This document shows positions 1 through 44,301 of a stretch of 44,301 bases of DNA, piece by piece. The notes beneath the pieces are model-generated. The model searched no databases. It worked only from the letters and a program-made list of their open reading frames with translations, and had not been told where the DNA came from. How positions within the stretch are numbered: position 1 is the stretch's first letter; each line of letters starts with the position of its first letter. Source of the stretch: Actinomycetota bacterium (GTDB lineage: Bacteria; Actinomycetota; Acidimicrobiia; Acidimicrobiales; Ilumatobacteraceae); NCBI GenBank assembly GCA_017853685.1, contig JAFMJD010000003.1, positions 1-44,301 of the forward strand. The letters run 5' to 3'. Both the position numbers and the translations under genes were made by a program.

Positions 1-948
1 GGCGTACCGAGCGGCGGTTCGAGTTCGGGCACTCGCCAGGTCACGGGCAATGACTATGCCGGCGCCCTCGAGAACGGCGATGTGCAGGTCATCGCGCCGC
101 AGCCGAGCGTTGACGTCCTCAAGCAGTTGCGGGGCATGCAGGGTGTCACGGTGACCGCCGACCAGGGTGCCTCGTTCGAGCACTACGACCTGAATGTGCA
201 GAACGAGTACCTGAAGGACCTCAAGATCCGTCAGGCATTTGCCTTGTGTCTCGATCGTCAGGAAATCGTCGACACGCTCGCGAAGCCCCTGAACGAGAAC
301 TCCGAGGTGCTCAACAACCGGATCTTCGTGCCCGGCAGTCCTTACTACATCGACACCATGGGCGACCTCGCCGCCCGTGACATCCCGCGGGCGAAGCAGT
401 TGCTCACCGAGGCCGGTTTCACCTTCGATGCCGATGGCATCGCCGTCCGCGACGGCAAGCAGCTGACGCTTCGCCTCGGACGGCGTGACCCGAACGATCG
501 CCGCCAGAAGACGAACGAACTCGCCATCGAGCAGTGCCGTGAAGCGGGCTTCGTCCTCACCGACGACCCGTCGGAGGACTTCAACAGCGTGCGACTCGAC
601 AGCGGAGATTTCGACGTTGCACTCTTTGCGTGGGCGGCAAGTCCATTCCTCTCCGGCAACGACTCGATCTACCTGCCGCCCGACGACGGCGGTGACCAGA
701 ACTACGGGCGCTGGCCGAACGCAGGGATCCGTCCACTTCTCGACCGAGCCTCGGTCGAGTTCGACGAGGCGAAGCGCGCAGGGCTCTACAACGAGATGGA
801 CGCCGTCGTGTCCGCCGATGTCGGCACGATCCCGCTCTTCCAGTGGACCGAGTTCACCGCCCACTCGAACCGCATCATCGGGGTGAAGTTCAACGCCGTA
901 CTGGGCTTCACCTGGAACGCGAACGAGTGGCAGATCGTCGAGTCCTGA
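1..948 (+). CDS. ABC transporter substrate-binding protein (SBP family 5, peptide/nickel type), C-terminal part; 5' end outside window
   Basis: Frame open from base 1; C-terminal SBP_bac_5-like sequence (LKDLKIRQAFALCLDRQEIV, TIPLFQWTEFTAHSNRIIGVKFN); followed by two permeases and two ATPases. Confidence 0.85.
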   Translation, partial: GVPSGGSSSGTRQVTGNDYAGALENGDVQVIAPQPSVDVLKQLRGMQGVTVTADQGASFEHYDLNVQNEYLKDLKIRQAFALCLDRQEIVDTLAKPLNENSEVLNNRIFVPGSPYYIDTMGDLAARDIPRAKQLLTEAGFTFDADGIAVRDGKQLTLRLGRRDPNDRRQKTNELAIEQCREAGFVLTDDPSEDFNSVRLDSGDFDVALFAWAASPFLSGNDSIYLPPDDGGDQNYGRWPNAGIRPLLDRASVEFDEAKRAGLYNEMDAVVSADVGTIPLFQWTEFTAHSNRIIGVKFNAVLGFTWNANEWQIVES

Positions 949-982
949 TCCGTGACCATCGGGCTGCGGGAACCGGGCTGAC

Positions 983-2179
983 GTGCTGAGGTTCGCGGCG
1001 AGGCGCCTTCTCGGGGCGATCCCGCTGCTCTTCGCCGCCAGCGTCCTCTCGTTCGTGCTCGTCGCGAACATCGGTGATCCCCAGAAACTCGAGGACCTCC
1101 GGCTGAAGCCGGGTGTCTCGGAACGCACCATCGCACAACTGGAGAGCAAGTACGGCTTGGACCAGCCGGTGGTGACCCGATACGTGAAGTGGATCGGCAA
1201 CTTCGTCACGGGCGACTGGGGAACCGACAGCAATCAGGTGGAGGTGCGCCCCGACCTCGGGCGTGCGCTGCTCGTCACGCTGAAACTCCTGTTGTTCGCC
1301 GAGATCGCGTCGGTGGTGCTCGGCGTACTGGTGGGGGTGATCAGCGCGGTGCGCCAGTACAGCGCCTTCGACTACGTGATGACCGGACTGTCGTTCCTCT
1401 TCTTCTCGATCCCTACGTTCGTGCTGGCCTCGTTGTTCAAGCAGTTCCTGGCCATCGAGGTGAACCCGTGGTTCCGGCAACCGAGCATCTCTGTCACGGT
1501 GTCGGTGGTGTTCGTGGTGCTGGGGACCCTGTGCGGTGTGGGTGTGGTGCGCACGAGGCACCGGTACGAGCGCACCACGCCGTTGAACAAGACCCTCATC
1601 GGGGGCCTCGTGGGCGCTGCACTGGTTGTGGCCTTTCTCGTGGTGTTCAAACTCGGCTGGGAGGGCAACACCTATCGCCAGGGCGACCCGTCACCGCTCA
1701 TCCCCACCACGTCGGAGTCCAGCGAGAGCCTGAGCGGTGGATGGTGGGTGCACTTCGAGGACTTCTTCTGGCATGCGCTGTTGCCGAGCCTCACGCTGAT
1801 CACCATCACCTTCGCGGGCTACAGCCGATTCATGCGTGCGTCGATGCTCGAGACGATGAATGCCGACTATGTGCGCACCGCCCGCGCCAAAGGACTCTCG
1901 GAGACTCGCGTCATCGTGCGCCATGCGTTCCGCAATGCGCTCATCCCGCTCACCACCGTGGTCTCACTGGACTTCGGCGGACTCATCGGCGGCGCCATCA
2001 TCACCGAGTCGATCTTCGGTTGGTCGGGCATGGGACGCTTCTTCACCGACGCACTCGCCGCGAAGGAACCCGAACCGATCCTCGCCTTCGTGATGGTGAC
2101 CGCCATCGCTGTGGTGGTGTTCAACCTCATCGCGGATCTGCTGTATGCGCGTCTGGACCCGAGGGTGCGTCTTGACTGA
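983..2179 (+). CDS. ABC transporter permease (DppB/OppB-like)
   Basis: GTG start; multiple TM segments; BPD_transp_1 EAA-like motif RASMLETMNADYVRTARAKGLSETRVIVRHAFRNALIPL. Confidence 0.92.
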   Translation: MLRFAARRLLGAIPLLFAASVLSFVLVANIGDPQKLEDLRLKPGVSERTIAQLESKYGLDQPVVTRYVKWIGNFVTGDWGTDSNQVEVRPDLGRALLVTLKLLLFAEIASVVLGVLVGVISAVRQYSAFDYVMTGLSFLFFSIPTFVLASLFKQFLAIEVNPWFRQPSISVTVSVVFVVLGTLCGVGVVRTRHRYERTTPLNKTLIGGLVGAALVVAFLVVFKLGWEGNTYRQGDPSPLIPTTSESSESLSGGWWVHFEDFFWHALLPSLTLITITFAGYSRFMRASMLETMNADYVRTARAKGLSETRVIVRHAFRNALIPLTTVVSLDFGGLIGGAIITESIFGWSGMGRFFTDALAAKEPEPILAFVMVTAIAVVVFNLIADLLYARLDPRVRLD

Positions 2180-3065
2180 TCTGCTCGATGCCCACGACTT
2201 CGCCGTCGAGGCACGTGCGCAGTGGCGCACGGTGCTCCGGCGTTTCTTGCGCCACCGGCCTGCCGTGGTGTCGTCGGTGCTCCTCGCGCTGCTGGGCCTC
2301 TGGGCATTCCTGTGGCCCCTTGTGTGGAAGTGGGGTCACACCGAGCGAGATCGCGCCGCTCTGTCGGTGGGGCCGTCGGGCGAGCACCCCTTCGGCACCG
2401 ATGACCTCGGCAAGGATGTGATGGCGCTCGTGATGCGCGGCATCCAGCGTTCGGTGGAGGTGGCGCTCATCACCACCGTGATCGCCCTCGTGCTGGGCGT
2501 CTTGGTGGGTGCACTCGCCGGCTATCTCGGTCGTGTGGTGGATTCGACGCTGATGCGTTTCACCGATCTGGTGCTCACCCTGCCGTTGCTCGTGGTGGTG
2601 GCGGTCATCAGCGTGAGCGTGCGCAAGGCGCCGTGGTACGTCGTTCCGGTCATTCTGGGCCTCGCATCATGGCCGGGACTGGCGCGCATCGTGCGCGCCG
2701 AGTTCCTCTCGATACGAGAGCGCGAGTTCGTGGAGGCGGCCCGGGCAGTGGGCGCACCGGTGCATCGCATCATCATGCGCCACATCCTCCCGAACATCAC
2801 CGGTTCGATCATCGTGGTGGGAACGCTGGCCGTTGGGGGCGCCATGCTCACCGAGACGGCACTGTCGTTCCTCGGTCTCGGTATCCGCGCTCCGGAGGTG
2901 TCGCTCGGGCTGCTCATCAACGAGTACCAAGGGGCGTTCAAGACGCGCCCGTGGCTGTTCTGGTTCCCCTCCACAGCCATCGTGCTGATCTGTCTGTGCG
3001 TGAACTTCATCGGTGACGGTCTGCGTGACGCGCTCGACCCGAAACAGACGCGAGTGAGGTCGTAG
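2172..3065 (+). CDS. ABC transporter permease (DppC/OppC-like)
   Basis: EAA-like motif REREFVEAARAVGAPVHRIIMRHILPN; probable TTG start at 2172 overlapping the upstream stop (TTGACTGA); the ORF-track start at 2145 is an alternative. Confidence 0.9.
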   Translation: MTDLLDAHDFAVEARAQWRTVLRRFLRHRPAVVSSVLLALLGLWAFLWPLVWKWGHTERDRAALSVGPSGEHPFGTDDLGKDVMALVMRGIQRSVEVALITTVIALVLGVLVGALAGYLGRVVDSTLMRFTDLVLTLPLLVVVAVISVSVRKAPWYVVPVILGLASWPGLARIVRAEFLSIREREFVEAARAVGAPVHRIIMRHILPNITGSIIVVGTLAVGGAMLTETALSFLGLGIRAPEVSLGLLINEYQGAFKTRPWLFWFPSTAIVLICLCVNFIGDGLRDALDPKQTRVRS

Positions 3066-3067
3066 CT

Positions 3068-4051
3068 GTGTCGGTGCTCGAAGTTCGTGATCTCGACGTA
3101 CGGTTCCCCACCGAGGATGGAACCGTGCACGCCGCTCGTTCGGTGTCGTTCGTGCTCGACAGCGGCGAGATTCTCGCCGTGGTGGGCGAGAGCGGTTCGG
3201 GCAAGTCGGTGACGGCGATGGCAATCATGGGCCTGTTGCCGCCGAATGCGCTGGTGTCGGGCTCGGTGCTGCTCGGCGGTGAGGAGATCCTCGGCATCGG
3301 CCGTCATCGTCTCTCACGCATTCGTGGCCGGCGGATCGGGATGATCTTCCAGGACCCGATGAGCTCGCTCAACCCGGTGTACCGCATCGGCTGGCAGCTC
3401 GCCGAAGCGGTACGCGCGCACAACACCGTGTCACGCCGCGCTGCACAGGCGCGTGCGGTGGAGTTGCTCCAGATGGTGGGCATCCCCGAGGCGGAGCGTC
3501 GGGTGAACGGCTATCCGCACGAGTTCTCGGGAGGGATGCGCCAGCGGGTGATGATCGCCATGGCGATGGCGAACGAGCCCGAGGTGCTGATTGCCGACGA
3601 GCCCACCACGGCACTCGATGTGACCGTGCAGGCACAGGTGCTCGAGACCCTGATGCGGGTGAAGGAGACCTCCGGCGTGTCGATCCTGCTCATCACCCAC
3701 GATCTCGGCGTGGTGGCCTCGATGGCTGATCGCGTGCAGGTGATGTACGCGGGTGCGGTCGTGGAGTCGGGCACATCGGACGAGATCTTCTACTCGCCGC
3801 GCATGCCCTACACCGCGGCACTGCTGCGTGCGATGCCCACCCTGGTGGGACGACACGGACGCCTCGACCAAATCCCCGGTGCGCCGCCGTCGCTGATTGC
3901 GCTGGGCGCGGGCTGCCCGTTCGCCCCCCGCTGCGCGCTCGCTGCCGAACAGTGCCGGGAGTCCGAACCGCTCCTCGCGCCCACCGACGCCGCCACACAT
4001 CTGGCGGCGTGCGTCCGCTGGCCCGAACTGCTCGATCGGGGAGTGCAATGA
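3068..4051 (+). CDS. Oligopeptide/dipeptide ABC transporter ATP-binding protein (OppD/DppD-like)
   Basis: Walker A GESGSGKS, signature FSGGMRQR, Walker B VLIADEP; oligo_HPY C-terminus [14 protein letters not shown]. Confidence 0.93.
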
Positions 4052-5055
4052 CCGACGAACCGTTGTTGTCGGTGAGCCATCTGGTGAAGCGGTTCCCGGT
4101 TCGCTCGCGCGGTCTGGTGACTCGCACCATCGGTCATGTGGACGCCGTGTCCGATGTGTCGTTCGATCTTCGTGAGGGTGAGACCCTCGGACTCGTGGGC
4201 GAGAGCGGCTGCGGCAAGTCCACAACGGCGCGCTGCATCCTGCAACTCATCGAGCCCACGTCTGGATCGGTCCGATTCGAGGGACGCGAGTTGGTGGGAC
4301 TCTCTGCGCGAGAGATGCGTCCGCTGCGCGCGCGGATGCAGATCGTGTTCCAGGATCCCTATGCGTCGCTCAATCCGCGTTGGCAGGTGAACGAAGCGGT
4401 TGCCGAACCGTTGAAGGTGCACGGCCTGTACGAGCAGTCGGGCGGCAAGGAACGTGTGGCCGAACTGCTCGAACTCGTGGGGCTGCGACCCGAACACGGC
4501 AACCGATACCCGCACGAGTTCTCGGGCGGTCAGCGGCAACGCATCGGTGTGGCCCGGGCCCTTGCGCTCAATCCGCGGCTCGTGGTGCTCGACGAACCGG
4601 TCTCTGCGCTCGATGTGTCGGTGCAGGCAGGAGTGGTGAACCTGCTCGACGACCTGCAGCAGCGACTGGGCCTCGCGTACTTGTTCGTGGCCCACGACCT
4701 TTCCGTGGTGCGTCACATCTCGGACCGTGTGGCTGTGATGTACCTCGGCCAGATCGTGGAGATCGGGCCGGCCGAGGACGTGTACCTGCGGCCGTCGCAC
4801 CCCTACACACAGGCGTTGCTGGCAGCGGCGCCGCTGCCGGACCCGGTGGCCGAACGCTCGCGCCCCCGCATCCCCCTCGCCGGTGAGGTGCCCTCGCCGC
4901 TCGACCCGCCGTCGGGCTGTCGATTCCGCACCCGCTGCCCGTATGCAGAGGCACGCTGTGCAGCCGAGGTGCCCGAACTGATGGACCGGGGCGACGGCCA
5001 CCCCGTGGCCTGCCACTTCCCGGCCGCCTCGGGGAGGGGCGGACCCAGCCGGTAG
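4048..5055 (+). CDS. Oligopeptide/dipeptide ABC transporter ATP-binding protein (OppF/DppF-like)
   Basis: Walker A GESGCGKS, signature FSGGQRQR, Walker B LVVLDEP; ATGA overlap with upstream gene; C-terminal [14 protein letters not shown]. Confidence 0.93.
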
Positions 5056-5066
5056 GATCGTCGGCC

Positions 5067-5306
5067 GTGCGCCAGTTCATCTTCTACCTGACCCTGGTGA
5101 TCAACGTGATCGCCACCTTCGGAATGATCGGTGGCGTGCTGCTTCACAGCGGTCGGGGCGGCGGTCTGTCGGACATGTTCGGCGGCGGCGGCGGTGCAGC
5201 ACTGGGTTCCACGGCTGCCGAACGAAACCTCAACCGCATCACGCTCGTGCTTGCGCTCGTGTGGGGCTTCACGGTGGTGGCACTCGGCCTGCTGTTGGCC
5301 CGATAG
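5067..5306 (+). CDS. secG: Preprotein translocase subunit SecG
   Basis: 79 aa, two TM helices with Gly-rich SGRGGGLSDMFGGGGG loop typical of SecG; GTG start with TAGGAT 8 nt upstream. Confidence 0.92.
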   Translation: MRQFIFYLTLVINVIATFGMIGGVLLHSGRGGGLSDMFGGGGGAALGSTAAERNLNRITLVLALVWGFTVVALGLLLAR

Positions 5307-5323
5307 AGCACCGGCAGTAGATT
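5295..5323 (+). promoter_or_regulatory. Putative promoter for tRNA-Leu (-35 TTGGCC, 17-bp spacer, -10 TAGATT)
   Basis: TTGGCC 5295-5300 and TAGATT 5318-5323, 11 nt before the mature tRNA 5' end; overlaps the 3' end of secG. Confidence 0.55.
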
Positions 5324-5334
5324 TCAACTCCCAC

Positions 5335-5421
5335 GTCGAAGTGGCGGAATAGGCAGACGCGCTAGGTTGAGGGCCTAGTGAGTGCAAACTCGTGGGGGTT
5401 CAAGTCCCCCCTTCGACACCA
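5335..5421 (+). tRNA. tRNA-Leu (anticodon GAG), CCA encoded
   Basis: Acceptor GTCGAAG/CTTCGAC plus ACCA; anticodon arm CTAGG-TTGAGGG-CCTAG; T arm GGGGGTTCAAGTCCCCC; long variable arm of a class II tRNA. Confidence 0.95.
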
Positions 5422-5452
5422 AACCCCGGGCCGTCGGCCTGGGGTTTTCTTC
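5422..5452 (+). terminator. Rho-independent terminator after tRNA-Leu
   Basis: AACCCCGGGCC-GTC-GGCCTGGGGTT (11-bp stem, one G-U pair) followed by TTCTT. Confidence 0.85.
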
Positions 5453-5532
5453 GTTCTACGAGCCCCGCAGGTCTCAGTCACCCGAGCACGTTGGTTCGGG
5501 AACTCAGCGGGCCGGTGTGCTGAGATGGCGCC

Positions 5533-6621
5533 ATGAACACCGGGGTGGACGAATTCGTCACGCGCTACATCGCTGCTCAGGGCGGCTCACCGATGACGGT
5601 CGATCGACTCGTCACCGAGCCGAGCGGCTTGGACCTCGCCGGTATGACGGCGGCGCTGTCGGACCCCCGTCTGGGTCGTCTCGGCATCCAGTTGATCGCC
5701 GACTTCATGGCACCCGAGGGATCGCTCTACTTCGACGCGATCTTCGGCGGGTACCGCGGTCAACAGGACATCAGGAATTGGCTCGTTCCCGCCATGGCCG
5801 AGATCGAATTCATCGACTTCGTGCCCACCATGCCGGGCGAGCTGTTCGATGACGGCGAGGGAGGCACCTCGCTGGACGAGTGGCGCATGGTGGCCAACAT
5901 GAACGGCGAGCGCATCCCGCTCTCGAACGGCGTGAGTGTGCGCCGCTATCGGAACGGTTGGCTGGACTGGGCCTGCGATGTGTACGACACCGGCCCCTTC
6001 CGTACGCCGCCGCCGCCCGAATCGGGTGTGGAGGCGGCACCGCTGCCCCCACCGCCGCCACTCGACTGGGAGCAGGTGGACCTCGGCGATGCACATCCGT
6101 TGAGCCCGCAGGCCGAGCAGTGGTTGGCGAAGCGGCCCGCAGGCCGGTACGGCGATGCGCCCCTCAGCGGTCTGTCGCACGCAGACCTCAACGACCTCAT
6201 CCACCACCCGACCACCGGATGGGACTGGGACGTGGTGGGCGATCTGTTCCACCCCACAGAGTCGATCTATCTCGATCCGATCTTCGGTGATTTCCGCGGC
6301 CAGGCCGAGATCAAGTCGTGGCTGGTGGACGTGATGACCAAGGTGGGCAACATCGCGTTCCGTCCGCTGGGTCCGGTGCTCTTCAACGGTGCGGCGTCGG
6401 TGCAGGAGTGGGTGCAGGTTGCACTGCTGCCTGATGGCACCGAGGTGCCGATGACGCGGGGTACCAGCGTGCGCCGGTATGCCGATGGCTGGGTGATGTA
6501 CGCAGCCGACTACATCGACACCGCTCCGCTGCTCGCTCCCGAGGTGCAGGCAGCAAGTGCAGCATGCGGCTCCACCATCACCGTGGACGACATCATGAAG
6601 TACCGCATGCGGCAGCGCTGA
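5533..6621 (+). CDS. Protein with two tandem SnoaL/NTF2-like domains joined by a Pro-rich linker
   Basis: Internal repeat: GSLYFDAIFGGYRGQQDIRNWLVPAM vs ESIYLDPIFGDFRGQAEIKSWLVDVM, and GVSVRRYRNGWLDWACDVYDTGPF vs GTSVRRYADGWVMYAADYIDTAPL; linker PPPPESGVEAAPLPPPPP. Confidence 0.8.
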   Translation: MNTGVDEFVTRYIAAQGGSPMTVDRLVTEPSGLDLAGMTAALSDPRLGRLGIQLIADFMAPEGSLYFDAIFGGYRGQQDIRNWLVPAMAEIEFIDFVPTMPGELFDDGEGGTSLDEWRMVANMNGERIPLSNGVSVRRYRNGWLDWACDVYDTGPFRTPPPPESGVEAAPLPPPPPLDWEQVDLGDAHPLSPQAEQWLAKRPAGRYGDAPLSGLSHADLNDLIHHPTTGWDWDVVGDLFHPTESIYLDPIFGDFRGQAEIKSWLVDVMTKVGNIAFRPLGPVLFNGAASVQEWVQVALLPDGTEVPMTRGTSVRRYADGWVMYAADYIDTAPLLAPEVQAASAACGSTITVDDIMKYRMRQR

Positions 6622-6628
6622 GCGCTGC
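6612..6628. terminator. Hairpin between convergent genes; loop is the TGA stop codon
   Basis: GCAGCGC-TGA-GCGCTGC, perfect 7-bp stem; plus-strand stop TGA 6619-6621 is the loop. Confidence 0.45.
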
Positions 6629-6630
6629 GC

Positions 6631-7398
6631 TTACAGACCCGTGACTCCGGGGGCGAGTCCGGCGGTCTCGCCGCCATCGGCCACGAACTCGGCGCCGGTC
6701 GAGAAACTCGACTCGTCGCTCGCGAGGAACACCACGAGGTTCGAGAGTTCGTCGGAGCGGCCTGCACGGTGCATGGCGACGTGCTTCTGCTCGTTGGGCA
6801 GACCGTCGGTCATCGGGGTGGCGATGAGCCCGGGGTGCACCGAGTTGCAGCGGATGCCGAACTGCGCCACATCGAGCGCAACCGACTTCGTGAGCCCGCG
6901 CACACCGAACTTCGAGGCGTTGTACCCCGGCAGCGATGCGTATCCCTGGAGGCCGGCGGTGGACGAGATGTTGATGATCGAACTGGGTGCACCGGCCTTG
7001 AGCGCATCGAGGGACTCGTGGATGCCGTTGAACACGCCGGTGAGGTTGATGGCGATCACGGTGTCCCACTGCTCGTAGCTGTACTGGCCGATCGGTCCGA
7101 AGTTCGCGATTCCCGCGTTGTTCACGAGCACGTTGAGCTTTCCGAAGCGCTTCACCGTGGCGGCCACGGCATCGGCCCACTGCTGCCGATTGGTGACGTC
7201 GAGATGCACATAGATGGCGGCGTCGCCCAGCTCCGCAGCAAGCGCGTTGCCTTCGGCGTCGAGGATGTCGGCCACGGCGACCTTGGCCCCCTGGGCCACC
7301 ATCATCCGTGCATGGCTGGCGCCCATGCCCCGCGCGCCTCCGGTGATGAGGGCCACCTTGCCGGCGAGACGGTTTCCGGTGGGAGTGCTGGATGACAT
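6631..7398 (-). CDS. SDR family oxidoreductase (hydroxysteroid dehydrogenase-like)
   Basis: TGGARGMG cofactor motif, NNAG, YNASK active site; RBS GGAGG upstream. Confidence 0.93.
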   Translation of the reverse strand: MSSSTPTGNRLAGKVALITGGARGMGASHARMMVAQGAKVAVADILDAEGNALAAELGDAAIYVHLDVTNRQQWADAVAATVKRFGKLNVLVNNAGIANFGPIGQYSYEQWDTVIAINLTGVFNGIHESLDALKAGAPSSIINISSTAGLQGYASLPGYNASKFGVRGLTKSVALDVAQFGIRCNSVHPGLIATPMTDGLPNEQKHVAMHRAGRSDELSNLVVFLASDESSFSTGAEFVADGGETAGLAPGVTGL

Positions 7399-7437
7399 GA
7401 CGAACCTCCGGGTGCTGGGCGGCTCGTGCGAGCCCCT

Positions 7438-8184
7438 TCAGCCGATGATTCTGACGCGATCTCCGCGGCGGAGAAAGCCGTAGATGTACTCGGCTACCTC
7501 GGGGAGCACCCGGATGCAGCCAGCAGATGCCCCGAACACTTCGGGGCTCCCCACGGAGTCGAGCGGTTGTACGTAGTTCCCCTGGAGGTCCTTGGGAACG
7601 CTGTGGAACGCGATGCGCGGACTCACCGGAGTGAAGGCGGTGAAGTGGCGCATCTTGGAGATGTGGCCGCCCACGGTGCTCGTGACATTCAGGTTCTTCG
7701 ACAGCACCCGGTAGTAGCCCTCGTCGGGCACCCGGCGGTGCGTCGTGACGGCGAACACGAGTGTGATCGTGTTGTTCTCGCACAGCACGCCGCGTTGGAG
7801 CTTCCGGTACACCACCGCCGAACGTCGGCCACCCGGGCAGTCAGCCGGGTCGCCGGGCGTGCCGAGTGCGGGGGAGCCCGTGGCGTTCCACGGCAAGGGT
7901 TCGGTGGTGGTCGTGGGCTCGGCACTGGTGTCGGGTGCAGGTCGCTGCGTGGTGGGGGTCGGGGCGCTGGTGGCGGGACCCGGAACCGTCGTGGAAGGCG
8001 CCACCGTGGAGGCTGCAGCGTCGGTGGCCACCGGGATGGACGCAGGCGAGGTGGTGTCCGAACCGATCAGCGTGCCGCTGCGGGACGCGCCCGGCGCACA
8101 CGCCGTTGCCGAGAGGGCGACACCGCACAGCGTCGTCACCAGCAGTCGGGTGCGACTGGGTCGGGTGCGGCGGGGTGTCTCCAC
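7438..8184 (-). CDS. L,D-transpeptidase (YkuD domain), exported, Thr/Pro-rich linker
   Basis: N-terminal hydrophobic segment with Cys (ATACAPG, lipobox-like), Thr/Pro-rich region, C-terminal FHSVP...GASAGCIRVLPEVAEYIY; GTG start at 8184 supported by TACGCT 6 nt upstream. Confidence 0.8.
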   Translation of the reverse strand: METPRRTRPSRTRLLVTTLCGVALSATACAPGASRSGTLIGSDTTSPASIPVATDAAASTVAPSTTVPGPATSAPTPTTQRPAPDTSAEPTTTTEPLPWNATGSPALGTPGDPADCPGGRRSAVVYRKLQRGVLCENNTITLVFAVTTHRRVPDEGYYRVLSKNLNVTSTVGGHISKMRHFTAFTPVSPRIAFHSVPKDLQGNYVQPLDSVGSPEVFGASAGCIRVLPEVAEYIYGFLRRGDRVRIIG

Positions 8185-8190
8185 ACACTC

Positions 8191-8196
8191 AGCGTA
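8191..8196 (-). promoter_or_regulatory. Putative -10 (TACGCT), leaderless promoter for L,D-transpeptidase gene
   Basis: TACGCT, 6 nt, then GTG start; no Shine-Dalgarno possible. Confidence 0.55.
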
Positions 8197-8218
8197 GGGG
8201 TTGTGTTCAGATAGGGCC

Positions 8219-9847
8219 ATGACGTCATGGAATCTGGCCGACATCTACGAGGCCGTCGCCCGGGTGGTGCCCGATCGCCCCGCCCAGGTCCACGGCAACC
8301 GCACATTTACGTGGTCGCAGTTCGACCAACGATGCAATGCGCTTGCCGCCGATCTGCTCGCCGCTGGTCTGTCGCACCAGTCGAAGGTGGCGGCGTACCT
8401 CTACAACGGTCCGGAGTATCTCGAGACCTATGTGGCGGCCTTCAAGGCCGGTCTTGCACCTGTGAACACCAACTACCGCTACGGCCACGACGAGATCGTG
8501 TACCTGTTCGACAACGCCGATGCCGAAGCAGTGGTGTACCACGCCACCTTCAATGATCTGGTTGCCTCAGTGCGTCACGAACTGCCGAAGGTGAAGCGGT
8601 GGTACTGCGTTGCCGACGCCGCCGGTTCGGCACCGGACTGGGCGATCGACTACGAGTCCGTGGTGTCGATGCCCGCGCCCGATGCGGTTCGCGGTCCGTG
8701 GGGTCGCAGTCCCGACGACCTGCTGTTGCTCTACACCGGCGGAACCACCGGCATGCCCAAGGGTGTGATGTGGCGCCAGGACGATCTGGTGAACGTGCTC
8801 GGCTCGGGCGGCAACGCAGTGCTCGGATTCGCCCCCGCCGCAGACATGAGCGAACTCATCGGCCGGATGGGTGCCGATTGGCCGCGCTTCACGTTGCTGT
8901 CGGCCTGCCCACTCATGCATGGCACGGGTCAGTTCTCGAGTTTCATCGCATTGATGCTGGGCGGATGTGTCGTCACCCTGCCGTCGCGCTCGTTCGATGT
9001 GGCAGAACTGTTCGATCAGGTGCAACGCCATCACGTGAACTCGATCATCATCGTGGGTCAGGCGTTCGCCGGCCCCATGCTCGAGCATCTGGACGCGAGC
9101 CCCGGTCGCTACGACCTCTCGAGCGTTCGCATGATCACCTCGTCCGGGGTGATGTGGTCGCAGGACAACAAGCAGGCACTCCTGGCCCACATGCCCGACG
9201 CGGCACTGTTCGATTCGTTCGGTTCCTCCGAGGCAGTCGGTATGGGTGCATCGGTGTCCACCAAGGACGGCACGTCGAAGACTGCGCGCTTCATGCTCGG
9301 ACCGTTCTGTGGGGTGTTCACCGAAGACGGCCGTCGGGTCACGCCGGGCTCGGGTGAGCGCGGTCTGGTGGCGGTGGGCGGCTTCATCCCACTCGGCTAC
9401 TACAAAGACGATGCGAAGACGGCCCAGACCTTCCGGACCATCGAGGGGAAGCGTTGGAGCGTTCCCGGCGACTGGGCCGAGGTGAACGAGGACGGGACGC
9501 TGAACCTCTTGGGGCGCGGTTCGGTGTGCATCAACACCGGCGGCGAGAAGGTGTTCCCCGAAGAGGTGGAGGAGGCGCTCAAGCGACACGCCAAGGTGCG
9601 TGATGCCGTGGCTGTGGGTCTTCCCGATACCCGCTTCGGTGAGACCATCTGCGCAGTGGTGGAGCCGACTCCCGGTGCGTCGCCCACACTCGCCGAACTC
9701 GCCGACTTCGTGAAGTCGAACCTGGCTGCGTACAAAGCGCCGAGACAACTCGTGATCGTGGACACCATCGGCCGAGCGCCCAACGGCAAGGTGGACTACA
9801 AACGACTCCGTGGCGTGGCAGCCAAGGAACTCGGCATCACGGTGTAG
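8219..9847 (+). CDS. Acyl-CoA synthetase / AMP-dependent ligase (FadD-type)
   Basis: LLLYTGGTTGMPKGVMWRQ AMP-binding motif; C-terminal ...APNGKVDYKRL; ATG 8219. Confidence 0.93.
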   Translation: MTSWNLADIYEAVARVVPDRPAQVHGNRTFTWSQFDQRCNALAADLLAAGLSHQSKVAAYLYNGPEYLETYVAAFKAGLAPVNTNYRYGHDEIVYLFDNADAEAVVYHATFNDLVASVRHELPKVKRWYCVADAAGSAPDWAIDYESVVSMPAPDAVRGPWGRSPDDLLLLYTGGTTGMPKGVMWRQDDLVNVLGSGGNAVLGFAPAADMSELIGRMGADWPRFTLLSACPLMHGTGQFSSFIALMLGGCVVTLPSRSFDVAELFDQVQRHHVNSIIIVGQAFAGPMLEHLDASPGRYDLSSVRMITSSGVMWSQDNKQALLAHMPDAALFDSFGSSEAVGMGASVSTKDGTSKTARFMLGPFCGVFTEDGRRVTPGSGERGLVAVGGFIPLGYYKDDAKTAQTFRTIEGKRWSVPGDWAEVNEDGTLNLLGRGSVCINTGGEKVFPEEVEEALKRHAKVRDAVAVGLPDTRFGETICAVVEPTPGASPTLAELADFVKSNLAAYKAPRQLVIVDTIGRAPNGKVDYKRLRGVAAKELGITV

Positions 9848-11012
9848 GCAGAGGGGTCGTTGCCGGCATCGTTGTTGTGGTTGTGGTGGTCGTCGGGGGC
9901 GGCTCCAGCGGCGGCACGAACGAGCCGAGCAGGAATCGAGTGCGTCGGTACCCCTCGTACATCTGCCGGCGGATCCAGCGCGCAATGCGAGGGTCGTTGA
10001 CCCGCTTGGTGAGCACGACGGCCCGCAGCGAAGGCGGGTACACCCAGGTGGGGATCGCCACCGGTCGGAGCACCTCGAACCCACCCTCGGCGCGTTCGGC
10101 GAAGGTGACCTGCAACAACACACCTTCTTGCGTGCCGAGGCGCAGCGTGGTGGCCTGTCGCTGGTTGGACACGATGTTGCCGAGGCCGAAGGCCACCCAC
10201 GTTCCGTTGATCTTGCGAATCGGCTGCAGCACGTGGGCATGGTGACCGATGATCAGGTCCACTACTCCGGCGCTCGTGACGGCCTTGGCCACGTTCAACT
10301 GGGCGATCGTGGGTTGCTGTCGGTACTCCTGGCCCCAGTGGAACGACACGATCACCACTTCTGCGCCGCGCACGCGTGCATCCTGGGCGTCGGCGATCAC
10401 GCGGGAGGCCGAGATGAAGTTGGTTCGCCACGGCTCCCATCCCCGGGGTCGGAGTCGCCCGTTGTACCCATAGGTGTAGGCGAGATGTGCCACGCGTACG
10501 CCGTTCACGTCGAGGATGGGGGCGATCGCCTCCTCCGGTGTGCGTGCGGTTCCCGAGTGCCCGAGGCCTGCGGCGTCGAAGGCGTCGAGTGTGGCGTCGA
10601 TACCGGCGAGTCCCTTGTCGATCGTGTGGTTGTTCGCCGTACTGCAACGATCGAATCCGGCGTCACGCAACGACTGGGCCATGGCGACTGGCGTGGCGAA
10701 CGACGGATACCCCGAGTAGCGGATGCCGGCGGGCGCGATGGGGCCCTCCAGATTGCAGATCGCCAGATCGGCGGCCTCGAGGTAGGGGCGCAACTCGGCG
10801 AACATCGGCCGATAGTCGTACGAGGTGCCCCCGCCGTTCAGGAGTGCCCGTTGATTCACCGCGTTATGGGCAATCACGTCGCCGGTGGCTGCAAGGGTGA
10901 ACGAACGCAGCGGGGCCGGAGGATCCTCTCCCTGCGCTGCCGGCACGCACAACGCAAACACCGCAAGCGATATGGCCGTGGCCACCAGGCGTCGTCGGAG
11001 AGGCTGCTGCAT
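9837..11012 (-). CDS. CapA family protein (PGA_cap, poly-gamma-glutamate biosynthesis-type metallophosphatase fold), signal peptide, Thr-rich tail
   Basis: MQQPLRRRLVATAISLAVFALCVPAAQG signal peptide; TLAATGDVIAH, ICNLEGPIA, TANNHTIDKG, SFHWGQEY, GHHAHVLQPI motifs; the longer ORF-track start at 11423 is unsupported. Confidence 0.88.
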   Translation of the reverse strand: MQQPLRRRLVATAISLAVFALCVPAAQGEDPPAPLRSFTLAATGDVIAHNAVNQRALLNGGGTSYDYRPMFAELRPYLEAADLAICNLEGPIAPAGIRYSGYPSFATPVAMAQSLRDAGFDRCSTANNHTIDKGLAGIDATLDAFDAAGLGHSGTARTPEEAIAPILDVNGVRVAHLAYTYGYNGRLRPRGWEPWRTNFISASRVIADAQDARVRGAEVVIVSFHWGQEYRQQPTIAQLNVAKAVTSAGVVDLIIGHHAHVLQPIRKINGTWVAFGLGNIVSNQRQATTLRLGTQEGVLLQVTFAERAEGGFEVLRPVAIPTWVYPPSLRAVVLTKRVNDPRIARWIRRQMYEGYRRTRFLLGSFVPPLEPPPTTTTTTTTMPATTPLPTP

Positions 11013-11041
11013 CGTGGTCGTCCCGAGGGGTTGTCTACCAC

Positions 11042-11047
11042 TACCCT
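11042..11047 (+). promoter_or_regulatory. Putative -10 (TACCCT), leaderless promoter
   Basis: TACCCT, 7 nt, GTG start at 11055. Confidence 0.5.
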
Positions 11048-11054
11048 CGCGCAG

Positions 11055-11573
11055 GTGGCGAAACAGCAACGTCGTCGGGTCGTTCCCCGTCCGTCCCCCG
11101 AGCCCGAGATCGGCCGTGTGTTCGCCGATGGTCCGGTGCATCGGCTCTATCAGGGTCTCGATGAGGCCGATCGTCGTGACATCGTGTTCGCGATCGGGGT
11201 GAAGACCTGCCAGCGCATCGGGCACCGGCACCGCCTCGTGGAGTTCCGACAGATCACCGACATCGCGTCGGAGTGGTCGGTGGTGGACTCGTGGCTGCAG
11301 ACAGCCGAACAGCAGGCCACGTTGCGGTCGTTCGGTGACCTGTTCGGTCCGTTGCTCACCGAGTTGGTGGGTCGGGCGGTGGAACTGCTGGGCGACAACT
11401 CGGATGCGCCCACCGCCGACCAACTGCGCGAGATGGGTGAAGAGCTTGCATTCGAGCGCTCGTGGCCCCAGGTGCGGCTCCTGATGGCTGGCGTGGTCGA
11501 GCTCGGTTTCGAGGCCGAGGCTGAGGCCAAGGCGCTCAGCGAGGCCGACGAACGCTTCCGTCTCCCTGCATGA
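11055..11573 (+). CDS. Hypothetical protein, predicted helical
   Basis: VAKQQRRRVVPRPSPEPEIGRVFADGPVHRLYQGLDEADRRDIVF...; ends with ATGA overlap to the next gene; the 587-aa ORF-track version from 9810 is antisense to CapA. Confidence 0.7.
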   Translation: MAKQQRRRVVPRPSPEPEIGRVFADGPVHRLYQGLDEADRRDIVFAIGVKTCQRIGHRHRLVEFRQITDIASEWSVVDSWLQTAEQQATLRSFGDLFGPLLTELVGRAVELLGDNSDAPTADQLREMGEELAFERSWPQVRLLMAGVVELGFEAEAEAKALSEADERFRLPA

Positions 11574-12001
11574 CCCTGCTCGTGATCCATCTCGTCGCCA
11601 CGGCGATGATGGCCGGGCTCATCTGGTTCGTGCAGGTCGTGCACTATCCGTTGTTCGATCTCGTGGGCGCCGAGCAGTCAGTGCAGTACGCCCACGAACA
11701 TCAACGGCGCACCTCGTACGTCGTTGGTGCGCCGATGGCCGTCGAGGGTGTCACGGCGCTGGCGCTCTTCTTCCGCCCGCCGAGCGATCTGGGGAGCGTG
11801 TGGCCGTTCGTCGGACTCGTGTTGTTGGGAATCGTGCACGCGAGCACGGTGTTCCTCCAGGTGCCCCAGCACGCCCGACTTGCGCAGGCTCACGATCCGG
11901 CGCGGGTGCGGTTCCTCGTGCGGACGAACTGGATACGCACGATCGGCTGGACGGCTCGCGCCGTGCTTGCTGCGTTCCTCGTGGTTGCCGGCGCGCAGTG
12001 A
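11570..12001 (+). CDS. Hypothetical integral membrane protein (about 4 TM)
   Basis: ATGA overlap with upstream gene; hydrophobic segments LVIHLVATAMMAGLIWFVQVVHYPLF, VWPFVGLVLLGIVHAS, TARAVLAAFLVVAGAQ. Confidence 0.8.
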   Translation: MTLLVIHLVATAMMAGLIWFVQVVHYPLFDLVGAEQSVQYAHEHQRRTSYVVGAPMAVEGVTALALFFRPPSDLGSVWPFVGLVLLGIVHASTVFLQVPQHARLAQAHDPARVRFLVRTNWIRTIGWTARAVLAAFLVVAGAQ

Positions 12002-12008
12002 TGCCCGA

Positions 12009-12030
12009 CTGACAGCGTTCTCGCTGTCAG
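12009..12030. terminator. Bidirectional hairpin between convergent genes
   Basis: CTGACAGCG-TTCT-CGCTGTCAG, perfect 9-bp stem between stop 12001(+) and stop 12027(-); no U-tract. Confidence 0.55.
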
Positions 12031-12965
12031 CGACGATCAGGACGTGACCAGCGCCCGAGGCCGAGGGCGGTGGATACCGCCGGTTGCACCACGAGACGCT
12101 CGGTCACCGGAAGGAACGGCAGTCGGAGCATGAAGCGTGCACGCAGCGGCAGCAGCGCAATCGCTCCGGCCAGAATCGGCGCGTAGCCGAGGCGCTCCGG
12201 CGCCGAGAGCCCAGCTGGCAGGGCAAGGTAGCGAGCAGCATCGCGTGCCTCGCGGGTGGAGCGCAGTTCGGGGTCGTATGCGTGCAACTGTGCACGGAGT
12301 TCGCTGACCGATCGGGGAGCGCCCTGCACGCCGAGCAGTTCTGCGGTGATCGACATGTCGGCCACGTAGCGGTCCTCGTCGGCACTCGAGAGTTTCTTCG
12401 ATCCGTAGCGACGGTGCGCCGCGAGGAAACTGTCCACCTCGGCGAGATGGACCCAGCGCAGCAGGTGGGGGTCATTTGCCGAGTACGGCTCGCCGGCGGA
12501 TGTCATGCCCTGAACACGGCTGTGCACCTGCTTGACGGCCTCCACGCTGCGCACTGCCCACTCCTTGGGTCCGAACGTCACCACGCCGAGAAAGTCGGCA
12601 GTGCGCTGCAGGCGTCCCCACGGGTCCTCGCGGTAGTTGCTGTGCTGGGCCACGCCGGCCATCGCACGCGGGTGCAGGCTCTGCAGCAGCAGTGCGCGCA
12701 GTCCGCCCACCAGCATGGCGATATCGGCGTGCACCACCAGTACGGGGCTGTCGGGTGCGAGCAGTCGCTCACCGGGCGCCTCGAGCACCTCGGTCCAGCG
12801 TTCACGAGCCTCGGGCCCGCCGATGCGGGAGTCCAGTGCAGCGGCGATCGCCGTGCGAACTGATTCCACTGATGTCTTGACGATCTCGGGTGACAACAGC
12901 GCACCGAGATCGGGGGGATCGAGACGCAGGTTCACTCGGCCCAACGGTATCGGCGGCCCGAGCAC
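12027..12965 (-). CDS. DUF2236 / oxygenase MpaB family protein
   Basis: GLRALLLQSLHPRAMAGVAQHSNYREDPWGRLQRTADFL, typical of the DUF2236/MpaB (rubber-oxygenase-like) family. Confidence 0.85.
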   Translation of the reverse strand: MLGPPIPLGRVNLRLDPPDLGALLSPEIVKTSVESVRTAIAAALDSRIGGPEARERWTEVLEAPGERLLAPDSPVLVVHADIAMLVGGLRALLLQSLHPRAMAGVAQHSNYREDPWGRLQRTADFLGVVTFGPKEWAVRSVEAVKQVHSRVQGMTSAGEPYSANDPHLLRWVHLAEVDSFLAAHRRYGSKKLSSADEDRYVADMSITAELLGVQGAPRSVSELRAQLHAYDPELRSTREARDAARYLALPAGLSAPERLGYAPILAGAIALLPLRARFMLRLPFLPVTERLVVQPAVSTALGLGRWSRPDRR

Positions 12966-12973
12966 ACCGTTCG

Positions 12974-14476
12974 TCAGAGTCGACCATCGTCGAGCAAATG
13001 CAGCACCTCACGCGCCCGTTCCCGAACGGCCTCGAGGTCGGTGAGTCGCCCCATGGCCCGCACCTGTTGCACCACCCGCGGATTCGAGTCGAAGCGTTCC
13101 CGATGGCGGGCAAGAAAGTCCCAGTACAAGGTGGTGAACGGGCAGGCGTCGGGTCCGACGCGCTTGGTGCGGTCGAACGCGCAGCCGTTGCAGTAATCGC
13201 TCATCTTGTGGATGTACGCGCCGCCGGCCGCGTACGGCTTGGTGGCCATGCGGCCCCCGTCGGCATGCAGTGCCATGCCGAGCACGTTCGGCAGCATCAC
13301 CCATTCGGCGCCGTCGACGAAGCCCTCCCACATCCAGTCGACCAGCGCCTGGGGTGACACACCTGCGAGGAGCGACAGGTTGCCGAGCACCATGAGGCGT
13401 TGGATGTGATGTGTCCATCCGTAGTGCGTCACGTCGCTCAGGGTGTGTTCGACACATCGCATGGCCGTCGACGCTCCGGTGAACACCGGCGGCAGCGGTC
13501 GGTGTGCGCCGAGTTCGTTCGTGGAGCGGTACTCCGGCATCCACGACCAGTAGGTGCCCCACACGTACTCGCGCCAACCGATGATCTGGCGTATCGCTCC
13601 CTCGGCCGATGCGATGGGCACCTCGCCACGGCGGTATGCGGCTTCGATCTCGTCGCACACCTCGCGTGGGTGCAACAGGCCGAGGTTGAGTGCGGGCGAG
13701 AGCAGCGTGTGCGAGAGGTGCCAGTTGGTGGACAGCATCGCGTCCTCGTACGGCCCGAATCCCGGCAGCACGTTCTGCACCGCATGACGCAGTTGGGCAA
13801 GTGCGCGGGCGCGGGTGGTGGGCCACACTCCGGTTGGGTCGTCGCCCCAGATCGGTGCACCCGAGTCCCGTAGCGCATGGAGATCATCGAGTGCTGCGCG
13901 GTCGATGTCATCGAGTTCGTGATGGACCGGCACCGGCCACGGGTGTGGCTTGCGGGGCGGCGGCTTGCGATTGTCGTGATCGAAGTTCCACTGTCCGCCC
14001 GCGGGCTCGTCGCCATCCATGAGGTAGCCCAGTCGCCGGCGCTGCCACCGATAGAAGTCCTCCATGCGCAATCGGTTGCGACCGAGTGCCCAGTCGGCGA
14101 AGTCGCTCGGGTGACACAGGAACTGGTCGGTGGGCACGGTCTCGACGCCCTCGGCACTCAGCATGGCGAGTCCGTCCCACGAGGCGGGCTCTGTTGCCAG
14201 CACCCGGGTGGGTGCGTACTGCGTCCGGTGGCGACCCAGTCCCTCGCGCAGCGACGGCGCTCGTTGGTAGTCAACCTCGAAGCCCTCGGCCCGGAGTTCG
14301 GCAGCGAGGTGACGCATACCGCTCGTCACCAGATGTGCGCGCTGGATGTGCCAGCGACGCGAACGCAACTTGGTTGCACTCTCCACCATGAGGACTCGCG
14401 TGTTGGTGGGTGTGGCGTGCCGGAGAGCGCCGAGGTGGCGGTTCAGTTGGTCGCCGAGCACCCACACCGTGTCCAC
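12974..14476 (-). CDS. Cryptochrome/photolyase family protein, predicted FeS-BCP (prokaryotic 6-4 photolyase-like)
   Basis: WVLGDQLN N-terminus; IGWREYVWGTYW; putative 4Fe-4S ligands MRCVEHTL, DYCNGC, DACPFTTLYWDFL; GTG start with TACGCT 6 nt upstream. Confidence 0.9.
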   Translation of the reverse strand: MDTVWVLGDQLNRHLGALRHATPTNTRVLMVESATKLRSRRWHIQRAHLVTSGMRHLAAELRAEGFEVDYQRAPSLREGLGRHRTQYAPTRVLATEPASWDGLAMLSAEGVETVPTDQFLCHPSDFADWALGRNRLRMEDFYRWQRRRLGYLMDGDEPAGGQWNFDHDNRKPPPRKPHPWPVPVHHELDDIDRAALDDLHALRDSGAPIWGDDPTGVWPTTRARALAQLRHAVQNVLPGFGPYEDAMLSTNWHLSHTLLSPALNLGLLHPREVCDEIEAAYRRGEVPIASAEGAIRQIIGWREYVWGTYWSWMPEYRSTNELGAHRPLPPVFTGASTAMRCVEHTLSDVTHYGWTHHIQRLMVLGNLSLLAGVSPQALVDWMWEGFVDGAEWVMLPNVLGMALHADGGRMATKPYAAGGAYIHKMSDYCNGCAFDRTKRVGPDACPFTTLYWDFLARHRERFDSNPRVVQQVRAMGRLTDLEAVRERAREVLHLLDDGRL

Positions 14477-14482
14477 GGGGCG

Positions 14483-14488
14483 AGCGTA
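14483..14488 (-). promoter_or_regulatory. Putative -10 (TACGCT), leaderless promoter for photolyase gene
   Basis: TACGCT, 6 nt, GTG start at 14476. Confidence 0.55.
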
Positions 14489-14513
14489 CGGCGGGTTCGC
14501 CCGCTCGGTTGTC

Positions 14514-15263
14514 TCAGATGAAGAAACGAACGGCGGCGATGAGGCCGAAGGTCACCACCACCACACGCATGACCACAGGGTTCATACGACCGACGAGGCG
14601 ACCCCCGAGGTGGCCGCCCACGAGGCTCGTCACCGCCATCACTGCTGCGTACACCCAGTACACCTTGCCGGAGAACAGGAAGAACAGCGCTGCGAGGATG
14701 TTGATGACGAACGAGAGCACCTGTTTGAGTGCGTTCAGTCGCGTGAGTGGGTCATGCAGCGCGAGGCCGAGCACCGCCAGCAGCATGATGCCGAGTCCGG
14801 CACCGAAGTATCCGCCGTACACCGAGCACAAGAACACCGCCACGAGCAGAACGGGGCTTCCCTGTCGGGCCTCGCCGCTGGCGCCGAGCCACTTCTTGAG
14901 CAGCGACTGTCCGGCGAGCAGCGCGCACGCGAGGAGGATGAGGTAGGGGACCAGGTTGCGGAACAGTCGCTCGGGCGAGATCAGCAGCAGCACCGACCCG
15001 GTGAGTCCCCCGGCAGCGGCGGCGGGTAGCAGCGACCGGAGTCGGTCGCGGTTCTCCACGACGTGATGACGCTGTGCTGCGGCACCGCCGAGGTAGCCGG
15101 GGCACAACGCCACGGTGTTGGTGATGTTCGCCGACACCGACGGCACGCCGAGCGCAACGAGCACGGGGAACGACACGAGCGTGCCGCCGCCTGCGACTGC
15201 GTTGATGAGGCCGGCGGCCAAGCCCGCCCCTCCCGCTCCGATTGCGTTGCCGATGGATGTCAC
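14514..15263 (-). CDS. Sulfite exporter TauE/SafE family protein
   Basis: GLAAGLINAVAGGGTLVSFPVLVALGVPSVSANITNTVALCPGYLGG; AGGAG RBS before GTG 15263. Confidence 0.9.
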   Translation of the reverse strand: MTSIGNAIGAGGAGLAAGLINAVAGGGTLVSFPVLVALGVPSVSANITNTVALCPGYLGGAAAQRHHVVENRDRLRSLLPAAAAGGLTGSVLLLISPERLFRNLVPYLILLACALLAGQSLLKKWLGASGEARQGSPVLLVAVFLCSVYGGYFGAGLGIMLLAVLGLALHDPLTRLNALKQVLSFVINILAALFFLFSGKVYWVYAAVMAVTSLVGGHLGGRLVGRMNPVVMRVVVVTFGLIAAVRFFI

Positions 15264-15271
15264 CTGATGCT

Positions 15272-15288
15272 CCTGACCATCGGTCAGG
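15272..15288. promoter_or_regulatory. Inverted repeat (candidate operator) upstream of TauE/SafE gene, adjacent to -10 TACCCT
   Basis: CCTGACC-ATC-GGTCAGG (7-bp arms); minus-strand TACCCT at 15286-15291. Confidence 0.5.
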
Positions 15289-15364
15289 GTACGCGGGCGA
15301 GATCGCCGATCGTGTGAGCATTTCGTGTGCCGGGTCGAGCGTCGGCCGTGCAAGGATCGGCGGC

Positions 15365-15748
15365 ATGAACCGCGAGATCAATCCGTCGTCCATCGCCCCG
15401 ACGGCGGCCAATTACGCCCACGGGGTGCTGAGTACCGATGTGTCGAGCATCCTGCATCTGTCGGGAGCAGTGGGAGTCCGGCCCGACGGCTCGATCTCCG
15501 ACGATGTCGCCGAACAGGCAGCGGTGACGTGGGAGAACCTCGCCGCGATCTGCGCCGAGGCCGGCATGTCGCTCGACGACATCGTGTCCATCACCACCTA
15601 CGCCGTGGTGGGGGAGCCCTTGGCAGGTGTGATGGCGGCGCGTGACCGCGCGCTCGGCGGCCGACGCGTTGCATCGGTGCTCATCACGGTTCCGGCGCTC
15701 GCACGGCCCGAATGGAAGATGGAGATCGCTGCCGTCGCCGTGCGCTGA
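15365..15748 (+). CDS. RidA (YjgF/YER057c/UK114) family protein
   Basis: LSTDVSSILHLSGAVGVRPDGSISDDVAEQAAVTWENLAAICAEAGMSLDDIVSITTYAV. Confidence 0.85.
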   Translation: MNREINPSSIAPTAANYAHGVLSTDVSSILHLSGAVGVRPDGSISDDVAEQAAVTWENLAAICAEAGMSLDDIVSITTYAVVGEPLAGVMAARDRALGGRRVASVLITVPALARPEWKMEIAAVAVR

Positions 15749-15751
15749 CGG

Positions 15752-16591
15752 TCAGTCCATCCGCAAGCCGCCGTCGACGTTCAGCGTCTGGCCGGTGATG
15801 TAGCTCGCCTCGTCGCTCGCGAGGAACGCCACGGCCGCCGCTTGTTCCTCCACGCGTCCCTGCCGGCCCCACGGGATCCGGCTCACGGCACCCTGACGCG
15901 GTGCCTCGGCCGGCAGGTTGTAGCGCGCTGCGGTGCGACCGAACGTTCCGTCCATCATGTCGGTGTCGGTGGAGCCGGGGCACACGCAGTTCACGCGGAT
16001 GCGAGATGGCGCAAGTTCCACTGCCAACTGCTGGGTGAGCCCGATGAGTCCCCACTTGGTTGCGCAGTAGGCGCCGTAGTTGGGCAGGCCCTGTCGACCG
16101 GCCATCGACGAAATGTTGATGATGACGCCCCCGTTGCCAGCAGCGCGCATGGCACGGCCGCCGAACTTGGTGACGAGGTACACGCCGTTCAGGTTCACAT
16201 CGACGGTGCGGTACCAGACCTCGTCGTCCATGTCGAGAATCGGCGCCGCGCCCGCCTCGCTCGGAAGCGCAGCGTTGTTCACGATGATGTCGAGACGCCC
16301 GAAGCGCTCGATCACCGAGTCCACCATGGCGCTCACCTCGTCGCCCCGGACGACGTCGAACTCCGAGGCGAGCGAACCGCGGCCCATGGCCTCGATCTCG
16401 GCTGCCACGCTGTGCACCCCGCGCCATCCGGCGTCACGTTCGTGTGCCGGGTACGACGACGGGTCTCGTGGGAACCCCGTCACGACCACGTTGCAGCCCT
16501 CCTCGGCCAGGCGCAGCGCAATCGCCCGCCCGATGCCGCGCTGGCGGGCCGCCCCGGTCACCACTGCCACTTTCCCCTCGAGTCCCTGCAC
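15752..16591 (-). CDS. SDR family oxidoreductase
   Basis: TGAARQRGIGRAIA, NNAA, YCATKWG motifs; RBS GAGGAGG. Confidence 0.92.
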   Translation of the reverse strand: MQGLEGKVAVVTGAARQRGIGRAIALRLAEEGCNVVVTGFPRDPSSYPAHERDAGWRGVHSVAAEIEAMGRGSLASEFDVVRGDEVSAMVDSVIERFGRLDIIVNNAALPSEAGAAPILDMDDEVWYRTVDVNLNGVYLVTKFGGRAMRAAGNGGVIINISSMAGRQGLPNYGAYCATKWGLIGLTQQLAVELAPSRIRVNCVCPGSTDTDMMDGTFGRTAARYNLPAEAPRQGAVSRIPWGRQGRVEEQAAAVAFLASDEASYITGQTLNVDGGLRMD

Positions 16592-16667
16592 GATGCCTCC
16601 TCGTTTGTGCGCCGACGATGCGCGATGACCTATCGTGGCGCATCGGCCGAGGGAAGGGGAACCCGAG

Positions 16668-17219
16668 ATGTTGATGGACCGTTACACACTGTTCCAGCAG
16701 GCGTACTTCGTGAACGACCTGGACGAAGCGATCCAGGAGTGGGCACGGGTCTATGGGGCCGGTCCGTTCGTGGTGACCAACCACCACAAGTGCGACAAGT
16801 TCATGTACCGCAACACGGCGCAGGAGGCCGACGTCTCCTATGCGTTCGGCTATCTCGGCGACACCATGATCCAGTTCATCGTCCAGCACGACGAGACGCC
16901 GTCGATCTACCGGGACATGTACGCCAAGGGCGAGCAGGGTTACCACCACATGGCCTACCTCGTGAACGATTTCGAGGCCGAGTACCAGCGCCTGATCGAC
17001 ATGGGACTCGTGCCGGCCTGCCGGTTGTACGCCGACGGCGTCGATGCGGCCTACTTCGACACCCGGCACATCAACGGCGGATTCACCGAGATCCACGGCG
17101 ACCCGCCGCACATCCTGGGCGCCTTCGCGCAGTGGCGGCGTGCACACGAGTTGTTCCGCCGTGGCGACGATCCCGTGACCCGTCGGCGCGACGCCAGCCA
17201 GAACGCCGCCGGTCGCTGA
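16668..17219 (+). CDS. VOC (glyoxalase/bleomycin resistance) family protein
   Basis: MLMDRYTLFQQAYFVNDLDEAIQEWARVYGAGPF...GYHHMAYLVNDFEAEYQRL...GGFTEIHGDP; RBS GAAGGGGAA. Confidence 0.85.
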   Translation: MLMDRYTLFQQAYFVNDLDEAIQEWARVYGAGPFVVTNHHKCDKFMYRNTAQEADVSYAFGYLGDTMIQFIVQHDETPSIYRDMYAKGEQGYHHMAYLVNDFEAEYQRLIDMGLVPACRLYADGVDAAYFDTRHINGGFTEIHGDPPHILGAFAQWRRAHELFRRGDDPVTRRRDASQNAAGR

Positions 17220-17242
17220 TCAGCGACCCGACCACCCGCCGG

Positions 17243-17248
17243 TATCGT
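17243..17248 (+). promoter_or_regulatory. Putative -10 (TATCGT), leaderless promoter
   Basis: TATCGT, 7 nt, GTG at 17256. Confidence 0.5.
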
Positions 17249-17255
17249 CGCCGGC

Positions 17256-17486
17256 GTGGACGCACCGCTCGCTGACCGACCGCTCGGCCAGCCACACGCG
17301 AAACGTCTGTCGCCCTCGCATCCGCACTACGCGCGCATCTTGTCGCTGCATGCGGAGGCGCTGGAGCGCGGCGATCCCGGCTACCGCGATCCCGTGTCCG
17401 GGTTGTTCGTGTTCAGTGCCGCCTTCCATGCCGACCGCGGCTACTGCTGCGAGTCGGGCTGTCGCCACTGCCCGTACGTCGTCTGA
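17256..17486 (+). CDS. Small Cys-rich protein, DUF5522-like
   Basis: 76 aa; HPHYARILSLHAEALERGDPGYRDPVSGLFVFSAAFHADRGYCCESGCRHCPY. Confidence 0.8.
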   Translation: MDAPLADRPLGQPHAKRLSPSHPHYARILSLHAEALERGDPGYRDPVSGLFVFSAAFHADRGYCCESGCRHCPYVV

Positions 17487-17512
17487 CGCCGCCCGGTTGG
17501 GGCCGGGGTCAG
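17483..17512. terminator. Bulged hairpin between convergent genes
   Basis: CTGAC-(GCCG bulge)-CCCGG-TTGGGG-CCGGG-GTCAG spanning both stop codons. Confidence 0.4.
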
Positions 17513-17796
17513 TGCGCGAGTTCGTCCACCCGGGCACGTGCGGCCGCCGGGTCCTCGAACCACAGGGCATTGATCTCCACCCACGGCCGTGAGGCTGCCG
17601 GGATGTCCTCGGCGGTGAAGATGGCCCCTACGGGGCAGGCGGCGAGGCACAGGTTGCAGCCGATGCACTCCTGTGGGTCGATGTAGCAGACCCGGTCGTC
17701 GTCGGTGTCCTTGATGCAGTCCACGGGGCAGACCTCGACACACGACTTGTCCTTGACGTCGATGCATGGATCGGTGATGACGTACACGGACGGCAT
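17509..17796 (-). CDS. 7Fe-type ferredoxin (FdxA-like)
   Basis: YVITDPCIDVKDKSCVEVCPVDCI ... CIGCNLCLAACPVGAI. Confidence 0.93.
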   Translation of the reverse strand: MPSVYVITDPCIDVKDKSCVEVCPVDCIKDTDDDRVCYIDPQECIGCNLCLAACPVGAIFTAEDIPAASRPWVEINALWFEDPAAARARVDELAH

Positions 17797-17879
17797 GGTG
17801 AACGGTCCCTCCTGGCGCTCTCGTCGGCCTGTGCCCCTGCTCGTTATAGTCCAGATCAGTCAACTTCCGGGGGTTCAAG

Positions 17880-19337
17880 ATGACGATGACCTGTCCGTTC
17901 CACTCGGTGCTCAACGAGGCGCTCGACCTCGACGGGGCCGGAGTCGCCGCAACAGCCGAACCGGTCGCCAAGAAAGAATTCCCGTTCATGCCCATCGGGC
18001 AGGCCTACGACATGGGCCACGCACCCGACGGCACCCCGTTGTTCGACCCGCGGATCCTCGACTCGGCCGAGTTCGCACGCAACCCGTATCCGTACTACCG
18101 GATCCTGCGTGACCACTATCCCGTGTATCACGACAAGCTGCACAACACGTACTGGATCACGCGGTACGACGACATCACCCGGTGCTATTTCGACGAGGAG
18201 GGTTTCAACACCATCCCGAAGGGATCGTCGTCCGGGGTGCTCGGCAACACCCAGTTGGAACTGTCGGGTGTGGAGCATCGTCGCCGCCGGAACCTGTACG
18301 GCCGGCATCTGGTGGGCCAGGCGCTCGAGAAGCGCATCTATGCCATCGAGCGACTCGCCGACAGCATGATCGAGTCGTGGCTGAGCGACTCGCCGCCCCC
18401 GGGTGTCACGCGCAACGCCGATGGCACCCTCACCATCGAGCTGGGGCTCGCCTTCGCGAACGAGTTCCCGATCCGTGTGGTGTGCCAGGTCCTCGGCATC
18501 CCCGATGAGGTGAAGGACAAGTTCTTCTACTGGTACTACTCGATGATGACGGGTCTGGGCGGTTCGGAGACTGCGCCGAATGGCATCCAGGCGCGCCAGG
18601 ACCTCGAGGACTATGTGTCCGAACTCGTGGAACTGCGTCGCCGCGAGCCGGGCTATCTCTACGACCACGCCGGCAAGGTGGTGGGCAAGGACATCATCAC
18701 CCAGCTGTGCGAGTCGGTGCTCGACGGCGACCATCTCTCCACCGAGGAGATCACCTCCAACATCGCCCTTATCGTGGGCGGCGGGGGCGAGACCACCCGC
18801 GGGGCCATCATGAACATGTGGTACCTGCTGCTGCTCCACCCCGAGCAGTTCGCAGCCGTTTCGGCCGAGGAAACACTGTGGGACACCGCGTTCCACGAGA
18901 CCCTGCGTTGCGCAAGCTCGATCGGTGGCCAGCCCCGTCACAACACCTACGACGTCGAACTGCACGGCGTGACGATCCCTGCCGGCTCGCTGTGCCAGAT
19001 GGTGGACTTCTCCGCCAACCACGACGACCGGATCTTCGCCAACCCCGAGTCATTCGACATCTTCCGTGCGGACCTCTACAGCGGAAAGATCATCCGGAGC
19101 GGGCACCACGAGGGAGGCCGCCACAGCCACATGGCCTTCGGTGTCGGCCCGCACCTCTGCCCCGGAGCATGGATCTCGCACCAGGAAGCCGTGGTGGGCT
19201 CGAAGTTGCTCCGCCGCCGCCTGAAGAAGGTGTCCATCCACACCGACAAGATGCCCAAGGATCTCGATGGCGTGTCGCTGCCGCCCATCGGTCTGGGCGC
19301 CATCCGTGAACTCTGGCTCGACATCGAGTTGGGCTGA
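17880..19337 (+). CDS. Cytochrome P450
   Basis: I-helix VGGGGETT, ExxR (HETLR), heme loop MAFGVGPHLCPGAW. Confidence 0.95.
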   Translation: MTMTCPFHSVLNEALDLDGAGVAATAEPVAKKEFPFMPIGQAYDMGHAPDGTPLFDPRILDSAEFARNPYPYYRILRDHYPVYHDKLHNTYWITRYDDITRCYFDEEGFNTIPKGSSSGVLGNTQLELSGVEHRRRRNLYGRHLVGQALEKRIYAIERLADSMIESWLSDSPPPGVTRNADGTLTIELGLAFANEFPIRVVCQVLGIPDEVKDKFFYWYYSMMTGLGGSETAPNGIQARQDLEDYVSELVELRRREPGYLYDHAGKVVGKDIITQLCESVLDGDHLSTEEITSNIALIVGGGGETTRGAIMNMWYLLLLHPEQFAAVSAEETLWDTAFHETLRCASSIGGQPRHNTYDVELHGVTIPAGSLCQMVDFSANHDDRIFANPESFDIFRADLYSGKIIRSGHHEGGRHSHMAFGVGPHLCPGAWISHQEAVVGSKLLRRRLKKVSIHTDKMPKDLDGVSLPPIGLGAIRELWLDIELG

Positions 19338-19358
19338 GCGCGCACCGCGGAACAGCAC

Positions 19359-20684
19359 ATGACTACTACCGATGACCTCGGCAGCAACCTCGAGTTGCCG
19401 CACCTCCCGCACAATGTCCGTGACGGCGCCGGGTTGCGCACGTACGAGATCTACCAACGTCAGCGAGTGCGTGACGCGACGCCGCTCATCAAGCCGCGCC
19501 AGTTGCGATCGCCCGAGTATCTCGTGGACCCGTACCCCGTGGTGGCGATCCTGCGTGAGAACTATCCGTGCTACCGCGACTGGGTCGGCAACTCGTTCTG
19601 GATCACGCAGTACGACGACGTCACCTCGGTGTTCGCCGACGATCTGAACTACGAGACGCGTCCGAAGCTCTGGTACTACGACATGGTGGGCTTCGGCCGG
19701 AACCTCGGTGCGGAGATGCCGGTGCTCTGGAACCGTTCGCACACGTGGCAGCAACAGGCGGAGCCGCTCGCCAACCGGATCGTGGACGAGATCTGTGCGC
19801 TCGGCAGCGCCACCGATCTCGCCACCGAATTCGTGGCCCGCTACGCGCTCGAACTGCTTGCGCTGCGACTCGGTCTCCCGCGCGAAGACTTCAACACCTT
19901 CGTGGAGCGCTACCTCCGCATGCAGCGCGGCTATCTCTGGGAGCCGCGTGCAGCACAGGCCGGACGCAGCGCCATCGCCGAACTGGTGGCGTACTTCCGT
20001 CCTCTGCTGGAGCAGCGCCGGCGGACCCCAGGCGACGATCTGCTCTCGGTCATTGCCGCGCTCGATCTCGACGGTGGTGCGGCCACCGCAGAAGACGTGG
20101 TGGTGACGCTGCTCGAGGAGGACCACCAGACGCTGCACGGGGCCATGGCGAACCTGTGGTACCTGTTGCTCACGCACCCGGATCAGTACTCGCTGCTGCG
20201 CGACGACCGCCGATGGGTGCGCTTCGCGTACCAGGAGACGTTGCGTCACTCCACGCCCGTCATCACGGCGGAGAAGTTCACGTTGCACGAGGTGGAGCGC
20301 TTCGGCCGTGTGCTGCCCGAGGGCGCACTGATGCTGCTGTCGGCGGCAGCCGCCAACCGTGATCCACGCCAGTTCGACGACCCGGACCGCTTCGATGTGC
20401 AGCGTCGGGACATCTGCCAGCGCGAGCCCCGGGGTACGTACCGCGCCGATGGTCTGCCTGCCGGTGTGGCCTTCGGGCCCGGGAGGCCGTCGAACTATCC
20501 GGCCGTGCCCGAGGATCGACCGATGTCGCTGTGGGCGCTCACCCGCGACGCAGTGGTCACCGGATCACGGGTGCTCCTCGACCGCCTGCCCGATCTGCGT
20601 CTTGCGCCGGGTGCCACCCCGGTGCTGCGTTCGCTGCGTTGGGGTGAGATGCACACGTGCTGGAGCCTCCCGGTCGTCTACTGA
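19359..20684 (+). CDS. P450-fold protein lacking the axial heme Cys (Asn at that position); putative pseudoenzyme
   Basis: ExxR retained (YQETLRHS), NLWYLLLTHPDQ helix as in neighbouring P450, but heme loop reads VAFGPGRPSNYPAV and I-helix LLEEDHQTLHGAM. Confidence 0.88.
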   Translation: MTTTDDLGSNLELPHLPHNVRDGAGLRTYEIYQRQRVRDATPLIKPRQLRSPEYLVDPYPVVAILRENYPCYRDWVGNSFWITQYDDVTSVFADDLNYETRPKLWYYDMVGFGRNLGAEMPVLWNRSHTWQQQAEPLANRIVDEICALGSATDLATEFVARYALELLALRLGLPREDFNTFVERYLRMQRGYLWEPRAAQAGRSAIAELVAYFRPLLEQRRRTPGDDLLSVIAALDLDGGAATAEDVVVTLLEEDHQTLHGAMANLWYLLLTHPDQYSLLRDDRRWVRFAYQETLRHSTPVITAEKFTLHEVERFGRVLPEGALMLLSAAAANRDPRQFDDPDRFDVQRRDICQREPRGTYRADGLPAGVAFGPGRPSNYPAVPEDRPMSLWALTRDAVVTGSRVLLDRLPDLRLAPGATPVLRSLRWGEMHTCWSLPVVY

Positions 20685-21745
20685 CGTCGGGTCGAACATT
20701 GCACGTCACTGCAGACGACCGCAGCGGCGCCATGGAGGCTGCTGCCCTGTGTGCCGACGCCGGTTGGGACGCAGTGGTGTGCAGTTGGGATGGCGAGCCG
20801 GTGCCGACGGAGGCGGGTGTCGACGGTGTGGTGGTCACCGACCTGCGCTCGCGCCATGTGTCCGGTGACGCCGCGGTGCTGAGGATGCGTGCGGCAGTTC
20901 GTCGCACGGGACCGGTGCGCGTCCACAAGATCGACTCCACGCTGCGCGGGAACTGGGCCGCCGAACTCGGCGAACTCGCTCAGCAGGGTCCGGTGGTGCT
21001 CATCCCTGCCTATCCGCAGGCGGGGCGCACGTGTGAGGACGGTGTGGTGCTGGTGGACGGCGTTCCGGTTCACCGGGCGGGTTTCGGTGCCGATCTGCGG
21101 TCGGCAACGAAGTCGAGTCGTCCCGCAGAGGTGCTCGATGCGGTGCAGGCGAAAGATGCCGATGGCCTGCGTGGCTGGCTGGGCTCGACGTCATCGGGCA
21201 TCTGTGTGTGCGATGCGCGCACCGATGCCGATATCTCGGCGCTGGTGATTGCGGCGCTGGCCGCCGACGGGGTGGTGCTCGCCGGACCGGCATCGATCGT
21301 GGGCGCGGTGGCCCGTGTGCTGGCGTCGTCGCCCAGCTCGTCGGTACCAACCATCCCGTCGGGGAATGCCGTGGTGGTGTGCGGCAGTCGCCACCCGCGC
21401 AGTGTTGCCCAGGCCGATGCCGTGGAGGGGCGGCACGACGTGGCGGTGATCCGGCCACCCGCTCATCTGCGCGCCCACGCCGAGATTGTTGCGCTCGAAC
21501 TCGCGGGCAGGGCACACGACGCCGTGGCCGAACGTGGGGCATCGCTGGTGGTGCTCCTCGGTGGCGATACCGCCGAGGCATTCATCGGTCAGCGGGTGGT
21601 GCGCGTGCGGGGGAGCGTTGGGGTCGGGATGGCGCTGGGAACCCTGTCGCTCGGTTCCTCGGACATCACGATCGTCACCAAACCCGGTGGATTCGGCGAT
21701 GATCGTGCGGTGAGCGATCTGCTGGACCGACGAGGTGCTCGGTGA
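20657..21745 (+). CDS. Four-carbon acid sugar kinase family protein (DUF1537)
   Basis: LHVTADDRSGAMEAAALCADAG, HKIDSTLRGNWAAEL, VVVLLGGDTAEAF, TIVTKPGGFG; alternative TTG start at 20699. Confidence 0.88.
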   Translation: MLEPPGRLLTSGRTLHVTADDRSGAMEAAALCADAGWDAVVCSWDGEPVPTEAGVDGVVVTDLRSRHVSGDAAVLRMRAAVRRTGPVRVHKIDSTLRGNWAAELGELAQQGPVVLIPAYPQAGRTCEDGVVLVDGVPVHRAGFGADLRSATKSSRPAEVLDAVQAKDADGLRGWLGSTSSGICVCDARTDADISALVIAALAADGVVLAGPASIVGAVARVLASSPSSSVPTIPSGNAVVVCGSRHPRSVAQADAVEGRHDVAVIRPPAHLRAHAEIVALELAGRAHDAVAERGASLVVLLGGDTAEAFIGQRVVRVRGSVGVGMALGTLSLGSSDITIVTKPGGFGDDRAVSDLLDRRGAR

Positions 21746-22680
21746 GTGCCCCCATCGCGATCACCATGGGCGATGCGTCCGGTGTGGGACCCGAGATCGT
21801 CCTGCGACGCTTTGCCGCGGGACTGCTCCCCGACGACGTGGTGGTGTACGGAGATCTTGCGATTCTGCGTCGTGGCGCCGAACTCCTGGGCCTCGATGTG
21901 CAACTCGATCACCTCGATGTGGTGGACCTCGGTGTGCTGCGTGCATCGGACCATCGCCCCGGCGTGATCGACGCGGCCGCCGGTCGCGCGGCCCGCGAGT
22001 ACGTCCTGCGTGCCACCGATGACGCACTCGCCGGCAGGGTTCGCGCGGTGGTCACCATGCCGATGAACAAAGAGGCCACACAGCTGAGCGATCCCGTTTT
22101 TGTGGGTCACACCGAGCTGATCGCTGCGCGCTGCGGGGTTCGCAGCTTCTCGATGATGCTTGTGGCTGGCGACCTCGCAGTGACCCACGTGAGCACCCAC
22201 GTCTCGTTGAGCGAGGCCATCGCCCGGGTCACCACCGATCGTGTGCACGAGGTGATCGCACTCACGCACCGCACCCTGCAACCCTTCCGCCCATCCCCTC
22301 GCATTGCCGTGTGCGGTCTCAATCCGCACGCTGGCGAGCACGGACTTTTCGGCGACGAGGACAGCCGCTTCATCGCTCCCGCAATCGATCGGGCGTGCAA
22401 CGAGGGAATCGACGCATCGGGCCCGCACCCGGCCGACACCGTGTTCCACCAAGCGGTGCACCGGCAGCGCTTCGACGCCATTGTGTGCATGTACCACGAT
22501 CAGGGTCATACCCCGATGAAACTGCTCGCCTTCGAGTCGGGCGTGAACGTCACGATCGGATTGCCCATCGTGCGTACGTCGGTGGACCACGGCACGGCGT
22601 TCGACATTGCGTGGCGTGGCGAGGCATTCACCGAATCGCTCGACCACGCGCTCGACTGGGCGCGCCGCCTCTCGCCCTAG
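21742..22680 (+). CDS. PdxA/PdxA2 family 4-phosphohydroxy acid dehydrogenase
   Basis: PIAITMGDASGVGPEIVLR, VTMPMNKEA, MYHDQGHTPMKLLAFESGVNVTIGLPIVRTSVDHGTAFDIAW; GTGA-type overlap with DUF1537 gene. Confidence 0.92.
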   Translation: MSAPIAITMGDASGVGPEIVLRRFAAGLLPDDVVVYGDLAILRRGAELLGLDVQLDHLDVVDLGVLRASDHRPGVIDAAAGRAAREYVLRATDDALAGRVRAVVTMPMNKEATQLSDPVFVGHTELIAARCGVRSFSMMLVAGDLAVTHVSTHVSLSEAIARVTTDRVHEVIALTHRTLQPFRPSPRIAVCGLNPHAGEHGLFGDEDSRFIAPAIDRACNEGIDASGPHPADTVFHQAVHRQRFDAIVCMYHDQGHTPMKLLAFESGVNVTIGLPIVRTSVDHGTAFDIAWRGEAFTESLDHALDWARRLSP

Positions 22681-22686
22681 GGGTGT

Positions 22687-23151
22687 TCAGTCCCGGCCGA
22701 CCGCCACGAAGTTGCCGACGATGGTGAGTTCGTTGCCGAGGCGCTGCTCCACCAACTGCTCCACCGTGCGCACATCGTTCGGGTTGCCCTCGGCGAAGGC
22801 TGCGTCGGCAAGCGACGAGAGCAGTTCGGCGGCGCTGTCGTAGGCAGCACCGACTTCGGCGAGGTGCAGGCTGGACGTGCGAACCGATCGGTATGCGGCC
22901 AGCGCACGAGCCACCGACGCGGCCCCCGGGTTGCGGCCCACGTAATCGGCTGCAGCGGACTCGACCGCGTTGGCCTCATCGATCATCCATGCGATCTCGT
23001 GGGCGGTTCGCACCGAGAGCGAATCGAGGATCGACGTCATCATCTGCACCGCAACGATGTGGGTCGGGTCGGTGAGCACCGGCGCGATCTTCTCGTTGAG
23101 CTCGGCCTTGATGGTCTGCAGGAGCTGCGGAGTGGTGGGGCGGGCAATCAT
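22687..23151 (-). CDS. Small protein, candidate DUF6285/LvaB-like partner of the adjacent phosphotransferase
   Basis: MIARPTTPQLLQTIKAELNEKIAPVLTDPTHIVAVQMMTSILDSLSVRTAHEIAWM...; overlaps the end of the APH-family gene. Confidence 0.6.
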   Translation of the reverse strand: MIARPTTPQLLQTIKAELNEKIAPVLTDPTHIVAVQMMTSILDSLSVRTAHEIAWMIDEANAVESAAADYVGRNPGAASVARALAAYRSVRTSSLHLAEVGAAYDSAAELLSSLADAAFAEGNPNDVRTVEQLVEQRLGNELTIVGNFVAVGRD

Positions 23152-24182
23152 CAGGCGTTCTCCTTCGTCCAATGGCCGGCGAGGCGCATCGAGGTGATCC
23201 ACGTGGCGTGCATGAACGGCATCGCATTGGTCATGTAGGCCACCGAGGACCCCATGGTCTCGCCGTTGGCGATCCGGGCCGTCATCTTGATGAGGTTGAA
23301 GAACACCCCAGCAGAACTCTGAACCGTGAAGTAGGCGATGGTGGCCGGGTTCACGACCTCTTCGGAGAGTCCGGTCAGTTCCCGGTAACTCGCGAGGAAC
23401 GAGTCCTTGTCGTTCTCGATGGCATCGGGCGGCATCGACATGTGCGCGAGCACCCACCACCCGAGGTCTTCGCGTGGGTCGCCGATGTGGGCGAGTTCCC
23501 AGTCGATCATGTGGTACTTGCCCGTGCCGTGCTGGACGAGCACATTGGGTCCCTGGAAATCGCCGTGCACGAGACGCAGCGGCGTCTCGGGTGGGCGGTG
23601 AGCATCGAGCCATGCGGCAACCACACGCAGGAACGGCTCGTGCTCGGCGTGGGCGGCCTCGGCGGTCCGCCACGATGCGATGCACTCGTCGAGGTACGCA
23701 CTCCACGAAGCGGGGCGGCGCACGCCTGCGGGAAGGCGATCGATCGGGAAGTTGTGCACGCTGGCGATCGCCTCGGCGAGTTGCCGTGTGTACTGCCGGT
23801 TCGACTCCGGTGTGCCGCGCTGGGTGAGCATGTGCAGCGAATCGCACTCGAGGTTCTCGCTGATGAACGCCGGACTGCCGAGTTCGTCGCCGGTCGGGTC
23901 GAACCACAGCGGCTTCGGAAGACGCACCGAGCCCTCCGTGTCGAGCGCCTGGAGCAACTCCCATTCGTAGGTGCGGTCGGTGTCGAGGATCGACTGTCCG
24001 GGCGGCGGGTCTGCCCGCATCACGTACCCGCGCCGGCCGTTGGCGTCCTCGGCCCAGAACCGTGACATCGCTCGGCTGTACCCACCGGTGATCGGCGTGT
24101 AGTCGTGGATCGTCACCGGACCGGCGCCGTCGTTGCGGCGACCCAGAAATGCGGTCAACCGCGCAATCGCTTCATCACTCAT
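23151..24182 (-). CDS. Phosphotransferase (APH) family protein, ACAD10/11- or LvaA-like
   Basis: LVHGDFQGPNVLVQHGTGKYHMIDWELAHIGDPREDLGWW; RBS-like GGAGGCCTCC. Confidence 0.9.
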   Translation of the reverse strand: MSDEAIARLTAFLGRRNDGAGPVTIHDYTPITGGYSRAMSRFWAEDANGRRGYVMRADPPPGQSILDTDRTYEWELLQALDTEGSVRLPKPLWFDPTGDELGSPAFISENLECDSLHMLTQRGTPESNRQYTRQLAEAIASVHNFPIDRLPAGVRRPASWSAYLDECIASWRTAEAAHAEHEPFLRVVAAWLDAHRPPETPLRLVHGDFQGPNVLVQHGTGKYHMIDWELAHIGDPREDLGWWVLAHMSMPPDAIENDKDSFLASYRELTGLSEEVVNPATIAYFTVQSSAGVFFNLIKMTARIANGETMGSSVAYMTNAMPFMHATWITSMRLAGHWTKENA

Positions 24183-24226
24183 GGAGGCCTCCCCAGACGT
24201 GCCCGAGTGGGGACATTGTTGCCGCT

Positions 24227-24238
24227 GTGCCCGGGCAC
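24227..24238. promoter_or_regulatory. 12-bp perfect palindrome between divergent genes (candidate operator)
   Basis: GTGCCCGGGCAC between starts 24182(-) and 24307(+). Confidence 0.35.
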
Positions 24239-24294
24239 CGTCCAGACCGCGGACCGTCTCGGTTGCGAAAGGGGCAGCGTGGTGGCCGTGGGAC

Positions 24295-24300
24295 TACGGT
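24295..24300 (+). promoter_or_regulatory. Putative -10 (TACGGT), leaderless promoter
   Basis: TACGGT, 6 nt, ATG at 24307. Confidence 0.5.
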
Positions 24301-24306
24301 TCGGCC

Positions 24307-24795
24307 ATGACCACGCTCGAAGTTCTCGCCGCCAAGGATGCGATCACCGATGCCTGCAAGCGCTACTGCCGCGGCATCGATCGCTGTGATGCCGATCTGG
24401 TGAAGTCGGCCTACCACGCCGACGCCTACGACGATCACGGCACCTTCAAGGGAAACGCCTGGGAGTTCGCCGATCTGGCGACGCAGTCGCTCAAGCGATA
24501 CCTCGCCACCATGCACGCCACGATGAACCATCTCATCAGCGACGTGGACACGGTTTCGGGCACTGCACAGGGTGAGATCTACGTGACCGCGTACCACCTG
24601 CGTGAGGCCGACGGGAAGAAAGTGGTGGACGTCTGGTGGGGTCGTTACATCGACGAGTACAGCCGCAAGGGTGACGACTGGCGGATCTCGAGCCGTGTCG
24701 TGGTGCACGAGTGGACCGCCCAGATGCCCATCGAGCAGGCCATGCCGATCCCGGCCGAGATGTTCCGTGCCGGTTCGTTCGACCGCAAGGCCTGA
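24307..24795 (+). CDS. SnoaL-like / nuclear transport factor 2 family protein
   Basis: AAKDAITDACKRYCRGIDRCDADLVKSAYHADAYDDHGTFKGNAWEFADL. Confidence 0.88.
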   Translation: MTTLEVLAAKDAITDACKRYCRGIDRCDADLVKSAYHADAYDDHGTFKGNAWEFADLATQSLKRYLATMHATMNHLISDVDTVSGTAQGEIYVTAYHLREADGKKVVDVWWGRYIDEYSRKGDDWRISSRVVVHEWTAQMPIEQAMPIPAEMFRAGSFDRKA

Positions 24796-24807
24796 GGGGA
24801 GCACAGC

Positions 24808-25284
24808 ATGAGCCAACGTCATCCCGACCCCGTCGTCCAGTCGATTCTCGATCGCAACGAGGTCTACGACCTCGTGGTGCGCTACGCCCGCGCGCTCGAT
24901 GAGCGCAACTGGACGCTGCTCGAGAGTTGCTTCCTGCCCGAGGCCACCTACGCCTATCCGAACGGCAGCTCGGGAAGTGCTGCAGAGATCGTCGACCGGT
25001 GCAGCAACGCCCTCACGCGTCTCGACGCCAGCCAACACCTGCTGGGCAACATCGAGATCACGGTGAACGGCGACACGGCCAACACGATCGTGTACTTCCA
25101 GGCGCAGCACGTGAAGATGGGAACTCCGGGCGGCAACACGTTCATCATCGCCGGCTCGTACCGTGACCGCGTGGTCCGCACGCCCGACGGCTGGCGGATT
25201 GCGCACCGGGATCAGGACTATGCGTGGATGGATGGAAACCCCGGCGTGGTAGCACGCCCCGAGTCGATGAGTGTGCAGTCATGA
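24808..25284 (+). CDS. SnoaL-like / nuclear transport factor 2 family protein
   Basis: VQSILDRNEVYDLVVRYARALDERNWTLLESCFLPEATYAYPNG; RBS GGGGAG. Confidence 0.88.
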   Translation: MSQRHPDPVVQSILDRNEVYDLVVRYARALDERNWTLLESCFLPEATYAYPNGSSGSAAEIVDRCSNALTRLDASQHLLGNIEITVNGDTANTIVYFQAQHVKMGTPGGNTFIIAGSYRDRVVRTPDGWRIAHRDQDYAWMDGNPGVVARPESMSVQS

Positions 25285-26114
25285 GTCAGCGTCTGGCAGG
25301 CAAGGTCGCCCTGGTTACCGGTGGCGCCAGTGGTATCGGTGAAGGCATCGTGCGTCGCTTCGTGGAGGAAGGCGCCCGGGTGATGATCACCGACATCCAG
25401 GACGACCGCGGTCGCGCCATCGCTGCCGAACTCGGAAGCGCTGCGGCGTACACGCACGCCGATGTTGCCGTGGAGGCCGATGTTGCCGGTGCGGTCGACG
25501 CGGCAGTGGCCGCCTTCGGGCGTCTCGACTGCATGGTGAACAACGCGGGCATCCTGGGCGCGATCGGTCCGATCGCGCAGATCGGCTACGACTCGTGGCA
25601 CCGCACGATGGACGTGCTGCTCTCGAGCGTCTTCCTCGGCATCAAGCACGCGGCGCGGGTGATGATCCCCCAGGGCGGCGGCAACATCATCAGCACGGCA
25701 AGCACCGCCGGCGTGCGTGCGGGTCTCGGTCCGCACGTCTACACCGCCGCCAAGCACGGCGTGGTGGGACTCTCGCAGTCGGTGGCCACCGAACTCGGGC
25801 CCCACGGCATCCGGGTGAATGTGATTGCGCCGGGCGGCACCGTGAGCGGCCTCACGTCGCATCTGGTTACCGGTGACCACACGGCGCTCGAGAAAGCCGG
25901 CCGGATCATCGGTGCCAGCAACCCGCTGCGCCGTGCCGGTCAGCCCGCCGACATCGCCAACGCCGCGCTGTACCTCGCATCCGACGAGGCCAGTTTTGTG
26001 AACGGTGCCGTGCTGGTGGTGGACGCCGCCGGCGAGACCATCGGCGACCGCAACGGACGGTTCGTGGAGATGGGCTCGCAGATCGTGCAGGAGGCCGGCC
26101 GCACGGGTCTGTGA
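25281..26114 (+). CDS. SDR family oxidoreductase
   Basis: TGGASGIGEGI, NNAG, YTAAKHG; ATGA overlap with upstream gene. Confidence 0.92.
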   Translation: MSQRLAGKVALVTGGASGIGEGIVRRFVEEGARVMITDIQDDRGRAIAAELGSAAAYTHADVAVEADVAGAVDAAVAAFGRLDCMVNNAGILGAIGPIAQIGYDSWHRTMDVLLSSVFLGIKHAARVMIPQGGGNIISTASTAGVRAGLGPHVYTAAKHGVVGLSQSVATELGPHGIRVNVIAPGGTVSGLTSHLVTGDHTALEKAGRIIGASNPLRRAGQPADIANAALYLASDEASFVNGAVLVVDAAGETIGDRNGRFVEMGSQIVQEAGRTGL

Positions 26115-26140
26115 CCCCGGACCGCACCCCGGGCCGTCAC

Positions 26141-26146
26141 TAGACT
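26141..26146 (+). promoter_or_regulatory. Putative -10 (TAGACT), leaderless promoter
   Basis: TAGACT, 6 nt, ATG at 26153. Confidence 0.5.
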
Positions 26147-26152
26147 GCGCCC

Positions 26153-27910
26153 ATGCTCGACTACGTGATTCGCGGGGGAAACATCGTCGACGGCACCGGT
26201 GCGGCGCCGTACAGCGGGGACGTCGGGGTGCGCGACGGCCGCATCGTGGAGGTGGGCAAGGTCTCCACGGCAGCGAAGGAGACCATTGACGCCGACGGCT
26301 GTCTGGTGACCCCGGGCTTCGTCGATGTGCACACCCACTACGACGGTCAGGTGACCTGGGACGAGGACATCGAGCCGTCGGCCACCAACGGTGTCACCAC
26401 CTTGGTGATGGGCAACTGCGGTGTTGGTTTCGCCCCGGTGCGGCCCGGTGACGAGCAGGTGCTCATCGAACTCATGGAGGGTGTCGAGGACATCCCGGGC
26501 ACTGCGCTGCACGAGGGCATGCCGTGGGGGAGTTGGGAGACGTTCCCCGAGTACCTCGACTATCTCGCTACTCGGCGCTACTCGGTGGACATCGGTGCGC
26601 AGTTGGCGCACGGTGCCCTGCGCTTCTACGCCATGGGTGAGCGTGGAGCCAAGGACGAAGACGCCACCGCCGATGAGTTGGCCACCATGGAGCGCATCGT
26701 GCAGGAGGCCATGGAGGCGGGGGCACTGGGCTTTTCCACGTCGCGCACCATCGGCCACCGCTCGCTCTCGGGTGTTCCCGTGCCGGGCACATTCGCTGCA
26801 GAGATGGAACTGATGGCCATCTCGCGTGCGATGGGTCGCGCGGGCCGAGGCGTGTTCGAGGCGATCCCCGCCGGCACGGTGGGACAGCTCGACCAACTCG
26901 GCGGTGAGCGCGCCATGCCGGCCGCAGAAGCTCGCATCTTCGCCAATGTGTCTCGCGCCGGGAATCGGCCGCTCACCTTCACCACCGTGCAGATCGGAGA
27001 GTCGCCCGATCACTGGCGCGAGGTGCTCAAGGTGGTGCACGAGGAGAACGCTGCCGGTGCGCAGTTGCGCCCGCAGGTAGCCGCCCGTTCGGTGACCGTC
27101 ATGACGAGCCTGTCGGCGTACCACGCGTTCATGCGGCGCAGCACCTACCTGAACGAGTTGGCACACCTGCCGCTCACCGAGCGCGTGGAGATGATGCGCC
27201 GTCCCGAGATCAAGGCCGCCATCCTCGCCGATCGCGATGTGCCCGCCGACCGCCCGGGTTCGATGCAGAACATCGGCCCGATGTTCTTGCGTGCGATGCC
27301 GGTGCTGTTCCCGCTCACCGCACCCCTGGACTACGAGCCCACCATGGACCGTTCGCTCGGCGCACAGGCCGCAGCGCTCGGCAAGGACCCCGCAAGCCAC
27401 CTCTACGACATGCTGCTCGAGGACGGTGGGCGCGCGTTCTACGCCATCCTCGGCGCAAACTTCGCCTCGGGCACGCTCGACCCGTGCCGGGAGATGCTGC
27501 TGGACCCGTACTCGGTGACCGGTCTCTCCGATGCCGGTGCACACGTGAACTTCATCTGCGATTGCACCATCCACACGTTCCACCTCACCCACTGGGTGCG
27601 TGACCGTTCGCGCGGTGAGCGACTCCCGTTGGAGCACGTGGTGCACAAACTGACGGCGAACAACGCCGACCTGTACGGCCTCACCGATCGCGGTCGGGTG
27701 TCGGTGGGTCTGCGCGCAGACCTCAATGTCATCGACTTCGATCGACTCACTATTCAGGCGCCCTATGTGCGGGCCGACCTGCCTGCGGGCGGTACCCGGG
27801 TGCTGCAGCCGAGCACCGGCTATGTCGCCACGATGGTGAACGGTCAGATCGTTCGTCGCAACGATGCCGACACCGGCATGCGGCCCGGTCGCCTCGCACG
27901 GGGCCTGTAG
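26153..27910 (+). CDS. N-acyl-D-amino-acid deacylase-like amidohydrolase
   Basis: [60 protein letters not shown]. Confidence 0.9.
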
Positions 27911-27922
27911 TTCCGAGCCGAA

Positions 27923-29083
27923 TCAGTAACTGCGCGGCAGGCCGAGCACCTGTTGGGCGATGAAGTTGCAGGTCATCTCCTGACTCACCGGCGCGAGCCG
28001 TTGCAGGCGTGCCTCGCGCCAGTACCGCTCCACGTGGTACTCGGTGGCGTAACCCAACCCGCCGTGGGTCTGTAGCGCTCGGTCGGCAGCGAAGAAGCAC
28101 GCCTCGGCCGCCAGGTATTTCGCAGTGTTCGCCTGCTCGCCGCATTCGAGGTCGTTGTCGTATCGCCATGCGGCCAGTTGCACCATCTGCCACGCAGCCT
28201 GCACCTGCATGTGGGCCTGCGCCAGCGGATGGGCGATCGACTGGTTCGCGCCGATGAGGCGACCGAAGACCTCGCGCTCGTTCGCATAGGCGACTGCCTT
28301 GCGGATCGCCACCTCGCCGATGCCGCACGCGGTGCCGGCGATGAGGATCCGTTCGGGATTGAGTCCGTGCAGCAGGTGGTAGAAGCCCTTGCCGCGCTCA
28401 CCCACCATGCGCCACGACTCCACCGGCAGACCGTCGTAGGCCACCTCGCAGCTCGCCACGGCATTGCGACCCAACTTGGGGATCGGGCGGATGTCCACGT
28501 AGTTGCGGTCGAGGTCGGCGAGAAAGAGTGTGAGGCCGTCGAGTCGGTTCTTGCCAGGCGGGTCGGTGCGCACGAGGATGAGCACCACTTCGCTCTCGAG
28601 GGCCTTGGATGTCCAGATCTTGCGGCCCGTGATGCGCCACCCCGATCCATCGGGTTCGGCTCGGGTGGTGATGCGACTCGTGTCGGTCCCTGCATCGGGT
28701 TCGGTGACACCGAAGGCAACATGCAGATCGCCCGCAGCAGCACGCGGCAAGAACGCGTCCTTGAGGCGGTCATTGCCGAAGCGCACCACCGGATTGAGCC
28801 CGAACATCGTGAGGTGCACGGCCGAGGAACCATTCATGCCCGCACCCGACGCAGCGATCCGGTTGAGCACGAGGCACCCCTCGGCAATGCCCCGTCCACC
28901 ACCGCCGTAGCGCTCGGGGATGATGATGCCGACCCATCCGCCTGCGGCCATCTGCTCGTAGAACTCCCACGGGAAGCGGTGTTCGGTGTCGCAGGCCGAC
29001 CAGTAGTTGTCGTCGAAGGAAGCACACACCCGGTCGACGCCCTCGGCGATCGCGGCATGGTCGGGGTCGGGATGAAAGTCCAC
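27923..29083 (-). CDS. Acyl-CoA dehydrogenase
   Basis: VAFGVTEPDAGTDTSRITTRA, KIWTSKA, ALQTHGGLGYATEYHVERYWREARLQRLAPVSQEM; GTG start 29083 chosen over ORF-track 29251. Confidence 0.9.
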   Translation of the reverse strand: MDFHPDPDHAAIAEGVDRVCASFDDNYWSACDTEHRFPWEFYEQMAAGGWVGIIIPERYGGGGRGIAEGCLVLNRIAASGAGMNGSSAVHLTMFGLNPVVRFGNDRLKDAFLPRAAAGDLHVAFGVTEPDAGTDTSRITTRAEPDGSGWRITGRKIWTSKALESEVVLILVRTDPPGKNRLDGLTLFLADLDRNYVDIRPIPKLGRNAVASCEVAYDGLPVESWRMVGERGKGFYHLLHGLNPERILIAGTACGIGEVAIRKAVAYANEREVFGRLIGANQSIAHPLAQAHMQVQAAWQMVQLAAWRYDNDLECGEQANTAKYLAAEACFFAADRALQTHGGLGYATEYHVERYWREARLQRLAPVSQEMTCNFIAQQVLGLPRSY

Positions 29084-29156
29084 GACTGGTTTGTACACGA
29101 CTCGGCCCGAGCGACCAAGATGCATCCACGGCGCAGCGATGCAGGGGGATGACGAC

Positions 29157-30344
29157 ATGGGGATCGACTTCGGGTTGGACCTACCGGAACTGCAGACTGA
29201 TCCGGCGGGAACCTTCCGCACGCTGCGTGAGCAGTGCCCGGTGCACCACACGGGCCACCCGGCACCGCACTACACCGTGTCGCGCCATGCCGATGTCACC
29301 GAGGTGCTGCGCGACAGCGATATCTGGAAGAGCAAGTTCGGTCCGGGTCTCGCCATGCGCGGGGGTGGGGTGCTCGTGTCGAGCGATCCCCCCAAGCACA
29401 CCAACGAACGCCTCGCCATCACCAAGGTGTTCCGTCCGTCGGCCATCGACGAGATGCGTGACGACATTGCGGCCCTCGTCGGTCGCATCACCGACCGCTT
29501 CGTGGACCGTGGCGAGGGCGACCTGATCGGTCTGCTCGCCATGCCGATCCCCCTCACCGTGATGTGCTGGTTGCTCGGCACCCCCGAGGAGGACGTGGAG
29601 CAGTTCCGCAACTGGGTGCTGCCGATGGCCGAGGGTGTGTCGTACGCCCAGGGGCGCGCAGCACCCGAGGTGGCAGCGGCCTACGAGAACTTCTTCGCGT
29701 ACTTCACCGCTCATGTCCGCACGCGTCAGGCGGCGCTCGAGTCGGGTTCCGCAGTGCCCGATGACATGCTCACGCGCCTGCTCACCGTGGAGCGCGACGG
29801 ATCGCGCATCTCGTTCGAGGACGTGCTCGGGTTCTGCCAGTTCCTACTCGTGGCGGGCAGCGCAACCACCACACTGCTCATCGGCAACGTGCTGCACCGT
29901 CTGCTCCAGCACCCCGACCAGATGGCACTCGTGCGCGCCGATCGTCGACTCGTGGAGACCGCGGTGGAGGAGAGTCTCCGCATCGACGCACCGGTGCACG
30001 GACTGTTCCGCACGAACGATGCACCGGTGTGCATGCACGGCGTAGACATCCCGATGGACTCCAAGGTGCTGGCGCTGTTCGCATCGGCCAACCTCGATCC
30101 GGAGGTGTGGGACCGACCCGACGAGTTCGATGTCACGCGCGATCTCACCCAGTTGCGCAAGCACTACGCGTTCGGGGTCGGGATCCACTATTGCCTCGGG
30201 GCACCCCTCGCTCGTATGGAGGCACAGCTCGCCGTGAACGAGGTGCTCGACCGCCTGCCGAACCTCACACTGGCCGGCACGCCGACGCTCGTGAAGGCAC
30301 AGGTGCTGAACGGCTTCGAGACCCTGCCGGTGACCTGGGGCTGA
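29157..30344 (+). CDS. Cytochrome P450
   Basis: I-helix LVAGSATTT, ExxR (EESLR), heme loop YAFGVGIHYCLGAPLARMEA. Confidence 0.95.
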   Translation: MGIDFGLDLPELQTDPAGTFRTLREQCPVHHTGHPAPHYTVSRHADVTEVLRDSDIWKSKFGPGLAMRGGGVLVSSDPPKHTNERLAITKVFRPSAIDEMRDDIAALVGRITDRFVDRGEGDLIGLLAMPIPLTVMCWLLGTPEEDVEQFRNWVLPMAEGVSYAQGRAAPEVAAAYENFFAYFTAHVRTRQAALESGSAVPDDMLTRLLTVERDGSRISFEDVLGFCQFLLVAGSATTTLLIGNVLHRLLQHPDQMALVRADRRLVETAVEESLRIDAPVHGLFRTNDAPVCMHGVDIPMDSKVLALFASANLDPEVWDRPDEFDVTRDLTQLRKHYAFGVGIHYCLGAPLARMEAQLAVNEVLDRLPNLTLAGTPTLVKAQVLNGFETLPVTWG

Positions 30345-30348
30345 TCGC

Positions 30349-32046
30349 TCAGTTGATGCCGATGGCGCCGGCACGGGCGCCGGCGATGTAGCCCTGATCG
30401 GCCGACCACGACTCCACGCCGTTCACGATCACGTTCTGCACGCCGACCTGACGACGGATCCAGCGGATGCCGTCGCCCGGGAAGTCGTTCGAGGCTTCCT
30501 CGGGTCCGCGATCGATGGTGTCGGCATCGAACACCACCACATCGGCGGCCTTGCCCTCCTGGAGCACACCGCGGTCGGTGAGGCCCCAGATGGAAGCGGT
30601 GTCGGACGTGATCTTCTTCACCGCTTCCTCGAGGCGCATGGCCGGGTGGTTGCGGACGAACTGCGAAAAGAGGAACCCGGTGTCGCCGTAGGTGGCGAAC
30701 GATCCCACGTGTGCACCGCCGTCGCTCGCACCCACGTGCACGTACGGGTGGGCGAGCATCTCGCCCACGGCCTGCGGGTTCTTGTGCCCGATGTCCGAGC
30801 GGATGAACCACGTGCCGAGGTCTTCCTGCACCGACAGGTCGATCAGCAGCTCGGCCGGTGTGGTGCCCACCTCGGCCGCTACATCGCCGAGGGTGCGACC
30901 CACCATGTGCTGGTTGCGATCGAGGCCGACCTGTCGGATCACGTACTGCGCCGGGTTCAGCGTGAGATTCGCGCTCGGGATGGAGGCAAGCATGTTGAGG
31001 CCCGACACCAGCGAGTCACGCGTGGCGGGATCCGAGAACGCCGCCATCTTCTCCTCGTGCGTGCTCATGGACAGCACCGGCCACCAACCCGGGATGATGA
31101 GGAACATCAGGCTGCGCTGATCGAGGTTCCAGCTGATGTCGATGGGGCGCGTCTGGACCTGGGGCCACACGCGTGCACCGGATGCCCACTCGCGCTCGAC
31201 TGCCTCGAGCACCTGGGCAACTGCGCTGCCCATGGCGTCGTTGTGGAACAACGGCGACAGTGTGGTGGGGATGTTGTAGCGGCGAGAGAGGTCACCCAGC
31301 ATCTCGACGCGTGACACCGTGAGGCCGGCGTCGAAGAACTCGTGGACGATCTGCAGCATCCGTCCGTACTCGCCGAGCACCGAGCACAGCGCCTCGAGCT
31401 CGCTGTGTCGGGCCCATCGGCTCGGCACGGGCGACAGCGAGGTGTCCATGTCTACATAGCTGGTGGACAGTCCGGTTGCTCCGGCTTCGAGGCACTCGCG
31501 CAGCACATCGCACATCTGCTTGAGTTCGTCCGCGGTGGCTTCGCGCTTGGCGTTGTCGCCCATGACGTACATGCGCAGTACCGAGTGGCCCACGAGCGGT
31601 GCCACGTTCACGGCCAGGTTGCTGGACAGCGAGTCCACCATGCCGGTGAACGACTCGCCCCACCGCCAGTCCACGCCCGAGTCGAACGCAGCCTTGGGCA
31701 TCTCCTCGATCAGTCGGAACATCTCGCTGAAGGCCTCGCGCTGCGGGGCGCGCACCGGGGCGAGGCTGAGCGAGCAGTTGCCCGTGACGATGCTGGTGAC
31801 GCCGTGCTCCATCGCTGGGTACACGTAGGGGTCGAAGCAGATCTGTGCGTCGTAGTGGGTGTGCGGGTCGATGAATCCCGGCGACACCACCTTGCCGGCC
31901 GCATCCACGATGCGGGCCGCATTCGCGTGGGCGAGCGAACGACCGACCGAGACGAGTCGACCGTTGGAGATCCCCACATCACCGCGGTAGCCGGGGAGAC
32001 CGGTGCCGTCGACGATGAGGCCGTTGCGGATGATGAGGTCGAGCAT
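30349..32046 (-). CDS. N-acyl-D-amino-acid deacylase-like amidohydrolase (paralog of 26153-27910)
   Basis: DLIIRNGLIVDGTGLPGYRGDVGISNGRLVSVG, DPHTHYDAQICFDP, VTGNCSLSLAPVRA; RBS AAGGGGAA. Confidence 0.9.
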   Translation of the reverse strand: MLDLIIRNGLIVDGTGLPGYRGDVGISNGRLVSVGRSLAHANAARIVDAAGKVVSPGFIDPHTHYDAQICFDPYVYPAMEHGVTSIVTGNCSLSLAPVRAPQREAFSEMFRLIEEMPKAAFDSGVDWRWGESFTGMVDSLSSNLAVNVAPLVGHSVLRMYVMGDNAKREATADELKQMCDVLRECLEAGATGLSTSYVDMDTSLSPVPSRWARHSELEALCSVLGEYGRMLQIVHEFFDAGLTVSRVEMLGDLSRRYNIPTTLSPLFHNDAMGSAVAQVLEAVEREWASGARVWPQVQTRPIDISWNLDQRSLMFLIIPGWWPVLSMSTHEEKMAAFSDPATRDSLVSGLNMLASIPSANLTLNPAQYVIRQVGLDRNQHMVGRTLGDVAAEVGTTPAELLIDLSVQEDLGTWFIRSDIGHKNPQAVGEMLAHPYVHVGASDGGAHVGSFATYGDTGFLFSQFVRNHPAMRLEEAVKKITSDTASIWGLTDRGVLQEGKAADVVVFDADTIDRGPEEASNDFPGDGIRWIRRQVGVQNVIVNGVESWSADQGYIAGARAGAIGIN

Positions 32047-32149
32047 GTCAGTTCCCCTTGCTGTCAGTGCTGTGTGTGCTGTGGGTCTGGTCGAATTCGG
32101 TTGCGGGATGCGGTTGCGGTTGCGGAAACGGTAGGCGCCGGAGCGCCGC

Positions 32150-32401
32150 TCAGGTGGTGACACCCGGGAGGTCGAGCCCGGCGAGTAACAGGGTCCATGG
32201 CTGGCCGTTGAGCTCTTCGAGGCTGGCGACCCCGGCGGCATCGAGGGCCCGCAGCAGGGAATCCTCGCCGATGCTGATCCAGTTGCGCCCACCGTTGGGA
32301 TAGAGCAACTCCACCACCACCTCAGCCCGGCCGTCGTGGCCGGGTCCGATGGAACTCGATGCGATCACCGGTCCCTGCGAGGTGGGGGTGGCGGCACTCA
32401 C
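32150..32401 (-). CDS. Small protein of unknown function, coupled to upstream LysM-like gene
   Basis: GTG start overlapping upstream TGA (GTGA); VSAATPTSQGPVIASSSIGPGHDGRAEVVVELLYPNGGRNWISIGEDSLLRALDAAGVASLEELNGQPWTLLLAGLDLPGVTT. Confidence 0.55.
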   Translation of the reverse strand: MSAATPTSQGPVIASSSIGPGHDGRAEVVVELLYPNGGRNWISIGEDSLLRALDAAGVASLEELNGQPWTLLLAGLDLPGVTT

Positions 32402-32601
32402 GCCGGCGGTGGCTCGAGATAGACGATGTCGGTCGTGAGAATCTCGCCGGGCTTGCCCACCGGGAACGGCCGCATCGCAAGGTGCAGGTTCCACGAGAGC
32501 AAGGTTGCAGCGGCGTCGGATTGACCGGGCATCACTCGCTCGGCCAACGTAGTAAGGGTGTCCCCGGGCTCGGGGAACACATAACGTCGAGAAGCCCCCA
32601 T
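32398..32601 (-). CDS. Small LysM-like domain protein without signal peptide
   Basis: YVFPEPGDTLTTLAERVMPGQSDAAATLLSWNLHLAMRPFPVGKPGEILTTDIVYLEPPPA; ATG 32601 with TAGTGT 6 nt upstream. Confidence 0.6.
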   Translation of the reverse strand: MGASRRYVFPEPGDTLTTLAERVMPGQSDAAATLLSWNLHLAMRPFPVGKPGEILTTDIVYLEPPPA

Positions 32602-32607
32602 GGCCAC

Positions 32608-32613
32608 ACACTA
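32608..32613 (-). promoter_or_regulatory. Putative -10 (TAGTGT), leaderless promoter
   Basis: TAGTGT, 6 nt, ATG at 32601. Confidence 0.5.
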
Positions 32614-32638
32614 GGGCGCAGGGGGAGGGGGAACCAGC

Positions 32639-33892
32639 GTGATCGATGTCGATACCTTCCGCCGCCAGGCTCGGGCCTGGCTGGAGCAGAACGCCGAGCT
32701 GAAGACCTCGGTGGCCAAGCGATCCTTCGCGTGGGGCGAGGGTTCCGACACGGTGTCGGTCTTCCACGTGCTTCCCCGCGAGGAAGAGGCCGCAGTGGTG
32801 GAGCGCGGTCGCGAGTGGCAGCGCAAGAAGTTCGATGCGGGCTATGGCGCCATCGCGTGGCCGGCCGAATTCGGTGGTTCGGGACTCACCCCCGCTCATG
32901 CTCGTGCCTTTGCTCGCGAGGAGGCACAGTTCGACACCGGCGACGGTCACGAGGTGCTGGGCGTCACGATGACACTCATCGCTCCGGTGCTGCGCGCACA
33001 CGGCACCGACGAGCAGAAGGCCGAGTTCCTCCCCAAACTGCTGCGCAACGACATCATTGCGTGCCAGCTGTTCTCCGAACCCGGTGCGGGATCGGATCTC
33101 GCCGCCCTCGGCACCAAGGCCGTTCGCGATGGCGACGAGTGGGTGCTCGACGGTCAGAAGGTCTGGAACTCTGGAGCGCAGTTCTCCGAATGGGGTCTGG
33201 CCATCACGCGCCACGACCCGGGGCAGGCCAAGCACCGTGGCATGACCGCGTTCATGATTCCCTTCGATGCGCCCGGCGTGGAGATCCGCCCGATCCGTCA
33301 GATGAGTGGCGGCGCGAGTTTCAGCGAGGTGTTCCTCTCAGGGGTTCGACTGCCGGACTCATATCGCATCGGCGACGTGGGCGACGGTTGGCGTGTTGCG
33401 CTCACCACGCTCGGCTTCGAGCGCGGCGGTGACGGTGAGGGTGCCGGCGGCGGTCAGCGTGTGGGCGGTTCGTGGGAGCAGGTGCTGGGTCTGGCGCGCT
33501 ACCTCGAGCGCAACACCGATCCGCGCAGCCGCCAGGAACTCGCTGCGCTGTTCACCCATCAGCGACTGCTGCACTGGAATCGCTTGCGTGCCATCGCCAA
33601 GGCGCGTGCAGGCACACCCGGCCCGGAGGGATCCATCAGCCGTCTGCAGTGGACCCAGGGTCTCACCCGAATGGCCAATGTCGTGTCCAACCTGCTCGGT
33701 GCGCGCCTCATGGCCGACTCGGGCGAGTGGGGCACCTATGCATGGAACGAACACGTCACGGGTGCCCCCGGCTATCGCATCGCGGGGGGATCCGAGGAGA
33801 TCCAGCGCAACATCATCGGCGAGCGAGTACTCGGCCTGCCGCTCGAGCCGCGCGTGGACAAAGACGTGCCCTGGTCGCAGATTCCGCGCTAG
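32639..33892 (+). CDS. Acyl-CoA dehydrogenase (FadE-type)
   Basis: CQLFSEPGAGSDLAALGTKAVRDGDEWVLDGQKVWNSGA; YRIAGGSEEIQRNIIGERVLGLP; GGAGGGGGA RBS before GTG. Confidence 0.92.
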   Translation: MIDVDTFRRQARAWLEQNAELKTSVAKRSFAWGEGSDTVSVFHVLPREEEAAVVERGREWQRKKFDAGYGAIAWPAEFGGSGLTPAHARAFAREEAQFDTGDGHEVLGVTMTLIAPVLRAHGTDEQKAEFLPKLLRNDIIACQLFSEPGAGSDLAALGTKAVRDGDEWVLDGQKVWNSGAQFSEWGLAITRHDPGQAKHRGMTAFMIPFDAPGVEIRPIRQMSGGASFSEVFLSGVRLPDSYRIGDVGDGWRVALTTLGFERGGDGEGAGGGQRVGGSWEQVLGLARYLERNTDPRSRQELAALFTHQRLLHWNRLRAIAKARAGTPGPEGSISRLQWTQGLTRMANVVSNLLGARLMADSGEWGTYAWNEHVTGAPGYRIAGGSEEIQRNIIGERVLGLPLEPRVDKDVPWSQIPR

Positions 33893-33895
33893 CCG

Positions 33896-33918
33896 GGTCG
33901 ATCAGTTCGGTCGATCAG
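33896..33918. repeat. Short direct repeat at convergent junction
   Basis: GGTCGATCAG-TTC-GGTCGATCAG (10 bp x2, period 13). Confidence 0.7.
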
Positions 33919-35378
33919 CCTTCGGGGACGAGGAACGGCTCGACCTCGCTGCGCGAGCGGCCGTCACGTGCCAGACCCTCGAGGATGAACTTGTCGATCA
34001 ACTTGTGGACCTGACGCAGACGCGCCTCTTGGTAGTTGCCGAACGACACACCCTTCTTGCCGGTGCTCTTGAGGCCCATCTGCACCTTCGGGAGGTTCTC
34101 CATGTCCTGCTCGAACACATCGGCGAGCAATCCCATGTCCTCGGCTGCCTTCCACGACTGCTCGAGACGCAGTTCGCGGTACGGCGCCGGTGCGGGACGC
34201 TTGCCGTCCTTGGGGATCGGGGCGAGTCGCCACACGTCCATGTAGCACGTGTCGGGTGTGCGACCCGGACGCCAGCGGTACACGAGTGACTGGCCGATGC
34301 CTGCCCACGGGGCGAATGCCGGGAACAGGTGGTACAGGATCGCATCGAGGATCTCGGCATCGGAGACCTTGCTGAGGTCGGCGTTCATGCCGGCTTCCAT
34401 GCCCTGGCGGAACAGGTCGGCGATGATCTCGCGGGTGTTCGCATCGTCGGGCACCTTCATGCCGCTGTCGCCGCGCGGCGTGCGGGCCGAGAACGCCATG
34501 TAGGCATCCACCACCTGCTGCGGGCTCAGCTTGTCCTTGATGTGCGGGCTCTGCACTGCGAAGCCATTGATGAACCGCGTGACGTAGGGCGAATCCGGCC
34601 AGATGGAGTATTCGCTGTTGGCGTCACCGGTGAACTCGATGATCTGCGGGTGTGTGGCGATCACGTGGTAGCCCTCGCTGAAGGCCTCCATGCAGACCTT
34701 CCAGTTGCAGGCCACTTCCTTCATGGCGTGGAAAGCCGTGTACCGGTTCTCGAAGTCGAAGCTGTTGCTGAAGTGCTCGATGAGCTTCGAGGCGTAGGTC
34801 TCGAACGGCTCGCAGTTCGGATCGAGGTTCACGAACACGAAGCCTGCCCAGGTGGCCACGCGCGCCTCGGGGAGGCAGGTGCGGGCGGGGTCCTCGGTGA
34901 CGTGGGGGAAGTCCCAGTCGCAGGGCATGTCTGCGAGCGAACCGTCTACCCCCCAGGTCCAGCCGTGGAACGGGCAGCGGAACGATGCGACTCGGCCGTT
35001 GTCGGTGCGCAGTTTGGTTCCACGGTGCAGACACGCATTGTGGAATGCCTTGATGGAGCCGTCGGCCTGACGGGTGACGATGAGGGACTCGTCCACCACG
35101 TCGTACACCACGTGCTCGCCGGGCTTGGTGATGTCTTCCTCGCGGCAGGCCACCTGCCACGTGTACTTCCACATGTACTCGTTCTCGAGCGCAGCGAACG
35201 CGGGCGAGGTGTAGCGGGTCTTGGACAGATCAGCCGACCCCGTGTACACGTAGGAGTGGTCACGCAGTGCAACGGGCACCGGTCGGGTGTCGCTGTCCAT
35301 CATCTGCTGAACGCTCGGTCCGTGGCTGCGTGCCTCGCCGGGCTTGCCGGATCCGGGACGGTTCTCGATCGTGGTCAT
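33915..35378 (-). CDS. Rieske 2Fe-2S aromatic ring-hydroxylating oxygenase alpha subunit
   Basis: Rieske CLHRG...CPFHGWTWG; mononuclear Fe motif EGYHVIATHPQ; ATG 35378 chosen over ORF-track 36011. Confidence 0.93.
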   Translation of the reverse strand: MTTIENRPGSGKPGEARSHGPSVQQMMDSDTRPVPVALRDHSYVYTGSADLSKTRYTSPAFAALENEYMWKYTWQVACREEDITKPGEHVVYDVVDESLIVTRQADGSIKAFHNACLHRGTKLRTDNGRVASFRCPFHGWTWGVDGSLADMPCDWDFPHVTEDPARTCLPEARVATWAGFVFVNLDPNCEPFETYASKLIEHFSNSFDFENRYTAFHAMKEVACNWKVCMEAFSEGYHVIATHPQIIEFTGDANSEYSIWPDSPYVTRFINGFAVQSPHIKDKLSPQQVVDAYMAFSARTPRGDSGMKVPDDANTREIIADLFRQGMEAGMNADLSKVSDAEILDAILYHLFPAFAPWAGIGQSLVYRWRPGRTPDTCYMDVWRLAPIPKDGKRPAPAPYRELRLEQSWKAAEDMGLLADVFEQDMENLPKVQMGLKSTGKKGVSFGNYQEARLRQVHKLIDKFILEGLARDGRSRSEVEPFLVPEG

Positions 35379-35456
35379 CGTGGCCCTCTCTTGGTCGATG
35401 TGGATCCCATTGTGGCCCACCGAGCGGTGTCTTGGGCAAGCCGCCCCGACCTCGCC

Positions 35457-35462
35457 TACTGT
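35457..35462 (+). promoter_or_regulatory. Putative -10 (TACTGT), leaderless promoter
   Basis: TACTGT, 7 nt, ATG at 35470. Confidence 0.5.
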
Positions 35463-35469
35463 GCGGGCC

Positions 35470-35757
35470 ATGAGCGCACTATTCATTGCCGTCAGCCGCA
35501 TCACCGACCGCGAGAAGTTGAACCAGTACCTCGCCGGGGCGCCCGCCTCCCTCGCCGGCCGCCCGATCGAGGTGCTCGCGTTCACCGAGGACGGCGACAC
35601 CGTCGAGGGGGCGCCTCCCGGAAGCCGTGTGGTGGTCCTGAAGTTCCCCGACAAGGCAGCCGCCATGGAGTGGTACAACTCGCCGGAGTACCAGGCAGTC
35701 GTGAAGCTTCGCCTCGACGGCACCGAGGGGTTCTCCCTGCTCTGCTCCGGCATGTGA
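35470..35757 (+). CDS. DUF1330 family protein
   Basis: YLAGAPASLAGRPIEVLAFTEDGDTVEG...VVVLKFPDKAAAMEWYNSPEYQAVVKLR. Confidence 0.88.
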   Translation: MSALFIAVSRITDREKLNQYLAGAPASLAGRPIEVLAFTEDGDTVEGAPPGSRVVVLKFPDKAAAMEWYNSPEYQAVVKLRLDGTEGFSLLCSGM

Positions 35758-35761
35758 CCCG

Positions 35762-36478
35762 GTGGCCACGCAGCGACTGGTCTTCTTGCTGCGTCGACTG
35801 CCGCACCTGAGCCGCGAGCAGTTCCAGCACTACTGGTGGAACAACCATGCACCACTTGTTGCATCGCGGGCCGAGGTGCTCGGCATCCGCCGCTACCAGC
35901 AGGTGCACACCGTGCAAGCCGCGCGGCCCGACGGGCCCGAAGTATTCGACGGGATCGCCGAGTTGTGGTTCGACGGGCCCGCGCCCTCAGGGACGCCGGA
36001 ACAGCGAGCACAGGCGGGGGCCGATCTGCTCGCAGACGAGCGGAACTTCATCGACCTCTCGCGCTCGCCGATCTGGATGGCCGATGAGCACCTGATGCAG
36101 GAGCGTCCGCACGGCGGTCTACGCCTCACGGCAGCGTTGCGCCGCAAGGAGGGGGTCACGCGTGACTTCTTCCTGCGTCGCTGGCACGACGACCACGGTC
36201 CACTGGCGCTGCGCAACAACGACGTGTTCGGCTTCGGGCACTATGTGCAACTCCACACACCGGCTGACGCCGAAGAGCACCCGTTGCGGATCCGCCGGGG
36301 CGCACCCGAGCCGTTCGACGGTGTGTCGGAGATCTGGCTCGACGATGTGGACCCCGATCCGGCGCACGCCGCCGCCGTGCGCGCCAAGGTCACTGCCGAC
36401 GAGGACGACTTCTTGGATCGTGAACGCAGTGTGCTGTGGTTCTCCGAGGTGCGCGTGGTGGTGGATCGCTCCGCCTGA
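35762..36478 (+). CDS. EthD domain protein with two tandem EthD-like (dimeric alpha-beta barrel) repeats
   Basis: RLVFLLRRLPHLSREQFQHYWWNNHAPLV and RLTAALRRKEGVTRDFFLRRWHDDHGPLA. Confidence 0.85.
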   Translation: MATQRLVFLLRRLPHLSREQFQHYWWNNHAPLVASRAEVLGIRRYQQVHTVQAARPDGPEVFDGIAELWFDGPAPSGTPEQRAQAGADLLADERNFIDLSRSPIWMADEHLMQERPHGGLRLTAALRRKEGVTRDFFLRRWHDDHGPLALRNNDVFGFGHYVQLHTPADAEEHPLRIRRGAPEPFDGVSEIWLDDVDPDPAHAAAVRAKVTADEDDFLDRERSVLWFSEVRVVVDRSA

Positions 36479-36491
36479 TGCGCTGTGTCCC

Positions 36492-37241
36492 TCAGTGCCG
36501 CGGGCTCGGGTGTTCGTACAGCCACGGCGCGGACCCCTCGGCGTAGGCCACCCAGATCTCGCCATTGCCGCCGCCGGTGATGATGTTGGCCACGGCGTCG
36601 GCGATGTACGACGGCGGCGAGAACGTGGTGGCCGAACGCAGGTCCGACGGCACGATGTTGGTGTCGATGCCGCCGGGGCACACCGCATTCACCCGAATGT
36701 TGTGCGCAGCCAGCGCCGGGCCCGCCGAGCGGGCGAGGCCGATGACAGCGTGCTTGCTCATCGAATAGAACGGATCCGGTGGCTGGGCCATGAGGCCGGC
36801 GATCGATGCGGTGATCACCACATCGCCGCCCCCGCCTGCCACGAGATGGGGGATGGCTGCCATGAGTCCGTAGGCGACACCGTCCACGTTCACGCTCATC
36901 ACCTTGTCGTAGCCGTCGGGGCGCAGCCACGGCACGGGATCATCGAGCAGTGGCGCTCCCGTGGGGCGGGTCATCACGCCGGCGTTGAGATGCATGATGT
37001 CGAGACGTCCCTGCGAAGCGACGATGTCGGCGAGCACCTGCTCCCAGGCGTCCATTCGGCGCACATCGAGCGCCACTGCCGTACCGCCCACTTCGGTGGC
37101 TATCTGGCGCGCTCCGTCGAGGTTCACGTCGGCGGCAACCACACGCGCTCCATCGGCAGCAAGGCGTCGGCATGATGCCGCACCGATTCCAGAAGCGGCC
37201 CCGGTCACCAGCGCAACCTTCCCCGCGAATGCCCCCGCCAT
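36492..37241 (-). CDS. SDR family oxidoreductase
   Basis: TGAASGIGAAS, LNAG, YSMSKHA; RBS GGAGGGA before ATG 37241; the 648-aa ORF-track extension is unsupported. Confidence 0.9.
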   Translation of the reverse strand: MAGAFAGKVALVTGAASGIGAASCRRLAADGARVVAADVNLDGARQIATEVGGTAVALDVRRMDAWEQVLADIVASQGRLDIMHLNAGVMTRPTGAPLLDDPVPWLRPDGYDKVMSVNVDGVAYGLMAAIPHLVAGGGGDVVITASIAGLMAQPPDPFYSMSKHAVIGLARSAGPALAAHNIRVNAVCPGGIDTNIVPSDLRSATTFSPPSYIADAVANIITGGGNGEIWVAYAEGSAPWLYEHPSPRH

Positions 37242-37260
37242 CTCGGCTCCCTCCGTTGGT

Positions 37261-37280
37261 GCCGTGTCGTGTCGCACGGC
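37261..37280. promoter_or_regulatory. Inverted repeat between divergent genes (candidate operator)
   Basis: GCCGTG-TCGTGTCG-CACGGC. Confidence 0.35.
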
Positions 37281-37302
37281 GTGTTCCCGCTCGAGCATGT
37301 CA

Positions 37303-37308
37303 TAGCCT
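37303..37308 (+). promoter_or_regulatory. Putative -10 (TAGCCT), leaderless promoter
   Basis: TAGCCT, 8 nt, ATG at 37317. Confidence 0.45.
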
Positions 37309-37316
37309 CTGCACCC

Positions 37317-39164
37317 ATGACCACGCTCGATGCTCAGTCCGACGATCTCGCCGCACGCGGTGTTGCCTGGGACCTCGAGCCGTTGCTGGACGGGCGAGCC
37401 GATGTGGACGCGTTGCTCGACGAGGCCCAGTCGATCTCCGACGAGCTGGTGACCACGGGGCGCGGCCGGATCGCGGCGATGTCTGCGGGCGAACTCGCTG
37501 CGTTCCATCGCCGCTACGAATTGCTCATCGATCGCATCAATCGGGCGGCGAACTACGCACAACTCCACTTTGCCGTGAACACCAACGATCCGGCAGTGGG
37601 TGCCCGCATGGCCCATGTGGAGGAGCGGTCCACGGCCATCACGACACCGCTGATCTTCATCGAGCTCGAATGGGCGGCAGCGCCCGAGGATCAGGCGGAG
37701 TCGGTGCTGTCGGACCCGAACCCCGCCCTCGACTTCGTTCGTCATCACCTGCGCTCCGCTCGTCGGTACCAGCCGTACCTGCTCACCGAACCCGAGGAAC
37801 GGGTGATGAAGGAAAAGTCGGTCACGGGTGATTCGGCGTGGGCCCGTCTGTTCGACGAACTGATGTCGGCCGTGGAGGTGGAACTCGACGACGGATCGGG
37901 CGGAACACGAACCGCACCGCTCGAGCACGGGCTCGCGATGCTGCAGCACCCGGATCGTTCGGTCCGGGAGCACGCGCATGCTGCGGTGACTGCTGGTCTC
38001 GCGCCCGGACTTCGCACGCGTGCGTATGTGTTCAACACGCTGTTGAACGACAAGTCGGTGAACGATCGTCTCCGCACCTACCCCTCGTGGATCACGAGTC
38101 GGAATCTTGCCAACGAGGCGTCTGATGAATCGGTGCAGGCGTTGGTCGACGCTGTGGTCGCCCGCTACGACATTCCGCAACGCTGGTACGCGCTCAAGGC
38201 CAAGGTGCTCGGCATCCCGGTGTTGCGTGACTACGACCGAATGGCATCGGTGGCCACCACTGACGCCACGATCGGATGGGCCGCAGCCACCGAAGTAGTG
38301 GTGGACGCCTACGCATCGTTCTCCGGCGAGATCGCCTCGGTGGTGCAACGGTTCCTGCGCGAGCCGTGGGTCGATGCGCCCACGCGCCCGGGGAAGCGGG
38401 GCGGTGCCTTCTGTGCCTACACCGTGCCAGCCCACCACCCGTACCTGATGCTGAACTGGACATCACGCACACGCGATGTGGCCACACTTGCCCACGAACT
38501 GGGCCACGGTGTGCACGGCTACCTCTCGCGCGAGCAGGGCGTGTTCCAGATGTCCACTCCGCTCACGCTGGCCGAGACGGCATCGGTGTTCGGCGAGACC
38601 GTGACGCGCGCTCGGCTCATGGAACTGCTCGACGACCCCAACGAGCGCTTTGCGCTTGCTGCTTCGGGGATGGACGATGCGATAGCAACGGTGTTCCGTC
38701 AGGTGGCCATGAACCGCTTCGAGCACGCCGTTCACTCGCATCGGCGTGAGCGCGGCGAACTCTCTGTCGATGACTTCAGCAACGCGTGGACATCCACCCA
38801 GCGCGACATGCTCGGTGACTCCGTGGAGATCACTGATGGTTACCGCTCCTGGTGGAGTTACATCCCGCACTTCATTCACACGCCCGGCTACGTGTACGCA
38901 TATGCGTACGGTCAGTTGCTCGCGCTGTCGGTGTACCGCCGCTACGAAGAGGTGGGTGATGCCTTCGTGCCGCAGTACCTCGAACTCCTGCGGGCGGGCG
39001 GGTCCATGAGTCCCGAGGAGTTGGGCCGCATCGTGGACTGCGACCTCGCCGACCCGGGTTTCTGGGACGGTGGACTCGACATCATCGAGGCTCAGTTGCA
39101 GGCTGCCGAGGCCGCTGCGCTTGCAGCGGGCCGTCTTGCCCGCACGACGGGCGCCGGTTCGTGA
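37317..39164 (+). CDS. pepF: M3 family oligoendopeptidase (PepF-like)
   Basis: Zinc motif HELGHGVHGYLS; PGKRGGAFCAYTVPAHHPYLMLNW; IPHFIHTPGYVYAYAYGQLLAL. Confidence 0.9.
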   Translation: MTTLDAQSDDLAARGVAWDLEPLLDGRADVDALLDEAQSISDELVTTGRGRIAAMSAGELAAFHRRYELLIDRINRAANYAQLHFAVNTNDPAVGARMAHVEERSTAITTPLIFIELEWAAAPEDQAESVLSDPNPALDFVRHHLRSARRYQPYLLTEPEERVMKEKSVTGDSAWARLFDELMSAVEVELDDGSGGTRTAPLEHGLAMLQHPDRSVREHAHAAVTAGLAPGLRTRAYVFNTLLNDKSVNDRLRTYPSWITSRNLANEASDESVQALVDAVVARYDIPQRWYALKAKVLGIPVLRDYDRMASVATTDATIGWAAATEVVVDAYASFSGEIASVVQRFLREPWVDAPTRPGKRGGAFCAYTVPAHHPYLMLNWTSRTRDVATLAHELGHGVHGYLSREQGVFQMSTPLTLAETASVFGETVTRARLMELLDDPNERFALAASGMDDAIATVFRQVAMNRFEHAVHSHRRERGELSVDDFSNAWTSTQRDMLGDSVEITDGYRSWWSYIPHFIHTPGYVYAYAYGQLLALSVYRRYEEVGDAFVPQYLELLRAGGSMSPEELGRIVDCDLADPGFWDGGLDIIEAQLQAAEAAALAAGRLARTTGAGS

Positions 39165-40036
39165 TGTCAGCGGCACAGGCTCCGGTCATCAAGGTCGCCA
39201 CCTGGAACCTGTGGGGTCGCAACGGCGGTCACGAGCGTCGTCTCCCAGCCATCGTGGAGACACTGCGTCGCATCGACGCTGACGTGATCATGCTGCAGGA
39301 GTCGTGGGCGCAACAGGGTGACTTCTGTCAGCCCGAGTACCTCGCCGAATGTCTGGGTGGGTATTCGAGCGCGTGGGCACACGGTCCGTGGTTCTCGGGG
39401 TTCTGGCTCGGCAACTCGGTGCTCTCGCGGTGGCCGATCGTGCGGACCGAGATCCACCGTCTCCCGAGACTCGACAACGGCGACCCGATGTACCGACACG
39501 TCACGCTTGCCACGGTGCAGACCCCGTGGGGGGACTGGCCGTTCGCCTCGACGCACTTCGAGCACCCGTTCGACGGCTCGCGGCATCGGATGCTCCACGC
39601 CGAGAGCCTCCTGCACTTCGTTCGCTCGGTACGCGCTGGTGCAGCGAACAAGTTGCCGGTGGTGGTGGGTGGTGATCTGAACGCCGTGCCCGACAGCGAC
39701 GAGATTCGCATGCTCACGGGCCGTATGCCCGGCGTTCCGGGCGTGGTGTTCTCCGACGTGTGGGAACACATCGGCGCCGGCGGACGCTTCGGCGCCGAGG
39801 GACTCACGTGGCGCAGCGACAACCCGAACACCGGCGACAGTTCGTGGCCGAACCGTCGGCTCGACTACATCTTGGTGTCGCACCCCCGCAAGAAGCCTGC
39901 GGGCAACGCTCGCGGGATCTGGCTCGCGGGTACCGAAGCAATCGACGGGGTCTACCCGAGCGATCACGCAGCGGTGGTGGCCGAACTTGCGGTTCCGCGC
40001 GCCGATCCGGATGCGTCGGCGTCAGCCGAGGCCTGA
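39161..40036 (+). CDS. Endonuclease/exonuclease/phosphatase family protein
   Basis: VATWNLWG, DVIMLQE, VVGGDLNAVPDSDE, RLDYILV, SDHAAVVAEL. Confidence 0.9.
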   Translation: MMSAAQAPVIKVATWNLWGRNGGHERRLPAIVETLRRIDADVIMLQESWAQQGDFCQPEYLAECLGGYSSAWAHGPWFSGFWLGNSVLSRWPIVRTEIHRLPRLDNGDPMYRHVTLATVQTPWGDWPFASTHFEHPFDGSRHRMLHAESLLHFVRSVRAGAANKLPVVVGGDLNAVPDSDEIRMLTGRMPGVPGVVFSDVWEHIGAGGRFGAEGLTWRSDNPNTGDSSWPNRRLDYILVSHPRKKPAGNARGIWLAGTEAIDGVYPSDHAAVVAELAVPRADPDASASAEA

Positions 40037-40051
40037 ACCGGCGTCAGCCGA
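40017..40051. repeat. 13-bp direct repeat flanking convergent stop codons
   Basis: CGGCGTCAGCCGA at 40017-40029 and 40039-40051. Confidence 0.7.
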
Positions 40052-40865
40052 ACAGCCGATCCATGCCGAGTTCGGCGTGGTGATCGCCGCCGGGATCCAT
40101 CGGGGTGATCCTGCTCAGCCACGTGAGCGACACATAGCCGCGCTGTACGGCACCGGCGTCGGTGTTCTCGGGGAGTTCCACCGGATCGCCCCAGTCCATG
40201 CGTACGTGGAACGAGTTCTCGTGACCGATCTTGGGCTCGAGCGTGATCGGCTTTGACGTGCGGCCCGGTTGCACCGCAAGGTTGGTTCGGCGCCAGCCGA
40301 GGAGTTCGTTGATCTCCACGTTGGGGACGTTGATGTTGAGCACCTGCGGCTCGGACGGCATGTTGGCCACGATGGACTCGACAGCATGTGCGGCCACATG
40401 CGCGGCCGTGTCCCACTTCTGTCCGAGCAGCATCTCGTCCCACGCCTGTCCCATGACGCTGCCGACCGTCACGTCCTGGCTCACGGCAACGCCGGTGATC
40501 CCGCCGTTTCGCGCGGTGAGTGCCGCACCCACGGTGCCCGAGTGGTACACCGCCCGGCCGACGTTGGCGCCGGGATTGATGCCGGACACGACGAGGTCGA
40601 ACGGTTCACCGAAGGCGCCGAGTCGGGCGAAGAGCACGCACAGCGCCGGCGGGCCGCTGACCGTCCACACCTCGTCCACACCCTCGAGATGTGCACGATG
40701 AATTTCTGGACGCATCACGTTTAGCGCGCCGACCGCGCATGACGCACCGCTGTACTCGGTGTCGGGTGACACCACCACCACCTGCCCGAACGGACGCACC
40801 GCGAGTGCGAGTTTGTGCAGGCCGACGGAGTCGATGCCGTCGTCGTTGGTGACCATGATGCGCAT
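40044..40865 (-). CDS. surE: 5'/3'-nucleotidase SurE
   Basis: MRIMVTNDDGIDSVGLHKLA, SGASCAVG, VSGINPGANVGRAVYHSGTVGAA. Confidence 0.94.
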   Translation of the reverse strand: MRIMVTNDDGIDSVGLHKLALAVRPFGQVVVVSPDTEYSGASCAVGALNVMRPEIHRAHLEGVDEVWTVSGPPALCVLFARLGAFGEPFDLVVSGINPGANVGRAVYHSGTVGAALTARNGGITGVAVSQDVTVGSVMGQAWDEMLLGQKWDTAAHVAAHAVESIVANMPSEPQVLNINVPNVEINELLGWRRTNLAVQPGRTSKPITLEPKIGHENSFHVRMDWGDPVELPENTDAGAVQRGYVSLTWLSRITPMDPGGDHHAELGMDRLFG

Positions 40866-40872
40866 GGGCATC

Positions 40873-40878
40873 AGCGTA
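40873..40878 (-). promoter_or_regulatory. Putative -10 (TACGCT), leaderless promoter for surE
   Basis: TACGCT, 7 nt, ATG at 40865. Confidence 0.5.
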
Positions 40879-40953
40879 GGCGTTGCGGGTGAACCCGAGG
40901 TGGGTCAGGGGTGACGAGCGGGTGACTGTCCGATGGAGAGCCGGGATCCGATG

Positions 40954-42198
40954 TCACCACGAACACTGCATGTGCTTGATGCCATTGATGAACGCGCTCT
41001 GGAGGTACTCGGGTTCACCGGTGATCTGGAGGTTGGGTAGCCGGCGGCGGATCTCGTCGAACATCACGCCGATCTCGCGTCGGGCGAGGTTTGCCCCGAG
41101 ACAGAAGTGCGGACCACCCGCTCCGAAGCCCACCTGTTTGGTGGTGTCCCGAGCGATGTCGAAGCGATGCGGATCCGGGAACGCCGAATCGTCTCGGTTT
41201 GCCGAGCAGTAGAACATCACGACCTTGTCGCCTGCGTGGAGTTGCCTGCCGCCCACCTCGGTGTCGGCGGTGACCGTGCGGCGGAAGTGGATGACCGGCG
41301 TGGAGTAGCGCACGATCTCCTCCACCGCTCCACGGGTGTGGCGATCGAAGTCCGCGAACCACAGGTCTCGTTGGTCGGGGTGCTGCGTCAGCAGACGCAT
41401 GCCGTGGCTGATGGCGTTGCGTGTGGTCTCGTTGCCGGCCACCACGAGGAGGATGAAGAAGCTGCCGAACTCCTGCGGTGAGAGCCGGTCGCCGTCCACC
41501 TCGGCGTGCATGAGTGCGCTCGTGAGGTCCTCGCGGGGGTGGGCCAAGCGGTCCTCGCCGAGGGTCTGTGCGTACTGGAACATCTCGAGCGAGTCCTGCA
41601 TCAACTTCTCGAACGTGCCGCCGTACTCGGGATCACCGGCTCCGAGAATGGTGTTGGTCCACGCGAAGATCTGCTTCTCGTCCTCGGCGGGGATGCCCAT
41701 CATCTCGCAGATGATTCGCAGTGGGAGGGGAGCGGCCACCTCCTGGACGAAGTCGCACTGTCCGTTCGGGAAACGCTCGAGCAGATCGTCCACGAGCTGC
41801 GCAGCGACGGTCTTCACGTAATCCTCCACCCGTGAGATCTCCTTGGGCGTGAATCCCTTGGACACGATGGAACGGAGTCGGTAGTGCTTCGGGTCGTCCA
41901 TGTTGATCATCGATCCGAAGAACTCGTTGATCTCGGTGGGCAGGTCGCCGATGTTGGATCCGTTGCCGCTGCAGAACAACGCAGGGTTCCGGCTCACGTG
42001 CCAGATGTCGTCGAAGCGGGTGAGTGCGTAGTAGCCGGGTCCCTTCGGAAAGGGGGGAAGCTCGGCTTCCTCGAAGAAGGTGATGGGTGACTTGGTGCGC
42101 AGCGCATGGAATGCGCTCTCCCGGTAGTCACGGGGTGCGAGCCAGAAGTTGACGTCGGAGAGGTTGATCTCCTCCACCGGCACATCGAAGAGTTGCAT
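40954..42198 (-). CDS. Cytochrome P450 (CYP124/125/142-like)
   Basis: I-helix VVAGNETT, ExxR (EEIVR), heme loop VGFGAGGPHFCLGANLARREI. Confidence 0.94.
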   Translation of the reverse strand: MQLFDVPVEEINLSDVNFWLAPRDYRESAFHALRTKSPITFFEEAELPPFPKGPGYYALTRFDDIWHVSRNPALFCSGNGSNIGDLPTEINEFFGSMINMDDPKHYRLRSIVSKGFTPKEISRVEDYVKTVAAQLVDDLLERFPNGQCDFVQEVAAPLPLRIICEMMGIPAEDEKQIFAWTNTILGAGDPEYGGTFEKLMQDSLEMFQYAQTLGEDRLAHPREDLTSALMHAEVDGDRLSPQEFGSFFILLVVAGNETTRNAISHGMRLLTQHPDQRDLWFADFDRHTRGAVEEIVRYSTPVIHFRRTVTADTEVGGRQLHAGDKVVMFYCSANRDDSAFPDPHRFDIARDTTKQVGFGAGGPHFCLGANLARREIGVMFDEIRRRLPNLQITGEPEYLQSAFINGIKHMQCSW

Positions 42199-42204
42199 GG
42201 GGAG

Positions 42205-42210
42205 ATGCTA
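42205..42210 (-). promoter_or_regulatory. Putative -10 (TAGCAT), leaderless promoter for P450
   Basis: TAGCAT, 6 nt, ATG at 42198. Confidence 0.5.
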
Positions 42211-42237
42211 GGTCGCAGGGGGTAGCGGCAGTGGGGC

Positions 42238-42243
42238 TACCGT
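42238..42243 (+). promoter_or_regulatory. Putative -10 (TACCGT), leaderless promoter for PIG-L gene
   Basis: TACCGT, 6 nt, GTG at 42250. Confidence 0.5.
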
Positions 42244-42249
42244 GGGCTC

Positions 42250-43005
42250 GTGACCGATGCAGCCGGGCCCGACGACCTCCACGAGCGCACCGCCTCGGGT
42301 GTCGAGGTGGAGCGAGTACTCGTCGTCACGGCGCACCCCGACGATGTCGATTTCGGCGCGGCTGGAACGGTGGCCACGTGGACCGACCGGGGGATCGAGG
42401 TGGTGTACTGCATCGTCACCGACGGCGACGCGGGCGGATTCGACCCGGCCATCCCGAGGACCGCCATTGCAGGTATCCGTCGTGACGAACAGGCCGCTGC
42501 GGCCAAGGCTGTGGGGGTGGAACGACTGGTGTTCCTCGGGTATCCCGATGGCCGACTGCTGCCCACGCTGGATCTTCGGCGCGACATCTCGCGCGTCATC
42601 CGTCAGGTGCGCCCCCAACGACTGCTGTGTCAGTGCCCACAGCGCAACTTCTCGCGCATCTATGCCAGTCACCCGGATCACCTCGCTGCCGGCGAAGCGG
42701 CGCTGTGTGCCGTGTACCCCGATGCGCGCAACCCGTTCACGTTCACCGAACTGATCGACGAAGGACTCGACGCATGGTCGGTGCAGGACGTGTGGATGAT
42801 GGGCGGACCCAACCCGCAGCACCCCGTCGACATCACCGATCATCTCGACCGCAAGATCAGCGCTCTGCTGTGCCATGCCAGTCAGCATCCCGACCCCGAT
42901 CAGATGGCGACCCGAGTGCGGGCGTGGGGTGCCATGCAAGCCGAGCAATTCGGTCTCGGGGCGGGTCGTGCAGCAGAGTCGTTCCAGGTGATCGACACGC
43001 GGTGA
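42250..43005 (+). CDS. PIG-L family deacetylase
   Basis: VLVVTAHPDDVDFGAAGTVA, GYPDGRL, SHPDHLAAGEAAL. Confidence 0.92.
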   Translation: MTDAAGPDDLHERTASGVEVERVLVVTAHPDDVDFGAAGTVATWTDRGIEVVYCIVTDGDAGGFDPAIPRTAIAGIRRDEQAAAAKAVGVERLVFLGYPDGRLLPTLDLRRDISRVIRQVRPQRLLCQCPQRNFSRIYASHPDHLAAGEAALCAVYPDARNPFTFTELIDEGLDAWSVQDVWMMGGPNPQHPVDITDHLDRKISALLCHASQHPDPDQMATRVRAWGAMQAEQFGLGAGRAAESFQVIDTR

Positions 43006-43088
43006 GTCGCACCTGACCGCACGCCCGCTCAGTTCATTTCCGTCCAGCAACCGTCATACACAGATCCATCTCCCGAAAGAGGTCAGTC

Positions 43089-44291
43089 ATGCCCGAGGCA
43101 GTCATCGTCGCAACCGCCCGCAGCCCGATCGGCAGGGCCAACAAGGGGTCACTCGTCGGCATCCGCGCAGACGACCTTGCCGCCCAGATGCTCGCCGCAG
43201 TCATGGCCAAGGTTCCCCAACTCGGCTCCGCCGATATCGAGGACGTGATGATGGGAGCGGGTCAGCCTGCCGGTGAGCAGGGGAGCAACGTGGCCCGCCT
43301 TGCCGCGCTGCTTGCAGGCATCGATGCTCCCGGTGTCACGGTGAACCGCTACTGCTCGTCGTCGCTGCAGACGATTCGCATGGCAGCGCACGCGATCAAA
43401 GCGGGCGAGGGCGATTGCTTCATCGCTGCCGGCGTGGAGTGCGTGAGCCGGTATCAGTTCGGCGCTGCCGACACCGCACCGCAGAACCCGCGCTTCGACG
43501 ACGCCGGCAAGCGCACGGCGTTGCGCAGTCAGGGTGGGCAACCGTCGTGGTCGGCAGGCGCGGGTCTGCCCGACATCTACATCGCAATGGGGCAGACCGC
43601 GGAGAACGTGCGCGAAGCCGAGAACGTCTCGCGTGCCGACATGGATGCGTTCGGCGCGCGCTCGCAGCAGTTGGCGGTGGCTCACATCGAGAACGGGTTC
43701 TTCGAGCGTGAGATCGTTCCGGTGACGATGCCCGACGGCACCGTGGTGTCCCGTGACGACGGCCCCCGCGCCGGCACCACGGTCGAGGCACTTGCGCAAC
43801 TCAAGCCGGCGTTCCGGCCCGACGGGCAGATCACGGCCGGCAACGCGTGCCCGTTGAACGATGGCGCAGCAGCCGTGATCGTGATGAGCGACACCAAGGC
43901 CAAGCGCCTCGGTATCACACCACTCGCCCGCATCGTCTCGAGCGGGGTGAGTGCACTCAACCCCGAGATCATGGGACTGGGTCCGATCGAGGCATGCCGA
44001 CAGGCACTGGCGCGAGCAGGCATGACCATCGACGACATCGATCTCGTCGAGATCAACGAGGCGTTTGCCGCGCAGGTGCTTCCGTCGGCGCGTCACCTCG
44101 GTATCCCGATGGAGAAGCTGAACGTCCACGGCGGCGCGATTGCGCTCGGCCACCCCTTCGGCATGACCGGTGCACGCATCATGGCCACACTCATCAACGG
44201 GCTGCAGTTCGAGAACAAGTCGATCGGCATGGAGACGATGTGCGTCGGCGGTGGTCAGGGCATGGCCATGATCATCGAACGACTCAGCTGA
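43089..44291 (+). CDS. Acetyl-CoA C-acyltransferase (thiolase, FadA-type)
   Basis: [52 protein letters not shown]; all catalytic Cys/His present. Confidence 0.95.
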
Positions 44292-44301
44292 ATCGCTGCG
44301 G

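Follow-up and report, generated by a model that had tools for sequence, protein, structure and literature searches.

What does a protein with the fold of a cytochrome P450 do in a bacterium once the axial heme Cys is missing? This question is raised by a 441-residue protein encoded in the window, by which is meant the whole 44,301-nucleotide stretch of DNA that was analysed. A sequence-only reading of the window had described this protein as a Cys-less P450 homologue. Its open reading frame and length, its heme loop VAFGPGRPSNYPAV and the AAC codon at 20493–20495 all read as that description had them, and the heme loops of the other three P450s in the window, read directly, retain the Cys as it had claimed. 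The features of the locus are collected in Table 1.

Table 1 Positions of the Cys-less gene, its elements and related genes in the window.
Feature	Position	Strand	Basis or remark
Pseudo-P450 (Cys-less P450-fold protein), 441 aa	19359..20684	+	ORF, Pfam, AlphaFold2, 25 orthologs, dN/dS
Shortened B'-C segment, residues 96-120	19644..19718	+	Lacks the partner's C-helix HxxxR
I-helix motif EEDHQTLHG, residues 253-261	20115..20141	+	Alignments; family consensus E-x-D-H-E-T-L-H-G
Former heme loop, residues 366-392	20454..20534	+	No Cys in 25/25 orthologs; conserved insertion after the loop
N379 (AAC) and Y380 (TAT), the two candidate sites of the missing Cys	20493..20498	+	DNA, alignments
Partner cytochrome P450, 485 aa, heme loop FGVGPHLCPG, I-helix GGGET	17880..19337	+	Cys present; Pfam P450 88 bits
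Partner residues 112-133 (IPKGSSSGVLGNTQLELSGVEH), a segment with no Cys-less counterpart	18213..18278	+	Joint alignment of 24 Cys-less and 25 partner sequences
P450 with heme loop FGVGIHYCLG	29091..30344		Cys present
P450 with heme loop FGAGGPHFCLG	40954..42198	-	Cys present
Small ferredoxin, 94 aa, Fer4	17512..17796	-	Pfam Fer4 37.7 bits; divergent from the pair

The Cys-less protein belongs to the P450 superfamily by both fold and sequence homology. PF00067 was the sole Pfam family matched, weakly, at 27 bits against a cut-off of 22.8. Prediction of the monomer structure, which the sequence-only reading had proposed, gave a P450 fold (AlphaFold2; pLDDT 83, pTM 0.83), and the best PDB match of this model by Foldseek was CYP134A1/CypX (TM 0.76/0.85). 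The Cys loop was of low confidence in the model; this was set aside as evidence because the loop of the upstream P450, the partner of Table 1, was equally poor in a model of both proteins fused.

For the comparison of heme-site elements, the Cys-less proteins were first aligned with their partners and next with further Cys-bearing P450s. Cys was absent at both candidate positions in all 25 orthologs covering the heme loop. By spacing from FxxG the missing Cys falls on N379, where orthologs have N, V, K, I, R or T; when the alignment is anchored on the two flanking prolines it falls on Y380, a position occupied by Y, H, F or W. The claim that Asn had replaced Cys therefore stands as to the loss of Cys, while the identity of the replacing residue depends on the alignment, and the Asn noted there is not fixed among homologs, where the site varies and is never Cys. 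Y380 was considered as a conserved alternative axial ligand and rejected, as F and W also occur. Among the proteins compared, an insertion of ~10 residues, PxxRPxSxY, follows the old Cys site in all Cys-less proteins and in none of the Cys-bearing P450s. A further feature, absent from the earlier description, is the loss of a B'-C helix segment: the segment measures 33–35 residues in all Cys-less proteins, compared with at least 44 in every Cys-bearing P450 compared. None of the Cys-less proteins compared retains the C-helix HxxxR, the heme-propionate clamp, whereas the P450s compared have it.

In the I-helix, Gly300 of the partner is replaced by Glu253, Gly302 by Asp255 and Arg307 by His260. 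Replacement of the AGxET motif, as originally described, thus holds for E253 and D255 in place of glycine, both being retained even in a divergent second copy from genome G029, but not for the acid/alcohol pair, since E-T is kept in nearly all orthologs. Q257 is peculiar to the window protein, H256 is D or I in some orthologs, and T258 and H260 are absent from the G029 copy. Judged from the alignments, the two acids in place of two glycines are the real novelty of this helix. An HExxH-like zinc site, suggested by DHETLH in orthologs, was dropped: H256 varies and the window protein reads HQTLH. The K-helix ExxR was correctly reported as retained, E293 and R296 being conserved across the alignments. 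Two other stretches characterize the Cys-less family, namely a close to invariant meander, QREPRGxYRADGLP, and a conserved N-terminal R-x-YExxQRxRV. Of the elements of a functional heme-thiolate P450, the axial Cys and the C-helix HxxxR are lacking and the K-helix ExxR is present. With the B'-C loss, the insertion and the I-helix acids, the loss of Cys is a rebuild rather than one substitution, and the protein is probably free of heme.

The Cys-less protein was found in 21 of the 222 genomes of the window's family that were searched, most genomes being metagenome-assembled (MAGs) and search E-values being per genome. The 25 orthologs comprise those of 20 more genomes of the family and five from outside it, from one Alphaproteobacterial, two Gammaproteobacterial and one Pseudomonadales MAG and from one genome belonging to the order of one of these. 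Among 395 genomes drawn evenly from the class, the protein occurred solely within the window's family, and no relative was found in the viral contigs and plasmids searched. Among close orthologs the dN/dS of the Cys-less gene was 0.03–0.30, and that of the adjacent partner P450 was 0.02–0.19. These values indicate that the Cys-less protein is kept intact by purifying selection, and no internal stops occur in 26 independent assemblies, in agreement with the earlier judgement that this is not a decaying fragment. Close relatives with an intact Cys, or a dN/dS near 1, had been named as observations that would speak against a genuine Cys-less family; none of the 25 orthologs carries the Cys, and the ratios are those given above. 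Recent mutation, sequencing error and decay were rejected on these two results.

The Cys-less gene lies directly downstream of, and on the same strand as, a partner-clade P450 in all 26 pairs, the junctions being mostly 4-nt start/stop overlaps or abutting. These partners share 61–72% identity with the P450 of the window, and their heme loop FGVGPHLCPG does not vary among the orthologs aligned. When the family was searched in reverse, 23 of the 222 genomes contained a P450 of the partner clade, at about 61% identity or above; 21 of these have an adjoining Cys-less gene and the P450s of the other two run off contig ends, so that no informative partner-clade P450 without a Cys-less gene was found among the family genomes. 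Adjacency is therefore obligate in this clade. Related single P450s (35–39% identity) had no Cys-less neighbour within flanks of up to 1.5 kb. Alpha- and Gammaproteobacterial MAGs likewise carry the two genes together as a unit. One carrier is a single-contig 4.8-Mb genome, and the pairing is therefore no assembly artefact. G029 has a second, divergent pair, again with a Cys-less downstream member; this pair lies on L134 (G029:C41) and L139 (G029:C101), the Cys-less gene apparently being split between the two contigs. Distances of the pair members correlate (r = 0.89 over 17 genomes), as expected because any two co-inherited genes show such a correlation.

The Cys-less protein shares 28% identity with its own partner and is homologous to it over almost the full length. 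Residues 260–270 of the partner (18657–18689) form an 11-residue G-H helix insertion that is absent from the Cys-less proteins and from most other P450s compared, and that is a candidate partner-specific surface of the partner clade. The same difference had been considered as an 11-residue deletion in the Cys-less proteins; this was rejected. An AlphaFold2 model of the fused pair, made as an in-frame read-through of both genes from an alignment with paired rows from nine other loci, showed both halves folded (pTM 0.51, shallow alignment).

A maximum-likelihood tree placed all Cys-less proteins in one clade (support 100/99) next to the partner clade, the fork between them being weak (87/35). 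Both lie inside a well-supported group with two same-genome single P450s and another family-specific P450. A bona fide glycosyltransferase activator included as a control (L144; 474 bits, adjoining an EryCIII-like glycosyltransferase) fell in another P450 clade, and forcing it together with the Cys-less clade was disfavoured (p-AU 0.021, in a tree that has long branches and a single activator). Since the tree separates the Cys-less clade from this activator, Cys was lost independently in the two. The simplest history would begin with a CypX/CYP107-like bacterial P450, whose single tandem duplication long ago gave two co-inherited genes; one loss of heme binding would have come next, and then joint inheritance and joint transfer. 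The upstream copy would have remained an active heme-thiolate P450. Its downstream sister would have lost heme binding together with the Cys, the C-helix propionate clamp and the open I-helix glycines, and would have gained conserved surfaces in the N-terminal stretch, the meander and the heme-loop insertion, the last of which P450 topology would place on the former proximal, redox-partner face.

The pair alone is conserved everywhere, and the remaining neighbourhood turns over between lineages. A divergent Fer4 ferredoxin adjoins the pair in the window and in about half of the lineages, a short-chain dehydrogenase being common in the rest. Ferredoxin homologs lie beside the pair in L060, L061, L062, L063, L083, L111, L112, L130 and L141 and within 5 kb of it in L140; no relative was found near the pair in L078–L082 or L143. 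The 94-residue ferredoxin is likely to be the electron donor of the partner P450. Upstream of the pair, a VOC/glyoxalase-family protein (16635–17219, + strand), also nearby in L083 and L142 (76–77%) and L141 (51%), may belong to the same pathway. Straight after the pair (20657–22680, + strand) lie a four-carbon acid sugar kinase-like protein (SBD_N/NBD_C) and a PdxA-family dehydrogenase, genes that are outside the neighbours conserved at other loci, and a deoxyribodipyrimidine photolyase-related protein (PF04244) is encoded at 12974–14476 on the minus strand. The genome that includes the window (1–44301) as one of its 234 contigs is 2.8 Mb in size and has about 25 P450 loci. Genes for short-chain dehydrogenases, P450s, acyl-CoA dehydrogenase, AMP-ligase, thiolase, Rieske oxygenase and amidohydrolases are plentiful in the window, a content that suggests lipid or terpenoid breakdown, and the surroundings of the pair look catabolic rather than antibiotic-making.

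Because the protein is intact under selection and always follows the same working P450, it is probably a non-catalytic partner and not a dead gene. In our best reading, to which we give a probability of roughly 0.6, it is a duplication-derived, heme-free pseudo-P450 serving as partner subunit of the adjacent P450. Such a subunit would be co-translated with the P450 and bind it, and would stabilise it, activate it allosterically, or present its substrate or electron donor. The suggestion made at the outset, that the protein may serve the P450 immediately upstream as a scaffold or regulator, is strongly supported by the genomic pairing, while the role and the contact are proposals. The wider claim is of a hitherto undescribed class of bacterial P450 system in which a catalytic P450 and a duplication-derived, heme-free pseudo-P450 form an obligate heterodimer, and which has spread between phyla as a unit; it is put forward tentatively, at somewhat less than even odds.

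Several observations weigh against a partner subunit. Adjacency equally fits two enzymes of successive steps, the invariant I-helix acids and His, with the polar pocket that once took the heme, could point to a new active site, and the fused-pair model, at pTM 0.51 and from a shallow alignment, gave no confident interface or relative placement of the halves. The main rival, which we consider unlikely, is a stand-alone, repurposed protein whose old heme cavity would bind a small ligand or catalyse a non-heme step flanking the P450 reaction, using E253, D255, T258, H260 and the Arg-rich meander. The three I-helix replacements and the meander are conserved differently from the partner, as this proposal would have it, and obligate pairing would suit a two-step pathway equally well. 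However, H256 is not invariant, the divergent G029 copy has neither T258 nor H260, the protein matches no known catalytic or metal motif, and consecutive enzymes rarely stay adjacent without exception while other pathway genes turn over. Non-canonical heme binding, through a His or Tyr near position 380 or an I-helix His, would make the protein an unusual hemoprotein such as a heme donor or electron relay. Many orthologs have Y or H at position 380, and ExxR and the overall fold are kept, but F and W at the same position leave no conserved ligand, the HxxxR clamp is missing, and the glycines over the heme became Glu and Asp; this we regard as improbable.

The known Cys-less P450 homologues are the DesVIII/EryCII-type proteins, and the sequence-only reading had offered these glycosyltransferase activators as a precedent. 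That the present protein is an activator of this kind, acting on a glycosyltransferase elsewhere, appears very improbable. The model for these activators, TIGR04515, is its second-best NCBIfam match, and like EryCII it has a P450 fold without the Cys and without the C helix (PMC3391682), but the match scores 90 bits against a cut-off of 343. No glycosyltransferase was found among the conserved neighbours of the pair or the window genes scanned, no match to an EryCIII-like glycosyltransferase (PF06722) was obtained in 5 of 11 carrier genomes, and none ever lay on the contig of the pair. On these results, together with the separate placement of the true activator in the tree, membership in that group was rejected. 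That the gene is a duplicate in decay, or an artefact of sequencing or assembly, is scarcely credible: the first stage of decay would look like a Cys-less second copy, but 26 independent assemblies without internal stops, dN/dS far below 1 and newly conserved motifs all stand against it.

To our knowledge, the free-standing P450-derived pseudoenzymes are servants of glycosyltransferases. The Cys-less family would be new among them in having a P450 as partner, and no description of a paired Cys-less P450 was found in the literature searched, which left out most subscription journals. If the partner reading is true, the exceptionless pairing with an active P450 would mean that P450s can rely on a sister without catalytic activity, much as kinases rely on pseudokinases, and would explain why partner-clade P450s might fail when expressed alone. 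The pair would also be a clean test case: its two genes adjoin, its orthologs are numerous and the residues to mutate are clear.

Among known systems, the partner clade has TIGR04538 as its nearest NCBIfam model and TbtJ1, CypX/CYP134A1 and vitamin D hydroxylase as its nearest solved sequences. The Cys-less protein shares the K-helix ExxR, the I-helix Thr and the overall fold with these P450s and differs from them in lacking the Cys and the C-helix clamp, in its Glu and Asp for I-helix glycines and in its ~10-residue insertion. It resembles DesVIII, EryCII and AknT (TIGR04515) in having a P450 fold from which the heme Cys and the C helix are absent, the latter as in EryCII, which presents a new helix to its glycosyltransferase (PMC3391682), and in a gene that adjoins that of the enzyme served; like them, it would be non-catalytic. 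Unlike these activators, it is partnered with a P450 rather than a glycosyltransferase, falls far below their cut-off and in a different P450 clade, and has its own heme-loop insertion and I-helix acids. The X-domain of glycopeptide NRPSs, which the sequence-only reading had also listed as a Cys-less P450 homologue, is instead a condensation-type domain (PMC9023744), and homology to it was rejected, the Cys-less protein matching PF00067 alone. Unlike this domain, which lies inside an NRPS, the Cys-less protein is a P450 homologue, and no NRPS gene was seen in the window. The X-domain is nevertheless cofactor-free and recruits a P450 whose activity requires it (PMC9023744), a role similar to the one proposed here for the Cys-less protein.
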